Shown: positions 1-64,000 of the stretch, one piece after another
How the letters are laid out: each line of letters begins with the position of its first letter
How positions within the stretch are numbered: position 1 is the first letter of the stretch
Source: Geomonas paludis
Lineage (GTDB): Bacteria; Desulfobacterota; Desulfuromonadia; Geobacterales; Geobacteraceae
Assembly: GCF_014193585.1 (NCBI RefSeq)
Contig: NZ_BLXY01000004.1
Location: 124,001-188,000, forward strand
Direction: 5' to 3'
Length of the DNA stretch: 64,000 nucleotides
Translations under genes and position numbers: made by a program
The notes under the pieces: generated by a model
Told to the model about the DNA's origin: nothing
Databases searched by the model: none
What the model saw: only the letters and a program-made list of their open reading frames with translations

Positions 1-61
1 TTGCGGCACAGGCCAGTTGCGCCGCCGCCAGCAGCAGTTTCAGGCGCCGCAGCGTGATCAT
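1..61 (-). CDS. N-terminus of an exported protein (partial)
   Basis: On the minus strand an ATG at 61 overlaps the TGA of the DUF819 gene (ATGA), and the frame stays open to the window edge. The 20 visible codons read as two basic residues followed by a Leu/Ala-rich stretch (RRLKLLLAAAQLACAA), which looks like the start of a signal peptide or lipoprotein signal. The overlap suggests translational coupling in one operon with the DUF819 protein and the dipeptide epimerase. A cell-wall peptide hydrolase would fit that setting, but the visible part is too short to assign a family. Confidence 0.6.
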   Translation of the reverse strand, partial: MITLRRLKLLLAAAQLACAA

Positions 62-1227
62 GCCGCGAAGAGGCGGCACAGCTGCGCCGCCAGGATGCCG
101 AGCCAGGTCCCCACGATGTTGCCCAGGATGGCCAGCAAAAGCCCCACCGACGCCAGGCCCGGATGGTACACCTCGGCCACGACCGGCGCCGAGGCGACAC
201 CCCCCACGTTGGCCTGGCTGGCGGCGGCCACCAGGAACATGGGCGCCTTCAAAAGCCGCGCCCCGACCAGCAGGAAGACGGCATGGACGGCGACGATCAA
301 GAGCCCGGCGGCGATGAGCACCAGCGCCGAGCCGATGCTGGCGACCGAGGCCTTGGCGCCGATGGCGGTCAGCACGAAATAGAGCAGGTCGTAGCCGGTG
401 CGGGAGGCCCCGGCGCGCTCCAGTTTGCGCACCGGCGAGAAGGAGAGCGCTATCCCGAGCAGGGTGACGAGCATGATGGTCCAGGTGTAGCGGGTGATCA
501 CGTCCGGGACCTGCGGCAACAGCCCTGCCGCCAGGTGCGCCAGAGCCCCGCCGGCCAGCGCGATGGCCAGCGAGCCGGCGATGCCGCCCGGCGTCCTGCG
601 CCCGCCCTTTTGGGCCAGGTGCTGCGCCGCCTGTTCACCCAGGTGCTCCAGCACCCCGCGCTCGGAACGGTTCCAGCGGTCGAAGGCCGGCTGCAGCCCG
701 ACGATGGCGATCATGAACCCCATCCAGAGGTAGGGGACCACGGTGTCCACGATGACCATGGGCGCGAACACCGCGTCGGGGATGGCGAGCGCCTCCTTGA
801 CCGCGATCATGTTGGCGCTCCCCCCGGTCCACGACCCGGACAAGGCGCCGAAGCCGGACCAGAACTGCGCCCCGATCACCGGGCGGAACAGGGCGAAGGA
901 GATCCCGGCGCCGGCGATGATGCCGGCCGCGCCGATGAAGAACATGGCCAGCGCCGTCGGCCCGAGCCTCAGGATCGCCTTCACGTCCACCGGCAGCAGC
1001 AACAGCACCAGGCTCGCCGGCAAAAGCCAGGTCCGGATCAGGGCGTAGACCGGGCTGTCGGTGGCGATGATGCCGAAGGTCGCCGCCAGCATGGGGAGGA
1101 AGTAGATCCAGAACACCGCGGGCAACAGGTCGAAGTAGCGCGCGGTGCGCTCGTGGCGCGACAGCCACAGCACCAGGGCCTCGATGGACAGCAGCGAGGC
1201 GACGATGAGCAGCGGGTGGCTGATCAT
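58..1227 (-). CDS. DUF819 family integral membrane protein
   Basis: This 389-residue protein is almost entirely hydrophobic, with about ten or more membrane segments. It has the glycine/serine-rich stretch GALSGSWTGGSANMIAVK that I recognise from DUF819 (YjcL-like) membrane proteins, whose transport role is not established. The start at 1227 is chosen because its ATG overlaps the stop of the upstream epimerase gene (ATGA); an earlier in-frame Met would put a charged, non-conserved extension over the epimerase. It sits between a dipeptide epimerase and an exported protein, so import of murein peptides or of the epimerised dipeptide is a reasonable guess. That role is inferred from context only. 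Confidence 0.82.
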   Translation of the reverse strand: MISHPLLIVASLLSIEALVLWLSRHERTARYFDLLPAVFWIYFLPMLAATFGIIATDSPVYALIRTWLLPASLVLLLLPVDVKAILRLGPTALAMFFIGAAGIIAGAGISFALFRPVIGAQFWSGFGALSGSWTGGSANMIAVKEALAIPDAVFAPMVIVDTVVPYLWMGFMIAIVGLQPAFDRWNRSERGVLEHLGEQAAQHLAQKGGRRTPGGIAGSLAIALAGGALAHLAAGLLPQVPDVITRYTWTIMLVTLLGIALSFSPVRKLERAGASRTGYDLLYFVLTAIGAKASVASIGSALVLIAAGLLIVAVHAVFLLVGARLLKAPMFLVAAASQANVGGVASAPVVAEVYHPGLASVGLLLAILGNIVGTWLGILAAQLCRLFAA

Positions 1228-2330
1228 GGCAGCTCGGGCACGACCCCGATGCCGCTCCCCGCCCCGGTCAGGTCGAACCTGCCGCTGTCGTCCAGGTAGG
1301 GGGAACGCGACAGCTCGCCCTTCAGGAAGAAGGTGGTGTCGAGGTCGATGAAGTCGAAGCACCCCAATGCCGCGGCGAAGTGGGCCGAGGCGGTGATGGC
1401 CAGGGCGCTCTCCATCATGGCCCCCAGCATGAGGCGCTTGCCGTTGGCGGCGGCCAGCCGGGCGATCTCGGCCCCTTCGAGGATGCCGCTTTTCATGAAC
1501 TTGATGTTGATGGCGGAGACCGCGTTGGTCTCGACGGCGCGCCGCGCCGCGGCCAGCGAGCCGACGCTCTCGTCGGCGCAGACCAGGGTGCCGCTTCCCT
1601 CCAGGGCCGCGGTGATCTCGGCAAGCCCCTCCCAGTCCTGTTTCGGGACCGGCTGCTCCAGAAGCACCGGGCGCGCCTCATGGCCGTCGAGCCGGTCCAG
1701 GAAGGCGAGCATGCGCTGCGCGTTGAAGGCCATGTTGGCGTCGAGGATGAGCTCGCACCCCGGCGCCATTTCCCGCACCGCCAGGATGCGCTGCAGGTCC
1801 TCTTCCTCGTCCCTGCCGATCTTGATCTTGAAGGAGGTGAAGCCGCGCTCCGCGAACAGCTTGGCCGTGGCCCGGGCCTCCGCCACCGTGCCGATGACGA
1901 CGGTGATGTCGGTTTTGAAGGAAAGCTGCGGCATGGGCGCGACCGGTGCGAACAACCGGTAGAACGGGATGCCCTGGACCCGGGCGGAGAGGTCGAGCAG
2001 CGCCATCTCCAGCGCCGCCAGCGCCGCGTGGTTGCCGGCGAACGCCGGGGCGAACTCGCGGCAGACCGCGGCGGGGTCGCTGATCCTGCGCCCGCGCAGC
2101 GCCGAGGCGGCGCTTTGCAGGTTCTCCAGGGTTTCGGGGACCGTTTCCCCGGTTATATGTGTGGCGACCGCCGCCTCTCCGAAACCGAAGGCGCCGTCGC
2201 TGGCCCTCAGCCGGATGAAGACGTTTTCCAGTTCGTCGTGCTGGCCGGTGGAGATGCGAAACGGTGTCGCCAGCGGCGCCCGAATGATGGAAGCCTGCGC
2301 ATCGTCTATTACAAAGGAGACCTTCTCCAT
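1224..2330 (-). CDS. Dipeptide epimerase (enolase superfamily, L-Ala-D/L-Glu type)
   Basis: The 368-residue protein is a muconate-lactonizing-type member of the enolase superfamily. It shows the KIKIG (KxK) base motif around residue 160, metal ligands in DANMAF, in the ELILDAN...LLEQP region and in ADES, and the second catalytic lysine in INIKFMKSG. This layout is typical of L-Ala-D/L-Glu epimerases, which convert the murein-derived dipeptide so it can be degraded. Start 2330 follows GGAGGA at good spacing; the longer frame upstream has no ribosome site and is rich in His/Arg. Substrate specificity cannot be read directly from the sequence, and other dipeptide epimerases are possible. It leads a tightly overlapping operon with the DUF819 gene. 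Confidence 0.85.
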   Translation of the reverse strand: MEKVSFVIDDAQASIIRAPLATPFRISTGQHDELENVFIRLRASDGAFGFGEAAVATHITGETVPETLENLQSAASALRGRRISDPAAVCREFAPAFAGNHAALAALEMALLDLSARVQGIPFYRLFAPVAPMPQLSFKTDITVVIGTVAEARATAKLFAERGFTSFKIKIGRDEEEDLQRILAVREMAPGCELILDANMAFNAQRMLAFLDRLDGHEARPVLLEQPVPKQDWEGLAEITAALEGSGTLVCADESVGSLAAARRAVETNAVSAINIKFMKSGILEGAEIARLAAANGKRLMLGAMMESALAITASAHFAAALGCFDFIDLDTTFFLKGELSRSPYLDDSGRFDLTGAGSGIGVVPELP

Positions 2331-2384
2331 ATCAATGTTCCTCCGGGGGCGGTGGCTTACCTGTCGAAGCTCGTGGTAGTGCGG

Positions 2385-2412
2385 AACATAACAACAAGGC
2401 AATTTGAAGCAA
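2385..2412 (-). promoter_or_regulatory. Candidate sigma-70 promoter of the epimerase operon
   Basis: On the minus strand TTGCTT and TATGTT are separated by 16 bases, and the -10 ends about 55 bases before the epimerase ATG. No other convincing promoter lies in this gap. The match is moderate. Confidence 0.4.
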
Positions 2413-2463
2413 GGCTACTGGTGCGGGCTCTGCCAAACTGCTGCCGGGTTGGCGTCTGTCAGT

Positions 2464-2578
2464 CCCTCTCCCTCCGGGAGAGGGTGCCCGCAGGGCGGGT
2501 GAGGGCCGGGCCCCGCTGCGGGGATTTTGCCCTTGGCGCCGCCCTCACCCTGGCCCTCTCCCGGTGAGGGGATGTGGA
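2464..2578. repeat. Family A palindromic intergenic repeat, copy 1
   Basis: The unit has a left arm CCCTCTCCC-CGGGAGAGGG, then TGCCCGCAGGGCGGGTGAGGG, a variable core of about 40 bases, and a right arm CCCTCACCC...CCCTCTCCC ending in GGGGATGTGG. The arms are inverted relative to each other, so the whole unit can fold as a long imperfect hairpin. Related copies occur near 3215, 10005, 18540 and 42804, always between genes. Confidence 0.85.
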
Positions 2579-2605
2579 GGGGATGGGCTGAGGGGGCGGC
2601 CGTGA

Positions 2606-3016
2606 TTACTGTAAAGCCTTCACTACGCGCGGGTGCTCTTCCTGCATGGCGCGGAAGATGAGCGCGATCATGTCGACGATCACTTCACTGGAGAAGTTGT
2701 CGTGGAAAGGTACCACCACCTGGATGGAGAGTGCGTTCCCGGTCTCCACGAACTTCACCATGGTGTACTCGGCATTGAGTGTGTTGATCATCTCGAGCAG
2801 CGCCGGTTTCTTCTCCGGCGGAAAGGCGAAATACTTGTAGCAGATAAGGGTAACATACCTGTCGCTGTCATTGAAGAGGGCCATGAGAGAAACCGGACCC
2901 ACTGCTTCAAGATTCTCGTGAATCACGTACAGCGTGTTGTCCTCGTGAGCGTTCTTCTCCAGAGTGATCTGCTGCCCCTTCAGGTATTCCTCAAACGCAG
3001 TCGCGTTCTGTGCCAT
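2606..3016 (-). CDS. YbjN-like sensory/chaperone-type protein
   Basis: The 136-residue protein resembles the YbjN / type III secretion chaperone-like fold: an N-terminal segment, a beta-rich middle (TLYVIHENLEAVGPVSLMALF, YVTLICYKYFAFPPEK) and a helix-strand end with SIQVVVPF. No signal peptide or membrane segment is seen, so it should be cytoplasmic. Start 3016 follows GGAGGG; an upstream in-frame Met would add a His-rich tail covering the promoter. Its function is not established; YbjN-type proteins are usually linked to stress or motility. It stands alone with its own strong promoter and is flanked by family A repeats. Confidence 0.65.
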   Translation of the reverse strand: MAQNATAFEEYLKGQQITLEKNAHEDNTLYVIHENLEAVGPVSLMALFNDSDRYVTLICYKYFAFPPEKKPALLEMINTLNAEYTMVKFVETGNALSIQVVVPFHDNFSSEVIVDMIALIFRAMQEEHPRVVKALQ

Positions 3017-3054
3017 TGTTCCCTCCGGATAGTTGCTGCACGGTCGTTTGCGGG

Positions 3055-3083
3055 AATATATGTGAATATTTATGTGATGTAAA
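3055..3083 (-). promoter_or_regulatory. Sigma-70 promoter of the YbjN-like gene
   Basis: Minus strand: TTTACA, 17 bases, TATATT. The -10 lies about 40 bases before the ATG at 3016. The same -35/spacer/-10 design occurs at 4666-4694 and 8798-8826. Confidence 0.65.
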
Positions 3084-3214
3084 TTAAAAAGAACCTTCCA
3101 TTGTCGATGATCCTGCGCCATTTCCATCTCCCTTCGGGAGAGGGTGCCCGGTGGATATTCGGTGTGCCCTCTAAAGTGGAGATAGCTCAGGGTGAGGGCG
3201 CTGCCGCGTTCAGT

Positions 3215-3332
3215 TCCCTCGCCCTCTGGGAGAGGGTGCCCGGAGGGCGGGTGAGGGCGCTGCCGCCGGCCGACATTTTTCCCCGGGCAAAGCCCTCACC
3301 CTGACCCTCTCCCGGCGGGAGAGGGGATGTGG
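3215..3332. repeat. Family A palindromic repeat, copy 2, with partial copy on its left
   Basis: A full unit runs from CCCTCGCCCTCTGGGAGAGG to GGGGATGTGG. A truncated left arm (CATCTCCCTTCGGGAGAGGG) lies about 90 bases earlier, at 3126-3155, which suggests a tandem duplication followed by decay. Confidence 0.8.
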
Positions 3333-3433
3333 ACCCTGGCACCATAGTCGAGATGGAGGATGGATCCGGTTGCAGCTCCCGCTTGGAATGATATCGTTGA
3401 CGGGTTTTAACTTTAGGCGGACCGGGAGGCGCT

Positions 3434-3880
3434 ATGTGGGCGAGAGTATTGGCAACGGAGGATACGGCTAGCCTGACGGTGCTGAGACTGTTTCTTGCAG
3501 TGGTGATGTTCCCTCACGGCGCGCAGAAGGTGCTGGGGTGGTTCGGCGGCCCCGGGTTCTCCGCCACCATGGACATGTTCACCGGGATGATGGGCATCCC
3601 CTACCTCTTCGGCCTGATGGCGGTGCTGACCGAGTTCGTCGGGCCGCTGCTCTTGATTGCGGGACTGGCCACCAGGGTGGCGGCCCTGGTGCTGGCAGGC
3701 GAGATGGTGGTGGCCGCGGCGCTGGTGCACCTGCACAACGGCTTCTTCATGAACTGGACCGGCAAGCAGGCCGGTGAAGGGTTCGAGTACCACGTCCTGG
3801 TGGTGGGGATGGCGCTCGCGCTGCTGATAGGCGGGGGCGGGAGGTGGTCGCTGGACCGGACCCTGTCCCGGCGCAGCTGA
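3434..3880 (+). CDS. DoxX family membrane protein
   Basis: The 148-residue protein has four predicted membrane helices and the DoxX-family opening LTVLRLFLAVVMFPHGAQKVLGWFGG, including the conserved HGxQKxxGxFGG core around residues 28-40. Related DoxX proteins are membrane components tied to redox or sulfur metabolism in some organisms, but most members, including this one, have no proven substrate. The ATG follows GGGAGG at suitable spacing. The gene stands alone and converges on the PstS-like gene; only 12 bases separate the stops. A short hairpin (3887-3907) lies at that junction and may help terminate transcription, though it has no T run. Confidence 0.85.
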   Translation: MWARVLATEDTASLTVLRLFLAVVMFPHGAQKVLGWFGGPGFSATMDMFTGMMGIPYLFGLMAVLTEFVGPLLLIAGLATRVAALVLAGEMVVAAALVHLHNGFFMNWTGKQAGEGFEYHVLVVGMALALLIGGGGRWSLDRTLSRRS

Positions 3881-3892
3881 CCTGACGGCTTC

Positions 3893-4636
3893 CTACTGCA
3901 GGAAGCCGTACTCGGTCTTGTAGAAGTCGATTACCGACTGCACCTTGGGATTGGGGTTCCCCCTGGTGATGGCGTAGATCGGACTGACGATGGCGATGGT
4001 GTCGATGGAGCGGGTGGCGGCGGTGGTCATTTCGTGGGAGGTCACGCCGATGCTCCCCGGCAACCCGGCCACGGTTTCGGCGATGTTACGGTAGGTGGTG
4101 GCGTCGTGCCGGGCCCCGGTCACCGCTTCCCCGTCCAGGGCGATGCGGGTGAACTGGACGTTCTGCGCCTCCGTTTCCTTGCCCCACACCACGGTGACGG
4201 CCATGTCCTTGCCCCCCACCTCTTTCCAGTTGCTGATCTTGCCGGTGAAGACCCCTTTCAGCTGCTCTTTGGACAGCCGGGTCACCTCGCTGGCACGGTT
4301 GGCGATGACGACGAGTTCGTTTTCGCCGACCTGGGTCGAGACGAACTTGGACCGGTCCAGGACCACCCCTTCCTTGGCTGCGCCGGCGATAATGTCTTCC
4401 AGCGGGTGCGCGCCCGCCGCTATGTCGACCTTCCCTTCGCTCAGGGCGATCAGCCCCTTTACCGCGGAGGACTGCACGATGGTGAGGTAATCGCCGTGCA
4501 TCTTCTCGTATCTTCTCTTGATGGGCAGGAACACCGTGCTTATCGCGGTCCCGCCCCCCTCGATCTTGATCTCATCGGCAATAGCCGGAACACTCAGCGC
4601 AATGCACAACAGCACCGCTAAAACAGTACTCTTCAT
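3893..4636 (-). CDS. PstS-like periplasmic binding protein
   Basis: The 247-residue protein starts with a clear signal peptide (MKSTVLAVLLCIALSVPAIA) and continues with IKIEGGGTAIS, the start of phosphate-type binding proteins. Further PBP-like hallmarks are FTGKISNWKEVGGKD and the later ITRGNPNPKVQSVIDFYKT. It should bind phosphate or another oxyanion/small ligand in the periplasm. No pstCAB genes adjoin it, so it may be a stand-alone sensor or a scavenging protein serving a transporter elsewhere. The start is supported by GGGGGTGG just upstream and by the promoter at 4666-4694. Confidence 0.8.
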   Translation of the reverse strand: MKSTVLAVLLCIALSVPAIADEIKIEGGGTAISTVFLPIKRRYEKMHGDYLTIVQSSAVKGLIALSEGKVDIAAGAHPLEDIIAGAAKEGVVLDRSKFVSTQVGENELVVIANRASEVTRLSKEQLKGVFTGKISNWKEVGGKDMAVTVVWGKETEAQNVQFTRIALDGEAVTGARHDATTYRNIAETVAGLPGSIGVTSHEMTTAATRSIDTIAIVSPIYAITRGNPNPKVQSVIDFYKTEYGFLQ

Positions 4637-4665
4637 TCCACCCCCGTGTTACATCCAGTGGTCGG

Positions 4666-4694
4666 AATATAGGGTATTGTTCGAGGAAAGTAAA
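4666..4694 (-). promoter_or_regulatory. Sigma-70 promoter of the PstS-like gene
   Basis: Minus strand: TTTACT, 17 bases, TATATT, ending about 30 bases before the ATG at 4636. It nearly matches the promoters at 3055 and 8798. No clear Pho-box direct repeat is seen upstream. Confidence 0.6.
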
Positions 4695-4803
4695 ACAGAA
4701 AATCACATTCATCAACTGGAGAATTGTACTGACACAGGCGGAGATACGGCTTTGCAGATAGAGTGGGGCTGCCTGATCGACCGGACTGCGGCGCCATGGA
4801 GCC

Positions 4804-4830
4804 GGGCCCGGCGCAGTACTGCCCGGGCCC
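4804..4830 (-). terminator. GC-rich hairpin after the LytM-like lipoprotein gene
   Basis: GGGCCCGG and CCGGGCCC form a perfect 8-bp stem around an 11-base loop, just past the stop of the gene ending at 4837. There is no T run, so it is only a weak terminator candidate. Confidence 0.35.
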
Positions 4831-4836
4831 GCCCCG

Positions 4837-5976
4837 TCACGATTTCCCGCGGTTTTTCGAGGTGGCCGGGGGCGCGAAAGGCACCGGCTGGTTCTTGGTC
4901 AGCGCCGAGCATGGTCCGGTGCCGGTGCAGAATTCGACGGGAACGGAGACCGAGGTAAAGCCGCGGGAAAGCGACTGTGCCGCACCGCCCTGGGCCGGCA
5001 GCGGTTCCGGGCGCCACACCACGAAGCGCAGGTAGGCGTCGTCGCTTTGTCCCATCGGCTTGAGCACGCCCAGCGGGGCCCCGGCCGGGACGCTCTTCCC
5101 TTCGGTGATGTCCTCGCCGATCTTGCCGATGTGCTCGTAGGTGGCAATGGTGGCGTCGTCATGGAGGATGTCGATGCTGTTGTTTTCCTTGACCCTGCTG
5201 ACGACACCTTTGCGTGCCGCCACGATGGTGGTGCCGGCAGGCATGGAGAAGGTGATGGCGAAGCGTTCCGCGGCAGGCTCCCCGGCCTCGGCCACCAGGG
5301 CGTACCCTTTTATGCCGCTATTGAAGGGGAAGCGGTACCCTTCCGGGCAGTCGTGTTTGGCGTTGTAGGTGCCGATGCCCCAGGAGTAGGCGTAGCGCGC
5401 CCGGTAGGAGACCCCTTTCTGCTCGGGCTTGGCCAGAAACAGGACCTGTTCGCTTTTGGGCGGCACCACGGCGTAAAGGGGGACCTCCGTGTCCAGCTTC
5501 AGGTTTTCCGATCGTTCCCGGTCGATCTCCAACACCACCGAGACCGGGGCCATGCCGTGGTTGACCGCGGTGATGGCGTGGGTGGTGTCGGCGGCCCCCT
5601 GCGGCAGGTAGGAAGGGGGCACGTTCTTCACGTCGCGTACCGTGAAGTCATAGCGGTTCCGGTTCTTGGCCGGCGTCCTTTCTCCCGGCAGAGAACCGGT
5701 CGAGACCGCCGCCTGTTCGGCCGTGGCGCTCTTCTGCTCGACAACGAGGCCCGAGGCGATGCTGTGGGAAACCGCCGCCTTGGGCGCAGCGGCAGGCGGG
5801 TCCCCGAACTTGGCCACCGCACCGCTTACGCCGATGTAGTTGCCGGTGCGGGCTTTACCGTAATCCCCGTCATACTCCCAAGGCCAGGATCCCCTGGAGT
5901 TGGACAGCCCGCCGGCGCAACCGGCCAGGGCAATGAGGGAGCATGCCACCGCCAATCTGTAATATTTCGCCTCCAT
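4837..5976 (-). CDS. Lipoprotein with degenerate LytM/M23-like domain
   Basis: The 379-residue product begins with a lipoprotein signal whose lipobox LAGC puts the modified cysteine at residue 20. A low-complexity linker follows. The middle part (about 105-230) resembles a beta-sandwich. The C-terminal part (about 235-345) follows the M23/LytM pattern: GTTIVAARKGVVSRV, HDDATIATYEHIGKI, VPAGAPLGVL, then YLRFVVW. The usual zinc ligands of the HxxxD and HxH motifs are missing; only the YEHI histidine aligns. It is therefore probably a non-catalytic LytM domain, as in cell-division activators, and not an active endopeptidase. The ATG follows AAGGAG. It lies 67 bases downstream of the repeat-protein gene and may share its transcript. 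Confidence 0.7.
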   Translation of the reverse strand: MEAKYYRLAVACSLIALAGCAGGLSNSRGSWPWEYDGDYGKARTGNYIGVSGAVAKFGDPPAAAPKAAVSHSIASGLVVEQKSATAEQAAVSTGSLPGERTPAKNRNRYDFTVRDVKNVPPSYLPQGAADTTHAITAVNHGMAPVSVVLEIDRERSENLKLDTEVPLYAVVPPKSEQVLFLAKPEQKGVSYRARYAYSWGIGTYNAKHDCPEGYRFPFNSGIKGYALVAEAGEPAAERFAITFSMPAGTTIVAARKGVVSRVKENNSIDILHDDATIATYEHIGKIGEDITEGKSVPAGAPLGVLKPMGQSDDAYLRFVVWRPEPLPAQGGAAQSLSRGFTSVSVPVEFCTGTGPCSALTKNQPVPFAPPATSKNRGKS

Positions 5977-6043
5977 GCTCGCTCCTTGATCAGACCCGGT
6001 GGGGCGGCGCCCGTGTCGGCGGCGCTTCCCCCCGGGCGCGCTC

Positions 6044-8761
6044 CTAGCGCTGTGACTGTTTGCCGCGCACGCCCTTGTCGTCTATCACCAGTTCCAGCCC
6101 CGCTATCTCGCCCACCGCGGGGAGCTGCTGGGCCTCCTCCTGGGTGTTGCCGCCGTACCAGGTCACCTGGCCGTGGCGCTCCACCCGGAGCCGGTACATC
6201 CCCCCGGGGACCGGAGTGTGGAACTCGCCCGAGCACTCGCAGATGCGCTCGTCGGCGACGGCGGCCCCGGTGAGCGCGTCGATGGCGGTCAGCCAGGCCT
6301 GGCCGATCTTCTTCCCTTCCGGATTCCTGAGCTTGCCGGAGAACTTTCCCTGCGCCGGCGCGAGGGCGATCGAGAGCGGCGGGACCGTCCCCTCCTTCAC
6401 GGTGAGGCGGGTGGCGCTCCTGCGGTCGCTCCCCCCATACCACCGGGAGACGTGGTCCGAGTGGCTGAACAGGACGCGGTAGCTCCCGGGGGCCAGCGAC
6501 GCGATGGTGAAGGCGCCGCGGTAGTCGGTACGGGTGTCGGAGAAGGGCTCGTCTTCGCTGGCGCCGTAGACCTCGATCTTGGCGTTGGCCAGCGGCGCGC
6601 CGCCGCTGTCGGTTACCGTGCCGGTGAGGGAGATCCCCGGCTGCAGCACCGCGTCGATGCCGCTCACCGTGGCCGTCCCCGTCACCTCCACCCGCGCCGA
6701 ATCCTCGCGGCGGTATTTGCCCTTGTGCCACTGTACCGGGTACTTGGACTCGCTCTTCTCGAAGCGGATGGCGTAGCTCCCCTCGGGAAGGCCGCCGATC
6801 TTGTACTCGCCGGACAGCCCGGTGTAGGCGCTCCCCACCTCGTCCCAGGTGGCGGGGTCGTAGGCGGCAACGCTGACCGAGGTCAGGGCGGCCCCGGCGG
6901 GGTCGGTTACCTTGCCGGACAGGGCGCCGCCGGGGGCGAGCACGATGGTGATGTTCTCGGCGCCCCCCGGGGCGGTGACCTGGACCGGCTGGGGGAGTTT
7001 CGCCTCCATGTACCCCTGCTCCGTGCCGTCGGCCTTGAGCCGGTACGAGCCGGACTTCAGTCCCACGATGGTGAACTTGCCGCCTTCTTCGGTGACGGCG
7101 GATGCGCCCCTTTCCCCGGTGGCGGCATCGTTGGCGGAGACCCGCACCCGGGCCAGGCCGGCGCCGGTGCGGTCTTTGACCGTGCCCGCTATGGTGGCGC
7201 CGCGCTCCAGGACCACCTCCAGCGGCTGGGCGCCCTCCTTCCTGGAAACGGCGACCGGGGCGGCCTCGGCCCTGGTGGCGCCTTTGCCGGACCACTGGGA
7301 GAGGTAGCCCTGGGCCTCGAAGAGCACCAGGTAGCTCCCGTCCGGCACCGGCACCGAGAAGGTGCCGTCGGGTTGGGTGGCCCGGTATTCCGCACCGCCC
7401 GTCTCCTCCTTGTCGTTGGCCCGGTACACCACCACCATGGCGGGGACCGGTTCGCCGGAACTGCCGGAGACCCTGCCCGTCAGCATCACCCCCTGCTGGA
7501 GGACCTGGTTCACCCCCAGTACCATCTGCGGTGCGACCACCTCCACCGCCTGCGCTCCCTCCTTGGTCGCGGCGTCACGGTAGAAAACGGGGAGGTGCTG
7601 GCTCGAGGTGGGGCGGAAGGAAAGGTGGTAGGGGGCGGAATCGAGCCCGCTGATGACGTAGGAACCGGTCTCGTCGGTCATGGCGCTGCCGCCGCGGGCC
7701 TTGTGGTCCAGCCCCTCGGCCAGGACCAGTACCTCGGGGATGGCCTTGCCGCTCTCGTCGGTCACCATGCCGGAGATGCCCCCCGACTGGCGCAGCACCC
7801 CCTTGATGCCGGCGACGGTTGCCGGCGCGGTCACCGTGATCACGGTCGCCTCCTCCGGGTCGCTCTTGCCGTCGTGCCACTGCAGCAGGAACTTCTGGTC
7901 GCGGTCCCCGAAGGCGATCCGGTACTTGCCGCTGGCCAGGCCGTCGAGGACGAACTTGCCCGCGGAGTCGCTGCGCGCGTAGACCGGCAGGGTCTTCATG
8001 TCGCCGGCGTAGGCGACCGCGTAGATGCCGGGCAGCGCCTTGCTGCCGTCGGTCACGCTCCCCGTGATGCGCCCTCCCCTGGCGAGCACGGCGTTGATGC
8101 CGGCCACCGTCTTCCCCTTGGCGGTGTCGAGGACGGTGGGCTCGGTGGGGGACTTGCCGTGCAGCGTGGCCACGTACCCCTTGCGGGAGAAGAGCACGAT
8201 GCACTTGCCGGGGAGGATGCGCACGGTGAAGGCGCCCTTTTCGTCGCTTCTGCCGTCGCTGACCGTCGGGCCCTGCTCCGAGCCGCTGTTCTGGATCACG
8301 GTGACCCAGGCCCCGGAGAGCGCGGTCCCCTCGGTGGAGGTGACCCGGCCGGTGATGAGCGCGCCCGCCTCGGAGAGTTTGCCGTCGATCCCCTGTACCT
8401 TGTCGCCGCTGACCGTCAACTCGGCGCAGTCGTCCTTGAGCTGTTTGCCGCCGTGCCAGGACGACTCCTGTTCCTTGCCGCTGAAGCGGACCCGGTAGCA
8501 GCCGTCGGCCAGTCCCTTGATCTGGTACTCGCCCAACTGGTCCGTGACGGCCGAGCCGGCCAGGGTGTCGTCGGCGGCACAGGGATAGGCCTCCGCGTCG
8601 GCGCCGTAGATCGGGGTCCCCGCTTCGTCGGTGACCCTTCCCGCGATGGCGCCGGCGGCCTTGGTGGCGCCCTCTTTCTGCGCGGCGGGGGCGGGGTGAG
8701 GGGCGGCTACCTGGAGCAGGAAAAACAGCACGGCGACTGCCAGTTTCAGCAACTTGATCAT
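6044..8761 (-). CDS. Exported protein with nine carboxypeptidase-regulatory-like repeats
   Basis: The 905-residue product has a signal peptide (about 1-27) and then roughly nine beta-sandwich repeats of about 90-95 residues. Each opens with a G-x-I/L-[TSA]-G-x-V turn (for example GAIAGRVTDEAG, GRITGSVTD, GALSGKVTDPAG) and often carries a W-[HY]-[GDK]-GK motif near its end. This is the CarboxypepD_reg / Cna-B-like pattern, usually adhesive or structural. No catalytic domain or C-terminal membrane anchor is visible, so it is probably periplasmic, surface bound or secreted. The ATG at 8761 is preferred over the ATG directly before it because GGAGGA would otherwise abut the start. Confidence 0.8.
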   Translation of the reverse strand: MIKLLKLAVAVLFFLLQVAAPHPAPAAQKEGATKAAGAIAGRVTDEAGTPIYGADAEAYPCAADDTLAGSAVTDQLGEYQIKGLADGCYRVRFSGKEQESSWHGGKQLKDDCAELTVSGDKVQGIDGKLSEAGALITGRVTSTEGTALSGAWVTVIQNSGSEQGPTVSDGRSDEKGAFTVRILPGKCIVLFSRKGYVATLHGKSPTEPTVLDTAKGKTVAGINAVLARGGRITGSVTDGSKALPGIYAVAYAGDMKTLPVYARSDSAGKFVLDGLASGKYRIAFGDRDQKFLLQWHDGKSDPEEATVITVTAPATVAGIKGVLRQSGGISGMVTDESGKAIPEVLVLAEGLDHKARGGSAMTDETGSYVISGLDSAPYHLSFRPTSSQHLPVFYRDAATKEGAQAVEVVAPQMVLGVNQVLQQGVMLTGRVSGSSGEPVPAMVVVYRANDKEETGGAEYRATQPDGTFSVPVPDGSYLVLFEAQGYLSQWSGKGATRAEAAPVAVSRKEGAQPLEVVLERGATIAGTVKDRTGAGLARVRVSANDAATGERGASAVTEEGGKFTIVGLKSGSYRLKADGTEQGYMEAKLPQPVQVTAPGGAENITIVLAPGGALSGKVTDPAGAALTSVSVAAYDPATWDEVGSAYTGLSGEYKIGGLPEGSYAIRFEKSESKYPVQWHKGKYRREDSARVEVTGTATVSGIDAVLQPGISLTGTVTDSGGAPLANAKIEVYGASEDEPFSDTRTDYRGAFTIASLAPGSYRVLFSHSDHVSRWYGGSDRRSATRLTVKEGTVPPLSIALAPAQGKFSGKLRNPEGKKIGQAWLTAIDALTGAAVADERICECSGEFHTPVPGGMYRLRVERHGQVTWYGGNTQEEAQQLPAVGEIAGLELVIDDKGVRGKQSQR

Positions 8762-8797
8762 CATTCCTCCGGATCGGTGACGGCTGCGGTGCAGCGG

Positions 8798-8826
8798 AAT
8801 ATATGGCAATGTTCAGTCCTTGTAAA
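8798..8826 (-). promoter_or_regulatory. Sigma-70 promoter of the repeat-protein gene
   Basis: Minus strand: TTTACA, 17 bases, TATATT, ending about 37 bases before the start at 8761. It is identical in both hexamers to the promoter at 3055. Confidence 0.65.
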
Positions 8827-8886
8827 TTAAAAAGTTTTACATTAACCGCGGCGCCCCGGGGCCGGCACGGGCAGGGAAATTAATGT

Positions 8887-8916
8887 TTGTTGAATGCCCG
8901 GCTGCCGTGCTATGCT
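8887..8916 (+). promoter_or_regulatory. Weak promoter candidate for the cysteine synthase gene
   Basis: TTGTTG, 18 bases, TATGCT. An 11-base direct repeat (GCTGCCGTGCT) overlaps the -10 and recurs directly after it; its role is unknown. Confidence 0.3.
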
Positions 8917-8974
8917 GCCGTGCTGTCCGGCAAACCGGCATAGTCTGATTTCTTGATGAAAGCGAGGGCATGCA

Positions 8975-9892
8975 TTGAAAGGGCAAAGCTTGATACAATC
9001 CATCGGCTCCACGCCGCTGATCGAGATCGACTCACTCTGTGACAATCCCGCCGTGCGCATCATGGCCAAGCTGGAGGGGAGCAACCCCGGCGGCTCCGTC
9101 AAGGACCGCCCGGCCCGCCACATGATCCTGGCCGCCGAGAAGAGCGGCGAACTGACCGTGGACAAGGTGATCCTGGAGCCTACCTCGGGCAACACCGGCA
9201 TCGCCCTGGCCATGATCGCCGCGGCGAGGGGATACCGCATCAAGCTGGTGATGCCGGCCTGCGTCAGCATGGAGCGCCGCAGCGTGCTGGAGGCCTACGG
9301 CGCCGAGATCGTCCTTTCCCCCGGCTGCGAGGCGACCGACGGCGCCATCCGGTTGGCGCACAAGATCTTCGAGGAGCACCCCGGGAAGTACTACATGCCC
9401 AACCAGTACGCGAACCCCAACAACGTCCTCGCCCACTACGAGACCACCGGGCCGGAGATCTGGCGGCAGACCGGCGGCGCCGTGACCCACATGGTGGCGG
9501 GCATGGGAACCGGCGGCACGCTCATGGGGCTGTCCCGTTATTTCCGCGAGACGGCGCCGCAGGTCCAGGTGGTGGGCGTCGAGCCGGTGCTGGGGCACAA
9601 GATCCAGGGGCTCAAGAACATGCAGGAGGCCATCGTCCCTCCCATCTACGACCCGACCGCCTACCACCGCAAACTCGTGGTTGAGGACGACGACGCCTTC
9701 GAAACGGCGCGGCTCCTCGCGGCGCAGCACGGCATCTTCTGCGGCATGTCCGGCGGGGCCGCCGTGTTCGGCGCGCTCAAGCTGGCCAGGGAGCTGGAGT
9801 CGGGGACCATCGTGGTGATCCTCCCCGACCGCGGCGACCGCTACCTGAGCACCAACCTGTTCAAGTCCATGTGTGCGCAGTGCCCGCCGTAG
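8975..9892 (+). CDS. Cysteine synthase / PLP-dependent beta-synthase
   Basis: The 305-residue fold-type II PLP enzyme shows the Schiff-base lysine in NPGGSVKDRPA (about residue 43), the substrate loop TSGNTG, the phosphate-binding GTGGT, and GMSGGAAV near the end. These mark an O-acetylserine sulfhydrylase, making cysteine from O-acetylserine and sulfide; the PGGSVKDR form is closer to CysM/CBS enzymes than to CysK. The protein ends in CAQCPP, a CxxC pair that could be redox active or bind metal. No in-frame ATG lies nearby, so TTG at 8975, six bases after GAGGG, is the likely start. It is monocistronic and is followed by a strong terminator. Confidence 0.88.
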   Translation: MKGQSLIQSIGSTPLIEIDSLCDNPAVRIMAKLEGSNPGGSVKDRPARHMILAAEKSGELTVDKVILEPTSGNTGIALAMIAAARGYRIKLVMPACVSMERRSVLEAYGAEIVLSPGCEATDGAIRLAHKIFEEHPGKYYMPNQYANPNNVLAHYETTGPEIWRQTGGAVTHMVAGMGTGGTLMGLSRYFRETAPQVQVVGVEPVLGHKIQGLKNMQEAIVPPIYDPTAYHRKLVVEDDDAFETARLLAAQHGIFCGMSGGAAVFGALKLARELESGTIVVILPDRGDRYLSTNLFKSMCAQCPP

Positions 9893-9927
9893 CCCGGACG
9901 GCGCAACCTGAAGCTACCCGAAACGAA

Positions 9928-9966
9928 GAAGCCCCGCGGCAGCACCAGCCGGCGGGGCTTTTTTTG
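9928..9966 (+). terminator. Rho-independent terminator
   Basis: AAGCCCCGC pairs with GCGGGGCTT, with an inner GGC/GCC extension, followed by seven Ts. It lies about 35 bases after the cysteine synthase stop. Confidence 0.9.
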
Positions 9967-10004
9967 TTGGTCGCGAGACTGCCACCTGTGCATGTCCCCA
10001 GCAG

Positions 10005-10125
10005 TTCTCCCCTCGCCCTCCGGGAGAGGGGCGGGGGTGAGGGCGTCGCCTTGAGCAATACCCTCATTTTCGCGGGCAACGCCCTCATCCGCCCTTCGGG
10101 CACCTTCTCCCGGGGGGAGAAGGGG
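10005..10125. repeat. Family A palindromic repeat, diverged copy 3
   Basis: The left arm CCCTCGCCCTCCGGGAGAGG and a right arm with CCTTCTCCCGGGGGGAGAAG are present. The right arm carries an extra GCCCTTCGGGCACC, so this copy is rearranged relative to copies 1, 2 and 5. Confidence 0.7.
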
Positions 10126-10212
10126 TGCCGGCGGGGAGTAAAAGTGTTCAAGTCCGGGACCGGTTCGGCCGATACGCACCGTATTGGCTCAAAACCGTAA
10201 GGAGGGTAGGGT

Positions 10213-10851
10213 ATGGAAATTTCGACCACGCGCAGCGCGACCGCTCTTCCCCTTGCCGCCACACAGCAGGCAAGCGCCTCCGTTTCAGCTAAGACACCCG
10301 CGGCCCGGACGGGCACGGACCAGGTAACGGTCTCGGACCAGGCACTGGCCTCGTCCAGGCAGGCGACGGCGGATGCATCTGCCGCATCGGACAGCACGCT
10401 GCAGATGCTGGGAGAGCTCCTGAACCAGGTGACCGGCAGCACCGTGCGGCAGTTGAGCTACCAGGAAACGGAGCTTGCGGCCGAGTCCGCCTCGCTCTCG
10501 TTCAGCGGGTCCATCGCCACCCGGGACGGCAAGAGCGTGGGCTTCGATCTGCAGCTTCAATACGACCACGTCGCCGTGCAACAGCACTCCGCCACCTTCC
10601 AATCCGGCGCGGACGGTCTTTCCCTCAGCTACCAGGGGGACGCGGCGGAGCTCACCAGCAGGAGCTTCAGCTTCTCCCTCTCGGCCGGCGCGGACAGCCA
10701 GGCCGTGACCGGCAAAGGCGTGTTCCGGCTCAACGACGAGGTGAGCCACATCGCCAAGGAGATGAAGCCGCTGGTGAAGGAATTCATGGCCGCCACCGGC
10801 GCCCACGGCGGGTGGGGCGAGGTGAACCGCCTGCTGCGCTCCACCGTCTGA
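10213..10851 (+). CDS. Hypothetical protein, function unknown
   Basis: The 212-residue protein has no signal peptide or membrane segment. Residues 1-70 are Ala/Ser/Thr-rich and probably disordered, with a TDQVTVSDQAL motif. Residues 75-170 alternate polar and hydrophobic positions as expected for a beta-rich domain (SLSFSGSIATRDGKSVGFDLQLQYD, SFSFSLSAGAD). The end is helical. I recall similar 'oxidised-looking beta' hypothetical proteins with an ATxDGxxxxFDL motif in other proteobacteria, but no function is known to me. The ATG follows AAGGAGGG, and a strong terminator follows the stop, so it is a real single-gene unit. Confidence 0.7.
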   Translation: MEISTTRSATALPLAATQQASASVSAKTPAARTGTDQVTVSDQALASSRQATADASAASDSTLQMLGELLNQVTGSTVRQLSYQETELAAESASLSFSGSIATRDGKSVGFDLQLQYDHVAVQQHSATFQSGADGLSLSYQGDAAELTSRSFSFSLSAGADSQAVTGKGVFRLNDEVSHIAKEMKPLVKEFMAATGAHGGWGEVNRLLRSTV

Positions 10852-10877
10852 GCGGTGGGCCGCAGCTTTGCAACACC

Positions 10878-10911
10878 GAAGCCCCGGGTCCAGCCCCGGG
10901 GCTTCTTGTTT
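10878..10911 (+). terminator. Rho-independent terminator
   Basis: GAAGCCCCGG and CCGGGGCTTC form a 10-bp stem with a short loop, followed by TTGTTT, 26 bases after the hypothetical gene. Confidence 0.85.
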
Positions 10912-11017
10912 CTCATGACCCGAGACGCTCCTTCCACTTTCATGAGAGTTTTGGTACAATGAATTCGTCTCACAACCGGAGGCCAGCCGCTTCACTGGCC
11001 AAGGAACGAGGCGCACG

Positions 11018-11896
11018 ATGAAACCCCTGCTGCGCACACTCTGCACCCTGCTGATTCTCCTCGGCACCGCCGCCCTTCCCTCTTTTGCCGCCGACAAGAT
11101 CCGATCCCTGTGTGAGCTCCATTACCCGACCGACTACCTCTACGAGTGGGACTGCGTCAAGGTCACCGGCAAGGACACCCCGTACAAGATCTTCGGCAAA
11201 CAGTGGCAGGACGGCCTGCGCTTCAACCGCATGGACCGGCGCCATTTCCTGGCCGGGATGTCGGTCAAGGTCCCGAGACACATGGAGGACATCAGGGATT
11301 TCAACCCGATGCCCCCCCTCTACTACGAGGCCGAGAAGGAGCCGCAGTTGATCCTCATCGACCAGAACGAGATGTTCCTGGGCGCCTACGAGTTCGGCGT
11401 GCTGGTCTTTTCCGCTCCCGTCGCGGTGGGGGTGGACGAGTACCGCCTCAAAAACGGCAGCTACCGGGTCGACAGCGTGGACCCGGTGCACGAGTCGAGC
11501 CTCTACCCGGTGGAGGGGACCGACCGGCCCTACCCGATGCACTACGGCCTGCGCTTCCACGTCGACAAGAGGGACGACGGCTGGACTTCCTACTGGATCC
11601 ACGGCCGCGACCTCCCCGGTTACCCCGCCTCGCACGGCTGCATCGGGCTCACCGACGAGGAGATGCAGCTGGCGTATTACGGCGAGCCCGCCAAGCCCCT
11701 GCTCATGGACGCGAAGAAGCTGTACCAGTGGGCGGTGGGGAACCGGGACACCGGCGCCCTGCAGAGACTGCGCGGACCGGCGGTCATCATCATGGGCGAG
11801 CCGCAGGTGCCGCCCGAACAGCTGCGGCCGGTCTCCTCGTCCACCGTGGTGTCGCCTGCCCAGGCCGGGGCGCCGGGGCGGGCGCCGGGGCGGTGA
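11018..11896 (+). CDS. L,D-transpeptidase family protein (YkuD domain)
   Basis: The 292-residue protein has a signal peptide (about 1-24, ending SFAA). A YkuD domain follows at about 105-235, starting LILIDQNEMFLGAYEFGVLVF and ending with the catalytic signature: His in WIHGRDLPG and the nucleophile in SHGCIGL. Such enzymes make 3-3 cross-links in peptidoglycan or attach proteins to it, in the periplasm. About 50 C-terminal residues are Pro/Ala-rich and lack conserved features. A TACAAT -10-like hexamer lies at 10955-10960. The gene has no operon partner. Whether it cross-links or anchors cannot be told. Confidence 0.87.
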   Translation: MKPLLRTLCTLLILLGTAALPSFAADKIRSLCELHYPTDYLYEWDCVKVTGKDTPYKIFGKQWQDGLRFNRMDRRHFLAGMSVKVPRHMEDIRDFNPMPPLYYEAEKEPQLILIDQNEMFLGAYEFGVLVFSAPVAVGVDEYRLKNGSYRVDSVDPVHESSLYPVEGTDRPYPMHYGLRFHVDKRDDGWTSYWIHGRDLPGYPASHGCIGLTDEEMQLAYYGEPAKPLLMDAKKLYQWAVGNRDTGALQRLRGPAVIIMGEPQVPPEQLRPVSSSTVVSPAQAGAPGRAPGR

Positions 11897-12133
11897 CCCG
11901 TTGCCGGAAAAAATCCTCTCCCCCTGTCCATTTCCCGTTTCCGGTGTATATTCTCATGGTGCCCATTTTCCGGGGCGCCGTTCCCTGCAGCAGCAGTCGT
12001 CACGTCTCTTGATCATTTGATCAGTCTTTCCAACATCGATCCGAGTTCGCAGCCAGCAGTCTCGACCTTTCCGGCCGAGCGTGTCGACGCGTCCGCACTG
12101 GACCGAAATAACGTCACCAGCGAGGGTACTAAG

Positions 12134-12421
12134 ATGATCGTCAAACGCGGCAGCGTGGTGAGTCATGCATTGGCACAGCAATGGGGTACCGGCAAGGTGG
12201 TCGAGGTTGACGAAGTCCGGGCGACCATCCGCTTCAGCGACGGCACGGTCAGGAAGATCATTTCCTCGCACTTCGACGATCTCCATCCCGCTGACCCGGC
12301 CAGCTACCTCCCCCCGGTGAAGAAGACGCAGAAGGGGAGGGGAAAGGGGCGCACGGGGCTTCCTCGCGCCAAAACGCCCCGCCCCAAGAAAGCGGCGGCC
12401 CCGGCGCCGGTGCAGCCGTGA
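12134..12421 (+). CDS. DUF3553-like small basic protein
   Basis: The 95-residue protein has an SH3-like N-terminal half (KRGSVVSHALAQQWGTGKVV...VRATIRFSDGTVRKI) matching the DUF3553/CarD-type 'tudor' pattern of a W-G-x-G-x-V turn followed by short strands. The C-terminal half is a Lys/Pro/Ala-rich tail (KKTQKGRGKGR, RAKTPRPKKAAA) that could bind nucleic acid. ATG 12134 is preferred because GAGGG sits just upstream; a longer frame to 12017 has no ribosome site. Binding to DNA, RNA or RNA polymerase is inferred only from fold and charge. Confidence 0.6.
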   Translation: MIVKRGSVVSHALAQQWGTGKVVEVDEVRATIRFSDGTVRKIISSHFDDLHPADPASYLPPVKKTQKGRGKGRTGLPRAKTPRPKKAAAPAPVQP

Positions 12422-12492
12422 CGGGGTGACCACTGCGCGCCCGCGCCGGAGGCGACGTCCGCGGCCAGTGCTCGAGCGGGAATAATTGTCGC

Positions 12493-12520
12493 TTGCCACG
12501 CCGGGAAATGCCGTCATAAT
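12493..12520 (+). promoter_or_regulatory. Candidate promoter of the small zinc-ribbon gene
   Basis: TTGCCA, 16 bases, CATAAT, about 48 bases before the ATG at 12569. Confidence 0.45.
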
Positions 12521-12568
12521 CTCTCTCATGAGATCAGCGACCGCAGCTGCCGCGGGAGGAGGAGAGCC

Positions 12569-12793
12569 ATGAAATGCCCGGTATGTAAGAACCATGCGCA
12601 GGTCGACACCAATCTGGACTCGGAAGGTTTCCACGAAGGGATCACGGAATGCAGCGTCTGCGGCGCGGTCTGGTCCGCCAACCACGGCGTGGTCGAGATC
12701 GTCAAGGACCCCCAGGACCACTCCTTTCTCCAGGCCTCCAGTGAGTGCGTCGAGGGGGACGACTACAGCCTGAACATGGACGGCAAACCCTAG
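12569..12793 (+). CDS. Small zinc-ribbon protein
   Basis: The 74-residue protein contains CPVC (residues 3-6) and CSVCG (about 29-33), the two knuckles of a zinc ribbon, followed by an acidic tail. It has no export signal. The ribosome site GGAGGAGGAG is strong, and a promoter candidate lies directly upstream. No family name beyond zinc ribbon can be given; a role as metal-bound scaffold or transcription accessory is speculation. Confidence 0.65.
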   Translation: MKCPVCKNHAQVDTNLDSEGFHEGITECSVCGAVWSANHGVVEIVKDPQDHSFLQASSECVEGDDYSLNMDGKP

Positions 12794-12833
12794 CGTCCCA
12801 CAGCCCCCTGTCCCGCCACCCGAGATCCCCCAG

Positions 12834-12948
12834 AAGGGACTGGCTCCGTCAGGTGCCTGTCCCTCTCGCGGAACGCTCCATTCAGCTCAACCAGACAATC
12901 ACAACAATCCCAACCAAGGGGACAGGCACCTGGCGGAGCCAGTCCCCT
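12834..12948. repeat. Family B palindromic intergenic repeat, copy 1
   Basis: The left arm GGGACTGGCTCCGTCAGGTG followed by CCTGTCCC is repeated in inverted orientation on the right as GGGGACAGGCACC...GGAGCCAGTCCCC, with a core of about 55 bases. Copies recur at 31202 and, rearranged, at 42018. Confidence 0.85.
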
Positions 12949-13072
12949 CCCTCCTTGGTGCCTTTTCCCTCATACTTTTCGCAACTCCTCTCCCGCCGGC
13001 GCCGGTACCGTTGACATCGCCGTTTGATGTATCGTACCCTGAGCAGGTTGTCCGGACCCAGGGGGAGAAGTG

Positions 13073-13960
13073 ATGAAAACCTTCAGCATCATCGGTTGCG
13101 GCGCCGTCGGCAAGACCGTGGGGCGCCTGCTGCAACAGTCGGGAGCCGTGCAGGTCCAGGACATCCTGACCCGCTCTGCGGCGAGCGCGCAGGCCGCGGC
13201 CGGGTTCATCGGCGCGGGGCGACCGGTGGCCGGCTTCGACCAACTTGCGCGCGCCGACCTGTACCTGGTCGCCAGTCCCGACGACGCCATCGCCGCCTGT
13301 GCCCGGGCACTGTGCCGCGCCGACCTTCTCGACCCGGACACCACGGTGTGCCACCTGAGCGGGTCGCTGGGGAGCGATCTCCTCTACCCGGTCAAGGAAC
13401 TGGGGGCGCAGGTGGCGAGCGTGCACCCGGTGAAGAGCTTCGCCGATCCTGCCGTCTGTGTCGGGGATTTCGCCGGGACCTGGTGCGGCATCGAGGGGGA
13501 CCCGCAGGCGCGGGAGTTCCTGGCGGAGCTTTTCGGCGCCATCGGCGGCAGGGTCTTCCCCATCGACCCGCGTTTCAAGACCGTCTACCACGCCGGCTCC
13601 GTGCTGGTCTGCAACTACCTCACCGCACTCATGGAGGCGGGGCTTCGGGCCTTTCACAAGGGGGGAGTGCCCCGCGACACCGCGCTCTCGGTGATGGAGC
13701 CGCTGGTGCGCGGCACGGTGGACAATATCTTTCGCGCCGGCACCGCCCGCGCCCTGACCGGACCCATCGCCCGCGGCGACGCCGGGGTGGTGGAGCGGCA
13801 ACTGGACGCGCTGGACGGCTTCGACGCCGACCTCGCGCTCATCTACCGCGCCCTGGGGCGGGTTGCCGTGGAACTGTCGCGCGAGCGCGGCCAGGCATCG
13901 GCACCCGGGCTGGCCGCTATCGAGGAACTACTGGCAGCACGAAAGGCAGGAGCTTCGTAA
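13073..13960 (+). CDS. Rossmann-like and DUF2520 domain protein
   Basis: The 295-residue protein opens with a dinucleotide-binding motif, FSIIGCGAVGKTVG (GxGxxG), and a Rossmann-like domain to about residue 125. A helical C-terminal domain follows (VYHAGSVLVCNYLTALMEAG onward), as in DUF2520 proteins that resemble ketopantoate reductase or prephenate/pyrroline reductases. It is probably an NAD(P)-dependent oxidoreductase of unknown substrate. A GTG codon precedes the ATG at 13073; the ATG is better spaced from GGGGGAGA. The next gene, a histidine kinase, starts one base after its stop, so the two are co-transcribed. A functional link is not obvious. Confidence 0.78.
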   Translation: MKTFSIIGCGAVGKTVGRLLQQSGAVQVQDILTRSAASAQAAAGFIGAGRPVAGFDQLARADLYLVASPDDAIAACARALCRADLLDPDTTVCHLSGSLGSDLLYPVKELGAQVASVHPVKSFADPAVCVGDFAGTWCGIEGDPQAREFLAELFGAIGGRVFPIDPRFKTVYHAGSVLVCNYLTALMEAGLRAFHKGGVPRDTALSVMEPLVRGTVDNIFRAGTARALTGPIARGDAGVVERQLDALDGFDADLALIYRALGRVAVELSRERGQASAPGLAAIEELLAARKAGAS

Positions 13961-13961
13961 C

Positions 13962-15056
13962 ATGTCCCACCTCTTGGACCATGAGCCGAGGACAACTCAG
14001 GAACTGCTCGACGCCGTGGTGAACGGCACCCCGGACCTGATCTACGCCAAGGACCTCGCAGGGCGCTACCTGCTCATCAACAGCCAGGCCGCCAAGTGGT
14101 ACGGCAGGCCGGCGCACGAGATCGTGGGGCTGGACGACAGCGACCTCTTTCCCGACGAGGTGGTGCAGGCGCTGCGCGAAAACGACCACCTGGTGATGGC
14201 GTCGGGCGTCAGTTCCACGCTGCAGGAGCAGGTGGTGGACCGGACGGGCCGGCCGTGCGTGTTCCTTTCCACCAAGGGGCCGCTCTTCGACCGCAACGGC
14301 AGGGTAAGCGGCATCTTCAACATCTCCCGGGACATCACCGACCAGGTGCAGGCGCAGGAGCTGCTTTTGGCCAACCAGGAGCAGTTGAGCGCCCTGGCCA
14401 TCGAGCTGTCCCTGGCGGAGGAGAAGGAGCGCCGCCGCATCGCCGCCGAACTGCACGACGAGATCGGGCAGAACCTGGCCCTGGCCAAGCTGAAGCTCAG
14501 CGACTGCCGGCAGGATTTCAAGCTTCCCGCCGCGGCGACCCGGACGGTGAGGGAACTGGAGCTGCTGCTCGAGCGCACCATCCAGGAGGTCCGCACCCTG
14601 ACCTTCCAGATCAGCCCGCCGCTACTCTACGAGGTGGGGCTCGAGGCTGTCCTGGACTGGCTCGCGGAGCAGTTCCAGGCCAAGCACAAGCTGCAGGTGA
14701 CCGTGCAGAGCGACCTGACCTGCCAAATCAACGAGGAGCTGGGGGGAACCCTGTACCACGTGGCGCGCGAGCTTTTGGTGAACGTGGTCAAGCACGCCGA
14801 GGCGGGCAAGGTCTCCATCACCAGCAGACAGGGGGGCGACCACCTGGAGCTCACCGTCGCCGACGACGGCAAGGGCTTTCCGGCGCAGCCCGGGGAGGAG
14901 CGCGGCATGTCCGGTTTCGGGCTGTTCAACATCCGGCAGAGGGTGCAGCATCTGGGAGGCCACCTGGAGCTCAGCTCCGGCACCGGCGGCACCGAGGTAA
15001 CGGTCCGGGTCCCCATGGCCGACGCCGATCAGACCAACACAGGGAGTTCGCGATGA
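13962..15056 (+). CDS. PAS-domain NarX-type sensor histidine kinase
   Basis: The 364-residue soluble kinase has a PAS domain at about 15-130 (TPDLIYAKDLAGRYLLINSQ, EIVGLDDSDLFP). A HisKA_3 dimerisation domain follows, with the phospho-accepting His in RRIAAELHDEIGQNLALAK (about residue 165). The HATPase domain carries the N box ELLVNVVKHAEAG, the G1 box DDGKGF and the G2 box GFGLFNIRQRV. No membrane segment is present, so it senses a cytoplasmic signal. Its stop overlaps the ATG of the response regulator (ATGA), which is therefore its cognate partner. The start at 13962 lies one base after the upstream stop, with CAGGAG as ribosome site. Confidence 0.88.
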   Translation: MSHLLDHEPRTTQELLDAVVNGTPDLIYAKDLAGRYLLINSQAAKWYGRPAHEIVGLDDSDLFPDEVVQALRENDHLVMASGVSSTLQEQVVDRTGRPCVFLSTKGPLFDRNGRVSGIFNISRDITDQVQAQELLLANQEQLSALAIELSLAEEKERRRIAAELHDEIGQNLALAKLKLSDCRQDFKLPAAATRTVRELELLLERTIQEVRTLTFQISPPLLYEVGLEAVLDWLAEQFQAKHKLQVTVQSDLTCQINEELGGTLYHVARELLVNVVKHAEAGKVSITSRQGGDHLELTVADDGKGFPAQPGEERGMSGFGLFNIRQRVQHLGGHLELSSGTGGTEVTVRVPMADADQTNTGSSR

Positions 15057-15703
15057 CACGCGTGATGATAGTCGACGACCACAGCATAGTCCGGGAGGGG
15101 ATACGCATCCTCCTGGAGAAGTTCCCCGACATCATGGTGGTCGCCGACGCCGACAACGGCAGAGCGGCCCTGGACGTGGCGGCCAAGGCAGCGCCCGGCG
15201 TGGTCGTCATGGATACCAGCATGCCGGGCATGAACGGCATCGAGGCGACCCAAAGGCTCAGCGTCGAGTGCCCCTCGGCGCGCGTCTTGATCCTTTCCAT
15301 GCACAAGGACAAGCGTTTCGTCGCCCAGGCTTTCCGGGCCGGCGCGCGCGGGTACCTGCTCAAGGACTGCACCTCGGCCGAACTGGTGCATGCGGTGCGC
15401 TCCGTGGCGGCGGGCGAGATCTACGTCTGCTCGGGCATCATCGGCGTGGTGATCGACGACTACATCAAGCGCATCCCGGATTCCCTGCACCAGGGGGAGG
15501 CGGCGCTGACCCCGCGGGAAAGGGAGGTGCTGCAGTTGATCGCCGAGGGGAACAACGCCAAGAACATCGCCTTCCTGCTCAAGATCAACGTGAAGACGGT
15601 GGACACCCACCGCCAGCAGATCATGAAGAAGCTGAAGCTGCACTCCGTCGCCGAGCTCACCAAGTTCGCCATCCGGGAGGGGTTCACCAGCCTCGACAAC
15701 TGA
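15053..15703 (+). CDS. NarL/FixJ-type response regulator
   Basis: The 216-residue protein has a receiver domain with the acidic pocket VDDH, the phospho-acceptor Asp in VVVMDTSMPGMNG (about residue 54) and the conserved Lys in YLLKD. A C-terminal LuxR-type helix-turn-helix follows (LTPREREVLQLIAEG...VKTVDTHRQQIMKKLKL). It is translationally coupled to the PAS kinase by a 4-base overlap, so the pair forms a full two-component system acting as a transcription factor. Targets are unknown; the neighbouring orphan regulator gene downstream is one candidate. Confidence 0.9.
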   Translation: MTRVMIVDDHSIVREGIRILLEKFPDIMVVADADNGRAALDVAAKAAPGVVVMDTSMPGMNGIEATQRLSVECPSARVLILSMHKDKRFVAQAFRAGARGYLLKDCTSAELVHAVRSVAAGEIYVCSGIIGVVIDDYIKRIPDSLHQGEAALTPREREVLQLIAEGNNAKNIAFLLKINVKTVDTHRQQIMKKLKLHSVAELTKFAIREGFTSLDN

Positions 15704-15829
15704 ATGCCTCAGGAAAATTTCCGCTGCGTCTCATATAAACCCTGATATCGGGACACGTGTCTTATTTGTTAGAGTTGCCGCTCATTTGCGTTCATGAATA
15801 TCTTCGCGTGCAGCAACTACCGGGACACG

Positions 15830-16465
15830 ATGCGGACCACCAAAATCCTCCTTGCTGACGACCATACGCTGATCCGCGAGTGCCTGATCGCGATGATCGA
15901 GAAAGCACCAGGACTCGAAGTCGTGGCCCAGGCCGGCAGCGGCATGGAGGCGGTGCGCCTCACCTACGAACTGAAGCCTGACCTGGTCCTCATGGACCTG
16001 GTGATGCCCGACGGCAACGGCATCGAGGCGAGCCGCTGCATCCTGAGCGCCTTTCCCGATACCAAGGTGCTGATGCTCTCCATGTACGGCGACGCGCGTT
16101 CGGTGCGCCAGGCCCTGGAGGCGGGGGGCAAGGGCTTCCTGGTCAAGAGCTGCCCCTCCGAAGAGATCCTCGAGGCGGTGCGGGTCGTTTCCGACAACGG
16201 TTTCTACCTCAGCTCCCACCTGCAAGGGGTCCTGGAGCACGAGCTGCACCCGGCAGCCGGCAAGTTGCCCCTCACCTCCCGTGAAGAAGAGGTGCTGGTG
16301 CTGATGGCCCAGGGGAAGACCTCGCGCGAGATCGCCGCCCAGCTCCAGATCAGCCCCAAGACGGTGGAGACCCACCGCATGCACCTCATGAAAAAGCTGA
16401 ACCTCACCAACATCGCCAGCCTCACCAAGTTCGCCATCAGGGAAGGTCTGCTCCCCCTCGAGTAG
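15830..16465 (+). CDS. NarL/FixJ-type response regulator (orphan)
   Basis: The 211-residue regulator is a close paralogue of the preceding one: DDHTL acidic residues, phospho-Asp in LVLMDLVMPDGNG, Lys in FLVKSC, and a LuxR helix-turn-helix LTSREEEVLVLMAQGKTSREIAAQL. The C-terminal motif LTKFAIREGL is shared by both, pointing to a local gene duplication. The start is uncertain: ATG 15830 begins two residues before the first strand, while ATG 15794 adds a cysteine-containing extension; neither has a strong ribosome site. A separate promoter region of about 120 bases precedes it. Its kinase is not adjacent. Confidence 0.83.
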   Translation: MRTTKILLADDHTLIRECLIAMIEKAPGLEVVAQAGSGMEAVRLTYELKPDLVLMDLVMPDGNGIEASRCILSAFPDTKVLMLSMYGDARSVRQALEAGGKGFLVKSCPSEEILEAVRVVSDNGFYLSSHLQGVLEHELHPAAGKLPLTSREEEVLVLMAQGKTSREIAAQLQISPKTVETHRMHLMKKLNLTNIASLTKFAIREGLLPLE

Positions 16466-16748
16466 TGACGGGGCCTCGGCGTCCCCATCTCCCTTCCGCC
16501 TCTACCCCTGTTTTCGACTCTCTTATTGCCTTGTGTTCTCCCTTCGCTTCTCGCGCTCTCCCGTCGCGCGCCGTTTCTTGTCGTCGCGCCGTCTCCCACT
16601 GCTGCCTCGGCCAAAAATCCGCCCGGGGCAGGCGTTTTTCTGATTCATCACGGTCCCATTGCGTCGATGAGGCATGGGAACGTCGTCGGGGGGACCACCG
16701 TTGGAGGCGCCCCGGCAGCGACAACTACACTGGGAGGACGGAGCGCGC

Positions 16749-18452
16749 ATGAAATGGTTCACCAATCTGAAGGTCGGCACTAAGCTTGTTGCGGCGTTTG
16801 TAGCGGTAGCGGTCATCACGGCCGTGGTAGGGATCATCGGCATCCGCAACATGGGCACCATCAACGACATGGCCGACGAGATGTACATGAAGGAGCTGCT
16901 GGGGATCTCCTACATCAAGGAGGCCAACATCAACCTGATCTACATCTCCCGCGCCGAGAAGAACTTCCTCCTCGCCACCACGCAGCAGGAGCGGGAGAAG
17001 TACGTCACCAACATCAACAAGTACAAGGCCGGTTACAAGGAATGGCTGGACAAGGCGAAGCCGCTGTTCTACTCCGAAAAGGGGAAGGCGATCCTGAAGC
17101 GGCTGGAGGCGGCCAACGAAGAGTGGTTCGCGCTGCAGCAGAAGGTGGTCGAGCTCGGCAGCCGGGACAAGCTGAACAGCAGTTCGGCCGCCGTGACCCT
17201 CTCCTTCGGTGAGGCGCGCACCAAGCAAACCGTGGTGGACGACACGCTGACCGAACTGGCCCGCCTGAAGGAGGAGAACGCCAAGGAGGCGTCGCTGGAG
17301 ACCACCCGGATCTACAAGGCGAGCCTTACGCTGATGGTGAGCCTGGTGGCGGGAGGCGTGCTGCTCGGCCTGGCGCTGGGGATCATCATCTCGCGCATGA
17401 TCAGCGTGCCGCTGAGGCGCGGCGTCGAGTTCGCTTCAGCCGTGGCCGACGGCGACCTGACCCAGACCATCGACATCGACCAGAAGGACGAGGTCGGCCA
17501 GTTGGCGGCGGCCCTGAACAACATGGTGGCGCGCCTGAAGGGGATCGTGGCCGAAGTGAAGAGCGCCTCCGACAACGTGGCGGCGGGGAGCCAGCAGCTT
17601 TCCTCGGGCGCCGAGGAGATGTCGCAGGGCGCCACCGAGCAGGCGGCTTCCGCCGAGGAGGCGTCGTCTTCCATGGAGCAGATGTCCTCCAACATCCGCC
17701 AGAACGCCGACAACGCCATGCAGACCGAGAAGATCGCGGTGAAGTCGGCCCAGGACGCCCGGGAAGGGGGGACGGCGGTCCAGGAGACGGTGAGCGCCAT
17801 GAAGGAGATCGCCGGCAAGATCGGCATCATCGAGGAGATCGCGCGCCAGACCAACCTGTTGGCCCTGAACGCGGCCATCGAGGCGGCCAGGGCAGGGGAG
17901 CACGGCAAGGGCTTTGCCGTGGTCGCCTCCGAGGTGAGAAAGCTGGCGGAACGGAGTCAGAAGGCGGCCGCCGAGATCAGCGACCTGTCGGCGAGCAGCG
18001 TCGACGTAGCGGTGAAGGCGGGAGAGCTGCTGGCCAAGATGGTGCCGGACATCCAGAAGACCGCCGAACTGGTGCAGGAGATCAGCGCGGCGAGCAAGGA
18101 GCAGGACACCGGCGCGGACCAGATCAACAGGGCGATCCAGCAACTGGACCAGGTGATCCAGGCCAACGCGGGCGCCTCCGAAGAGATGGCCTCCACCGCC
18201 GAGGAGCTCTCCAGCCAGGCCGAGCAGCTGCAGAGCGCGGTTTCCTTCTTCAAGATCGGCGACGAGCGTAGAAGGGGTGCGCCGGCGGCCAAGGCTGCTC
18301 CCTCCGCCAAGCCGGCCGCGGCGCAGGGCAAGCAGTTGACCCGTGCCAAGGCTGCGGCCCCCGGTGCGGCCGCGGCGGTGAAGAAGGCCGTGGGGCACGA
18401 CTTCAACCTGGACGACAAGAGCATGAGCGACGCCGATTTCGAGCAGTACTAG
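16749..18452 (+). CDS. Methyl-accepting chemotaxis protein
   Basis: The 567-residue receptor has a first membrane helix at about 10-32, a periplasmic four-helix-bundle-type sensor (about 33-190), and a second helix at about 195-215 ([20 protein letters not shown]). HAMP follows, then a long coiled-coil signalling domain with the hairpin tip [23 protein letters not shown] 60-residue Ala/Pro/Lys linker ends in DFEQY, which fits the x-aromatic-x-x-aromatic docking pentapeptide for CheR/CheB. ATG 16749 follows GGGAGGACGG. The ligand is unknown. It is convergent with cheW, with a terminator on each side of the shared gap. Confidence 0.92.
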
Positions 18453-18500
18453 CTTTGATTGTATCGGCGGCCTGAGGGCCGCCTGTGATGCCATGCCATG

Positions 18501-18532
18501 CAGCGCCGTCCCCCCGGACGGCGCTTTTTTTC
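18501..18532 (+). terminator. Rho-independent terminator after the chemoreceptor gene
   Basis: AGCGCCGTCC and GGACGGCGCT form a stem, followed by a run of seven Ts. Confidence 0.88.
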
Positions 18533-18539
18533 GTCTGTA

Positions 18540-18652
18540 CCCTCTCCCCCCGGGAGAGGGTGCCCGAAGGGCGGGTGAGGGAGAAGGCCGAAGCGAGATC
18601 GCGCCGATTGTGGCGCCCTCACCCCCGGCCCCTCTCCCGGTGGGAGAGGGGG
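18540..18652. repeat. Family A palindromic repeat, copy 4
   Basis: The arms CCCTCTCCCCCCGGGAGAGG and CCCCTCTCCCGGTGGGAGAG enclose TGCCCGAAGGGCGGGTGAGG and a variable core. It sits between two facing terminators. Confidence 0.85.
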
Positions 18653-18671
18653 GATGACCTGCGACGAGGCG

Positions 18672-18713
18672 CAAAAAAGGGGGCAGTCGCATCAGCGACT
18701 GCCCCCTTCCCGA
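18672..18713 (-). terminator. Rho-independent terminator of cheW
   Basis: GGGGGCAGTCGC and GCGACTGCCCCC form a perfect 12-bp stem with loop ATCA. On the minus strand it is followed by TTTTTT, and it lies about 25 bases past the cheW stop. Confidence 0.9.
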
Positions 18714-18737
18714 CTGTGGGGTCTTGGGCCGGAGCTG

Positions 18738-19232
18738 CTAGGCGGCGGCGCCTTCCAACTCCTGGACCAACTCCAACTCACCGCTGGTGAAGACCTTGTC
18801 GATATCGAGGATGATGATGAACTGCTCGTTGTGCTTGCCCATCCCCTTGATGAAGTCGGTGTTGAGCTTGGTGCCGATGCGCGGCGGCGGCTCGATCTGG
18901 TCCGGCTCCAGGTCCATCACCTCCTGGACCGCGTCCGCCATGGCCCCCATGACCACCCTCTCGCCCTCCAACTCCACCTCGACGATGATGACGCAGGTGT
19001 TGACCGTCTGCTCCGCCATCGCCATGCCGAACTTAAGCCTCAGGTCCACCACCGGAACGACGCTGCCGCGCAGGTTGATGACGCCGCGCATGTAGTCGGG
19101 CGTTTGCGGCACCTTGGTGATGGAGGTGAAGTCCAGCACCTCGCGTACCTTGCCGATGTCCAGGGCGAACAGCTCGTCCTCCAGCTTGAAGGTCAGATAC
19201 TGGGTAGTTTCCGTGATTGTCTCGACCGCCAT
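18738..19232 (-). CDS. cheW: Chemotaxis coupling protein CheW
   Basis: The 164-residue cytoplasmic adaptor has the CheW fold pattern: TQYLTFKLEDELFALDIGKVREVLDF at the start, then the conserved MRGVINLRGSVVPVVDLRLKFG (residues about 48-70), and the ending FIIILDIDKVF. It would link chemoreceptors to the CheA kinase. It lies between two receptor genes but faces its own sigma-28-like promoter, so it is probably expressed with the flagellar/chemotaxis regulon. The CheA gene is not in this window. The ribosome site AGGAGAGAG precedes the ATG. Confidence 0.93.
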   Translation of the reverse strand: MAVETITETTQYLTFKLEDELFALDIGKVREVLDFTSITKVPQTPDYMRGVINLRGSVVPVVDLRLKFGMAMAEQTVNTCVIIVEVELEGERVVMGAMADAVQEVMDLEPDQIEPPPRIGTKLNTDFIKGMGKHNEQFIIILDIDKVFTSGELELVQELEGAAA

Positions 19233-19343
19233 GTTCTCTCTCCTCTCTCAGTTTTGACTGTCGGTGCGCCCCGCTATGAGTAACGACCAATCAGGCTAAG
19301 CTCGAACCGGTTCCGCCCATTGTGCGCCCGGAACCCATCAAAC

Positions 19344-19370
19344 ATATCGACACATTGCGCTCTAAATTGA
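19344..19370 (-). promoter_or_regulatory. Sigma-28-like promoter of cheW
   Basis: Minus strand TCAA, 15 bases, GTCGATAT, compared with the sigma-28 consensus TAAA-N15-GCCGATAA (3 of 4 and 6 of 8 match). It lies about 110 bases before the cheW ATG. Confidence 0.4.
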
Positions 19371-19434
19371 GTCAAAAAATCATGGTTACAAACTTATAAT
19401 CCCGGGAGCCGCTGCGCCGCAGGCAACGATTTTT

Positions 19435-21471
19435 CTAGAAGCTCTCGAAAGCCTCGTCGTTCAGCTCCAGTTCCACGGCGTGGGGAGCGGCATGAGTGAG
19501 CGGGCGGGGCGGCGCGGTAGCCTTCTTCGCCGGCTTGGCAGCCGCCTTGCGCGGTGCGGCAGCCGTCGAGGCGGAGTGCGCCACCTTGAAGAAGCTGATG
19601 GTGTTCTGCATCTGCTCCGACTGCGAGGCGAGCTCCTCCGCGGTTGCCGACATCTCCTCCGCGGCCGAGGCGTTCTGCTGGATCACCTGGTCCAGTTGCT
19701 GGATGGCCTTGTTGATCTGCTCGGCGCCGGTGTCCTGCTCCCTGCTGGCAGCGGTGATCTCCTGCACCAGCCCCGCCGTTCTCTGGATGTCCGGCAGCAT
19801 GTTGGTGAGCATGGCCCCGGCGGTTTCGGCCACCTCGACGCTCGAGGAGGACAATTCCGAGATCTCTGCCGCGGCCTTCTGGGAGCGCTCGGCCAGTTTC
19901 CTCACCTCGGAGGCGACCACGGCGAACCCTTTGCCGTGCTCGCCGGCGCGGGCCGCCTCGATGGCGGCATTGAGGGCCAACAGGTTGGTCTGGCGCGCGA
20001 TCTCCTCGATGATGGAGATCTTGCCGGCGATCTCTTTCATGGCGGTCACCGTCTGCGCCACCGCCTTGCCCCCCTCCTGCGCGTCCGCCGCGGATTTCAC
20101 CGCGATCTTCTCGGTCTGCAGGGCGTTGTCCGCGTTCTGCCTGATGTTGGAGGACATCTCTTCCATGGAGCTGGAGGCCTCCTCGGCGGCCGCGGCCTGC
20201 TCGGTGGCCCCCTGAGACATCTCCTCGGCGCTGGAGGACATCTGCTGACTGCCGGCCGCCACGTTGTCCGCGGCGTTCTTGACGTCGTTGACCACCTCGG
20301 AGAGCTTGCGGACCATGTTGGCCAGGGAGCGCATCAGTTCGTCCTCGGCGGAGCGCTCGGTGATGGTGACGGTGAGGTTGCCGTCGGCGACCTCCCTGGC
20401 GGCGGCGGTGATGGTGTCGGTGGCCCGGATCAGCACGTTCAGGTTGTTCTTGATCTCGTTGAAGTCACCCTTGTACTCTTCCAAGATCTCGGGCGGCATG
20501 TTCCCCTTGGAGATGCGCTCCACGTATTCTGCTGCCATGTTGAGCGGGCCGATGACCGCGTCGAGGGTGCCGTTTACCCCTTCCACCACCTCTCGATAGG
20601 CCCCCTGGTGCCGGGAGGCGTCGGCCCTGCTGGCGAGCTTCCCTTCCATGGCGGCGCCGGAGAGAGCCATGGTGTCCGCCACCAGCGCCTTGATGCTCGC
20701 CACCATGGTTTGCATGGCGACCAGAAGCTGCCCCGTCTCGTCCTTTCCCGTCTCCTCGATGGTTACCGACAGGTCCCCGCGGGCCAGCTTTTCCGCCACG
20801 TCGACGCCGGTGCCAAGCGCGCGGCTGATCTTGCGCGAGACCATGACGGCCAGGAAGGCGCCGATCAGCACAGCGGCCACCAGGGCGGCGATGATCATCC
20901 AGCGGGAGCTTTGGTAGGTCTGGGTCGCGCGGTGTCCCGCCTCTTCAGCTCCCTTGTCGCTCATGGCCACCCCTTTCTCGATGGAGGCCACCGCGTCGGT
21001 GAAGCTCTTGGCCCCGTCCCCCTGCAAAAGCGCCAGGGCCTGCTGCTTCTTGTTTTGCCGGGAAAGTTCGATGACCTTCTGGTGGTCCGCCAGGTACTGG
21101 CCCCACTCCGCGGTGAACTCCTGCAGGCTCTTTTTCTCCTCGGCGGTTTCGGCCAGCTTCTCGTACTGGGCCGTCACCTTTTTAACGCCGGTGATCTCCT
21201 CTTCCAGGGTCTTCTCGAATTTTTTCATCTCCTCCGGCGACGTGGCCAGAACGTGCTGGAACTCCGCGTTGCGCACGTCCCCCATGCCGATGCGCATGTC
21301 GTCCAGCGCGTTGACACCCGGCAGCCACTGCGTGGTTACCTCGGTTGTGTCCTGGTTCAGGCGTGCCAGCTGCCAGATGGAGAAGAGCCCCAGTGCCGTG
21401 GCGAGCAGCAGTACCGACGCTACGACCGCCAGGATTTTCCCACCGATCTTCATGTCATTGAACCATTTCAT
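19435..21471 (-). CDS. Methyl-accepting chemotaxis protein with repeated HAMP units
   Basis: The 678-residue receptor has a membrane helix at about 10-32 and a four-helix-bundle sensor (about 33-185) containing the [19 protein letters not shown] stretch. A second membrane helix follows at about 192-212, then HAMP. Two more HAMP-like segments (about 285-400) precede the signalling tip [22 protein letters not shown]. The signalling half is nearly identical to that of the receptor at 16749. The end, AFESF after an Ala/Lys/Pro linker, again matches the C-terminal CheR/CheB docking pentapeptide pattern. Multiple HAMP units suggest a longer signal relay. A sigma-28-like promoter lies upstream. Confidence 0.92.
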
Positions 21472-21677
21472 GTTTCTCTCCTGTGTGCTTTGGGATCAGT
21501 TCGCCGGTGCAGCCCGGTGTTCCCAGACCGAGCGAACGGTGCGTGTCGAAGTCAGGCAACGGATGATGGCCGGATTACAGTCATGGGACGTTCTCCTGTT
21601 CCGTTGTGATGCTGGTGAGACTCTGTCGGAGCGGCAAAGGTGTGTCAAAGGGGGCGGGTTGCGATGTCTATGTACAT

Positions 21678-21704
21678 GTATCGGCGCAGCTTAGGCGGAG
21701 TTAA
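21678..21704 (-). promoter_or_regulatory. Sigma-28-like promoter of the chemoreceptor gene
   Basis: Minus strand TTAA, 15 bases, GCCGATAC: 7 of 8 positions match the sigma-28 -10 element at exact spacing. It lies about 207 bases before the ATG, which leaves a long leader. Confidence 0.55.
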
Positions 21705-21745
21705 GAGATAGTTTTTCTGGAGCAATAGGAGAATCGGACGCCTGC

Positions 21746-21766
21746 ATGTCTAAAACACCTAGACAT
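21746..21766. promoter_or_regulatory. Inverted repeat, operator candidate 1
   Basis: ATGTCTA, 7 bases, TAGACAT: perfect 7-bp arms, about 100 bases before the ATG at 21867. Confidence 0.4.
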
Positions 21767-21794
21767 TGTTTGGCAACACAGGCATTATGGCCAC

Positions 21795-21817
21795 CTTAGT
21801 CGTATGAAATGACTAAG
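21795..21817. promoter_or_regulatory. Inverted repeat, operator candidate 2
   Basis: CTTAGTC, 9 bases, GACTAAG: perfect 7-bp arms, directly followed by TTGACC, which could be a -35 element of the plus-strand gene. A repressor bound here would block that promoter. Confidence 0.45.
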
Positions 21818-21866
21818 TTATTGACCTGCGCCATGAATGAGGATAGAGGAAATACTGGAGGGTGAT

Positions 21867-22334
21867 ATGGACGACACCATGAGAAGGAATGACCGCCGGC
21901 TCTCGGCACAGCTGACCAACGAGATCCTGGAGAAGGGGACGGTCTGCCAGTTGGCGCTGGCGGCACAGGGCGAGCCCTACCTGGTTACCATGAACTACGG
22001 CTACCGTGAGTCGACCCTGTATTTCCACTGCGCCGCGGCGGGGAAGAAGCTGGAGATCATCGAGCAGAACAACCGCGTCTGCTTCACCGTGGTCGAGCAC
22101 GGGGCGGTGCTGCCGGCGGAAAAGCCCTGCGACTTCACCATGAAGTACAGAAGCGTGGTCGGGTTCGGCACCGCGCGGGTGATCGACGGCTACCGGGAAA
22201 AATGCGAGGCGCTCGGTATAATCATGGCTCAGTACGCTCCCGGTGAGACCTTCCAGTTCCCGGAGGGGACCCTGGCCGCAACGACGGTGTTCGCCGTCGA
22301 CATCTCCTCCATGGCAGCCAAGAGCAACCTTTGA
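21867..22334 (+). CDS. Pyridoxamine 5'-phosphate oxidase family (flavin split-barrel) protein
   Basis: The 155-residue protein has the NimA-like split-barrel pattern: an N-terminal helix with MRRNDRRLS, then VCQLALAAQGEPYLVTMNYGY, TLYFHCAAAGKKLEII and VCFTVVEHG. These proteins bind FMN or a related flavin and reduce small molecules; some give nitroimidazole resistance, but the true substrate here is unknown. Start 21867 follows GGAGGGTGAT; an earlier in-frame codon (21837) would place the start in the promoter region. The two inverted repeats upstream suggest local control. Confidence 0.78.
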   Translation: MDDTMRRNDRRLSAQLTNEILEKGTVCQLALAAQGEPYLVTMNYGYRESTLYFHCAAAGKKLEIIEQNNRVCFTVVEHGAVLPAEKPCDFTMKYRSVVGFGTARVIDGYREKCEALGIIMAQYAPGETFQFPEGTLAATTVFAVDISSMAAKSNL

Positions 22335-22409
22335 CCGTCACCAATAACCACTGACCGGCAACCACTGACCCCCAGGAGCACCACTGATAGCTCAACAAGC
22401 GAGGTCCGC

Positions 22410-23495
22410 ATGAACATCCTGGCTATCGATCCCGGTTCCACGTCGACCAAGGTAGGGGTGCGGCGCGCGGGGAAACTCGTCAAGGCGACCATCGAGCACC
22501 CCCGCCGCGAGATCGAGAGCTTCCACGCCGTGATGGAACAGCTGGACTACCGGATGGAGCACCTGGTGCGCTACCTGCGTCAAGCCGGCGTCGAGCAGGT
22601 GCGCTGGGACGCGGTGGTGGGGCGGGGCGGACTGGTGCGATCGGTCCCCAGCGGCGTGTACCTGGTGGACGAGCCCCTGCTGGAGGACCTGATGCGCGGG
22701 GTGAACGGCGAGCACGCCGCCAACCTGGGCGGGGTCATGGCCCACGCGGTGGCGGCGCGCCTGGGCGTACCCGCCTACGTGGTGGACCCGCCGGTCATCG
22801 ACGAGATGTGGCCGGTGGCGCGCATCTCCGGCATGGCGGGCATCGAGCGGCGCAGCATGTTCCACGCGCTGAACCAGAAGGCGGTGGCGCGCGAGGTGGC
22901 GCGGGAGCTGGGGAGGCCCTACCAGGAGCTGAACCTGATCGTGGCGCACCTGGGGGGCGGCATCACCGTGGGGGCGCACCGCTTGGGGCAGGTGGTGGAC
23001 GTCAACAACGGCCTGAACGGCGACGGCCCCTTCTCCCCCGAGCGCACCGGCGGGCTGCCGGTGATCGGGGTGCTGCAACTCGTGGAGCGCGGCGCCTTCA
23101 CCACCGAGCAGCTGAAGAGCATCGTGGCCCGCAAGGGGGGCGTCTTCTCCTACCTGGGGACGGTGGACCTGCGCGAGGCCGAGGAAAGCGCCAGAGAGGG
23201 CGACCACTGGGCCGCCCTGGTGCTGGAGGCGATGGTCTACCAGATCGCCAAGGAGATCGGCGCCCTGGCCGCCGCCCTTGCCGGCGCGGTGGACGGCATC
23301 GTCCTCACCGGGGGGCTTGCCTTCAGCGCGACCGTGGTGGAGGGGGTGCGGCAGCGGGTGGAGTTCATCGCGCCGGTTTTCGTGCGCCCCGGCGAATTCG
23401 AGATCGAGGCGCTGATCGACGGCGCCCTCAGGGTGCTCAGCGGCACCGAACAGGCGAGCCGTTACCCGGGAGGAGCCGATGAAGATCGGGCCTAA
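22410..23495 (+). CDS. buk: Butyrate kinase (acetate/butyrate kinase family)
   Basis: The 361-residue ASKHA-fold kinase begins ILAIDPGSTSTKVGV, the nucleotide-binding phosphate-1 motif. It carries VVGRGGLVRSVPSGVY, the ALNQKAVARE motif, IVAHLGGGITVGAH (phosphate-2) and IVLTGGLAFS (adenosine motif). The GRGGL-x8-Y and VDPP region identify the butyrate/branched-chain kinase subgroup over acetate kinase. It converts an acyl phosphate and ADP to the acid and ATP, or the reverse. It overlaps the next gene, a phosphate acyltransferase fusion, by 17 bases, giving the classical pair for acyl-CoA to acid plus ATP. The gap before it contains three imperfect ACCACTGA units (22340-22388). Confidence 0.9.
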   Translation: MNILAIDPGSTSTKVGVRRAGKLVKATIEHPRREIESFHAVMEQLDYRMEHLVRYLRQAGVEQVRWDAVVGRGGLVRSVPSGVYLVDEPLLEDLMRGVNGEHAANLGGVMAHAVAARLGVPAYVVDPPVIDEMWPVARISGMAGIERRSMFHALNQKAVAREVARELGRPYQELNLIVAHLGGGITVGAHRLGQVVDVNNGLNGDGPFSPERTGGLPVIGVLQLVERGAFTTEQLKSIVARKGGVFSYLGTVDLREAEESAREGDHWAALVLEAMVYQIAKEIGALAAALAGAVDGIVLTGGLAFSATVVEGVRQRVEFIAPVFVRPGEFEIEALIDGALRVLSGTEQASRYPGGADEDRA

Positions 23496-24969
23496 CCTGA
23501 GAGCGGTGGTCGCGGCCAAGGGCGTGCCGATGGACGAGGTGCGCGAGGCCTTGGGGTGGGACGAAGAGACCCTGGACCGGGTGCTCGCGGACCAGCTCTC
23601 CCCGGGGATATCGGAGCTGCTGCGGCTGGCCACCTTCCTCGGCGTCGGCATCTCCCGCCTTCTGGGGGGGGGCCAGGAGTCGCGGCAGCGGGCGGTTAAG
23701 ACCGGCAGGGACGAGCGGGTCGGCGTGGACCGCCGTAACGCCCTGCACTACGAGAGCCTGGCCCAGGCCTATGCCGGCCGGCACCTGGAGCCCTTCGTGG
23801 TGGACCTGTACCGCGCCCCGGAAACGGAGCCGGACCTGAGCCGCCACCCCGGCGAGGAGTTCCTGTTCGTCCTCTCGGGCGAGCTGCAGGTCACCGTCGA
23901 CGGCGAGCCCTTCCGCCTGGAGGCGGGCGATTCGCTCTACTTCGACTCGCTTTTGCCGCACGTGCTGGTCTCCCTCAGCGACCACACCCGGCTGATGGCG
24001 GTGCTCTACAAGGGCGAGTCCATGCTGCAGCTCACCAAGGGGCACGGCATGAAGAGCCTGATCGAGGCGGCCAGGCTCGCCCCGCGCCAGAAGGTGGTGC
24101 TGGTCTGCCCGGATGCAGGATCGCTGAAGGCGGTCAACAAGGGGATCGAGGAAGGGATCCTGGAGTCGGTCCTCCTGGTGGGTGACCCGGACCGGGTGCG
24201 CGAGTGCTGCGCCGACCTGATGATCTTCGAGAGAGAGTACCGCTTCGTCCCCGTCGGCAACGGCGACGACTACGAGCGGGAGGCGGCGCGCGTCGGCGTG
24301 GAACTGGTGGCGACCCGGCAGGGGGATCTGCTCATGAAAGGGGGGATCAACACCGCCATCCTGATGAAGGCGGTGCTCGCCAGGGAGACCGGCATCGGCA
24401 CCGGCAGAAGGCTCTCCAACGTGAGCATCTTCGAGCTTCCCGGCGTGGAGCGGCTCATCTTCCTGACCGACCCGGCCATCAACCCCGAGCTCTTCGCGCA
24501 CCAGGAGGCGGCCTCCGCCATCGACATCATCGACAACGCCATCCAGGTGGCGCGCGCCCTGGGCGTCGAGCGTCCCAAGGTGGCGCTTCTGGAGGCGAAC
24601 GAGGTTCCCTCCGCCAACATCCCCACCACGCTGCTGGAGCAGGAACTGTCCCGGCGCCAATGGCCGCAGGCCGACGTCTACGGCCCGCTCTCCTACGACC
24701 TCGCCCTCTATCCCGATTCGGTGCGCAAGAAGGGACTGACCGGCAACCCCGTGGCGGGACAGGCCGACATCATCGTGGTGCCGCACATCTCCGGGGGGAA
24801 CTTCCTCTACAAGAGCTGGGTCTTCACCATGGGGGCCGAGGTGGCCAACGTGGTCCTGGGGGCCTCAGCACCCATCATCCTCACCTCGAGGAGCGACAGC
24901 GACCTCACCAAGTTCCTCACCATCTGCGCCAGTTCCCTCTACGGCCACTACCTGCGCCGTGAGCAGTGA
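23479..24969 (+). CDS. HTH-cupin-phosphate acyltransferase fusion (Ptb-type)
   Basis: The 496-residue protein joins three parts. Residues 1-65 look like an XRE-type helix-turn-helix (GVPMDEVREALGWDEETLDRVL, then ISELLRLATFLGVGISRLL). Residues 85-165 are a cupin barrel with HPGEEFLFVLSGELQVTVDG and GDSLYFDSLLPH. Residues 175-496 are a PTA/PTB-type phosphotransacylase (KVVLVCPDAGSLKAVNKGIEEG, IIDNAIQVARALG, NEVPSANIPTT, PHISGGNFLYKSWVF). Stand-alone Ptb is about 300 residues; the extra 170 form a layout typical of MerR/XRE-cupin transcription factors. Together with buk it should interconvert acyl-CoA and acyl phosphate. The fused sensor may make it a regulator of its own pathway or an effector-controlled enzyme. 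GGGAGGAG precedes the ATG. Confidence 0.85.
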   Translation: MKIGPNLRAVVAAKGVPMDEVREALGWDEETLDRVLADQLSPGISELLRLATFLGVGISRLLGGGQESRQRAVKTGRDERVGVDRRNALHYESLAQAYAGRHLEPFVVDLYRAPETEPDLSRHPGEEFLFVLSGELQVTVDGEPFRLEAGDSLYFDSLLPHVLVSLSDHTRLMAVLYKGESMLQLTKGHGMKSLIEAARLAPRQKVVLVCPDAGSLKAVNKGIEEGILESVLLVGDPDRVRECCADLMIFEREYRFVPVGNGDDYEREAARVGVELVATRQGDLLMKGGINTAILMKAVLARETGIGTGRRLSNVSIFELPGVERLIFLTDPAINPELFAHQEAASAIDIIDNAIQVARALGVERPKVALLEANEVPSANIPTTLLEQELSRRQWPQADVYGPLSYDLALYPDSVRKKGLTGNPVAGQADIIVVPHISGGNFLYKSWVFTMGAEVANVVLGASAPIILTSRSDSDLTKFLTICASSLYGHYLRREQ

Positions 24970-25057
24970 AAAGCCCTCTCTTTCCCTTTGCTGTTTGCTT
25001 TCCCGACAGCGGCCGGGTATGCTAATGAACGTTTGATCACTTCGACGCGAGGAACGC

Positions 25058-25819
25058 ATGCCCAGCACCCCGCTCATCATCGGCCACCGTGGCGCCTCCC
25101 GTGACGCTCCCGAAAACACCCTCGCCTCGTTCCGGCTTGCCTTCACGCAGCAGGCGGACGGCATCGAGGCCGACTTCCGGCTCACCCGCGACGGCCACAT
25201 CGTCTGCCTGCACGACCCCGGCACCTCCCGCACCACGGGGATGGACCTCGCCGTGGCCGACGCCACCCTGGCCCAACTGCAGCGCCTGGACGCCGGGAGC
25301 CGGAAGGGGGAGCGGTGGCGGGGCGAGCCGATCCCGACCCTGGCCCAGGTGCTCGGGATGCTCCCCGCCGGCAAGAGGCTCTTCGTCGAACTGAAGTGCG
25401 GCACCGAGATCATCGCTCCCCTGGCCGCCGACCTGGCACGCGCCGCCGTCCCCGCGGACCGGATCCGCTTTCTCGCCTTCGACCACCTGCTGGTGGCCGC
25501 GCTCAAGGAACGACTCCCGGACTACCGCGTCTGCTGGCTGTGCGACTACCGCTGGCGCGGCGGCTGGCACCCGTCACCGGCCCAGGTGCTCGCGCGGCTC
25601 GCCGAGACCGGCGCCGACGGGCTGGCCAGTCGCGACCGCGCCATCCTGGACGCCGCGCTGGTCCGGGAACTGCGCCAACGCGGGCTGGAGATCCACGTCT
25701 GGACCGTCGATTCGGCTCGCGGCGCGGCGAGGCTCGCCGACCTCGGCGTCGACTCCATCATGACCAACCGCCCGGGCTGGCTGCGCCGCGCCCTGGGGCT
25801 CCCCGGGGAGAAAGCATGA
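25058..25819 (+). CDS. Glycerophosphodiester phosphodiesterase
   Basis: The 253-residue TIM-barrel enzyme shows the GDPD signature: HRGASRDAPENTLASF (catalytic His and metal Glu), GIEADFRLTRDGHIVCLHD (Glu, Asp, His), LFVELK, and the final VWTVDS...GVDSIMTNRPG. It hydrolyses glycerophosphodiesters to glycerol 3-phosphate and an alcohol. No signal peptide is present, so it should be cytoplasmic. Its stop overlaps the start of the acyltransferase-hydrolase gene (ATGA), indicating translational coupling and a shared role in phospholipid turnover. Confidence 0.9.
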   Translation: MPSTPLIIGHRGASRDAPENTLASFRLAFTQQADGIEADFRLTRDGHIVCLHDPGTSRTTGMDLAVADATLAQLQRLDAGSRKGERWRGEPIPTLAQVLGMLPAGKRLFVELKCGTEIIAPLAADLARAAVPADRIRFLAFDHLLVAALKERLPDYRVCWLCDYRWRGGWHPSPAQVLARLAETGADGLASRDRAILDAALVRELRQRGLEIHVWTVDSARGAARLADLGVDSIMTNRPGWLRRALGLPGEKA

Positions 25820-27987
25820 ACCGCAAGGCCTATCTAGCCACCGGGCGCATGATCGCCATGCTGCAGGGGTTCTCCAAGCTGCGGGTGAACGTGCACGGCA
25901 AGGAGCACATCCCCGAGGGGGCGGTCATCTTCGTGGTGAACCACTTCACCCGCATCGAGACAGTGCTGCTCCCCTACCACATCTACCGCCTGACCAAGAT
26001 CCCCGTCTGGTCGCTCGCCGACGCTTCACTGTTTGCGGGGCCGCTGGGGAGCTTCCTGGACCTGATGGGTGCGGTATCAACCAAGAACCCGGACCGCGAC
26101 CGGGTCATTGTGAAGACCCTCCTGACCGGCGAGGCGAGCTGGATCATCTTCCCGGAAGGGCGCATGGTGAAGGACAAGGAGCTGTTCCGCAAGCGGCTTT
26201 TGCTCCCCTCCAGCGGGGTGCGTCCCCGCTCCGGCGCCGCGACGCTGGCGCTGCGCACCGAGTTCTACCGCCAGAGGATGCTGAGGCTGCAGAGCGTGGC
26301 TCCGGAGGAGGTGGCGCGGCTGCAGGGGATGTTCCAGATCCCCGACCTCGGGCCGCTCAGGAAGGGGAAGTGCCACATCGTCCCGGTGAACATCACCTAC
26401 TACCCGCTGCGCGCCCGGGAGAACGCCCTCAGCAAGCTCAGCGAACTTTTCCTGCGCGAGGCGCCCCAGCACCTGAAGGAGGAGATCCTCACCGAGGGGA
26501 GCATGCTCCTCTCCGGCGTGGATATCGACATCCGCTTCGGCAGCCCCATCGATCCCTCCACCTACCTGAGGAGCAGGGAGGTCGAGGCCGACATCGTCTC
26601 CACCGCCAGTTACGGCTTCGACGATCGCCTGCCGTCCATCAACGAGATGAAGTACGAGGCGAACCGCCTCATGCAGCGCTACATGAGCAGCATCTACGAC
26701 CTCACCACGGTGAACCACGACCATCTCTTCGCTTCTCTGTTACGTGCCTACCCCTTCAAGACCATCGACGAGGACGACTTCCGGCGCAGGGCGTTTCTCC
26801 TGACCAAGCTATGCCCCAGGCACATCACCTGCAAACTGCACCAGAGCCTCAGCACCAACCAGGTCTCGCTTTTGACCGACGACCGCTATCACAAGTATCG
26901 GGAGTTCCGCGAGCTGGCGCTGGAGAAGGGGGTGGTGGTGGCCAAGGACGGGATGCTGGTGAAGGACCGCGCCAAGTTCTCGGCACCCTTCGAGATGCAG
27001 CGTGCCAGGATCGACAACCCCATCGGCGTCATTGCCAACGAGGTGCTCCCGCTCACCCAACTGCAGCGCGAGGTGCACCTGATCGACTGGCTGCCGGTCT
27101 GGCTGGTGCGCAGGAAGGTGGCGCAGATCCTGGAACGCCAGGCCCTGGAGGAGTTCGACGCCGACTACCGCGAGTACTACCGCGAGGGGGAGAGCAAGGA
27201 GAGCGAGGTGGGGATGCCCGTGCTGCTGAAAGGGGACTTGCGCCGGCTGGGCGTGGTGCTGGTGCACGGCCTCCTCTCGGTCCCGGCGCAGATGCTGGAA
27301 CTTGCCCGCTACCTGCAGCAGAAGGGACTATGGGTCTACCTGGTGCGCCTGAAGGGGCACGGCACCTCCCCCGAGGACCTGGCCCTCAGAAGCGGCAGCG
27401 ACTGGATGGAGTCGGTGGACCTGGGCTATGCCCTGATGAAGTCGCTGTGCGACCGGGTCGTGGTGGGTGGATTCTCCTTCGGCGGCGGCGTGGCGCTCGA
27501 CTGCGCCAGTCGGGTCGGCGACGCGGCGGGAGTCTTTGCGGTCTGTCCGCCGCAGCGGCTGCTGGACATCTCCTCCCGCTTTGCCCCGGCGGTCACGGTC
27601 TGGAACCGCGTCATGGACGTCTTCAGCTACCAGTGGGCCAAGAAGGAGTTCGTGGAGAGCGTGCCGGAACGCCCGGAGCTCAACTACTCGAGGATCCCGG
27701 TCAGCGCGCTGCGCGCCATGGAGCGCTTCATGAGTGAGCTGGAGCCCAGGCTGGCCGGTATCAGGATGCCGGTCGCGGTGCTGCAGGCCGAGGGGGATCC
27801 GGTGGTCGATCCGCGCGGCTCGCAGCGGCTGTTCGAGATGCTGGGGAGCGAGCAGAAGAGCTACCAGAGGTTCCCGCTCCAGCGCCACGGCATCCTGGCC
27901 GGCGCGGGGTCCGAGGAGGTCCACGCCGCGGTGGGGGCGTTCGTCGACACACTGCTTGGCTCAGGGGGCGTGGCGCAGACCCCTTAG
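25816..27987 (+). CDS. PlsC-type acyltransferase fused to alpha/beta hydrolase
   Basis: The 723-residue protein has two enzymatic halves. The N-terminal part (about 20-240) resembles glycerolipid acyltransferases: VNHFTRIET aligns with the NHx4[DE] motif and IIFPEGRM with the FPEG motif. The middle (about 240-450) is helical and unassigned. The C-terminal part (about 470-715) is an alpha/beta hydrolase: GVVLVHGLLS (oxyanion loop), nucleophile Ser in GGFSFGGGV, Asp in EGDPVVD and His in RHGIL. It could couple acyl transfer and deacylation, that is lipid remodelling. The ATG overlaps the GDPD stop. I know of no named protein with this exact pairing, so the combined function is inferred. Confidence 0.82.
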   Translation: MNRKAYLATGRMIAMLQGFSKLRVNVHGKEHIPEGAVIFVVNHFTRIETVLLPYHIYRLTKIPVWSLADASLFAGPLGSFLDLMGAVSTKNPDRDRVIVKTLLTGEASWIIFPEGRMVKDKELFRKRLLLPSSGVRPRSGAATLALRTEFYRQRMLRLQSVAPEEVARLQGMFQIPDLGPLRKGKCHIVPVNITYYPLRARENALSKLSELFLREAPQHLKEEILTEGSMLLSGVDIDIRFGSPIDPSTYLRSREVEADIVSTASYGFDDRLPSINEMKYEANRLMQRYMSSIYDLTTVNHDHLFASLLRAYPFKTIDEDDFRRRAFLLTKLCPRHITCKLHQSLSTNQVSLLTDDRYHKYREFRELALEKGVVVAKDGMLVKDRAKFSAPFEMQRARIDNPIGVIANEVLPLTQLQREVHLIDWLPVWLVRRKVAQILERQALEEFDADYREYYREGESKESEVGMPVLLKGDLRRLGVVLVHGLLSVPAQMLELARYLQQKGLWVYLVRLKGHGTSPEDLALRSGSDWMESVDLGYALMKSLCDRVVVGGFSFGGGVALDCASRVGDAAGVFAVCPPQRLLDISSRFAPAVTVWNRVMDVFSYQWAKKEFVESVPERPELNYSRIPVSALRAMERFMSELEPRLAGIRMPVAVLQAEGDPVVDPRGSQRLFEMLGSEQKSYQRFPLQRHGILAGAGSEEVHAAVGAFVDTLLGSGGVAQTP

Positions 27988-28004
27988 CGAACCGTTTCCA
28001 GTTC

Positions 28005-28107
28005 TTCCCCTCCCTTGACGGGAGGGGGCGGGGGGGAAGCCGCAAGCTGCGGAAATGATGGCTAGTTCCCCCACACCTAACCCCTCCCGCAAGGGGGAGG
28101 GGGGACT
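28005..28107. repeat. Family C palindromic intergenic repeat, copy 1
   Basis: CCCCTCCCTTGACGGGAGGG on the left and CCCCTCCCGCAAGGGGGAGG on the right are each self-complementary and flank a core of about 60 bases. A related element lies at 46356-46448. Confidence 0.75.
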
Positions 28108-28174
28108 TGTAGCCGCTGCAACATGGAGGGGGAGCGGGCTTTTCAGATCTGTCGGGATCTGCTACAAAGGTGGT

Positions 28175-28831
28175 ATGGAAAACGACAAAGCGCAGGGCAT
28201 ATTGCAGAAACGGCACTGGGTCTTCGACCTGGACGGCACCCTTACCGTCGCCATTCACGACTTCGCCCACATCAGGAACGTGCTGGGAGTCCCGCAGGGG
28301 AGCGACATCCTGGGGCACCTGGACGGATTGCCCGAGGCGGAGGGGATGCGGGCGCGGGCGCTTTTGCAGTCGATCGAGGAGGAACTGGCGGGGCGGACCG
28401 AGCCGGCCGAGGGGGCGCTGGAGCTCGTGCAGCTTTTGCACGGGCGCGGCACCCGCATCGGCGTGCTGACCCGCAACACGAAGGAGAACGCGCTGACCAC
28501 GTTGGCGCGTATCGGGCTCATGAACTTCATCGGGGCGGGGGACGTGCTGGGGCGGGACGACGCGCGGGCCAAGCCCGACCCGGACGGCATCCACAAACTG
28601 GCGTGCCGCTGGGGAGTTCCCGCAGCGGCACTGGTGATGGTAGGTGATTACGCCTTCGATCTGGAGACCGGTCGCGCGGCCGGCGCCGGCACCGTTCACG
28701 TCGACCCTGCCCGCGCCTTCCGCTGGCCCGAGCTCACCGACCTCGCGGTGGGGAGCCTGGCCGAGCTGGCGCAGGCGCTTCAGACCAGCGTCTCCAGTTC
28801 ATGGTCGGCGATCTGCACGATCTCGTCGTAG
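28175..28831 (+). CDS. HAD superfamily hydrolase (phosphoglycolate phosphatase-like)
   Basis: The 218-residue protein has HAD motif I FDLDGTLT (residues about 17-24), a helical cap, motif II VLTRNT (Thr/Ser position), motif III Lys in KPDPDGIHKL and motif IV MVGDYAFDLETG. This is the pattern of small-molecule phosphatases such as phosphoglycolate phosphatase; the natural substrate is unknown. The ATG at 28175 follows AAAGGTGG. A longer frame runs through the preceding repeat and is rejected. Its last 52 bases overlap, tail to tail, the 3' end of the next gene. Confidence 0.87.
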   Translation: MENDKAQGILQKRHWVFDLDGTLTVAIHDFAHIRNVLGVPQGSDILGHLDGLPEAEGMRARALLQSIEEELAGRTEPAEGALELVQLLHGRGTRIGVLTRNTKENALTTLARIGLMNFIGAGDVLGRDDARAKPDPDGIHKLACRWGVPAAALVMVGDYAFDLETGRAAGAGTVHVDPARAFRWPELTDLAVGSLAELAQALQTSVSSSWSAICTISS

Positions 28832-29217
28832 ATGGCCAGCATGACGTGCATGTCGCACCACTTCCTGGTCATGTTGTGGATCAGGTAGCCGCCGTTGACC
28901 AGGGTCCCGGAGAGGAGCGCGATGCCCAGCAGCCGCTGGTCCTCGACCGAGAGGAGGAAGCAGGCGTAGATCGCGATGTTCACCATGGAAAAGAGCCACG
29001 CCACCTCGGGGCCCTTGAACGGGTTGAGCATCACCTTGGTGAGGTCCATGTAGTAGCGGGTGAGCCCCCGCACCCTGCGCATGCAGTCGATGATCCCTTC
29101 GCTTTGTTCCTTGAGGTACAGGCTGGCCAGGAAATGGGTAATGGCCATCTGTTTTCCTCTCACCATCCGTTCCTTCACGTACATGTCGATCGCTTCATCC
29201 ACTGTCTCTTTACTCAT
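28780..29217 (-). CDS. Hypothetical protein with two membrane helices
   Basis: The 145-residue protein begins with a charged helical region (MSKETVDEAIDMYVKERMVRGKQM). Two membrane helices follow at about 75-95 (VAWLFSMVNIAIYACFLLS) and 98-118 (LLGIALLSGTLVNGGYLI), then a helical tail. I do not recognise the family. The start at 29217 follows AAAGGTGG; an upstream extension would be basic and non-conserved. It is convergent with the HAD hydrolase gene and overlaps it by 52 bases, so transcription of one could interfere with the other. Confidence 0.65.
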   Translation of the reverse strand: MSKETVDEAIDMYVKERMVRGKQMAITHFLASLYLKEQSEGIIDCMRRVRGLTRYYMDLTKVMLNPFKGPEVAWLFSMVNIAIYACFLLSVEDQRLLGIALLSGTLVNGGYLIHNMTRKWCDMHVMLAIYDEIVQIADHELETLV

Positions 29218-29523
29218 AGCCGCCACCTTTGGACGCCTGGTAGTGATGTTCCTGCGTCCCATCGGATCTCTATGTGAGGGGCGTTGCTTTGCCCGTCGAG
29301 TCAAGTAGTGAAAAAGGGTTCCGGCACCGGCGGTCCCGGCTCTTGCATAAGGCAAACTATGGTGCAAAACGATGCCGGTGTCAACCGCTCCCGGCGCACT
29401 CATCTGCCGCATTTATCGGCGCAAATTTGCTTTAGTTGACAACTTTTCACTCCTGCCGTACTCTCGGAGCCTGTCTGGAAGTGAACCGGGGCGTAACTGC
29501 CTGAAACTTCGACTTGGAGGGGT
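29218..29523. other. Divergent promoter region between membrane protein and rsgA
   Basis: This 306-base gap has lower GC than its surroundings. It contains the rsgA promoter candidate at 29436-29464. No repeat or hairpin of note is seen. Confidence 0.5.
29436..29464 (+). promoter_or_regulatory. Candidate sigma-70 promoter of rsgA
   Basis: A perfect -35 TTGACA, 17 bases and TACTCT lie 60 bases before the ATG at 29524. Confidence 0.5.
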
Positions 29524-30444
29524 ATGGGTAACCGTAAGCAGCAGGGGGAGAGCGGGGCCGAGCAGGGTCTCATCGTTTCTCATTTCGGGGTGGCCGTCGA
29601 GGTGCTCTTCGAGACGGGGGAGCGGCGCATGGTGAAGGTGAAGCGCAACTCCGGCCACGTCGTCGGGGACCAGGTCACCGTGGCCGGCGAGGTCCTGAAC
29701 CGGCTACCGAGGAGGACCGAGCTGAGCCGGCGCGACGCCAGGGGGGGCGTTCACCTGTTGGCCGCCAACCTCGACGTGCTCGGCGTGGTGCTCGCTCCCG
29801 GCACCCCGTCGGGATTTCTGGACCGCGCCATCGTTGCCGCCCGCGCCGCCGGGCTTGCTCCCTTCGTCGTCTTCAACAAGTGCGACCTCCCCGAGTCCGC
29901 CGAGCTAAGCGATGCCACCGCCGGCGTCTACGGCGGCATTGTCCCCTTCTTCCCCTTGAGCGCCGTCACCGGCGCCGGCATCGAGCCGCTGCGGGAGTTC
30001 CTGCGCCAGGGGCACCGGGGCGCCTTCGTCGGCACCACCGGGGTGGGGAAAAGCTCGCTGATGAACGCGCTCTGCCCGGAGCTGAACCTGAAGGTGGGGG
30101 AGTTGTCCGACTACAACTGGACCGGCCGGCACACCACCACCGTTTCGTCGCTGCACGCCCTGCCCGGTGGCGGTGAACTGGTGGATACCCCCGGTTTCCG
30201 CGATTTCGGCCTGGTCGACATCACCGTTCCCGAACTTGCCGCCTGGTTCCCCGGCTTCGAGGCGCTGCAGGACCACCGCTGCCGCTTCAACGACTGCCGC
30301 CACCGCCAGGAGCCGGGCTGCGCGGTGCGCGACGAGCTGTCCACGGGCGGAATCACGCAGGAGCGCTACCAGACCTACCTGCTGCTTCTGGGCGAAGTCG
30401 AGGCCCTGGAAGAGGCGGCGCAGCGGCGCAACTGGAAGAAATAA
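29524..30444 (+). CDS. rsgA: Ribosome small-subunit-dependent GTPase A
   Basis: The 306-residue protein is a circularly permuted GTPase. After an OB-fold (about 15-70), the motifs appear in the order G4 NKCD (about 119), G1 GTTGVGKSSL (about 169), switch region with GRHTTT and G3 DTPGF (about 221). A zinc finger with CRFNDCRHRQEPGC ends the protein. This is diagnostic of RsgA (YjeQ), which helps late maturation of the 30S ribosomal subunit. It has its own promoter candidate; a spermidine-synthase-like gene follows after 16 bases. Confidence 0.93.
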   Translation: MGNRKQQGESGAEQGLIVSHFGVAVEVLFETGERRMVKVKRNSGHVVGDQVTVAGEVLNRLPRRTELSRRDARGGVHLLAANLDVLGVVLAPGTPSGFLDRAIVAARAAGLAPFVVFNKCDLPESAELSDATAGVYGGIVPFFPLSAVTGAGIEPLREFLRQGHRGAFVGTTGVGKSSLMNALCPELNLKVGELSDYNWTGRHTTTVSSLHALPGGGELVDTPGFRDFGLVDITVPELAAWFPGFEALQDHRCRFNDCRHRQEPGCAVRDELSTGGITQERYQTYLLLLGEVEALEEAAQRRNWKK

Positions 30445-30460
30445 TCAGAAGAGGAGATAC

Positions 30461-31183
30461 ATGGCCGTACCCTGGAAAGTATTGCAAAGCGTGACTACCG
30501 GCGACGGGGTCCTGGAACTGAGACAACGGGGCGAGCGGGACTTCCTGATCACCGTGAACGGGCTGGTCTTGATGAACAGCTCGCTGCATCGCTCCGAGGT
30601 GGCCCTGGGCGAGGTGGCCTGCGGTCACCTGAAGGACGCGGCGGCGCCGCGGGTGCTGGTGGGGGGACTGGGGATGGCGATCACCCTGCGGGCGGTGCTG
30701 GACCAGCTGCCGCACAACGCGGCCGTCCTGGTCGCGGAACTGAACCCGGTGGTGCTGCAGTGGTGCCGCGGGCCGCTGGCGCCCTTGACCGCCGGTGCGG
30801 CGGATGACCCCCGCGTGGAAGTGGAAATCGCCAACGTGGCCGACGTGATCAGGAGAAGCGCCATGAGCAACAACCGCTTCGACGCCATCGTGCTCGACCT
30901 GTACACCGGGCCGCATGCCAGGACCGACAAGATCATGGACCCGCTCTACGGCGAGATCGCCATCGAGATGAGCAAGGGGGCCCTCAAACCCGGCGGCGTC
31001 TTCGCCGTCTGGGGGGAGAATTACGACCAGGGCTTCGACAAGCGCCTGCGCCAGGCCGGCTTCTCGGTCACCTGCGACCGTCCCGGCCGCGGCGGACTGC
31101 GCCACGTGGTCTACCTGGCCCGACTGGCCTCCCGTCCCGAACCCCGTCCCGAAGGGCGTCCGAAGCGCTCCGGCCGCCGGTAA
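30461..31183 (+). CDS. Spermidine synthase-like methyltransferase-fold protein
   Basis: The 240-residue protein has the class I SAM-fold pattern of spermidine synthase homologues: VLVGGLGMAITLRAVLDQLP (glycine-rich loop, about residue 62), VAELNPVVLQWCRG (acidic second strand end), then FDAIVLDLYTGPHA. It lacks the usual GGGDG and aspartate pair of true polyamine synthases, so polyamine synthesis is uncertain. The last 20 residues are Arg/Pro-rich. ATG 30461 follows GAGGAG and lies 16 bases after rsgA, suggesting co-transcription. Confidence 0.8.
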   Translation: MAVPWKVLQSVTTGDGVLELRQRGERDFLITVNGLVLMNSSLHRSEVALGEVACGHLKDAAAPRVLVGGLGMAITLRAVLDQLPHNAAVLVAELNPVVLQWCRGPLAPLTAGAADDPRVEVEIANVADVIRRSAMSNNRFDAIVLDLYTGPHARTDKIMDPLYGEIAIEMSKGALKPGGVFAVWGENYDQGFDKRLRQAGFSVTCDRPGRGGLRHVVYLARLASRPEPRPEGRPKRSGRR

Positions 31184-31201
31184 AAGATCATACAGTTGCA
31201 G

Positions 31202-31308
31202 AAGGGACTGGCTCCGTCAGGTGCCTGTCCCTCTAGCGGAACGCTACATTCCGCCCTGCCGGCTTACCAAGCCCTAAGGGGACAGGCACCTTGCGGAGCC
31301 AGTCCCCT
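31202..31308. repeat. Family B palindromic intergenic repeat, copy 2
   Basis: GGGACTGGCTCCGTCAGGTG with CCTGTCCC on the left is matched in inverted order by GGGGACAGGCACC and GGAGCCAGTCCCC on the right. The right edge abuts the stop codon of the next gene. Confidence 0.87.
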
Positions 31309-31589
31309 CAAGCTGCCGCGCCGAAACCGGCCCCCGCATACTGTACCGCAGCGGGGTCGTTGGCCCGCGGCGGCGACACCGCGTGCACGCCGCCGCAGGA
31401 GGGGCAACCCTGCACGAAGGTCTGCAGCACGAAATCCCTGCCGCACTCCTGGCAGCACACCTCCAGCGCGGTCGGCAGCGGCGAACACGCCACCCGCCCG
31501 CCGTGCGCCGCCAGCACAAACTCAACCAGTTCCCTGCCGGTAGCGTAGGGGCCACCGCCCCTCGAGCTACCCGAACCGCAATCGCACAT
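31308..31589 (-). CDS. Small zinc-binding protein with CxC and two CxxC pairs
   Basis: The 93-residue protein has an N-terminal MCDCGSGSS, then a short helix (ELVEFVLAAHGGRVAC) and a zinc-ribbon core CCQECGRDF...GCPSCGG (about 46-67). The end is low-complexity and Ala/Gly-rich. It resembles the small metal-binding 'HypA-like' ribbon proteins but lacks the N-terminal MHE of HypA. The ribosome site GAGGAGGAA is strong, so the gene is real. Function is unknown; metal or iron-sulfur handling is a guess. Confidence 0.65.
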   Translation of the reverse strand: MCDCGSGSSRGGGPYATGRELVEFVLAAHGGRVACSPLPTALEVCCQECGRDFVLQTFVQGCPSCGGVHAVSPPRANDPAAVQYAGAGFGAAA

Positions 31590-31730
31590 CGTTCCTCCTC
31601 GTTAGCTTTGGATCACCAGCGTGACGCAGGCTAGCACGGCGCCGCTGCCCCCTTCCTTGACCCCGGTCAAAAAATCGCTGTTACCGCCCGAGTTCACCCC
31701 CTCCCGTGGGCTAATTCGCCCTTGACCTTA

Positions 31731-31758
31731 TTGCAAAGGTGTCGCCTTCCAGTATATT
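31731..31758 (+). promoter_or_regulatory. Candidate sigma-70 promoter of the MEDS-PAS kinase gene
   Basis: TTGCAA, 16 bases, TATATT, about 45 bases before the ATG at 31804. Confidence 0.5.
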
Positions 31759-31803
31759 GTGTTGGTGTTTTTTAATGTCCACCCGAGCGAGGAGATAGCC
31801 CCG

Positions 31804-33645
31804 ATGGAAGAAGAGAAACGCGCATCTGAAATCGCGGACATCGGAGTCGTGAACAGCCACGATCACCTCTGCCTGCTGTACCAGGACGAGGGGGAGGTGC
31901 TGAACCTGGTGCTGCCCTTCATCCAGAAGGGGGTGGCGATAGGGGAGCGCTGTGTTTACCTCCATGCCGCCCAGGATAGACTGGAGCGTCTGCTGCAGAG
32001 CGTGGTCGAGGTGCAAAAACAGGACACCGGCGCGCTGGTCCTGCTGCCGGTCAAGCAGGCCTGGTTCAGCGGCGGGGCCTTCAAGCAGGAGCGGGTCATG
32101 GAGCTGTTGCGCAACATCTGCGCCGGCGCCGCCACCGAGGGCTTCAGCGGGACCCGGATCATCTGCGACATGGCCTGGGCGGTGAAGGATCCCAAGTCGC
32201 AGGAGCTGCTGCACCGTTTCGAGCGCGACCTGACCGCGTTTGCCGAGGAGCAGGACACGGCCCTGCTCTGTCTGTACGACCGGCGCCTGTTCAGCCCGGA
32301 ACTGCTCCTGGAACTGGTCCGTATCCACCCCGGGCTGGTCAGCGGCGGCAGGGTGTGCCAGAACCCGCTCTTCATCCCGCCGGGGCTGCCGCACCGCAAG
32401 AAGGCCGCCGTGTGCGAGCTCGACGTCTTCCTGGCCGCCGCGCAGCACATGACCATGGTGGAGGCGGAAAGCGAGCGGCTCAAGCAGGAACTGGAACAGG
32501 CCTACGCGGCACTGGCCCGCAAGATCTACGAGAACTGGCAGGAAGAGGACACCCTGCGCGCCAACGAGCAGCAGATCCACGAGAAGGACGAGGCGCTTCT
32601 GGCCAACCGCAGGCGCCTGCAGACCATCCTGCAGCACCTGCCGGTGATCATGATGGCCTTCGACAACGGGGACCGCCTGGCCGCCTGCAACCACGAGTAC
32701 GAGCGCATCACCGGCTTCCGCGTCGAGGAGGTGATGGGCAAACCGATGCTGGAGCTGCTCCAGGTCGACGGGGCGCTGCGCGAGGACGTGGTGGCGGCAC
32801 ATCCGCCGCAGGGGGGGGACTACCGGGGGCGGGAATGGAACCTGCGCTGCAGGGACGGCTCCCCCAAGCTCATCTCCTGGTCCAACATCTCGCGCTACGT
32901 CCCCATCACCGGGTGGGTGAACTGGATCATCGGCCTGGACATGACCTCGCGGGTGCAGGCGGAGACCGGGCTCAGGGTACTCAAGGTGGAACTGGAGACC
33001 CGCAGCGCCGAACTGGTGGCGCTCGGGCAGGCGGTGTCCCACGACCTCGGGGCGCGCCTGGAGCGGATCACCGGCGACTGCGGCAGGCTGCATAAGCTCA
33101 GCAAAAGCCGGCTCGACCCTGCCGGCCGCGAGCTCCTGGAAAGCATCGGGGCGGCGGCGCGCGAGTTGTGCGGGGCCGTGGCCGCCCTGGAGCGCATGAC
33201 CGCACTGACGGCGGCGGAACTGCAGCCGGTGGAGGTGGACCTGAGCGCCATGGCCTCGGAGATCGCGGCGCAGTTGAGCGGCCACGCCCAGCGCCCGGTC
33301 GATTTCCGCATCGAGGACGGGGTCACCGTGACCGGCGACAAGGAGATGCTGCGGCTGGCGATGGAACACCTGCTGGAGAACGCCTGGCACTGCACCATCG
33401 GCGTGAAACACCCGGTGATCAGGTTCGGTACCGCCCAGGTCGAGGGCGAGCGCAGTTGCTATGTGAGCGACAACGGCCCGCGGCTGAGCGCGACCCTGCG
33501 CGAGGTGGCCGGCGGGAGCGGTAGCGAGCGGAGCTGCCACGGCATAGGCCTCGCCACCGTGCAGCGCATCATCAACCTGCATCGGGGGCGGATTTGGAGC
33601 GCGGAGCAGGCCGGGAAGGGGGCGACACTCTACTTCCAGGTCTAG
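31804..33645 (+). CDS. MEDS-PAS histidine kinase-like sensor
   Basis: The 613-residue soluble protein starts with a MEDS-type sensory domain (about 15-190: HDHLCLLYQDEGEVLNLVLPF, a motif family first described in methanogen and DcmR sensors). A coiled coil follows (about 205-265), then PAS (about 270-385: ILQHLPVIMMAFDNGDRLAACN). A HisKA-like segment carries His in AVSHDLGARLERI (about residue 415), and a HATPase-like end follows. The N box LLENAWHC and G2 box HGIGLATVQRI are present, but the G1 box reads SDNGPRLS where DxGxG is usual, so ATP binding may be weak. It lies 27 bases before a sigma-54-type response regulator, its likely partner. Confidence 0.85.
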   Translation: MEEEKRASEIADIGVVNSHDHLCLLYQDEGEVLNLVLPFIQKGVAIGERCVYLHAAQDRLERLLQSVVEVQKQDTGALVLLPVKQAWFSGGAFKQERVMELLRNICAGAATEGFSGTRIICDMAWAVKDPKSQELLHRFERDLTAFAEEQDTALLCLYDRRLFSPELLLELVRIHPGLVSGGRVCQNPLFIPPGLPHRKKAAVCELDVFLAAAQHMTMVEAESERLKQELEQAYAALARKIYENWQEEDTLRANEQQIHEKDEALLANRRRLQTILQHLPVIMMAFDNGDRLAACNHEYERITGFRVEEVMGKPMLELLQVDGALREDVVAAHPPQGGDYRGREWNLRCRDGSPKLISWSNISRYVPITGWVNWIIGLDMTSRVQAETGLRVLKVELETRSAELVALGQAVSHDLGARLERITGDCGRLHKLSKSRLDPAGRELLESIGAAARELCGAVAALERMTALTAAELQPVEVDLSAMASEIAAQLSGHAQRPVDFRIEDGVTVTGDKEMLRLAMEHLLENAWHCTIGVKHPVIRFGTAQVEGERSCYVSDNGPRLSATLREVAGGSGSERSCHGIGLATVQRIINLHRGRIWSAEQAGKGATLYFQV

Positions 33646-33672
33646 CGACGTCGTAATGCAGAGAGGCTGGTC

Positions 33673-35043
33673 ATGAAAAGCAACGAAGCGACACCGCTGC
33701 CGGTAGTGGTGGTGGATGACGACCAGGACATGCTGCAGATCTACCGGGCGCTTTTGCAGGGGCACGGGGTCGGCCCGGTCCTCACCTTCGAGGACGGCGA
33801 CGGGCTGCTTCCCTACCTGCGCCGCCACGAGGCGGCCCTGGTGGTCCTGGACCTGGCGCTTCCCACGGTGACCGGGCGCGACCTTCTGCCCCGCCTGGTG
33901 GAAGAGTTCCCGCACCTGCCGGTACTGATCATCACCGGGATGGCGGAGGTGGGACAGGCGGTCTCCTGCATGCGCGCCGGCGCCTGCGACTACCTCTTGA
34001 AACCGATCGACAACGGTCTTTTCCTCGCGGCCATCGACCGCGCCCTGGGCCCGTGCGAGGACGAGCACCGGCTGCGCTGGCGGCGCATGCCCTTCCCCGA
34101 CATCGTCACCGAAGACCCGCAGATGCTCAGGCTCATGAAAAGGGCCCAGGCGGTCTCGCACAGCGGGCAGCCGGTGCTGATCACCGGGGAGACCGGCGTC
34201 GGCAAGGAGCTCTTCGCCGAGGCGGTGCACCGCTGTTCGGGGAAAAAGGGAGCGCTGGTGACGGTGAACGTGGCGGGGGTGGATGACGCCGTCTTCTCCG
34301 ACACCCTGTTCGGGCACCGCAAGGGCGCCTTCACCAGCGCCCAGGAAAACCGCGAAGGGCTGATCAGGAAGGCGGCGGGGGGGACGCTGTTCCTGGACGA
34401 GATCGGCGACCTGAGCGAGGGGTCCCAGGTGAAGCTCCTGCGGTTGATCCAGGAACACGAGTACCTGCCGCTTGGCTCCGATGCGGCGGCGAAGACCGAC
34501 GCCGGCATCGTCGTGGCCACCAACCGCGACCTGAAACTGCTCCTGGAGCAGGGGAAGCTGCGCGAAGACCTTTACTACCGGCTCAGCTGCCACCGGCTGC
34601 ACATCCCGCCGCTGCGGGAGAGGCAGGGGGACATTCCCCTGCTGCTGGAGCATTTCGTCACCCTGGCCTCGCGGCAGATGGGCAAGAAGCGCCCCTGGTA
34701 TCCCTCCGAACTGCCGCGGCTGTTGCAGCAGTACCATTTCCCGGGCAACGTCCGCGAGCTGCAGGCCATGGTGTACGACGCGGTCGCCCTGCACGAGAAA
34801 GGCCCCCTTACCCTGGCGGCTTTCCGCTCCAACATGAGCATCCCTTCCGGCAAGGGGCTCACCGTGGAGGGACACGAGGTCGTCACCGTCATCTTCAACG
34901 GCTTCCCTAGCATCAAGGAAGCGCAATCGCACCTGATCAGCGAGGCGTTGCGCATGTCCAACGGGAACCAGGGCGAGGCCGCCAGTCTGCTGGGGATCTC
35001 CAGGCAAGCCCTCAACAACCGGCTCAGGAGGAAATCCGCCTGA
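33673..35043 (+). CDS. NtrC-type sigma-54-dependent response regulator
   Basis: The 456-residue activator has three parts. The receiver (about 10-125) has DDDQD, phospho-Asp in LVVLDLALP and Lys in YLLKP. The AAA+ domain (about 145-375) has Walker A GETGVGKE, Walker B GGTLFLDEIGD and arginine finger region LREDLYYRLS. The end is a Fis-type helix-turn-helix (GEAASLLGISRQALNNRLRRK). The sigma-54 contact loop reads GAFTSA where GAFTGA is usual. It should activate sigma-54 promoters when phosphorylated. The closest such promoter is at 36883, in front of hybS, so hydrogenase expression is an attractive target, not yet a demonstrated one. Confidence 0.9.
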   Translation: MKSNEATPLPVVVVDDDQDMLQIYRALLQGHGVGPVLTFEDGDGLLPYLRRHEAALVVLDLALPTVTGRDLLPRLVEEFPHLPVLIITGMAEVGQAVSCMRAGACDYLLKPIDNGLFLAAIDRALGPCEDEHRLRWRRMPFPDIVTEDPQMLRLMKRAQAVSHSGQPVLITGETGVGKELFAEAVHRCSGKKGALVTVNVAGVDDAVFSDTLFGHRKGAFTSAQENREGLIRKAAGGTLFLDEIGDLSEGSQVKLLRLIQEHEYLPLGSDAAAKTDAGIVVATNRDLKLLLEQGKLREDLYYRLSCHRLHIPPLRERQGDIPLLLEHFVTLASRQMGKKRPWYPSELPRLLQQYHFPGNVRELQAMVYDAVALHEKGPLTLAAFRSNMSIPSGKGLTVEGHEVVTVIFNGFPSIKEAQSHLISEALRMSNGNQGEAASLLGISRQALNNRLRRKSA

Positions 35044-35404
35044 GCCGCCTGCAACGAATGTTGCACCTGCCACAAACGTTGCCTCCCCGCACAGCGCCGC
35101 CAGCAAGGCCCCGGCGCCATCTGCCACGAAAAAGGTAAACCTTTATTGCCGGACCCCGGCGCGACGCCGAGGCCCCGGCTTGGGGAAGTGGTTGGAATTA
35201 CACGCGCATGTCGGGAAGGCAAGGTGGGCACGGTTGCTGCTGATATATCACGATGGACCCAGCGACAATGGCGCAGCAAAGGATGTTCAAACGGTAGCTG
35301 GCAGGGCTGTTCCGGGAAGTGGGCTTCAGGGCCGCTTCGAGGTGCACCGAGACAAACCGTGCCGGCGAGCCCCTCAGGGGGTGCAGGTCAACAGGGGGTG
35401 CCCC
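35044..35404. other. Unassigned 361-base stretch between regulator and kinase genes
   Basis: This gap could hold a leader or regulatory RNA but I can assign nothing. GC-rich self-complementary segments occur near 35140-35190 (CCCCGG, GGCCCCGG, GGGG), and an AT-richer patch TGATATATCA lies near 35240. A reading frame runs through from 35180 into the kinase, but its composition is not protein-like and it lacks a ribosome site. No sigma-54 or clear sigma-70 element is convincing. Confidence 0.4.
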
Positions 35405-36325
35405 ATGACCGATGCGTACAAGGCGAAGAGGAACAACGGGGAGGGTCGGTATTTGACCATAGACAAGGAAATAGCGTCCAGCATGCTGAACGCGTCGTAC
35501 GCGGTAGATCTGAAGTCGGCTGTCCATACCTCCTTGGAGACCATACGCAACATGCTCCTGGAGAGGCCCAACAACGAGGAGATCAGCCTGCTGACCCAGC
35601 AGGTCGAGCGCCTGCTCACCGAGCAGACCGAGCGGCTCGAATCGATCAACAGGGACCTCGAAGCCTTCAACTACTCGGTGGCCCACGACCTGTGCGCGCC
35701 CTTGAGGCGCATCTGCGGCTTTACCCGGGCACTGCAGGAGCAGTACGCCGGGCGGCTTGACCTGGAGGGGATGGACTACCTCGAGCGCATCTTCAAATCC
35801 AGCCAGCACATGAACGAACTGATCGAGGCGCTCTTGCAGCTGTCCCAGCTCTCCTACCTGAGCCTGAAGCGGGAGGTGGTCGACCTCTCCGAGATCGTCA
35901 GCGACACCGCGGCGGACCTGGCGCAGGGGACCCCGGAGCGCAAGGTGGAGTTTGTAATCCAGCCCAGGATCCGCACCTTCGGGGACCACAACCTGCTGGA
36001 GATCGCCATGAAGAACCTGCTGCGCAACGCCTGGAAGTTCTCCCAGATGCGCGAGGTGGCCCGCATCGAGTTCGGCGCGCAGGAGAGCGCTGCGGACAAG
36101 ACCTGTTTCGTGAAGGACAACGGCATCGGCTTCGACATGGCCAACGCCGAGCGCATGTTCCACGCCTTCCAGCGCCTGCACAGTTCCAGCGAGTTCCCCG
36201 GCAACGGCATCGGGCTCACCACGGTGCAGCGCATAATCAACCGACACGGCGGTCGCATCTGGGCCGAGGGGGAGGTGGACAAGGGGGCCACCTTCTTCTT
36301 CACGCTGCAGTCGTGCATCACCTGA
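35405..36325 (+). CDS. Sensor histidine kinase (phytochrome-type HisKA/HATPase)
   Basis: The 306-residue protein has a short N-terminal part with no recognised sensor domain and a coiled coil (about 55-85: LTQQVERLLTEQTERLESINRDLEAF). A HisKA domain carries His in FNYSVAHDLCAPLRRI (about residue 97), and a full HATPase domain follows: N box LLRNAWKFS, G1 box DNGIGFD, G2 box GNGIGLTTVQRI. The end (VQRIINRHGGRIWAEG) closely resembles the kinase at 31804, so the two HATPase domains are related. The ATG at 35405 follows AGGGGGTG. With no sensor of its own it may be controlled by a partner protein, possibly the MEDS-PAS protein. Confidence 0.83.
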   Translation: MTDAYKAKRNNGEGRYLTIDKEIASSMLNASYAVDLKSAVHTSLETIRNMLLERPNNEEISLLTQQVERLLTEQTERLESINRDLEAFNYSVAHDLCAPLRRICGFTRALQEQYAGRLDLEGMDYLERIFKSSQHMNELIEALLQLSQLSYLSLKREVVDLSEIVSDTAADLAQGTPERKVEFVIQPRIRTFGDHNLLEIAMKNLLRNAWKFSQMREVARIEFGAQESAADKTCFVKDNGIGFDMANAERMFHAFQRLHSSSEFPGNGIGLTTVQRIINRHGGRIWAEGEVDKGATFFFTLQSCIT

Positions 36326-36389
36326 AAAGCCCCTTTTGCTGCGCAGCCCGATCTGCTATGATCCCTCCACATTAAAATCGGAGGCGGGC

Positions 36390-36722
36390 ATGCACGAGAT
36401 GAGCATAACCCAGAGCGTGGTGGAGATCTGCGAAGGTCACGCCGCCGGGCGCAAGGTGGTGGAGGTGGTCCTCGAGATCGGGGAACTGTCCGGGGTGGTG
36501 CCGGAGAGCGTGGAATTCTGCTTCGAGGCCTGCACCAAAGGGACGCTGCTGGAGGGGGCCAAGCTGACCATCGAAGAGGTGCCGGGGCGCGGCAACTGCC
36601 CCGCCTGCCACGGTGAATTCCCGCTGCAAAGCCTCTTTTCCCCCTGCCCGGCATGCGGCGCTTTCGGTCTTGCCATCGTCTCGGGCGAGGAACTGAGGGT
36701 GAAGGAGTTGGAACTGGAGTGA
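36390..36722 (+). CDS. hypA: Hydrogenase nickel incorporation protein HypA
   Basis: The 110-residue protein starts MHEMSITQSVVEI, with the N-terminal Met-His-Glu nickel site. It has the zinc site CPACHG...CPACGA (about 71-91). HypA hands nickel to the hydrogenase large subunit with HypB. Start 36390 follows GGAGGCGGG. A TATGAT hexamer (36357-36362) could be its -10. It is separated from the structural genes by a terminator and a sigma-54 promoter, so it seems to be expressed independently of the hyb operon. Confidence 0.93.
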   Translation: MHEMSITQSVVEICEGHAAGRKVVEVVLEIGELSGVVPESVEFCFEACTKGTLLEGAKLTIEEVPGRGNCPACHGEFPLQSLFSPCPACGAFGLAIVSGEELRVKELELE

Positions 36723-36797
36723 CCCTTTCTGTCCCGGCCTCGGGACAAAATGATACAAAACCGGGACAGAAGTACCCAACAAAATGAAGCAGTGAAA

Positions 36798-36837
36798 GGC
36801 GCCGCGCGGAAAGCATCCGCGGGCGCCATTTTTTTTG
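36798..36837 (+). terminator. Rho-independent terminator of hypA
   Basis: GGCGCC-GCGCGG and CCGCG-GGCGCC pair around AAAGCAT and are followed by eight Ts after one A. Confidence 0.88.
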
Positions 36838-36882
36838 CGCAATGATTTCAGTGTATTACATTTTGAAATTTTGTTTACTCAA

Positions 36883-36898
36883 TTGGCACGGGTGTTGC
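36883..36898 (+). promoter_or_regulatory. Sigma-54 promoter of the hydrogenase operon
   Basis: TTGGCAC, 5 bases, TTGC: a perfect match to the -24/-12 consensus TGGCAC-N5-TTGC with exact spacing. It lies about 40 bases before the hybS ATG at 36938, so transcription should start near 36910. An upstream activator is required for sigma-54 promoters; the NtrC-type gene at 33673 is the nearest candidate. Confidence 0.85.
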
Positions 36899-36937
36899 CG
36901 TATACGGGCGGTTTGATTTATCTCGAGGAGGCTTGTT

Positions 36938-38044
36938 ATGAAAGAAGAGATGTTTTGCGAAGGGGTCACCCGCAGGAGTTTCATGAAGGCCTGTGTCACC
37001 GCCACCGCGATGATGGGGCTGCCCTTCGCCATGCATACGCAGGTGGCCGAGGCCGTTGAGAAAAACGGCAACCCTGCGGTGATCTGGCTCCACTTCCAGG
37101 AGTGCACCGGCTGCTCCGAGTCGCTTCTGCGCTCGTCCCACCCGACCATTTCCACGCTGATCCTGGACATGATCTCGCTGGACTACCACGAGACGCTCAT
37201 GGTCGGCGCCGGTCACCAGGCCGAGCAGGCGCTGCATGATTCCATGAAAGCCAACCACGGCAAGTACATCCTGGTCGTTGAAGGCGCCATCCCGACCAAG
37301 CAGAACGGCATCTTCTGCAAGGTCTCCGGCAGGACCGCCCTCGAATCCCTGCAGCACGCAGCCGCAGGGGCCGCCGCCATCATCAGCATCGGCACCTGCG
37401 CTTCCTACGGCGGCATCCAGTCCGTCTCCCCGAACCCGACCGGCGCGGTCGGCGTCAAGGACATCATCAAGGACAAGCCGATCATCAACATCCCCGGCTG
37501 CCCCCCGAACCCCTACAACTTCCTCTCCACCGTGCTCTACTACCTGACCTTCAAGAAGGTGCCCGAGCTCGATGCGCTGGGCCGTCCCAAGTTCGCCTAC
37601 GGCAGGAAGATCCACGAGCACTGCGAGCGCCGTCCGCACTTCGACGCCGGCCGCTTCGCCAAGGCCTACGGCGACCCGACCCACGCCCAGGGGTACTGCC
37701 TCTACAAGCTGGGGTGCAAGGGGCCCGCGACCAACGCCAACTGCTCCGTGCAGCGCTTCAACGACGTGGGCGCCTGGCCGGTATCCATCGGTCACCCCTG
37801 CATCGGCTGCACCGAGCCGGACATCCTCTTCAAGACCGCCATCGCCGAGAAGGTACAGATCCACGAGCCGACGCCGTTTGACAGCTACGCTCCGGTGGAC
37901 CTGAAGGAAAAAGGGAAGGGTCCGGACCCGCTGACCACCGGCTTCGTCGGTCTCGCGGCAGGTGCGGCGCTCGGCGCCGGCGCGATGCTCGCCAAGAAGC
38001 TTCCGGGTGAGGCGCAGGAGGGTGCCCATGAAAAAGACAAGTAG
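36938..38044 (+). CDS. hybS: [NiFe] hydrogenase small subunit
   Basis: The 368-residue protein has a Tat signal peptide (TRRSFMKACVTATAMMGL) and the proximal cluster motif ECTGCSES (about 62-69). Further cysteines lie in GTCASYGG, PGCPPNP and GHPCIGCTEPD. A C-terminal anchor helix (FVGLAAGAALGAGAMLAKKL) is also present. It carries the three iron-sulfur clusters that pass electrons from the active site of HybL, and is exported to the periplasmic side with it. GGAGG precedes the ATG. The gene heads an operon behind the sigma-54 promoter, and its 3' end overlaps hybA by 17 bases. Confidence 0.94.
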   Translation: MKEEMFCEGVTRRSFMKACVTATAMMGLPFAMHTQVAEAVEKNGNPAVIWLHFQECTGCSESLLRSSHPTISTLILDMISLDYHETLMVGAGHQAEQALHDSMKANHGKYILVVEGAIPTKQNGIFCKVSGRTALESLQHAAAGAAAIISIGTCASYGGIQSVSPNPTGAVGVKDIIKDKPIINIPGCPPNPYNFLSTVLYYLTFKKVPELDALGRPKFAYGRKIHEHCERRPHFDAGRFAKAYGDPTHAQGYCLYKLGCKGPATNANCSVQRFNDVGAWPVSIGHPCIGCTEPDILFKTAIAEKVQIHEPTPFDSYAPVDLKEKGKGPDPLTTGFVGLAAGAALGAGAMLAKKLPGEAQEGAHEKDK

Positions 38045-38954
38045 ACGCGACTTCCTGAAGCTGGCCGGTGCTACCGGCGCGGGCCTTCTGGCCTGCGGCG
38101 CGGGTAACGCCCTGGCCAACGAGGGACTCCAGGTCAACAACGACGAGCTGGGCATGCTCTACGACGCCACCAAGTGCGTCGGCTGCAAGGCCTGCATGTC
38201 GGCCTGCAAGCGGGTCAACTCCGACTACGGCTCACTCTCCTACGAGAAGGCTAAGTTCGACGAGGATGGCCTGTGGGATGCCCCGAGCGACCTCTCCGGC
38301 TCGACCCGTACCCTGATCAAGCTCTTCAAGGAGAGCGAGAAGCGCTGGAGCTACGTGAAGTACTCCTGCATGCACTGCCAGAAACCCTCCTGCGTCTCGG
38401 TCTGCCCGGTTTCCGCCATGACCAAGGAGAAGATCTCCGGCATCGTCGACTACAACAAGAACACCTGCATCGGCTGCCGCTACTGCCAGATCGCCTGCCC
38501 GTACAACATCCCGAAGTTCCAGTGGGAGAAGGCGGTGCCGCAGATCGTGAAGTGCGACCTGTGCAAGGCGACCAACCTGCGCGAGAAGGGGATCACGGCC
38601 TGCGCCGAGGTCTGCCCGGCGGCCGCCATCAAGTTCGGCAAGAGAAAGGACCTTTTGGAGGAGGCGCACCAGAGGCTCAAGGACACCCCGGACAAGTACG
38701 TGGCCCACGTCTACGGCGAGCACGAAGGGGGCGGCACCAACCACCTCTACCTGGCCTCCATGCCGTTCAACAAGCTCGGGCTCCCCGAGATCAAGCCGGA
38801 AGCGCCGGCCGAGTTCTCCGAGAAGATCCAGCACACCATCTACAAGGGTTTCATCGCCCCGCTGGCCCTGTACAGCACCCTCTGCTTCATCGCGGTGAAG
38901 AACATGAAGAAACACCAGGGGCACGACGACGATCACCAGAAGGGGGATAAGTAA
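38028..38954 (+). CDS. hybA: Hydrogenase iron-sulfur electron-transfer subunit HybA
   Basis: The 308-residue protein has a Tat signal (TSRRDFLKLAG) and four ferredoxin-type cysteine sets: CVGCKACMSAC, CMHCQKPSCVSVC, CIGCRYCQIAC and CDLC...CAEVC. These are the four [4Fe-4S] clusters of HybA/HmeA-type subunits. A C-terminal hydrophobic segment (FIAPLALYSTLCFIAV) anchors it to the membrane. It should pass electrons from HybS to the cytochrome-like HybB. ATG 38028 follows GGAGGG inside the hybS end. Confidence 0.93.
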   Translation: MKKTSRRDFLKLAGATGAGLLACGAGNALANEGLQVNNDELGMLYDATKCVGCKACMSACKRVNSDYGSLSYEKAKFDEDGLWDAPSDLSGSTRTLIKLFKESEKRWSYVKYSCMHCQKPSCVSVCPVSAMTKEKISGIVDYNKNTCIGCRYCQIACPYNIPKFQWEKAVPQIVKCDLCKATNLREKGITACAEVCPAAAIKFGKRKDLLEEAHQRLKDTPDKYVAHVYGEHEGGGTNHLYLASMPFNKLGLPEIKPEAPAEFSEKIQHTIYKGFIAPLALYSTLCFIAVKNMKKHQGHDDDHQKGDK

Positions 38955-40291
38955 TGGGACACAGCGAAGAATACCAGAAGCTGGAAGGTAAGATCTTTAC
39001 CAAATCCTTCTTCATCCTCCTCTCCGTGGTGCTGCTCGGCTTCTACTTCGTGGGCGTGCGCTACGTGAAAGGGATCGGCGCCGTCTCCAACATGAGCGAC
39101 GGCTACCCCTGGGGCATCTGGATCACCTACGACGTCGCCACCGGCACGGCCATCGCCTGCGGCGGCTACGCGGTCGCCATCCTGGTCTACATCCGCAACA
39201 GGATGCAGTACCACCCGATGATCCGCTCGGCGATCCTCACCTCCATGTTCGGCTACGGCCTGGCCGGCTTCTCGGTCATGGTCGACCTGGGCCGTCCCTG
39301 GAACGCCTACAACTTCTTCATCCCGAGCAAGTGGCAGGCGAACTCCGCCATGTTCGAGGTGGCACTCTGCGTCATGGCCTACTCCACCGTCCTGATCCTG
39401 GAGTTCCTCCCGGCGATCCTCACCTCGATCGAGAAGAGCAAGTGGGACCGCATGAACGCGATCCGCAACTGGCTGCACCCGAAGATCGCGCCGGACAAGA
39501 AGACCATGGAGGACAAGCTGGAGATGGTGCGCCTGGGTGCTGCCTGGCTCAACCCGCGCCTGAACAAGGTCCTCATCTTCTTCATCGTTTTGGGCATCAC
39601 GCTGCCGACCATGCACCAGTCCTCGCTGGGGAGCCTGCTCCTCATCGCCTCGACCAAGTTGCATCCGCTCTGGCACACCGGCTTCCTGCCGCTGCTGTTC
39701 CTGTTGAACTGCGTCTTCATCGGCTACGCCATCGCCATCCTGGAGTCGATCATCTCGAGCTACTCCTTCAAGCGTCCCTTCGAGATCGAGGAACTCTCCG
39801 GTCTGGCCGGCCTGATCCCGTTCGTGACCGTGATCTGGCTCACCGTCGTGATCGGCGACCTCTCCTACCGCGGCCAGATTCACGCGGCGCTGAAGGGCGA
39901 CTTCTACTCCGGCTGGTTCATGACCGAGTTCCTGCTGGTCGCCTGCGGCTCGCTGATCCTCTTCGTCAAGAAGGCCAGGAAGTCGGCGCGCTGGCTCTTC
40001 ATCTCGGCTTCCATGATCGTTCTGGGCGGCGCCCTGTACCGCTTCAACGTCTACCTGATCGGCTTCAACCCGGGCCAGGGGTGGAGGTACTTCCCCTCCT
40101 TCGCCGAGGTGATGATCACCGTGGGCATCGTGGCCCTGGAGATCCTGGGCTACAAGGTTTTCGTGGCGCTGTTCCCGGTTCTGCCCAACATGGACCTGCA
40201 CGGCGCCCACAAGAAGAAAGGGCACGCCAAGAAGCACAAGGGAAGCGAGGCGGAGAAACATCTGCCGGCCGGCGAGGCGCACGCGCACTAA
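38954..40291 (+). CDS. hybB: Hydrogenase membrane subunit HybB (NrfD family)
   Basis: The 445-residue protein is a polytopic membrane protein with about ten helices and the NrfD/HybB signature near the start (GYPWGIWITYDVATGTA). It transfers electrons from HybA to menaquinone without binding haem in most relatives. Its start codon shares one base with the hybA stop (TAATG). The last 40 residues are Lys/His-rich and face the cytoplasm or periplasm as a flexible tail. Confidence 0.93.
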   Translation: MGHSEEYQKLEGKIFTKSFFILLSVVLLGFYFVGVRYVKGIGAVSNMSDGYPWGIWITYDVATGTAIACGGYAVAILVYIRNRMQYHPMIRSAILTSMFGYGLAGFSVMVDLGRPWNAYNFFIPSKWQANSAMFEVALCVMAYSTVLILEFLPAILTSIEKSKWDRMNAIRNWLHPKIAPDKKTMEDKLEMVRLGAAWLNPRLNKVLIFFIVLGITLPTMHQSSLGSLLLIASTKLHPLWHTGFLPLLFLLNCVFIGYAIAILESIISSYSFKRPFEIEELSGLAGLIPFVTVIWLTVVIGDLSYRGQIHAALKGDFYSGWFMTEFLLVACGSLILFVKKARKSARWLFISASMIVLGGALYRFNVYLIGFNPGQGWRYFPSFAEVMITVGIVALEILGYKVFVALFPVLPNMDLHGAHKKKGHAKKHKGSEAEKHLPAGEAHAH

Positions 40292-40325
40292 CATTAATTA
40301 AGCAATTAGCCTTTTGGAGGAATAA

Positions 40326-42005
40326 ATGTCTAGAATCACGCTTGATCCCATCACCCGAATCGAAGGACATCTGAGGATCGATGTCGAAGCAAACGGCGGC
40401 AAGGTCACCAACGCCTGGTCCTCCGCCCAGATGTGGCGCGGCATCGAGGTGATCCTCAAGGGGCGCGCCCCGGAGGATGCCTGGAGCTTCGTACAGCGTT
40501 TCTGCGGCGTCTGCACCACCGTGCACGCCATCTCGTCCATCCGCGCCGTCGAGCACGCCCTCGACGTCGAGGTGCCGCTGAACGCGCAGTACATCCGTAA
40601 CATCATGATCGCCCAGCACTCGGTGCAGGACCACATCGTCCACTTCTACCACCTCTCCGCCCTGGACTGGGTCGACATCGTCTCCGCGCTCAAGGCCGAT
40701 CCCAAGAAGACCGCGCAGATCGCGCAGAGCATCTCCGACTGGCCGGGCAACTCCGAGAAGGAGTTCAAGGCGGTGCAGGACAAGCTGAAGGCGTTCGTGG
40801 CCGGCGGCAAGCTCGGCATCTTCGCCACCGGCTACTGGGGCCACCCGGCGATGAAACTCTCCCCGGAAGTGAACCTGATGGCGGTCGCCCACTACCTGAA
40901 GGCGCTCGACTACCAGAGGAAGGCTTCCCAGGCTACCGCCATCCTGGGCGGCAAGAACCCGCACATCCAGAACCTCGTGGTCGGCGGCGTCGCCACCGCG
41001 ATCAACACCGAGAACATCGCCACCCTCAACATGGAGCGCCTGATTTACCTCAGAACCCTCATGGAAGAGACCCGCGACTTCGTGCAGAAGGTCTACTACC
41101 CGGACCTCCTCGCCATCGCCGGCGCCTACAAGGACTGGTTCAAGTACGGCGCAGGCGTCACCAACTACATGGCCGTGCCTGAGTTCCCGGAGGACACCAA
41201 GAACACCAAGTTCCAGCTCCCCGGCGGCGTGGTCATGGGCGGCAACATCGGCGGCATCAGGATGGTCAAGGATCACCGCGACGACTACCTGATCAAGAAC
41301 ATCAAGGAGAACGTCACCCACGCCTGGTACGAGGGTAACGGCACCCTGCATCCGTGGGACGGCGAGACCAAGCCGGACTACACCGACTTCAAAGAAAACG
41401 GCAAGTACTCCTGGTGCAAGGCTCCGACCCTCGACGGCAAGCCGGTCCAGGTCGGCCCGCCGGCACAGATCATGGCCGCCTACGCCGCAGGCAACCCGAA
41501 GGTGAAGAAGCTCGTGGACGGCGCCGTGTCCACCCTGGGCATCTCGCTCAAGGACATCCACTCCACCATGGGCCGTCTCTTCTGCCGCGGCGCCCGCGCC
41601 CACGTCATGGCCGACCTGTCGCTGGAGAACCTGGACAAGCTGATCGCCAACATCGCTTCCGGCGACCAGACCTATGCCAACCACACCGTGATCCCGAAAG
41701 GCGAGTACCGCGGCGTCGGCTTCCACGAGGCTCCGCGCGGCACCCTGTCCCACTGGATCGTGATCAAGAACAAGAAGATCGAGAACTACCAGGCCGTGGT
41801 TCCCTCCACCTGGAACGCGGCGCCGAGGAACGACAAGGGCGAGCTCGGTCCCTACGAGGCATCGCTGGTCGGCAACCCGATCGCCGACGCCAGCAAGCCG
41901 CTCGAGGTGCTGCGTACCGTGCACTCCTTCGACCCGTGCATCGCCTGCGCCGTCCACACCGTGGATCCGGAAGGCGCGGAGATCACCAAGGTGAAGGTGC
42001 TGTAG
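40326..42005 (+). CDS. hybL: [NiFe] hydrogenase large subunit
   Basis: The 559-residue catalytic subunit has both active-site motifs: RFCGVCTTVH (Cys60, Cys63) and DPCIACAVH (Cys538, Cys541). The last 15 residues after His544 are the C-terminal peptide removed by the protease HybP after nickel insertion. The enzyme oxidises H2, and the export signal is supplied by HybS. GGAGG lies before the ATG. The group 1 membrane-bound uptake type is inferred from the HybA/HybB partners. A rearranged family B repeat follows the gene. Confidence 0.95.
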   Translation: MSRITLDPITRIEGHLRIDVEANGGKVTNAWSSAQMWRGIEVILKGRAPEDAWSFVQRFCGVCTTVHAISSIRAVEHALDVEVPLNAQYIRNIMIAQHSVQDHIVHFYHLSALDWVDIVSALKADPKKTAQIAQSISDWPGNSEKEFKAVQDKLKAFVAGGKLGIFATGYWGHPAMKLSPEVNLMAVAHYLKALDYQRKASQATAILGGKNPHIQNLVVGGVATAINTENIATLNMERLIYLRTLMEETRDFVQKVYYPDLLAIAGAYKDWFKYGAGVTNYMAVPEFPEDTKNTKFQLPGGVVMGGNIGGIRMVKDHRDDYLIKNIKENVTHAWYEGNGTLHPWDGETKPDYTDFKENGKYSWCKAPTLDGKPVQVGPPAQIMAAYAAGNPKVKKLVDGAVSTLGISLKDIHSTMGRLFCRGARAHVMADLSLENLDKLIANIASGDQTYANHTVIPKGEYRGVGFHEAPRGTLSHWIVIKNKKIENYQAVVPSTWNAAPRNDKGELGPYEASLVGNPIADASKPLEVLRTVHSFDPCIACAVHTVDPEGAEITKVKVL

Positions 42006-42314
42006 CTGTAACAACGAAAGGGGACTGGCACCTGACGGAGCCAGTCCCCCTCTGTAGAACGGGCAGGGGACTGTCTCCGCAAGGTGCCTGTCCCCCTCCC
42101 ATAGCTGGTGGCCGGTAGTGAAAGACAGCGGTTAGAGATGGTTTGGGGGTTGCAAAAATTCGGTAAATCCGAAGGGCTATAGGGGGGCGCACCAGCGAAA
42201 AAAGCTTGTGCCGCCGCCGGTACTCGTTTAATTTATAGCCTGGTTTTGCTAGCCCCAGTCCCTGCTCCCTAGCCCCTGGTTTTCCCCCGGCCTTTTCTTT
42301 TTTCTGGAGGTTAC
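42006..42314. other. Gap between hybL and hybP with repeat and C-rich tract
   Basis: This 309-base region contains a rearranged family B repeat (42018-42097). Near 42250-42282 it has an imperfect tandem run of the form CTAGCCCCAGTCCCTGCTCC. A ribosome site CTGGAGG precedes hybP. No promoter is convincing, so hybP may depend on readthrough from the hyb operon. Confidence 0.6.
42018..42097. repeat. Family B repeat, rearranged copy 3
   Basis: The left part GGGGACTGGCACCTGACGG followed by AGCCAGTCCCC is a fusion of arms that lie at opposite ends in copies 1 and 2. A second partial arm (GGGGACTGTCTCCGCAAGG, GTGCCTGTCCCC) follows. Confidence 0.75.
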
Positions 42315-42800
42315 ATGCAGGTCCTCATCTATGGCGCCGGCAACCTGATCCTCTCCGACGAGGGGTTCGGCGTCCATTTCGTCAGACATTTAGAGCAGCA
42401 CTACCAGATCCCGGACAACGTCGAACTCTACGACGGCGGCACCCTGGGCATCATGGTGCACTTCAAGTTCGAGGAGGCCGACAAGGTCATCCTGGTGGAC
42501 GTGGTGCAGGCCAAGGGAGAACCGGGTGACATCTTCCGCTACGAGCGCGAAGACATCATGCTGAAGAACATTCCCGTCAAGATGTCGCCGCACCAGATCG
42601 GGCTGCAGGAGATGCTCCTGATCTCGGAGATGCGCGACGCACCCAAGCCGGACCTCACCTTCTTCGGCATCGTGGCCCAGTCGCTGGACCCGGGCGATCA
42701 GCTCACCCCGCCGCTGCAGGCCGGGCTCGAAAAGGTGGCCGGGCTCGTGGTCGAAGAACTGGCCAAGGTCGGCGTGGAACTCAAAAAGAAAGCCGCTTAG
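42315..42800 (+). CDS. hybP: Hydrogenase maturation endopeptidase HybP
   Basis: The 161-residue protein has the HyaD/HybD protease pattern: LIYGAGNLILSDEGFGVHFV, with Glu/Asp nickel-sensing ligands, then DGGTLG and VDVVQAKG. A conserved His lies in MSPHQIGLQ. It cleaves the C-terminal peptide of HybL after nickel insertion. The gene follows hybL, as in Geobacter hyb operons. GGAGG precedes the ATG. Confidence 0.92.
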   Translation: MQVLIYGAGNLILSDEGFGVHFVRHLEQHYQIPDNVELYDGGTLGIMVHFKFEEADKVILVDVVQAKGEPGDIFRYEREDIMLKNIPVKMSPHQIGLQEMLLISEMRDAPKPDLTFFGIVAQSLDPGDQLTPPLQAGLEKVAGLVVEELAKVGVELKKKAA

Positions 42801-42803
42801 GTT

Positions 42804-42920
42804 CCCTCTCCCTCCGGGAGAGGGTGCCCGAAGGGCGGGTGAGGGCGCTGCCGACTGCAGCCATTTGCCCTGTGCCGACGCCCTCACCCTGACCCTCTCC
42901 CACAGGGAGAGGGGATGTGG
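42804..42920. repeat. Family A palindromic repeat, copy 5
   Basis: A near-complete unit: CCCTCTCCCTCCGGGAGAGG, TGCCCGAAGGGCGGGTGAGG, a short core, then CCCTCACCC...CCCTCTCCC and a right end GGGGATGTGG. Confidence 0.87.
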
Positions 42921-42975
42921 ACGAATGTTGGAAAACAGTCGATCCGGTCAGCGGATCGGCGTAAAGGAGAACGAC

Positions 42976-43158
42976 ATGTTTGGATTTGGTTTGCCCGAGT
43001 TGATCATCGTAGCCGTCATCCTGCTGGTGGTTGCCGGTCCCAGCAAACTGCCGCAGTTCGGCCAGGCTCTGGGGAGCAGCATCAGGGGCTTCAAGAAGGC
43101 CATGAACGGCGAAGACGTGGTCCAGATCAACGAGAAGAGCGAGAAGAAGGAAGGCTAA
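42976..43158 (+). CDS. tatA: Twin-arginine translocase subunit TatA/E
   Basis: The 60-residue protein has the TatA form: a short N-terminal part MFGFGLPE, one membrane helix (LIIVAVILLVVAG), the hinge PSKLPQFGQALG, and an amphipathic helix with a charged tail. It forms the pore that exports folded Tat substrates. HybS and HybA, encoded just upstream, both carry Tat signals, so a dedicated copy within the hydrogenase cluster makes sense. GGAGA precedes the ATG. Confidence 0.92.
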   Translation: MFGFGLPELIIVAVILLVVAGPSKLPQFGQALGSSIRGFKKAMNGEDVVQINEKSEKKEG

Positions 43159-43176
43159 ACCGGAGGTTGAACCGAT

Positions 43177-44034
43177 ATGTGCGTAGACTGCGGCTGCGGC
43201 CCGAACCACGACCACGACCACGATCACGATCATGATCACGACCATCACGGACACCACCATGGGCACCACCACGGTCATGACCACCATCACGGGCACGACC
43301 ATGACCATGGCCATCACCACGGTGAGGGGCATAAACACCACCATCACCACGAGCATCCCGGCGAGGAGCAGCCTGCCAGGAAGGTGGTGATCGAGACCGA
43401 CATCCTCTCCAAGAACAACAGGATGGCAGCGGGCAACCGCGCCCTGTTCCGTGAGAAGGGGCTGTTCGTGCTGAACCTGGTTTCCTCGCCCGGTTCGGGC
43501 AAGACCACCATCCTGGAGAGGACGCTGAGAGACCTCTCCGCAACCTGCCGCTGCGCCGTGGTCGAGGGTGACCAGCAGACCGACAACGACGCCATGCGCA
43601 TCGCGGCGACCGGCGTGCCGGTGAAACAGGTGAACACCGGGGCGGGTTGCCATCTCGACGCGCACATGGTGCTGCACGCCACGGAGAGCTTCGACCTGGA
43701 CAACCTGGACCTGCTCCTGATCGAGAACGTCGGCAACCTGGTTTGTCCCGCTTCCTTCGATCTGGGTGAGCACCACAAGGTGGTGGTCCTGAGCGTCACC
43801 GAGGGCGAAGACAAGCCGCTCAAGTACCCGCAGATGTTCCACGCCGCCGACATCATGCTGCTCAACAAGGTCGACCTGCTCCCCTACCTCGACTTCGACG
43901 TGGAGAAGTGCAAGGAAATGGCGCGCCGGGTCTCCCCGGGCATCCACATTCTCGAGGTCTCCAGCAAGACCGGCCAGGGGATGGACGAGTGGTACGCCTG
44001 GCTCAAGAAAGGGATGGAGCGGTCCAAGGCCTAG
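43177..44034 (+). CDS. hypB: Hydrogenase nickel incorporation GTPase HypB (His-rich)
   Basis: The 285-residue protein begins MCVDCGCGP, with the CxxCGC nickel site. A stretch of about 50 residues (10-60) then contains roughly 30 histidines, a nickel-storage tail. The SIMIBI GTPase domain follows (about 75-285), with P-loop [13 protein letters not shown] switch and NKVDLLPY. HypB delivers nickel with HypA. The His tract is longer than in many HypB proteins and suggests a nickel-buffering role. Confidence 0.95.
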
Positions 44035-44055
44035 TCCGGACCTTTCGGTGACGAG

Positions 44056-46335
44056 ATGACCTCACGCGAGCGCGCCAGCCTGGAGATCGACGGCATCGTG
44101 CAGGGGGTGGGTTTCCGCCCCTTCGTGTACCGTCTCGCCCTGCGTTTCGGGCTCTCCGGTTGGGTGCGCAACACCGGCAAGGGGGTGCAGATCGAGGCCG
44201 AGGGGGAGGGGGAAGACCTGCTTGCCTTCAGCCATGCGCTGCGCGACGAGGCGCCCCCGCTGGCCGTGATCGGGTCCGTCAAGTTCGAGAAGATCGCCCC
44301 GGCCGGCGGCGAGGGGTTCGTCATCATGGACAGCGCCAAGGCGGGGAAGGGGGGCGAGATATCCCCCGACTGCGACGTCTGCGACGACTGCCTCGCCGAA
44401 ATGTTCGACCCGAATAACCGCCGTTACCTCTATCCGTTCATCAATTGCACCAATTGCGGCCCGCGCTATTCCATCATCACCGGCATTCCCTACGACCGCC
44501 CCGCCACCACCATGGCCGGCTTCGCCATGTGCGACGACTGCCTGGCCGAGTACCACGATCCGCTGAACCGCCGCTTCCACGCCCAGCCCAACGCCTGTCC
44601 GGTCTGTGGTCCGCGCCTGAGCCTCGTCGACCGTGACGGCACCCCTGTCGCCGGGGATCCCTTGGGACAAGCGCTTGCGGCGCTGTGCGCGGGACGCGTC
44701 GTCGCGGTGAAGGGGGTGGGGGGATACCATCTCGCCGTCGACGCCTGCAACGAGGCCGCCGTCAGTCTGCTGCGCCGGCGCAAGAAGCGGGACGAGAAGC
44801 CCTTTGCCATGCTGGCCGCCGACCTCGACTCGGTGCGGCGCCACGTGAGGTGCTCGGACCTGGAAGGACGGCTCCTCGCCGGGGTGGAGCGCCCCATCGT
44901 GTTGATGAGGAAGCTGCCGCAGACCCCGATAGCGCAACTGGTGGCCCCCGGCAACGGCTGGTTTGGTTTCATGCTGCCGGGGAATCCGCTGCAACACCTC
45001 CTGGCGCGCAGCTTCGGCGGTCCGCTGGTAATGACCAGCGGCAACCTGTCCGACGAGCCGATCGCCTATCGTGACGACGAGGCGCTGCGGATGCTCTCTG
45101 GCATCGCCGATATGTTCCTGACCAACGACCGCGAGATCCACACCCGCACCGACGATTCCGTCATCCGCCTGTACCGGGGCGAGCCGCTTTTTCTGCGCCG
45201 TTCGCGCGGCTACGTGCCGCGGGCACTGGCGCTGCCGGACGAACAGGCCAGCGTGCTGGCGCTGGGGGCGGAGCTGAAGGCCACCCTCTGTCTCAGCCGC
45301 GGTGCGAAAGGGGTTTTGAGCCAGCACATCGGTGACTTGAAGAACGCAGCGACCATGGCCTCGCTTGAGGAAAGTGCAGGGCACTTGCAACGCCTTCTCG
45401 AAATTACGCCGGAAGTGGTCGCCCACGACCTGCACCCGGACTACCTCTCTACTGTCTACGGGCAGGGCCTGGGGCTCCCGTGCGTCGCGGTGCAGCACCA
45501 CCACGCGCACATGGCGTCGTGCATGGCTGAAAACGGTCTGGACGGGGACGTTATTGGAGTGATCCTTGACGGCACCGGCTACGGCAGCGACGGCACCATC
45601 TGGGGGGGCGAGTTCCTGGTCGGTGGCTACGGTGGCTTCGAACGGCGCGGCCATCTCGCTCAACTGCGCATGCCCGGCGGCGATGCGGCGGTGAAGGAAC
45701 CCTACCGCATGGCCCTCTCGGCGCTGTACCGGCTGCACGAGGACCAGTTGTTCCGGCAGCCGCTGACGGTGTGCGAGCAGGTGCAGGAATCCGACCGGCC
45801 GCTGTTTCTGAAGATGCTGGAGAAGGGGATCAACGCGCCGCTCACGTCGAGTTGCGGCAGGCTTTTCGATGCCGTCTCCGCCCTCCTCGGTGTACGGCAC
45901 CGGATCAGCTACGAAGGGCAGGCAGCCATCGAGTTGGAGGCGTTGGCGGAAACGGGGAGTGCCGACGAGCCGTACCCGTACCTGGTGACAGGGGAGGCCG
46001 GAGAGGTGCTGGATTTCGCGCCGGCCGTCGTCGCCATCTGCACCGACCTTGCCGCGGGCAGAAGCCGCGCCGACATCGCCCGCGCTTTCCATCGCACCGT
46101 CGCCGCCGGGATCGTGGATGTCTGCGGGCGGATCAGGACGACGACCGGTTTGGACCGGGTGGTCCTGTCGGGCGGGGTGTTCCAGAACCGGCTGCTCACC
46201 GAGGATGTGGCGGATCGGCTTGCCGCGGCGGATTTTCTGGTTTATTGCCACCGGCTGGTGCCGCCTAATGACGGCGGTTTGGCCCTGGGGCAGGCGGTCA
46301 TAGCTGGCAGGCTTTTCGGCTGTAGGGGCAAATAA
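44056..46335 (+). CDS. hypF: Carbamoyltransferase HypF
   Basis: The 759-residue enzyme has four parts: an N-terminal acylphosphatase domain (GIVQGVGFRPFVYRLA), two zinc-finger-like CxxC sets (CDVCDDC, CTNCGPR, CDDC, CPVCGPR), a YrdC-like domain (about 200-390), and a Kae1-like C-terminal domain with HHHAHMAS and GVILDGTGYGSDG. It makes carbamoyl adenylate and loads it onto HypE, the source of the iron's cyanide ligands. The short gap from hypB (21 bases) indicates one operon. Confidence 0.95.
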   Translation: MTSRERASLEIDGIVQGVGFRPFVYRLALRFGLSGWVRNTGKGVQIEAEGEGEDLLAFSHALRDEAPPLAVIGSVKFEKIAPAGGEGFVIMDSAKAGKGGEISPDCDVCDDCLAEMFDPNNRRYLYPFINCTNCGPRYSIITGIPYDRPATTMAGFAMCDDCLAEYHDPLNRRFHAQPNACPVCGPRLSLVDRDGTPVAGDPLGQALAALCAGRVVAVKGVGGYHLAVDACNEAAVSLLRRRKKRDEKPFAMLAADLDSVRRHVRCSDLEGRLLAGVERPIVLMRKLPQTPIAQLVAPGNGWFGFMLPGNPLQHLLARSFGGPLVMTSGNLSDEPIAYRDDEALRMLSGIADMFLTNDREIHTRTDDSVIRLYRGEPLFLRRSRGYVPRALALPDEQASVLALGAELKATLCLSRGAKGVLSQHIGDLKNAATMASLEESAGHLQRLLEITPEVVAHDLHPDYLSTVYGQGLGLPCVAVQHHHAHMASCMAENGLDGDVIGVILDGTGYGSDGTIWGGEFLVGGYGGFERRGHLAQLRMPGGDAAVKEPYRMALSALYRLHEDQLFRQPLTVCEQVQESDRPLFLKMLEKGINAPLTSSCGRLFDAVSALLGVRHRISYEGQAAIELEALAETGSADEPYPYLVTGEAGEVLDFAPAVVAICTDLAAGRSRADIARAFHRTVAAGIVDVCGRIRTTTGLDRVVLSGGVFQNRLLTEDVADRLAAADFLVYCHRLVPPNDGGLALGQAVIAGRLFGCRGK

Positions 46336-46345
46336 ATATTTGGAC
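46322..46345. repeat. Family D short element, diverged
   Basis: GTAGGGGCAAATAAATATTTGG, overlapping the hypF stop, resembles the palindromic element near 63972. Confidence 0.5.
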
Positions 46346-46355
46346 GGTTTTCACG

Positions 46356-46448
46356 CTCCTCCCCCCGGAGGGGGGAGGTTGGGAGGGGGGCATTGCTTCC
46401 ACAGCCGCTACGCGCCCCCTCCCTATCCCTCCCCCTCCGGGGGCGGGG
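46356..46448. repeat. Family C palindromic repeat, copy 2
   Basis: CTCCCCCCGGAGGGGGGAGG on the left and CCCCCTCCGGGGGCGGGG on the right enclose a short core. It sits between hypF and hypC. Confidence 0.7.
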
Positions 46449-46484
46449 ACCTTGGCAAGCGACATTGTAAAGAGGAGTCTCAAT

Positions 46485-46715
46485 ATGTGTGTAGGTGTAC
46501 CGATGCAGGTGATCAGCATTGACGGCGATTTCGCCATGACCGAGGTCGATGGCGTCAAGCGCGAGGCGAGCCTGATGATGCTGGACCAGGAAATCAAGGT
46601 CGGCGATTTCGTTATCGTTCATGCCGGCTTCGCCATCTCCAAGCTGGACGAGGAAGATGCTAAGGCGACCCTGGAACTGATGCGTGAAGTATATTCGCCG
46701 GAGTTGATGGGATGA
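46485..46715 (+). CDS. hypC: Hydrogenase assembly chaperone HypC
   Basis: The 76-residue protein begins MCVGVPMQV, the conserved MC[LIV]xxP signature; its Cys2 carries the iron-cyanide group between HypD and the large subunit. Start 46485 follows AGAGGAG. The stop overlaps hypD (ATGA). Confidence 0.93.
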   Translation: MCVGVPMQVISIDGDFAMTEVDGVKREASLMMLDQEIKVGDFVIVHAGFAISKLDEEDAKATLELMREVYSPELMG

Positions 46716-47803
46716 ACTACTCGGACAGCTTTCGCGACAAGGAACTGGTCCAGGGGCTGGCGCGGCGCATCGCAGAGCTGACCAGAGGGCTGAGCAAACC
46801 GCTGGTCTTCATGGAAGTCTGCGGCACCCACACCATGGCCATCTACCAATTCGGCCTGAGAAGCCTGCTCCCCCCCGAGGTGAAACTGATCTCGGGTCCC
46901 GGGTGCCCGGTCTGTGTCACCCCCAACAGCTATCTCGATCGGGCCATCGCCCTGTGCCGGCTCCCGGACGTGATCATCACCAGTTTCGGTGACATGCTGC
47001 GCGTGCCCGGTTCCAGCTCCTCGCTCATGGAAGAGCGCGCCAAGGGGGCTGACATCCGCGTGGTGTACTCGCCGCTAGACGCCGTGCAACTCGCCGCCAG
47101 GAACCCGTCCAAACGCGTGGTGTTCCTCGGTGTCGGTTTCGAGACCACGGCCCCCACCATCGCCGGGAGCATCCTGGCGGCCAAGGCGCAGGGGCTGACG
47201 AACTACTTCGTGCTGGCCTCGCACAAGACCATGCCGCAGCCGATGGCGATCCTGTCCGCCGACCCGGATCTGCAGGTCGACGGTTACATCTGCCCGGCCC
47301 ACGTCAGCGCCATCATCGGTGCCGATGCCTACCGTTTCCTGTGCGAAGAATACAAGGTGCCGTGCGTGGTGACCGGCTTCGAGCCGACCGACGTGCTGCA
47401 GGGCGTGGAACTGCTGGTGCGCCAGGCGCTGGCCGGCGAGAGCAAGGTGGAGATCCAGTACTCGCGCGTGGTGCGCTGGGAAGGGAACGCCAAGGCGCAG
47501 GCGATGCTGGCAGACGTCTTCACCCCCTTCGATGCGCCATGGCGCGGTATCGGCGTGCTCCCCGGCAGCGGTTTGCGAATCGCGGACAAGTATGCCGACT
47601 TCGACGCCGAACTGGCCATCCCGGTCGAGGTGGAAGAGCTCAAGGAGCACAAGGGATGCCTGTGCGGCGAGATCCTGAAGGGGAAGGTTTCCCCCTTCGA
47701 CTGCCCCCTCTTCGGCGGCAAGTGCACCCCCGAGTCCCCGGTAGGCGCCTGCATGGTCTCCTCCGAGGGGACCTGCGCCGCGGCCTTCAAGTACGGCCGC
47801 TAA
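46712..47803 (+). CDS. hypD: Hydrogenase maturation protein HypD
   Basis: The 363-residue protein carries the HypD motifs: CGTHTMAIY, GPGCPVCVT, GFETTAPT, GFEPTDVLQG, and the C-terminal iron-sulfur cysteines CLCGEILKGK...CPLFGGKCTP. It holds a [4Fe-4S] cluster and is the scaffold on which the Fe(CN)2CO unit is built with HypC and HypE. Its ATG overlaps the hypC stop. Confidence 0.95.
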   Translation: MNYSDSFRDKELVQGLARRIAELTRGLSKPLVFMEVCGTHTMAIYQFGLRSLLPPEVKLISGPGCPVCVTPNSYLDRAIALCRLPDVIITSFGDMLRVPGSSSSLMEERAKGADIRVVYSPLDAVQLAARNPSKRVVFLGVGFETTAPTIAGSILAAKAQGLTNYFVLASHKTMPQPMAILSADPDLQVDGYICPAHVSAIIGADAYRFLCEEYKVPCVVTGFEPTDVLQGVELLVRQALAGESKVEIQYSRVVRWEGNAKAQAMLADVFTPFDAPWRGIGVLPGSGLRIADKYADFDAELAIPVEVEELKEHKGCLCGEILKGKVSPFDCPLFGGKCTPESPVGACMVSSEGTCAAAFKYGR

Positions 47804-47812
47804 AAATTTCAC

Positions 47813-47866
47813 GTCCGACCGGTCCGACCGGCCCGACTAGTCCGACCAGTCTGACTGGTCAGACAA
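47813..47866 (+). repeat. 9-bp tandem repeat between hypD and hypE
   Basis: Six consecutive 9-mers of the form GTCCGACCG (GTCCGACCG twice, GCCCGACTA, GTCCGACCA, GTCTGACTG, GTCAGACAA) fill the gap before the hypE ribosome site AAAGGAG. Confidence 0.85.
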
Positions 47867-47879
47867 AAAGGAGCAAACC

Positions 47880-48890
47880 TTGAACAACGACCTCATCCTC
47901 CTCGGCCACGGCAGCGGCGGGAGGCTTTCGCACCAGCTCCTCGACGAGCTGATCATCCCGCAGCTCTCCAGCGTGCCGGTGGCGGGCCAGAACGACGCGG
48001 CGCTGCTCAACATCGGCGGCATCAAGCTCGCCTTCAGCACCGACTCCTACGTGGTCGACCCGGTCTTTTTTCCCGGCGGCAACATCGGCGACCTCGCCAT
48101 CAACGGCACGGTCAACGACCTCGCCATGATGGGCGCCCGCCCCCTGTGCCTCTCCGTCGGCTTCATCCTGGAGGAAGGTTTCTCCAAGGCGGAACTTGCC
48201 AGGATCCTCGCCTCGATGCGGGAGGCCGCGGACGCCGCCGGGGTCGCCATCGTCACCGGCGACACCAAGGTGGTGCCGAAAGGGAAGGGGGACCGCATCT
48301 TCATCAACACCTCCGGCATCGGGGCCGTGGAGCACAACCTGCACATCGACGGCGCCTCGGCGCAGGTCGGCGACAAGGTCATCGTCAACGGCAGCATCGG
48401 CGACCATGGCATCGCCGTCCTCTCGGCTCGTGAAGGGCTGGAGATCGACAGCGGCATCCAGAGCGACTCCGCTCCCCTGAACGGCCTGGTGGCCGACCTG
48501 TTGCCGCTTGGTCCCGCGCTCCATGTGCTGCGCGACCCTACCCGCGGCGGTGTGGCAACCACCTTGAAGGAAATCGCCCTGCAGTCGGGCGTGACCATCA
48601 CCCTGGACGAGAAGAGCCTCCCTGTCAACCCGGGGGTGAAGGGCGTCTGCTCCATCCTGGGGCTCGATCCGCTTTATGTGGCCAACGAGGGGAAACTGCT
48701 GGCATTCGTGGCGCCGGAGCAGGCCGAAGCGGCCCTGGCCGCCATGCGCCGGCATCCGCTGGGGAAAGACGCAGCCATCATCGGCGAGGTCACCGAGACC
48801 TCGGCCGGCAAGGTGCAGATGGAAACTCTGGTTGGTGGAGTTAGGGGAGTGGAGATGCTGGCTGGGGAGCAACTCCCCCGCATCTGTTAA
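47880..48890 (+). CDS. hypE: Hydrogenase maturation protein HypE
   Basis: The 336-residue ATP-grasp-like (PurM fold) enzyme has GHGSGGRLSHQLL, DSYVVDPVFFPGGNIGDLA, DTKVV and DPTRGGVATTL, and ends in the conserved PRIC. The C-terminal cysteine is carbamoylated by HypF and dehydrated to thiocyanate. A TTG start at 47880 is used, 8 bases after AAGGAG. A hairpin terminator follows, inside the convergent PilZ gene. Confidence 0.94.
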   Translation: MNNDLILLGHGSGGRLSHQLLDELIIPQLSSVPVAGQNDAALLNIGGIKLAFSTDSYVVDPVFFPGGNIGDLAINGTVNDLAMMGARPLCLSVGFILEEGFSKAELARILASMREAADAAGVAIVTGDTKVVPKGKGDRIFINTSGIGAVEHNLHIDGASAQVGDKVIVNGSIGDHGIAVLSAREGLEIDSGIQSDSAPLNGLVADLLPLGPALHVLRDPTRGGVATTLKEIALQSGVTITLDEKSLPVNPGVKGVCSILGLDPLYVANEGKLLAFVAPEQAEAALAAMRRHPLGKDAAIIGEVTETSAGKVQMETLVGGVRGVEMLAGEQLPRIC

Positions 48891-48935
48891 GGCCGCGCCG
48901 GCCTCGACCGACTCCCCTTTTGGCAGGAAATCCAG

Positions 48936-48963
48936 GACCCTTCTCAGTCGAGAAGGGTCTTTT
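48936..48963 (+). terminator. Terminator of the hyp operon, within the PilZ gene 3' end
   Basis: GACCCTTCTC and GAGAAGGGTC form a perfect 10-bp stem (loop AGTC) followed by TTTT on the plus strand. The same bases encode the last codons and stop of the PilZ gene on the minus strand. Confidence 0.85.
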
Positions 48964-49216
48964 CAAATTGCAGTCCCATTCCCTGGTCGGTGATCCTGAC
49001 CACCTTCGCCCTCAGGTCGCACAGCACCTGCGGCGTCAGCGTATGGTAGATGGTCACGGCTACCGTGTCGTTTAGCTCCAGTTTCCGTGCCGCCGTCACG
49101 AACACCCCCTTCATACTGAGGTTTTCGACCTCTCCCTCGATGGTGCGGTCGCCCTGGTGGAGGTTCGCTTTCGCGTGTAAGGCCAGCCTGGCGAAGTTTC
49201 TTTTTTCCTTGTACAT
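48944..49216 (-). CDS. PilZ domain protein
   Basis: The 90-residue protein is a single PilZ domain: an N-terminal KEKRNFARL (RxxxR-like c-di-GMP contact) and ENLSMKGVFV (the [DN]xSxxG motif at about 33-38), then a beta barrel. It probably binds c-di-GMP and acts as a small adaptor. Start 49216 follows GGAGGGG. The RNFAR spacing differs slightly from the classical RxxxR, so c-di-GMP binding is likely but not certain. Confidence 0.8.
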   Translation of the reverse strand: MYKEKRNFARLALHAKANLHQGDRTIEGEVENLSMKGVFVTAARKLELNDTVAVTIYHTLTPQVLCDLRAKVVRITDQGMGLQFEKTLLD

Positions 49217-49411
49217 CGCCCCTCCTTTTTTGTCCTTCATTGGTTTTTTGACCGGCGTTTTCGGCACAGACGTTAGTGTAGTCTAATCTTTTTTATTTGC
49301 AACAACCGCAAAAAAACTTCTCCGGGAGCATTAGCGGTCGTCTTGCGCACCCTCATGACTCTGCTATCATCTACTCTTCATTTGTTATAATTAATGTAGA
49401 GTTGGGGGTGC

Positions 49412-50713
49412 ATGATGACCGAAGACGACAGGCTGGTTCAAAGGGCGTTGGCTGTCATAGCGCCGCCGGCGCATCACTATTACCCGATCACCATCGCCCA
49501 TGGCAAAGGGACGGAAGTAGTATCCATCGACGGCAGGCGGTTTCTCGACTTCTCCTCCGGACTCGCTGTCCTGAACCTGGGGCACAACCATCCCAAGGTG
49601 ATCCAGGCGGTCAAGAAACAGGCAGACCATTACCTCCATGCCGGCGGCATCTACTACAGTGAAGCCACCGTCGCGGCTGCCGAGGAGCTGACCTCGGTCA
49701 CACCCCAGGGGCTGGACATGCTTTTCTTCGGGAACTCCGGGGCTGAGGCGGTCGAAGGGGCCTTGAAGCTGGCGCGCTACACCAGTGGCCGTCAGACCAT
49801 CATCGCCTGCACCGGGGGGTTCCACGGCCGCACCATGGGCGCCCTGTCCCTCACCAGCAGTTCCTCCGCCTACCGCCGGCGCTACCACCCGCTGCTCCCC
49901 TCCGTCTATCACGTCAGCTATCCGGCCTGCTTCATCTGTTCGTGCGGCATGAACGCCGAGGCGTGCGGCGGCAAATGCCTCGAGGAGCTGGACCGGCTCT
50001 TCCAGCGCCAGGTCCCCCCAGAGGAGGTTGCCGCCATCATCATCGAGCCCTTCCTGGGGGAAGGAGGATACTACCCGGCGCCGAGGAGCTACCTCAAGGG
50101 GCTGCGCAAGATCTGCGACCAGTACGGCATCCTGCTCATCTTCGACGAGGTGCAGTCGGGGATCGGCAGGACCGGGAAGTGGTTTTGCTGCGAGAACGCC
50201 GGAGTAAAGCCGGACATCCTGGTGACGGCTAAGGCGGTCGCCTCCGGCCTGCCGCTGGGGGCGGTGATCGCTTCCAGGCAGCTCATGAATAAATGGGATT
50301 CCCCCTCCCACGGCTCCACGTTCGGCGGCAACCCGGTCTCCTGCGCGGCGGCCTTGGCCACGCTGCGTGCCATCAAGGAAGAGGGGCTCCTGGAGCGGTC
50401 CTGCGTGGCCGGCGCCAAGATGGTCTCCTACCTGCAGGAGGTGGCCATGCACAACCCGAGCATCGGCGAAGTCAGGGGGATGGGGTGCATGATCGGGGTG
50501 GAGTTCGTAGACGAGGCGGGCGCCGCAGACGGCAGGCTCTGTCAGAACCTGATCGACGAGTGCCTCGCCAAGGGGGTGATCCTGATCGGCTGCGGGCTCA
50601 AACGCAACGTGGTGCGCCTGATACCACCTTTGAACGTGAGCGACGCCGAACTGAAGCAGGCGCTGGGAATCTTTTCCGACGCGTTGGTAGAACTGACCAG
50701 GAGGAAGAACTGA
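49412..50713 (+). CDS. Class III PLP-dependent aminotransferase
   Basis: The 433-residue enzyme shows the ornithine/GABA-aminotransferase pattern: DFSSGLAVLNLGHNHP, FFGNSGAEAVEGALKLAR, GGFHGRTMGALSLTSS, FDEVQSGIGRTGKWF, and the PLP lysine in TAKAVASGLPLGA. It transfers an amino group from an omega-amino acid (GABA, ornithine, acetylornithine or similar) to a keto acid. A Cys-rich insertion, CFICSCGMNAEACGGKC (about 170-187), is unusual and may bind metal. The gene is alone between convergent neighbours; an ATG-ATG start follows GGGGG. Confidence 0.87.
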   Translation: MMTEDDRLVQRALAVIAPPAHHYYPITIAHGKGTEVVSIDGRRFLDFSSGLAVLNLGHNHPKVIQAVKKQADHYLHAGGIYYSEATVAAAEELTSVTPQGLDMLFFGNSGAEAVEGALKLARYTSGRQTIIACTGGFHGRTMGALSLTSSSSAYRRRYHPLLPSVYHVSYPACFICSCGMNAEACGGKCLEELDRLFQRQVPPEEVAAIIIEPFLGEGGYYPAPRSYLKGLRKICDQYGILLIFDEVQSGIGRTGKWFCCENAGVKPDILVTAKAVASGLPLGAVIASRQLMNKWDSPSHGSTFGGNPVSCAAALATLRAIKEEGLLERSCVAGAKMVSYLQEVAMHNPSIGEVRGMGCMIGVEFVDEAGAADGRLCQNLIDECLAKGVILIGCGLKRNVVRLIPPLNVSDAELKQALGIFSDALVELTRRKN

Positions 50714-50723
50714 CAGAAAGGCG

Positions 50724-50751
50724 CCCGGCAGCAACAGGTGATGCTGCCGGG
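50724..50751. terminator. Hairpin between convergent genes
   Basis: CCCGGCAGCA and TGCTGCCGGG form a perfect 10-bp stem with an 8-base loop between the stops of two convergent genes. No T run follows on either strand. Confidence 0.55.
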
Positions 50752-50768
50752 TGACGAGGAAGAGCTGA

Positions 50769-51614
50769 TCAGGCGGGGGGAGCGGCCTGGGTTTCGCGGT
50801 ACTTGTCCATGATCTCGAAGGCGCGCTTGACGCGGGAGACCACGCGGATGGTCATAACAGGCTTGGCGATGAAGTCGTGGAACCCCGCCTTCAGCGCACG
50901 GTGCTCCTCCTCGGGGGAAGCCTTGGAGGTGAGCAGGATCATCGGCGTGCCGGCACTGGCGGGGTTGGCCTTGATGGCGCGCATCAGGGCGTAACCGTCC
51001 ATCCTGGGGGAGCTGGCATCGCACAGGATCAGGTCCGGTTTCTGCGAGAAGGCGATCTTCAGCCCCTCCACTCCGTCCCGCGCAATGAAAACCTGGTACC
51101 CCTCCTTCTTGAGCGCCCCTTCCACGTCGCAGTTCATGGCGGCAGGATCGTCCACCAGCAGGATCTTCATCTCTGCCAGCGCCTGGGCCTGGCGGTAATA
51201 CTGCTTCACGGCGTTGGCGATCTCTTCCGGGGCGGCCAACAGCTGTACCACGCGCCGCGAACTGCAGCGTTCCAACCGCCCCAGCGTCTCGGCATCGAGC
51301 GGGTCCCCGACCGCGACGAAGAGTGTCCCGTCCTGCTGCCTGAGCGGAAAAAGCTGCCTGGCCAGGGCGAGTTCCCCCGGCACCAGCGCCAGGAGCTCCG
51401 GCGAGAACTGGTCCAGCGGGATCCTCTTCACCGTTTCGAGTCCCGACTGCTGGCCCAGGGCCTCGAGCAGCTCCTCACCGGTAATCACTCCCATCTCCAG
51501 GAGCACCCCGCCCAGCCTCAGCCCGCAGCTTTGCTGCCGTGCCAGGGCCCGGTCCAGTGTTTTTACCGTTATGATGCCGGACTGAACCAGCAACTGTCCC
51601 AAGGGTATCTTCAT
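50769..51614 (-). CDS. MshEN-like domain fused to receiver domain
   Basis: The 281-residue protein joins two parts. Residues 1-145 resemble the N-terminal domain of type II secretion/pilus ATPases (MshEN): LGQLLVQSGIITVKTLDRALARQQ and LGGVLLEMGVITGEELLEAL, then VPGELALARQLFPLRQQDG. Residues 148-270 are a receiver with LLVDD, phospho-Asp in LILCDASSPRMDG and Lys in FIAKPV. MshEN domains can bind c-di-GMP, so the protein may join phosphorylation to a second-messenger signal or a pilus motor. No ATPase part is present. Similar fusions occur in bacteria of this group. Confidence 0.83.
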   Translation of the reverse strand: MKIPLGQLLVQSGIITVKTLDRALARQQSCGLRLGGVLLEMGVITGEELLEALGQQSGLETVKRIPLDQFSPELLALVPGELALARQLFPLRQQDGTLFVAVGDPLDAETLGRLERCSSRRVVQLLAAPEEIANAVKQYYRQAQALAEMKILLVDDPAAMNCDVEGALKKEGYQVFIARDGVEGLKIAFSQKPDLILCDASSPRMDGYALMRAIKANPASAGTPMILLTSKASPEEEHRALKAGFHDFIAKPVMTIRVVSRVKRAFEIMDKYRETQAAPPA

Positions 51615-51691
51615 GATAAGGTACGCCTTTTACGGTAATGAGAATTTATTAACATCGCAAATAATACATTCTTCTGGAAAAAATACAAAAC

Positions 51692-51720
51692 AAAAAAAGA
51701 GGCCCCGGTCTCGGGGCCTC
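51692..51720 (-). terminator. Rho-independent terminator of amt
   Basis: GAGGCCCCG and CGGGGCCTC form a stem; on the minus strand it is followed by TCTTTTTTTG. It lies about 25 bases after the amt stop. Confidence 0.87.
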
Positions 51721-51747
51721 TCTGGTTGCGCAAAGGGGAGCGGCGGA

Positions 51748-52968
51748 TTAACGGATGTGCTGCTCCGGGTAAGCGCCGATGCTGTGGATGGAGAGGTCGG
51801 CACCGGCGAATTCCTCCTCCTGGCTCAGCCTGATCCCCACGGTCTTGGCGAGCACGCCGTAGACGAGGAAGCCGTTGACCAGTGCGAAGACGATGGCGGA
51901 GAGCGAACCGAGCAGCTGGGACACGAAGGTGACCCCGCCCATACCGCCCAGCGCCTCGTGACCGAAGATGCCGGCCGCGATGCCGCCCCAGGAGCCGATG
52001 ATGCCGTGCAGCGGCCAGACGCCGAGGACGTCGTCGATCTTGAGCTTCTCCTGCTCGATGTGGAAGCCGTACACGAAGATCACCGAGGCGATGGCGCCGG
52101 TAACGAAGGCGAAGAGGGGGTGCATGATGTCGGACCCGGCGCAGACGGCGATGAGGCCGGCCAGGGCGCCGTTGTGCACGAAGCCCGGGTCGTTCCTGCC
52201 GGCGATGAGGGCCGCCAGCACGCCGCCCACCATGGCCATCAGGGAGTTGACCGCGACGATGCCGGAGATCTTGTCCAGGTGCCCGGCGCTCATCACGTTG
52301 AAGCCAAACCACCCCACGGCGAGGATCCAGGAGCCCAGGGCCAGGAAGGGGATGTTGCTGACCGGGATCGGGTGCGATTTGCCCTTGATGTAGCGCCCCA
52401 TGCGCGGCCCGAGGATCAGGACGGCGGGAAGCGCCAGCCAGCCGCCGATGGAATGCACCACCACGGACCCGGCATAGTCGTGGAACTCGGCGCCGCCGAA
52501 CTGCTTGAAGAGCCCCTGCAGCGAGGAGCAGTGCTGCCCCCAGATCAGGGATTCGAAGAGGGGGTAGGTGAGGCCGGCGAAGATGGCGCCCGCAATCACC
52601 TGCGGCCAGAACTTGGCGCGCTCGGCGATGCCGCCGGAAATGATGGCCGGGATGCAGGCCGCGAAGCAGAGCAGGAAGAAGTAGTGGGTGATGTCGTAGC
52701 CCTGGTTGGGCCCCAGCAGTTCCTTCACCGGCCTCAGGAAGCTGATGCCGTAGGCGATGGGGAAGCCGATCAGGAAGTAGACCACGGTCGATACCGACCA
52801 GTCGGTCAGGATCTTCACGAAGGCGTTTACCTGGTTTTTCTGACGTACCGTTCCCACTTCGAGAAAGGCGAATCCGGCGTGCATGGCAAATACCATGACC
52901 GCGCCGAGCATCAGGAAAAGTACATCGCTGCTGTTGGCCAGAGTCGTCATCGTCGACATCCCGTTCAT
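51748..52968 (-). CDS. amt: Ammonium transporter
   Basis: The 406-residue membrane protein has the Amt/Rh signature with eleven helices. It opens MLGAVMVFAMHAGFAFLEVG. The twin pore histidines lie in DYAGSVVVHSIGG and PLHGIIGSWGG. It moves ammonium across the inner membrane. The usual partner glnK is not adjacent. A sigma-54-like promoter at 53021 fits control by nitrogen status. GGAGGT precedes the ATG, and a strong terminator follows. Confidence 0.94.
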   Translation of the reverse strand: MNGMSTMTTLANSSDVLFLMLGAVMVFAMHAGFAFLEVGTVRQKNQVNAFVKILTDWSVSTVVYFLIGFPIAYGISFLRPVKELLGPNQGYDITHYFFLLCFAACIPAIISGGIAERAKFWPQVIAGAIFAGLTYPLFESLIWGQHCSSLQGLFKQFGGAEFHDYAGSVVVHSIGGWLALPAVLILGPRMGRYIKGKSHPIPVSNIPFLALGSWILAVGWFGFNVMSAGHLDKISGIVAVNSLMAMVGGVLAALIAGRNDPGFVHNGALAGLIAVCAGSDIMHPLFAFVTGAIASVIFVYGFHIEQEKLKIDDVLGVWPLHGIIGSWGGIAAGIFGHEALGGMGGVTFVSQLLGSLSAIVFALVNGFLVYGVLAKTVGIRLSQEEEFAGADLSIHSIGAYPEQHIR

Positions 52969-53020
52969 TTGCTACCTCCGTTGGTATCTCGCTCCCCGTC
53001 GTTGGAGAACGCCACACCCT

Positions 53021-53037
53021 AGCAAGCACTCTGCCAA
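53021..53037 (-). promoter_or_regulatory. Sigma-54-like promoter of amt
   Basis: Minus strand TTGGCAGAGTGCTTGCT compared with TTGGCACN5TTGCT: one mismatch (C to G) with exact -24/-12 spacing. It lies about 50 bases before the amt ATG. Nitrogen-regulated sigma-54 activators such as NtrC are expected to act here. Confidence 0.65.
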
Positions 53038-53206
53038 GCCGCTATCCCTTTGAAATGACGCGGGTGGCGTTTTTCTCCTAATGAGAGGCGCGCGGCAAAC
53101 TGCCCGGAAAACAGGCAGCGGTGCCTAAGGCTTGGGCAGGATTTAAAGGTTGACCTGTAAACGGCCAGCAGGTAAATTTGTGCACACTTTCGCCGGAGGT
53201 AGCCCG

Positions 53207-54364
53207 TTGTCGCGCAAGACCGCACTCATCGCCTGTACCGACCTGTCCGGGTACTGCTATGGTGAGCAGCACCCGTTCAAGGTGCAGCGCTACCGCCTGG
53301 CGCGCGACCTGATGGACGCTTACGGATTGCTCAACCTCCCCGCCATGGCGGAGGTGCGGCCCCGCGCGGTGACAGAACCGCAGCTTTTGGGGGCGCACCG
53401 CGCCGACTACCTGGAGCGGTTGCGGGAGTTCAGCGCGGCCGAGGAGCCGAGGGCCGACTTCCGCTACGGCTTAGGTGACGTGGAGAATCCCGTCTTCCCC
53501 GGCGTCTACGACTGGGCCTGCCTCGGGGTCTCCGGCACACTGGAGGCGGCGCGGCTGGTTGCCGAGGACGGCTTCGCCGCCGCCTTCAACCCGCTGGGCG
53601 GCTACCACCATGCCCAGGCCGGGCGCGCCTCGGGCTTCTCGTACCTGAACGACGCCGTGGTCGCCATCAACTACCTACTGGAGCAGGGCAAGACGGTGGT
53701 CTACCTGGACCTGGACGCCCACCACGGCGACGGGGTGCAGAACGCCTTCTACGGCGACGACCGGGTGCTCACCATCTCCCTGCACGAAAGCGGGGTCTAC
53801 TTCTTTCCCGGCACCGGTTTCGAGAACGAGACCGGCGAAGGGGCGGGGCGGGGGTACTCGGTGAACATTCCCCTTTTGGCCCACACCGACGACGCCTTGT
53901 TCATGAAGGCCTTCGACGAGGTGGCCTTCCCCCTGATCGCCGCGTTCGACCCCGACGTCCTCTTCACCCAGCTGGGGGCCGACACCTTCAGGACCGACCC
54001 GCTCACCCGTCTCGAGGTGACCACCCACGCCTACTCGTATATAATGAGGAAGCTGCGCGCCCTGGAGATCCCCTGGGTCGCGGTGGGGGGAGGGGGGTAC
54101 GACCAGATGAACGTGGCGCGGGCCTGGACCATCGCCTGGGGCATCATGAACGACCGGGAGCTTTCCCCGCGGCTCCCCGCCCGGTTTGTCGAATTGATCT
54201 CGCAGCTTGGCTACCCGCACCGGATGCTCCTCGACGCCATGCACTGGGCCGAGGAGGACGACCGCAACCGGGCGCTCGACGCGGTGGAAAAGAGCATCGC
54301 CTACGTGCGCGACCACATCTTCCCGGTCCTGATCGGCGACTATGGCAAACGATACCGGACATGA
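53207..54364 (+). CDS. Histone deacetylase family (AcuC-like) protein
   Basis: The 385-residue zinc amidohydrolase has the arginase-fold HDAC signature: LGGYHHAQAG (the two histidines), YLDLDAHHGDGVQ (zinc Asp and His), FTQLGADTF (second zinc Asp) and VAVGGGGYD. AcuC-like relatives deacetylate acetyl-CoA synthetase or other proteins. The start is TTG at 53207, seven bases after GGAGGT; the earlier in-frame codons have no ribosome site. Its 3' end overlaps the next gene by 23 bases, so the four genes to 56677 form an operon. Confidence 0.85.
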   Translation: MSRKTALIACTDLSGYCYGEQHPFKVQRYRLARDLMDAYGLLNLPAMAEVRPRAVTEPQLLGAHRADYLERLREFSAAEEPRADFRYGLGDVENPVFPGVYDWACLGVSGTLEAARLVAEDGFAAAFNPLGGYHHAQAGRASGFSYLNDAVVAINYLLEQGKTVVYLDLDAHHGDGVQNAFYGDDRVLTISLHESGVYFFPGTGFENETGEGAGRGYSVNIPLLAHTDDALFMKAFDEVAFPLIAAFDPDVLFTQLGADTFRTDPLTRLEVTTHAYSYIMRKLRALEIPWVAVGGGGYDQMNVARAWTIAWGIMNDRELSPRLPARFVELISQLGYPHRMLLDAMHWAEEDDRNRALDAVEKSIAYVRDHIFPVLIGDYGKRYRT

Positions 54365-55148
54365 GGTATTGAAGGACAGCGGGGGGAGGCAGCTCTTCTC
54401 CCTGTACGACATCAACCGGTTGCCCGCCGCCGAGAAGGAGGCGATCTACCGGTCGCTGCTCCCCGAGCGCCTTTTGTCCATGGTCGGCGAGGGGGGCGGG
54501 AGCGTCGAGGTGATCGCCCCGGAGGGGCACCGCTTCCTGCGCCTGGTCGCCCGCTGCACCCCCGGCGCTGCCGATCCCGCCTTCGTGCTGGATCTGTGCG
54601 ACACGCACCACGGCCAGATGGAGCTCTCCTACTGCACCATCGCCGATCCGGCCGCGCCGCGCTTCGACGTCGACCTGGACGAGCATGGGAAAAACAACCT
54701 GTTCGCCACCTTGGGACGCAACCTCGCCGAGGAAGAGCGCGCCATGGAGGCGGGGCTCTTTCCCAACCAGACCCGCCGCGGCCTGAGGATGTTCGGGGAG
54801 TTCCTGCCGCGCCTGGAGCGCCTGGTGGCAGGCCTGGGCATGCAGCTCATCGTTGCGGAACCCTTGAGCTACGACAACGCCATCCGCTACGAGGGGTACG
54901 GTTTCGACTACGTGGTGGGCAAAAGGCTGATGCAGGAGATCGACGCCGGCTTCGCCCCGGGGGGCGTCCTGTACCGCAGGCTGGACGGTTCCACCCCCTT
55001 CCGGCGCCCCGGGATGGAAAAAAGCGTGCAGGGGCGCAGTTGGGCCGTCCACGACGGCATCCTCGACGAGCCCTGGGACGAGGTGCGCATCTACAAGACC
55101 ATCGGCGTGCACGCCGGTGTCAACACGTTCCCGGGACGGGAGCGTTAG
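54342..55148 (+). CDS. Hypothetical protein in the HDAC operon
   Basis: The 268-residue cytoplasmic protein is mixed alpha/beta, with no signal peptide or membrane helix. I do not recognise the family. Notable features are LDLCDTHHGQMELSYC (about 83-98), FDVDLDEHGKNN, a strong helix EEERAMEAGLFPNQTRRGLRMFGEFLPRL, and VNTFPGRER at the end. It overlaps the HDAC-like gene and precedes a TPR protein, so it probably acts with them. Confidence 0.7.
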   Translation: MANDTGHEVLKDSGGRQLFSLYDINRLPAAEKEAIYRSLLPERLLSMVGEGGGSVEVIAPEGHRFLRLVARCTPGAADPAFVLDLCDTHHGQMELSYCTIADPAAPRFDVDLDEHGKNNLFATLGRNLAEEERAMEAGLFPNQTRRGLRMFGEFLPRLERLVAGLGMQLIVAEPLSYDNAIRYEGYGFDYVVGKRLMQEIDAGFAPGGVLYRRLDGSTPFRRPGMEKSVQGRSWAVHDGILDEPWDEVRIYKTIGVHAGVNTFPGRER

Positions 55149-55168
55149 CGGAAAAAGGAGTGCGTTGC

Positions 55169-56113
55169 ATGGAGAGAGAGATGACCCCGCTCGCGGGGAT
55201 AACCTATTACCGCCCCCCCCAGGGGACCGAGGTGAGCGGGCTGGACGGCAAGGTCGTCTTCACCGTCGGGCCGGAGCCGATCCCGCTGCTCGATGACGAC
55301 TACCAGGCGCTGGAGGGACAGCTCCCCGGCTACGACGCCGTCGGGCGCGGCATCTACCAGGCCCTGCGCACGGACCCGGGCTGCCGCTACTGCGAGCTGT
55401 ACGCCGAGATGCTCAAGGGGTACCCGCACTACGTGTCCGAGCTGGCCAGCCACATCCTGATGCTCGGGGAGAAGGACGTCGAGGTCCCCTACCTGGAGCG
55501 GCGCGTGAAGCTTTTGCGCATCTTCGCCCTGATGGAGCCGGAGAACGCGCACTTCCCGCTGGAGATCGGGGCGACCCTTCTGGAGCAGGCCTGCCGGTTC
55601 TCGGCGCTGCACCTCTCCACGGTCACCCTGTTCAAGGCGGAAGGGTACCTGGAGCGGGCCCGCGAGCTGGGCGGCGACCAGCCCCGCTGCCTCACCACAC
55701 TGGCCGAGGTCTCCTTCCTGTTGGGCAAGTACGACAAGGCGGCCTCGCTCTGGAGCCTGTTGCTGCCCCAGGTCGAGGCGACCGCCCAGGCCGAGCTGAG
55801 GGCACGCCTGGAGAGGATCGAGCGCGGCGAGGTGCCCCGGGTGCCCGCGGTGGACTACCTGGAGGCGATCGCGGGCGCCATGGCGCTGCGTGAGGACGGC
55901 GGCTACCAGGAGGCGACCGCCATCCTGAACGACGTCATGGCCGACGCCTGGTTCGCCCTGGAATTCCCCATGGCGGAAATCCCGTATCTGCTGGCGCTTT
56001 GCTGCAAGGACCTGGGCGCTGCCGGCGATGCACGTTTTTACCTGCGCCAGGCCCTCAAGATCAACCCCGAGTTTGAAGAGGCCAAGGCGACACTGCAGCA
56101 ACTGGAACAGTAG
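55169..56113 (+). CDS. TPR-like helical repeat protein
   Basis: The 314-residue protein is mainly alpha helical with TPR-like repeats: CLTTLAEVSFLLGKYDKAASLWSLL, then a C-terminal ARFYLRQALKINPEFEEAKA (about 290-310). The N-terminal part (about 1-60) is proline-rich and beta-like (VSGLDGKVVFTVGPEPIPL). It probably scaffolds protein contacts. ATG 55169 follows AAGGAG nine bases upstream. Confidence 0.7.
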   Translation: MEREMTPLAGITYYRPPQGTEVSGLDGKVVFTVGPEPIPLLDDDYQALEGQLPGYDAVGRGIYQALRTDPGCRYCELYAEMLKGYPHYVSELASHILMLGEKDVEVPYLERRVKLLRIFALMEPENAHFPLEIGATLLEQACRFSALHLSTVTLFKAEGYLERARELGGDQPRCLTTLAEVSFLLGKYDKAASLWSLLLPQVEATAQAELRARLERIERGEVPRVPAVDYLEAIAGAMALREDGGYQEATAILNDVMADAWFALEFPMAEIPYLLALCCKDLGAAGDARFYLRQALKINPEFEEAKATLQQLEQ

Positions 56114-56121
56114 GAGGAGTC

Positions 56122-56217
56122 ATGTTCGGATTCAGCCCGGCAGATTGGATCTTCATCGCCGGCGTAATGGTGGTAATCTTCTTCTTCGTTGCCGTGAGCG
56201 GCATGCGCAAACGGTGA
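56122..56217 (+). CDS. 31-residue single-pass membrane protein
   Basis: An ATG at 56122 follows TAGGAGGAG and opens a 31-codon frame: MFGFSPADW, a hydrophobic helix (IFIAGVMVVIFFFVAVSG), and the basic end MRKR, then TGA. A strong ribosome site, a hydrophobic core bounded by charge, and its position in an operon of closely spaced genes support a real small protein. Function is unknown; it may be a membrane-bound regulator or a subunit partner. Confidence 0.6.
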   Translation: MFGFSPADWIFIAGVMVVIFFFVAVSGMRKR

Positions 56218-56272
56218 TGAACCATGGCGGGTGTTTTCCCGCCGGCAACCGGACCGGATGAGGGAGGTGCTT

Positions 56273-56677
56273 ATGCAAGTTCCTGACATCAAAGAGATAC
56301 TGACCAAGTACCGTACCATCGCCGTGGTGGGGCTCTCCCCCGACGCCGGCAAGCCCAGTCACGAGGTCGCCGCCTATCTCAAGCGGGCCGGCTACCGCAT
56401 CATCCCGGTCAACCCGGCGGTCAGCGAGGTCTTCGGCGAGAAGAGCTACCCGACCCTGGCCGAGATCCCCGAGTCGGTGGAGATCGTCGACGTCTTCCGC
56501 CGCTCCGAGTTCGTCCCGGAGATCGTGGAGCAGGCCATCGCCAAGGGGGCCAAGGTGCTCTGGCTGCAGGAAGGGGTGGTCCACGAGGCGGCCGCGCAGC
56601 GCGCCCGCGAGGCCGGGCTCGCGGTGGTGATGGACCGCTGCATGTTGAAGGAACACGTAAAGTGGGTGAAACGTTGA
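56273..56677 (+). CDS. CoA-binding (succinyl-CoA ligase-like) domain protein
   Basis: The 134-residue protein has the CoA_binding_2 pattern: YRTIAVVGLSPDAGKPSHEVAAYLKRAGYRIIPVNP, then VEIVDVFRRSEFVPEIVEQAI and VLWLQEGVVHEAAAQRAREAGL. The family is a Rossmann-like fold that binds CoA; its enzymatic role, if any, is unknown. ATG 56273 follows GGGAGGTG. It is the last gene of the HDAC-led operon. Confidence 0.87.
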   Translation: MQVPDIKEILTKYRTIAVVGLSPDAGKPSHEVAAYLKRAGYRIIPVNPAVSEVFGEKSYPTLAEIPESVEIVDVFRRSEFVPEIVEQAIAKGAKVLWLQEGVVHEAAAQRAREAGLAVVMDRCMLKEHVKWVKR

Positions 56678-56716
56678 TACTGCTGCATGTGGTCAGGCAA
56701 AACGGCGGGGTGCCTC

Positions 56717-57150
56717 ATGCCCGATGAAAGCGGCAGGCGCCCCGCCTCGCTCTGGCCCCTGGTCCTGCTCACCTCGTTCTCGCTGCTGCTCTGCTTCTCC
56801 AGTTACGGCAACCCCTTTCCCTTCATGGGAACCCTTTACCAGGGGGGGGCGCACAACGCTTCGTCTTCGGCGACAGCCTCATCTCCTTGTACCTGCTGCT
56901 CGGGGTGCTCAAGCGGCAGCGTCTCACCGTGTGGCTGCTGATCGGCTACAACCTGCTCGACATCTGCAACGCCTGGGTCAACCTCTCCCTGATCCCCGCG
57001 GCGGAGTACGCGCGCCTGGCCGATGCACCCGTCCCCGAAGGGGACCTCCTGTCTTCGACGCTGCTCGCCTCCATCGCCCTGATCCTGATGAACGTGTACA
57101 TCTTCAGGGTGAGGCGAGAGTTCGACAACCCTTCTCCCTATCTTTTCTGA
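56717..57150 (+). pseudogene. Membrane protein gene split by a frameshift at a G8 run
   Basis: One reading frame starts at ATG 56717 (MPDESGRRPASLWPLVLL) and encodes a membrane helix up to NPFPFMGTLYQGG. It then runs into a run of eight Gs at 56842-56849 and continues as a Ser/Cys-rich, unlikely tail. The frame one base behind encodes the rest: GAQRFVFGDSLISLYLLLGVLKRQRL, two further membrane segments and the end DNPSPYLF at 57150. One extra base (or a -1 shift) in the G run joins the two into a protein of about 145 residues with three or four helices. It is a pseudogene, a phase-variable gene, a slippage site, or a sequencing error. The family is not recognised. Confidence 0.7.
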
Positions 57151-57206
57151 CTGTGACCAGTCCCGCGAAGGTTGTGTAAACGTTAAGTGTCCTCAAATAT
57201 TCCCCC

Positions 57207-57236
57207 TTGCCAGCGGGCTTACAACTCTGGTACTAT
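57207..57236 (+). promoter_or_regulatory. Sigma-70 promoter of the cytochrome-porin operon
   Basis: TTGCCA, 18 bases, TACTAT, giving a predicted start near 57243. The transcript would have a leader of about 90 bases before the ATG at 57334. Confidence 0.5.
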
Positions 57237-57333
57237 GTGCGCGCTTCCTTGCAACGGCAGGTGACAGAATTTACTGGCAAAGCCGGTCTTATCACGATGG
57301 TCGGCGTGACACTTCGTTCTCAAAAGGATACCG

Positions 57334-58167
57334 ATGTTCGAGAAGCTTAAGCACGGCCTCCCCGGCTCTTTCTTTCATTCAGAGAACGGCCACCAGCCGG
57401 TGAACCTGCACGACACGCGGGGCGTGGGCATCAGGATCGAGCAGTTGAACAAGTCCTTCGGGCCCAACCACGTGCTCAAGAACGTGAACCTCGAGATCCG
57501 GGCGGGTGAGACCTTCAGCATCATCGGTCCCTCCGGCACCGGCAAGAGCGTCCTTTTGAAACACATCGTGAAGCTGGAGACCCCGGACAGCGGCGAGATC
57601 TACATCGACGATCTCCCCCTCTTCGGGGAAGGCGCCCAGCCCTCGGCCCACGACTACCGCTACAGCATGGTGTTCCAGTCCTCGGCACTGTTCAACTCCC
57701 TCACCGTCGGGGAGAACGTGGGGCTGTGGCTGCGTGAGAAGAGGGTCTGCAAGGAGCTGCAGGTCCGCGAGATCATCAAGCAGAAGCTGGAAATGGTCGG
57801 GCTGGTCGGCAAGGAGGAGCTGCGTACCTCGGAGCTCTCCGGCGGCATGAAGAAGCGCGTCGCCATCGCACGCTCGCTGGCGATGAACCCGGACCTGATC
57901 CTGTACGACGAGCCGACCGCCGAGCTCGATCCGGTCACCACGGACGAACTGGCCAACACCATCCTGAAGCTCAAGGAGAGCACCAGGAACACCACGGTGA
58001 TCGTGACCCACGACCTGAACTTCGCGCTGTACATCTCGGACCGGATCGCCATGATGCACGGCGGCTCCGTGGTCGAGGTGGGCACCCCGCGCGAGATCAA
58101 GATAAGCGACAATCCCATCGTGCGCGGTTTCATCTACACCACGACCAAGGGGATAAGGGGGGAATAG
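57334..58167 (+). CDS. ABC transporter ATPase, MlaF type
   Basis: The 277-residue ATPase has Walker A GPSGTGKSVL, the Q loop VFQSSALFNSLTV, signature LSGGMKKRVAIARS, Walker B LILYDEPTAELDP and switch His in VTHDLN. The sequence and ending resemble MlaF/Ttg2A ATPases for lipid transport. It has an N-terminal extension of about 30 residues with FHSENGHQPVNL. No MlaE permease or MCE protein follows; instead a multiheme cytochrome gene starts directly at its stop. Its partner permease must be elsewhere, or the protein has a different role here. Confidence 0.85.
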   Translation: MFEKLKHGLPGSFFHSENGHQPVNLHDTRGVGIRIEQLNKSFGPNHVLKNVNLEIRAGETFSIIGPSGTGKSVLLKHIVKLETPDSGEIYIDDLPLFGEGAQPSAHDYRYSMVFQSSALFNSLTVGENVGLWLREKRVCKELQVREIIKQKLEMVGLVGKEELRTSELSGGMKKRVAIARSLAMNPDLILYDEPTAELDPVTTDELANTILKLKESTRNTTVIVTHDLNFALYISDRIAMMHGGSVVEVGTPREIKISDNPIVRGFIYTTTKGIRGE

Positions 58168-59169
58168 ATGGCAGCACGTCTTCTGCGCCGCGGCAAATTC
58201 GTGATCCTCATGGCGCTCTTCCCCCTGCTCTCGGTCTCCTGCGCCGATCTGAAGCAGAGCAAGCCCATCCTCCCCATCCGCGACTACGAGAAGATGATCG
58301 TAGGCCGCCTCGACACCGAGTACGTCGGCACCAACAACTGCGTCTCCAAGTGCCACGCACACGACAAGATCACCGACGACTTCAGCCACAGCGTGCACGG
58401 TGAACAGATCAAGCCCGAGACCGGGCTGCCGCTGGTCAACTGCGAATCCTGCCACGGTCCCGGCAGCCTCGCCATCGCCCACCTAAGCGACGACGGCGAG
58501 GAGAACACCCGCCTCAAGAAGAAGTGCGATACCTCGACCTTCCTGGACATCATGCACCTGCCGGCCCAGGCCCAGTCCCTGATCTGCCTGAAGTGCCACT
58601 CGGCGGCGTCGATGCCCGTGCTGTCCCACTGGAGCGCAGGGCCGCACGCGCTGCACGACGTCGGGTGCTTCGACTGCCACAAGCTGCACCAGGGGCCGCA
58701 GCAGAAGGTGAGCCGGCAGCAGATGTCGGAGATGTGCTTTACCTGCCACCCGGAGGTGCAGGCGGAAAACTCCCTGTTCTCGCACCATCCGCTGCGGGAG
58801 AAGAAGATGTTCTGCGTGGACTGCCACGAGGTGCACGGCTCGACCCAGGACCGCCTGCTCAGGGGCAACACCCCCAAGGAGACCTGCACCAGGTGCCACA
58901 TGGAGAAGCAGGGGCCCTTCGCCTTCGAACACGCAGACGTCACCGAGAACTGCATGAACTGCCATACGCCGCACGGGTCGGTGAACAACAACCTCCTGAA
59001 CGCCGCGATGCCGTTTCTGTGCCTGCAGTGCCACACGGGGCACCTGGCCAGCAACACGCCGGGGCTGAAGCAGCTCTTCGTCAACCGCTGCACGGACTGT
59101 CATTCCCAGGTGCATGGCACCGATACCCCGTCCCCGGCCATAACCGGCAGGGGCACGCTGCGCCAGTAA
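58168..59169 (+). CDS. Ten-haem c-type cytochrome lipoprotein (DmsE/MtrA-like)
   Basis: The 333-residue protein has a lipoprotein-like signal (LFPLLSVSC) and ten haem-binding sites. Nine are CxxCH (CESCH, CLKCH, CFDCH, CFTCH, CVDCH, CTRCH, CMNCH, CLQCH, CTDCH); the first is CVSKCH, a CX3CH variant. Length and haem number fit the DmsE/MtrA decaheme group, which passes electrons through an outer-membrane barrel. The lipobox serine at -3 is less typical, so lipidation is likely but not certain. It directly precedes a large beta-barrel gene. Confidence 0.88.
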   Translation: MAARLLRRGKFVILMALFPLLSVSCADLKQSKPILPIRDYEKMIVGRLDTEYVGTNNCVSKCHAHDKITDDFSHSVHGEQIKPETGLPLVNCESCHGPGSLAIAHLSDDGEENTRLKKKCDTSTFLDIMHLPAQAQSLICLKCHSAASMPVLSHWSAGPHALHDVGCFDCHKLHQGPQQKVSRQQMSEMCFTCHPEVQAENSLFSHHPLREKKMFCVDCHEVHGSTQDRLLRGNTPKETCTRCHMEKQGPFAFEHADVTENCMNCHTPHGSVNNNLLNAAMPFLCLQCHTGHLASNTPGLKQLFVNRCTDCHSQVHGTDTPSPAITGRGTLRQ

Positions 59170-59183
59170 CAGAAAGGAGCCCG

Positions 59184-61442
59184 ATGGTGGAAAAACCGCT
59201 CATGAAAACCGTCGTCTCGCCTCTGCTGCTGCTGTTGCTGGCCGCCGGGGGAGTGGCTGCCGCAGACCAGGAGCCGCTTCCGGCGGCGAGCCAGGAGGCG
59301 CCCGCGGCTGCGGAAAAGGATGCCCCCGCCGACGCACCCGCCGGCACCGTCGCCGACGAGGAGCAGCCGGCCGCCGTGACTTCTCCCGCCGCCACGGAGC
59401 AGCCGCCTGCCGAGGGCGCCGAGCCGCCTGCCCCGGCCGCCGAGGAGCCACCGGTGCAGCCGTCGATCGAGGCGATTCCGCTGCCGGAGGATGAGCGCCA
59501 GGTGGAGGTCTTGGAGCAAAAGGGGGGATCGCTCGGCTACAACTTCGTCTTCGGAGAGGACAACCAGGGGCGCGCGCTCGAGTACGGTTTTTTGAAGTCC
59601 AGCCGCAGCGGCGGGCTCTTCTACCGGCACATGGAGAAGGACAGCAACCTCGAGCTGGAAGGGTTCTACCTGAACGAGAACGATTACCACGCCGACCTGC
59701 TCATGGACTACAAGGGGGATTACCGCCTGCATCTCAGGGCCGAGTCCCTGTACCACAACCTGGACCGTGAGATCCTGTTCTCCCCCTCTTTCACCACCGG
59801 GCGGACCGACGCCGGCACCCCTGCCACCTACACGGCGGTACAGGGCCCGGTGGCGAACTACGGGGTGAGCGTGGTGCAGGACCGGGCCGACTTCCGCTAC
59901 CGGCTGCACAATTTCCCCCTGCACGTGAACCTCGGTTACTGGCGCTACGTGAAGGAAGGGACCATCCAGCAGCGCTTCGCCGACACCGCCTTCGAAGGGG
60001 CCACCAACACCATCTACGCGCAGCGCCGCGGCGTCGACCAGCAGGTCCAGGAAGGGCGCGTGGGGCTCGACTCCCACCTGGGGCCGGTGGACCTGGTCTA
60101 CGACTTCAAGGTGCGCTACTTCGAGGACCGGCTGCCGATCCCGGTGCAGACGTACGAGGCCCGCAACCACTTCAACGGCGCGGCCGACTTTCTCGGCGGC
60201 GCCCGGCAGCACAACGAAAATCCGGACAGCAGCTTCTTCTCCCACACCATCAAGCTGCACACCTCGCTGGCCGGCGGCCTGATCGGCTCCGGCTCGTACA
60301 GTTTCGAGCAGCGCGAGAACCTTTCGGAGTTGAGCGACACGAGCGGCGCCCGGCACATGAAGAGCTACCTGCAAAACGCCGCCGGGGACCTGGTCTATAC
60401 CCCCAGCCGGGAGTACACCTTCGCCGTCAAGTACCGGCGCCAGGAGATCGACCACAACAAGCGCGGCCCGTTCAGCAACAGCGCCTTCACCGACCCGGTG
60501 GTAGTCGCCAAGACCCCCACTGAGTCTACCCGCGACCTGGTAACCGGCACGATGTCCTATCGCCCCACGCTGCATCTCGCGCTGGTCGGCGAGTACCGGG
60601 GCGATTTCCTGCGCAGGAACAACGTGACCGACCTGCCGTCGGAGACCACCTGGGCCGTGCCGGAGAGCACCTCGACCCACACCGGGTCGCTCTCGGTCTA
60701 CTACCGCCCCGTCAGGGGGCTCAGGACCAGCGCGCACTACAGCTATGCCAGCGCCGACCACCCCGCCTACGGCGCCTCCTTCCAGGAACGCCACGAGGCG
60801 AAGCTGCTGGCCACCTACACGGTCAACAACCGCTGGGGGCTCATCAGCCATGCCATCCTGCGCCGCGACCAGAACGACGAGGTGCGCAAGTACCTGGTGA
60901 ACGTCCCGTTCGAGCCGCTCTCCTTCTCGCTGGCTCCTTTGACCGCGCGCAGCACCAACAGCGAGAACGCCAACCTGGGACTCTGGTGGGCGCCGCTGCA
61001 GGGGCTCACGCTGGGCGTGAATTACGCCTACCTGCACCAGGAGGTGGAGCAGGGTATCCTCTTCACCGGCGTGTTCACCGGCAGCCAGGCCGCCTCGCAG
61101 TTTTCCAGCAGGTCCCACGTCTACGCGGTGAACGCCTCCTACGCGGTGAGCGAGAAGAGCGACCTCGCGGTGGCGGCACAGCAGATCAGGTCGTCCGCCG
61201 CCTTCACGCCGACGGACACCACCTTCACCGTGATCCCCGGCAGCACGACCGGCATCAAGGAGATCTCCGCGCAGGATACCGTGATATCTACGCTTTCGGC
61301 GCGTGGCGAGTACCGCTTCACAAGCACACTTTCCACCACGCTCGAATACACCCTCAACGATTACAACGAGATGAAGCCCGCCTATAAGGATTACAGCGGC
61401 ACCGTCCACACCGTCGTCGCCGGCCTCGCGGCCAGGTGGTGA
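59184..61442 (+). CDS. Large outer-membrane beta-barrel, MtrB/PioB-like
   Basis: The 752-residue protein has a signal peptide (about 1-27) and an Ala/Pro/Glu-rich linker (about 28-95). About 650 residues of alternating amphipathic strands follow, rich in aromatic girdle residues (YRLHNFPLHVNLGYWRYVKEG, SLSVYYRPVRGLRTSAHYSYASADH), and it ends in Trp, as outer-membrane barrels do. Size and position next to a ten-haem cytochrome fit the porin of a porin-cytochrome conduit. No N-terminal CxxC, as seen in Shewanella MtrB, is present. Start 59184 follows GAAAGGAG; GTG 59187 and ATG 59202 are alternatives. Confidence 0.78.
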   Translation: MVEKPLMKTVVSPLLLLLLAAGGVAAADQEPLPAASQEAPAAAEKDAPADAPAGTVADEEQPAAVTSPAATEQPPAEGAEPPAPAAEEPPVQPSIEAIPLPEDERQVEVLEQKGGSLGYNFVFGEDNQGRALEYGFLKSSRSGGLFYRHMEKDSNLELEGFYLNENDYHADLLMDYKGDYRLHLRAESLYHNLDREILFSPSFTTGRTDAGTPATYTAVQGPVANYGVSVVQDRADFRYRLHNFPLHVNLGYWRYVKEGTIQQRFADTAFEGATNTIYAQRRGVDQQVQEGRVGLDSHLGPVDLVYDFKVRYFEDRLPIPVQTYEARNHFNGAADFLGGARQHNENPDSSFFSHTIKLHTSLAGGLIGSGSYSFEQRENLSELSDTSGARHMKSYLQNAAGDLVYTPSREYTFAVKYRRQEIDHNKRGPFSNSAFTDPVVVAKTPTESTRDLVTGTMSYRPTLHLALVGEYRGDFLRRNNVTDLPSETTWAVPESTSTHTGSLSVYYRPVRGLRTSAHYSYASADHPAYGASFQERHEAKLLATYTVNNRWGLISHAILRRDQNDEVRKYLVNVPFEPLSFSLAPLTARSTNSENANLGLWWAPLQGLTLGVNYAYLHQEVEQGILFTGVFTGSQAASQFSSRSHVYAVNASYAVSEKSDLAVAAQQIRSSAAFTPTDTTFTVIPGSTTGIKEISAQDTVISTLSARGEYRFTSTLSTTLEYTLNDYNEMKPAYKDYSGTVHTVVAGLAARW

Positions 61443-61456
61443 CCAAGGGGTAACGT

Positions 61457-62422
61457 ATCAAGACACTGCTACGTTCCATAGTTCTGCTCCTGCTGCTTGG
61501 CGCGGTGATTCCCGCGGCGGACTCCCGTGCGGCCGGAAAGCTGGTTGCGGCTCTTTTGACCTGCGACCTGCCGCGTTACCGCGAGGCCCACAAGGCGTTC
61601 GTGAAGGCGTTGGTGCAGAAGGGGTACGATCAGAGCAACGTCGAGGTGATCACCCAGACCCCGAACCCGGACCTCATCTCCTGGTCCAACAGCGTCAGGA
61701 AGTTCAACGCCATCGGCGCGGACGTCATCGTCACCTACGGCACCTCCGCCACGCTGACCGCCCTGCGCGAGGCGCAGGATATCCCCGTCGTGTACGCCGA
61801 CGTGTACGGGCCGGTGGAGACCGGGGTGGCCAGGAACATGTCCTCCAGCGGGCGCAACAGTACCGGGGTGAGCTCCAAGGTCCCCCTGGTCACGCTGATC
61901 AAGACCGCCACCGAGCTCAAACCGATCAAGACCCTGGGCATCATCAGCGCCAACCGCGAGGAAGGGGCGCTGGTGCAGCTTAAGGAGGCACGCAAGATCG
62001 CCGCCCAGTCGGGGATCGTGCTGGTGGAAACCAACGTCGGCTCGATGGGGGCGCTGGACGGAGCCTTGGCCACCCTCTATGCCACCAGGGTCGACTGCGT
62101 CTACGTCACCGAATGCACCGCCGGGAGCCGGTCCTTTGAAAAGATCGTGCACCGCTGCAACGAGCTGAAGATCCCCGTGATATCGCAGATGCCGGGCGCG
62201 GCACACAAGGGGGCGGTGGTGTCCCTGGAGGCGGACCCCGTCGAACAGGGGCAGCTGGCTGCCGAATACGTCGCGCGCATCCTGAGCGGCAAGAAGGCGT
62301 CGCAGCTGCCGGTGGTCACGCCGAGGCGGGTGGATCTGATCGTCAACCTGAAAGCGGCGCGGCTGCTTGACCTGAACGTTCCCTTCCCGGTGCTCAGCGC
62401 GGCGACCCGGGTGCTTAAGTAG
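61457..62422 (+). CDS. ABC_sub_bind family periplasmic protein, apparent ATC start
   Basis: The 321-residue product matches the ABC_sub_bind (TrpX-like) pattern: AHKAFVKALVQKGY, ADVIVTYGTSATLTAL, VVYADVYGPVETG, LGIISANREEGA, and VDCVYVTECTAGSRS. The in-frame GTG at 61505 would give a protein without a complete signal peptide. Starting at ATC 61457 gives KTLLRSIVLLLLLGAV and a cleavage region, six bases after AAGGGG. A stop at 61451 excludes any longer start. So the gene probably starts at a non-standard ATC (or an ATG changed in this sequence). Its ABC partners are not in the window. Confidence 0.75.
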   Translation: MKTLLRSIVLLLLLGAVIPAADSRAAGKLVAALLTCDLPRYREAHKAFVKALVQKGYDQSNVEVITQTPNPDLISWSNSVRKFNAIGADVIVTYGTSATLTALREAQDIPVVYADVYGPVETGVARNMSSSGRNSTGVSSKVPLVTLIKTATELKPIKTLGIISANREEGALVQLKEARKIAAQSGIVLVETNVGSMGALDGALATLYATRVDCVYVTECTAGSRSFEKIVHRCNELKIPVISQMPGAAHKGAVVSLEADPVEQGQLAAEYVARILSGKKASQLPVVTPRRVDLIVNLKAARLLDLNVPFPVLSAATRVLK

Positions 62423-62438
62423 ATACATCGAGGTATTG

Positions 62439-62825
62439 ATGGGAAGAATTTTGATCGTTGATGACGATGCGGCTTTCGTAGGAGCGCTCAAGGACAAGAT
62501 CCAGGCGCTCTACCCGCTGCTGGACGTGATAACCTGCACGGAACCGCTGCTGGCGCTGACCATACTGAGGCAGGGGAGGGTGGACCTGTTGCTGGTGGAC
62601 CTGGAGATGCCGACCCTGGACGGCTCCAAGATCTTCAGCTACGCCCTCTCGGTCGGTGTCGACAAGAACCGCATCGTGATCCTTTCCGGGCGTGACTCGG
62701 ATTACCTGCACGAGCAGTTTCCCATGGGGACCTGTCTGGCGGTGCTGAACAAGTACGAGGCGAAGCAGAAGGCGGTGCTGGATATGATCTTCAGCTCGAT
62801 GCAGAGAAAGGCCGCGGCAAGTTAA
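62439..62825 (+). CDS. Single-domain response regulator (receiver)
   Basis: The 128-residue protein is a lone receiver: RILIVDDDAAF, phospho-Asp in LLLVDLEMPTLDG, and Lys in AVLNKYEAK. No output domain is present, so it probably acts by protein contact or as a phosphate sink. It lies 16 bases after the binding-protein gene. ATG 62439 follows GAGGT; a preceding TTG is in frame but not needed. Confidence 0.85.
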   Translation: MGRILIVDDDAAFVGALKDKIQALYPLLDVITCTEPLLALTILRQGRVDLLLVDLEMPTLDGSKIFSYALSVGVDKNRIVILSGRDSDYLHEQFPMGTCLAVLNKYEAKQKAVLDMIFSSMQRKAAAS

Positions 62826-62861
62826 ATATCGGGGTTCGCCCTGTTTCAGGAGTTGGATAGT

Positions 62862-63251
62862 ATGGCAAAACAGATGAGACTGACCTGTTACGGACGCAGC
62901 AAGAGCAAACCGGAATGGGAAGCGATCCTTTCGGGATTCACCTTTGATATCTTCTTCGCTGAACTGGCGCAGGAACTGCAGCGCTTCGGCATCACCCTGG
63001 AACTGGGGGAGGACCCCGGGCAGGTGATCGAGGTGAACGGCTACGGCGATCTTCTAAATTCCATCCGCATCGCCTCGCCGTCGGACGGCATCAGCAACAT
63101 CTGCATCGGGCATGTGATCGGGCAGAGCCCGCGGCTTGACCTCCAGGAGGACATCCGGCGCGCGGTGAACCGCATCGCGTTCGCACCGGAGACCGTGGCT
63201 CCCGATGACGAGAACCGCAAGGTCTGCCACAACTGCGGCTGCGGCTGCTAG
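62862..63251 (+). CDS. Hypothetical protein with Cys-rich tail
   Basis: The 129-residue protein has no signal peptide and ends in CHNCGCGC, a compact cysteine cluster that may bind a metal or iron-sulfur group. The body (about 20-100) is mixed alpha/beta, with FDIFFAELAQELQRFGITLELGED. I do not recognise the family. The ATG follows CAGGAG. It is the last gene of the plus-strand block and converges on the phosphoesterase gene. Confidence 0.68.
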   Translation: MAKQMRLTCYGRSKSKPEWEAILSGFTFDIFFAELAQELQRFGITLELGEDPGQVIEVNGYGDLLNSIRIASPSDGISNICIGHVIGQSPRLDLQEDIRRAVNRIAFAPETVAPDDENRKVCHNCGCGC

Positions 63252-63261
63252 AGTGGGCAAA

Positions 63262-63726
63262 CTAGAGAGGGAAGATCTCGGCCTTTGCCGTGGCCCCCTC
63301 GATGGTGACGATGGCGTAGCTCCCGGGTAGTCCCTCCTTCAGGGCGCCCGGGTTCACCAGCAGCATCCCGTCCGCCGACTGCACGTCCGCCAGGTGGGTG
63401 TGGCCGTAGAGCACCACCGAGGCTCCCAGTTGCACCCCCCGACCGATCAGCTGAGACAGGCCGCTCTTCACGTGCTGGCGGTAGCCGTGGGTCAGCAGGA
63501 AGCGGCATTCCCCGAGCTCCAGGGTGAGTTCAGCCGGTACCTGCCGGTCCAGGTCGCAGTTGCCGGCCACCCGGTGTACCGGCACCTCCAGCACTTCCTC
63601 CATCATGCGAGCATCATCGCAGCCATCCCCAAGATGAACGATGTGATCCACCGGGCCGGCTAGTTCGTGCGCCCTGAAGGCGTGGGCGTAGTTGCCGTGA
63701 CTGTCGGAGATTACCAGTACTCTCAT
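63262..63726 (-). CDS. Metallophosphoesterase (YfcE/MJ0936 type)
   Basis: The 154-residue protein carries the metallophosphoesterase motifs: ISDSHGN (D-x-H), HLGDGCDD (GDxxD-like), GNCD (GNH-like; here GNCD), LTHGYRQ and YGHTH. It hydrolyses phosphodiesters in vitro in related proteins; the in vivo substrate is not known. The typical length of this family is about 155-185 residues. It converges on the Cys-tailed gene with a 10-base gap. Confidence 0.88.
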   Translation of the reverse strand: MRVLVISDSHGNYAHAFRAHELAGPVDHIVHLGDGCDDARMMEEVLEVPVHRVAGNCDLDRQVPAELTLELGECRFLLTHGYRQHVKSGLSQLIGRGVQLGASVVLYGHTHLADVQSADGMLLVNPGALKEGLPGSYAIVTIEGATAKAEIFPL

Positions 63727-64000
63727 AGTCCCTCTTCCCGTATCTCTTTCACGCCAGCAGGATACTCAGCCGAGACCCTGCCGCGGGAGATTTGGTTTTG
63801 CGCAGTGCCCTGCATAGTGTAGAGTTGTTGGCGGCGTGCGCAACGTCGTTACGTCACCCTACTGTTCAGATATAGGACAGAGCCCCGGTAAAAGACAAGC
63901 AAAATAAGCTGTAAACGTTTGATCCAGTAGGGGCGAATTAATATTGGCCTACTACAGGCGTTTGATCCTGTAGGGGCAAATAATTATTTGCCCTTGTGCT
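63727..64000. other. Right-end intergenic region with family D palindromes
   Basis: No gene is seen in the final 274 bases. The phosphoesterase promoter should lie near 63740-63830. The end holds two family D units: GTTTGATCCAGTAGGGGCG with ATTAATATTGGCC (63917-63949) and GTTTGATCCTGTAGGGGC with the perfect 20-base palindrome GGGCAAATAATTATTTGCCC (63974-63993). Confidence 0.65.

Follow-up and report, generated by a model that had tools for sequence, protein, structure and literature searches.

A conserved six-gene block of Geobacterales probably combines the ATPase of a split MCE transporter with an MtrAB-like conduit cassette

In the genome of Geomonas paludis an ABC ATPase and a binding protein of ABC type are encoded in one short block together with a multihaem cytochrome and an outer-membrane barrel. 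This raises the question which machine, or machines, the genes of this block serve. Our analysis started from a 64,000 bp stretch of this genome (contig NZ_BLXY01000004.1, positions 124,001 to 188,000), called the window in the following. All six open reading frames that a first-pass annotation had described as six genes in a row were found on the plus strand between positions 57334 and 63251 (Table 1), with intergenic gaps of 0, 14, ~14, ~16 and 36 bp. As that annotation had also stated, no ABC permease was seen within the block, and no outer-surface multihaem cytochrome, as found in MtrCAB and Pcc clusters, was seen among the ORFs of positions 53000-64000. The single promoter that it had assigned to the block was not supported: one sigma-70-like site was found against a chance expectation of 0.9, and the number of terminator-like sites was not above the chance level either, such that neither counts as evidence.

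Table 1. Features of the six-gene block, in window coordinates.
Feature	Position	Strand	Remarks
Sigma-70-like site, TTGCCA-18-TACTAT	57207..57236	+	weak; 1 found vs 0.9 expected by chance
MlaF-type ABC ATPase, 277 aa, with N-terminal extension	57334..58167	+	PF00005; very probable motor of a split MCE transporter
DmsE/MtrA-type decahaem cytochrome (DmsE), putative lipoprotein	58168..59169	+	TIGR03508, MtrA homology
MtrB-like outer-membrane beta-barrel	59184..61442	+	fold match; cysteine-free
SBP, periplasmic ABC_sub_bind binding protein	61457..62422	+	PF04392; start uncertain
REC, single-domain receiver	62439..62825	+	PF00072; Asp54 phospho-acceptor invariant
CYS, 129-aa Cys-tailed protein	62862..63251	+	no family matched; tail CHNCGCGC invariant

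A search with a barrel profile over 277 genomes of the class gave matches in 112 at E 0.001. Of the genomes with strong matches 63 were Geobacterales, and all 63 loci were read. Gene order and orientation of every detected member of the set were identical in all of them, a conservation that is far beyond chance and that answers the check on gene order which had been proposed for the block. All six genes were present in 37 loci and five genes, with CYS missing, in 16 (in each group one locus had the cytochrome gene in two pieces), while 10 loci were without one or more genes, by contig edge or loss. The ATPase was found at 56 of the 63 loci; in genome G057 it is split in two, and in G198 it was located on a separate contig adjoining DmsE. 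One genome (G257) possesses a second copy of the locus (L129), in which the ORFs of ATPase, cytochrome and barrel are fragmented and SBP and REC are full-scoring.

The ATPase matched ABC_tran (PF00005) with 113 bits, and its top solved relatives were MlaF chains, in agreement with its first description as MlaF-like. It missed the MlaF equivalog cut-off (NF008809; 157 vs 441 bits), and in a tree its family forms a branch separate from that of canonical MlaF. Searching the window's genome with PF02405 provided one MlaE. It is encoded on another contig (locus L140) between a protein that we call WPL and a 356 aa MlaD; 36 bp separate the genes of MlaE and MlaD, and the three genes are not interrupted by an ATPase gene. 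None of the 60 ABC ATPase matches in this genome was on the MlaE contig, and the block ATPase is the only MlaF-like one, with a self-score of 612 bits vs 142 bits for the next ATPase. The genome thus contains MlaE with adjacent MlaD and no second MlaF-like ATPase. In 15 further second loci of Geobacterales, WPL and MlaE were likewise found without an adjacent MlaF-type ATPase (MlaD was recognised in 13); in the five loci read from other orders for comparison, mlaF was located between MlaE and MlaD. Very probably, the block ATPase serves as MlaF in a minimal lipid transporter of the MCE (Mla) type whose other subunits are encoded elsewhere. Such a transporter would share MlaE, MlaF and a long MlaD with the three-subunit core of the minimal MlaEFD system reported for Veillonella parvula (PMC10665443), but differ from it by the separation of mlaF from MlaE-MlaD in Geobacterales, the extra WPL and the neighbouring conduit genes. 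WPL (L140:9577-11112) has ~500 aa, an apparent signal peptide and repeated W/F-P-L/F-Y/F segments; it matched no known family and is a possible outer-membrane partner of the long MlaD. A second MCE protein of the window's genome, of 559 aa and with three MlaD matches (L141:5297-6976; G000, contig C3), appears PqiB-like by our reading; the only MlaE of the genome is on another contig.

We tallied by hand 105 Geobacterales genomes, comprising 63 with barrel, 24 with WPL but without barrel and 18 with neither; the tally leaves out the remaining Geobacterales of the 277 genomes, which have neither WPL nor barrel. The ATPase was found in 75 of 78 genomes with WPL (in pieces in G057 and G044) vs 7 of 27 without WPL. 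For genomes that are at least 90% complete the numbers were 64 of 64 and 0 of 18, conduit or not. All ten exceptions (seven with ATPase but no detected WPL, three with WPL but no detected ATPase) were less than 90% complete. The ATPase was found in 21 of the 24 barrel-free genomes with WPL. In G054, G050, G267, G211 and the less complete G274 the conduit was present, with WPL and ATPase both missing. Since the tallied genomes are related, these counts do not represent independent events. In the tree, five conduit-free ATPases were scattered among the conduit-linked ones at more than one position: one nests in the window's genus, the others are located elsewhere in the Geobacterales clade. In its distribution the ATPase tracks WPL, and with it the locus of MlaE and MlaD, and not the conduit, which does not support the earlier idea of orphan ABC components in the service of the conduit.

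A similar separation was seen from the side of the conduit genes. In ten conduit-free loci with ATPase, read over stretches of 9-11 kb, DmsE, barrel and SBP were missing throughout and the genes for ABC ATPase and REC were adjacent, with CYS retained in five. Conversely, DmsE-barrel-SBP-REC without ATPase was found in G054, G050, G267 and G274. Missing together and kept without the ATPase, DmsE, barrel and SBP behave as one cassette in Geobacterales; the same pattern assigns the ATPase to the transporter, and REC accompanies either half. In Geobacterales SBP does not follow the ATPase, being missing from all ten of these conduit-free loci and retained where the ATPase is gone. REC matched Response_reg (PF00072) with 40.9 bits (cut-off 30.2), and its residues D8, D10, D54 and K105 were invariant in 25 of 25 proteins, i.e. 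the phospho-acceptor is intact. It may relay a signal to the transporter, to the conduit or to the two of them. For CYS, an optional companion, profile searches found no family and there is no evident signal peptide; its predicted model (pLDDT 87.8) weakly suggests a thioredoxin-like arrangement.

SBP matched ABC_sub_bind (PF04392) with 134 bits, the family of the aromatic amino-acid binding proteins TrpX and CD0873, and its best solved relatives were 6hni, 3lkv and 3lft. It differs from TrpX/CD0873 in missing the TrpX equivalog cut-off (NF041285; 130 vs 390 bits), in having no cognate permease alongside and, as we read the alignment, in not keeping two specificity residues reported in PMC6816091.

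The cytochrome matched the decahaem DmsE family TIGR03508 with 268.1 bits, above the cut-off of 192.2, and MtrA (6r2q_A) with an E-value of 1.3e-48. Instead of the ten CXXCH sites of MtrA/DmsE it contains nine CXXCH and one CX3CH, the latter being the first site (Cys58-His63), a composition shared by 24 of 24 Geobacterales rows and by 22 of 22 full-length proteins from other orders (L105-L134). Cys25 is a putative lipid anchor within a lipobox that is imperfect in the window.

For the barrel, the structure prediction provided 26-27 long strands following a poorly predicted N-terminal stretch, which agrees with the fold of about 26 strands of MtrB and PioB. Its best fold match was MtrB of 6r2q, at a TM-score of only 0.56. 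No Pfam family scored above its cut-off, and the curated MtrB model TIGR03509 gave no match at E 0.1 for the window's barrel and 33.7 bits (cut-off 240) for a barrel from another order (L113). The closest named relative is from Geomonas anaerohicana (88%). Haem-type motifs were present in 23 of 24 barrels from other orders (CXXCH in 15, CX3CH in 8; L105-L124, L133, L134, L220, L221), such that the ancestral barrel may have held its own haem; Geobacterales barrels have neither motif.

With MtrA homology of the one and MtrB as best fold match of the other, cytochrome and barrel quite probably form an MtrAB-like conduit, as proposed for the block from the start. Like MtrAB, PioAB and MtoAB, the block has a decahaem cytochrome of the DmsE/MtrA family adjoining the barrel gene; unlike in these systems, the cytochrome is a putative lipoprotein with CX3CH at its first haem site, the barrel misses the curated MtrB model and the genes are linked to SBP, REC, CYS and mlaF. 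An adjoining surface cytochrome is also missing from some Fe(II)-oxidising mtr-type clusters, as reported in PMC4245776. With Pcc (OmbB-OmaB-OmcB) the block shares the clustering of a barrel and a multihaem cytochrome, but it is without the 12-haem surface cytochrome, and its partner is decahaem whereas the periplasmic one of Pcc carries 8 haems (PMC4245776). The pair GSU2203-GSU2204 (OmcK and a CXXCH-containing barrel), reportedly up-regulated with iron oxides (PMC4070692), is related to the block by significant NCBIfam matches of 243 and 101 bits, which however are under the cut-offs of 325 and 350; a further difference is that the window's barrel contains no cysteine. NCBIfam annotates the GSU2204 family, to which the barrel is related, as a (seleno)protein family.

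Outside Geobacterales, 24 barrel loci were read from the class. In 13 of them transporter and conduit genes were joined, and WPL-MlaE-MlaF-MlaD-DmsE-barrel-SBP formed one run on one strand (one without WPL at a contig end, one with MlaD in two pieces); the identities of MlaE and MlaD were verified with Pfam and NCBIfam on one such locus, and the MlaE of the window's genome is 59-63% identical to ten MlaE from other orders. The other 11 loci had DmsE-barrel without mlaF. SBP was present in seven and absent in four of these, so it is no fixed part of the conduit there. A homologue of the window protein at 54342-55148 preceded WPL in 8 of the 13 mlaF loci, and so did a gene that we read as HDAC-like in 7 of 13, several other loci ending too early. 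Judged by these common upstream genes, the Geobacterales block and the mlaF loci of other orders occupy the same place on the chromosome. Most simply, WPL, MlaE and MlaD would have moved away from around mlaF in the ancestor of Geobacterales.

We therefore regard the block as, probably, the overlap of two machines, a split MCE transporter and an MtrAB-like conduit, which derive from one ancestral envelope cluster of Desulfuromonadia. This reading is built on gene order, homology, fold match and co-occurrence, from which complexes, cargo, electron flow and signalling are inferred. The ATPase would dock in trans on the MlaE from the second locus, and ATP hydrolysis would drive movement of lipids between the membranes along MlaD. 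The decahaem protein, probably lipid-anchored, would sit inside the MtrB-like barrel and conduct electrons across the outer membrane in a manner comparable to MtrAB and PioAB, with SBP as presumed periplasmic ligand-binding partner of the conduit cassette.

One alternative is that the conduit senses the extracellular redox state or a ligand and reports it to a chemoreceptor or, in Geobacterales, to REC, with or without SBP, rather than supporting bulk respiration. A chemoreceptor of ~787 aa is encoded downstream of the conduit in 8 of the 11 mlaF-less loci, which belong to other families, and an Rrf2 regulator upstream in 7 of 11 (HAMP and MCPsignal domains were checked on two of the receptors and domains on one regulator). 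Also in favour, the congregation of Shewanella at minerals is reported to require both MtrBC/OmcA and a chemoreceptor (PMC5789149), and REC is retained with the conduit in four loci that miss the ATPase. However, the block is without a kinase, REC persists in the conduit-free loci and is thus not conduit-specific, and neither chemoreceptor nor Rrf2 regulator was matched in the 13 mlaF loci. Two of the chemoreceptor loci (L110, L115) have no SBP, such that docking of SBP on the receptor could not be general. A sensory branch of the conduit is plausible; as an account of the block, a sensor is possible but on the whole unlikely.

Alternatively, MCE bridge and conduit could form one working supercomplex that shares cargo or a patch of outer membrane, e.g. 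to supply the conduit with lipids or for the redox handling of a lipophilic carrier. The single run of all parts in 13 of 24 loci from other orders is in favour of this, as are two genomes (L200, L201) in which SBP adjoins MlaD at the second locus with the conduit apart. In the 11 mlaF-less loci, however, transporter and conduit are apart, so the two machines need not work together, and in Geobacterales each survives without the other, as the tally showed. We consider the supercomplex improbable. Only slightly better odds are given to the speculative idea that the bridge of WPL-MlaE-MlaF-MlaD and the MtrAB-like conduit constitute a joint two-membrane machine with a shared binding protein and receiver. 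If this were true, the redox state at the cell surface would control the traffic of lipids or lipophilic carriers, or the reverse.

That the ATPase is an assembly factor of the conduit unrelated to the MCE transporter would agree with its position at the head of the block in Geobacterales, but is very improbable given its absence from four genomes of more than 90% completeness in which the conduit is present and WPL is not, and its presence in 21 of the 24 barrel-free genomes with WPL. A chance association of unrelated genes is already refuted by the co-linearity of all 63 loci, which come from three families of Geobacterales, and can practically be dismissed.

With two overlapping machines as the preferred reading, the "orphan" ATPase receives a testable subunit assignment, and an ABC ATPase gene can evidently sit apart from its permease gene throughout an order. 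DmsE-barrel-SBP becomes defined as a conduit cassette, which goes unmentioned in the portions of the conduit papers covered here. Moreover, an old genetic link emerges in a well-known group of metal-reducing bacteria, between extracellular electron transfer and the transport of outer-membrane lipids. Among the titles and abstract openings of the matches listed, with subscription journals mostly outside the scope, we found no description of a link between conduit and lipid transporter and, as anticipated by the first-pass annotation, no name for a system of such composition. Clustered mtrAB genes in Desulfobacterota, expressed on electrodes in Desulfuromonas acetexigens, were reported in ISME J in 2025 (PMC12133095), in a paper whose main text uses none of the terms ABC transporter, chemotaxis and Mla.

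A minor observation concerns the start of the SBP gene, which is probably an ATC at 61457, with the first in-frame ATG, GTG or TTG only at 61505. Within the start region (61443-61475) an in-frame stop precedes the ATC in the window and in nine close relatives. The ATC follows AAGGGG or GAGGGG at a distance of 6 nt, and in several other loci CTG takes its place. Judged from these sequences, this looks like conserved non-AUG initiation.
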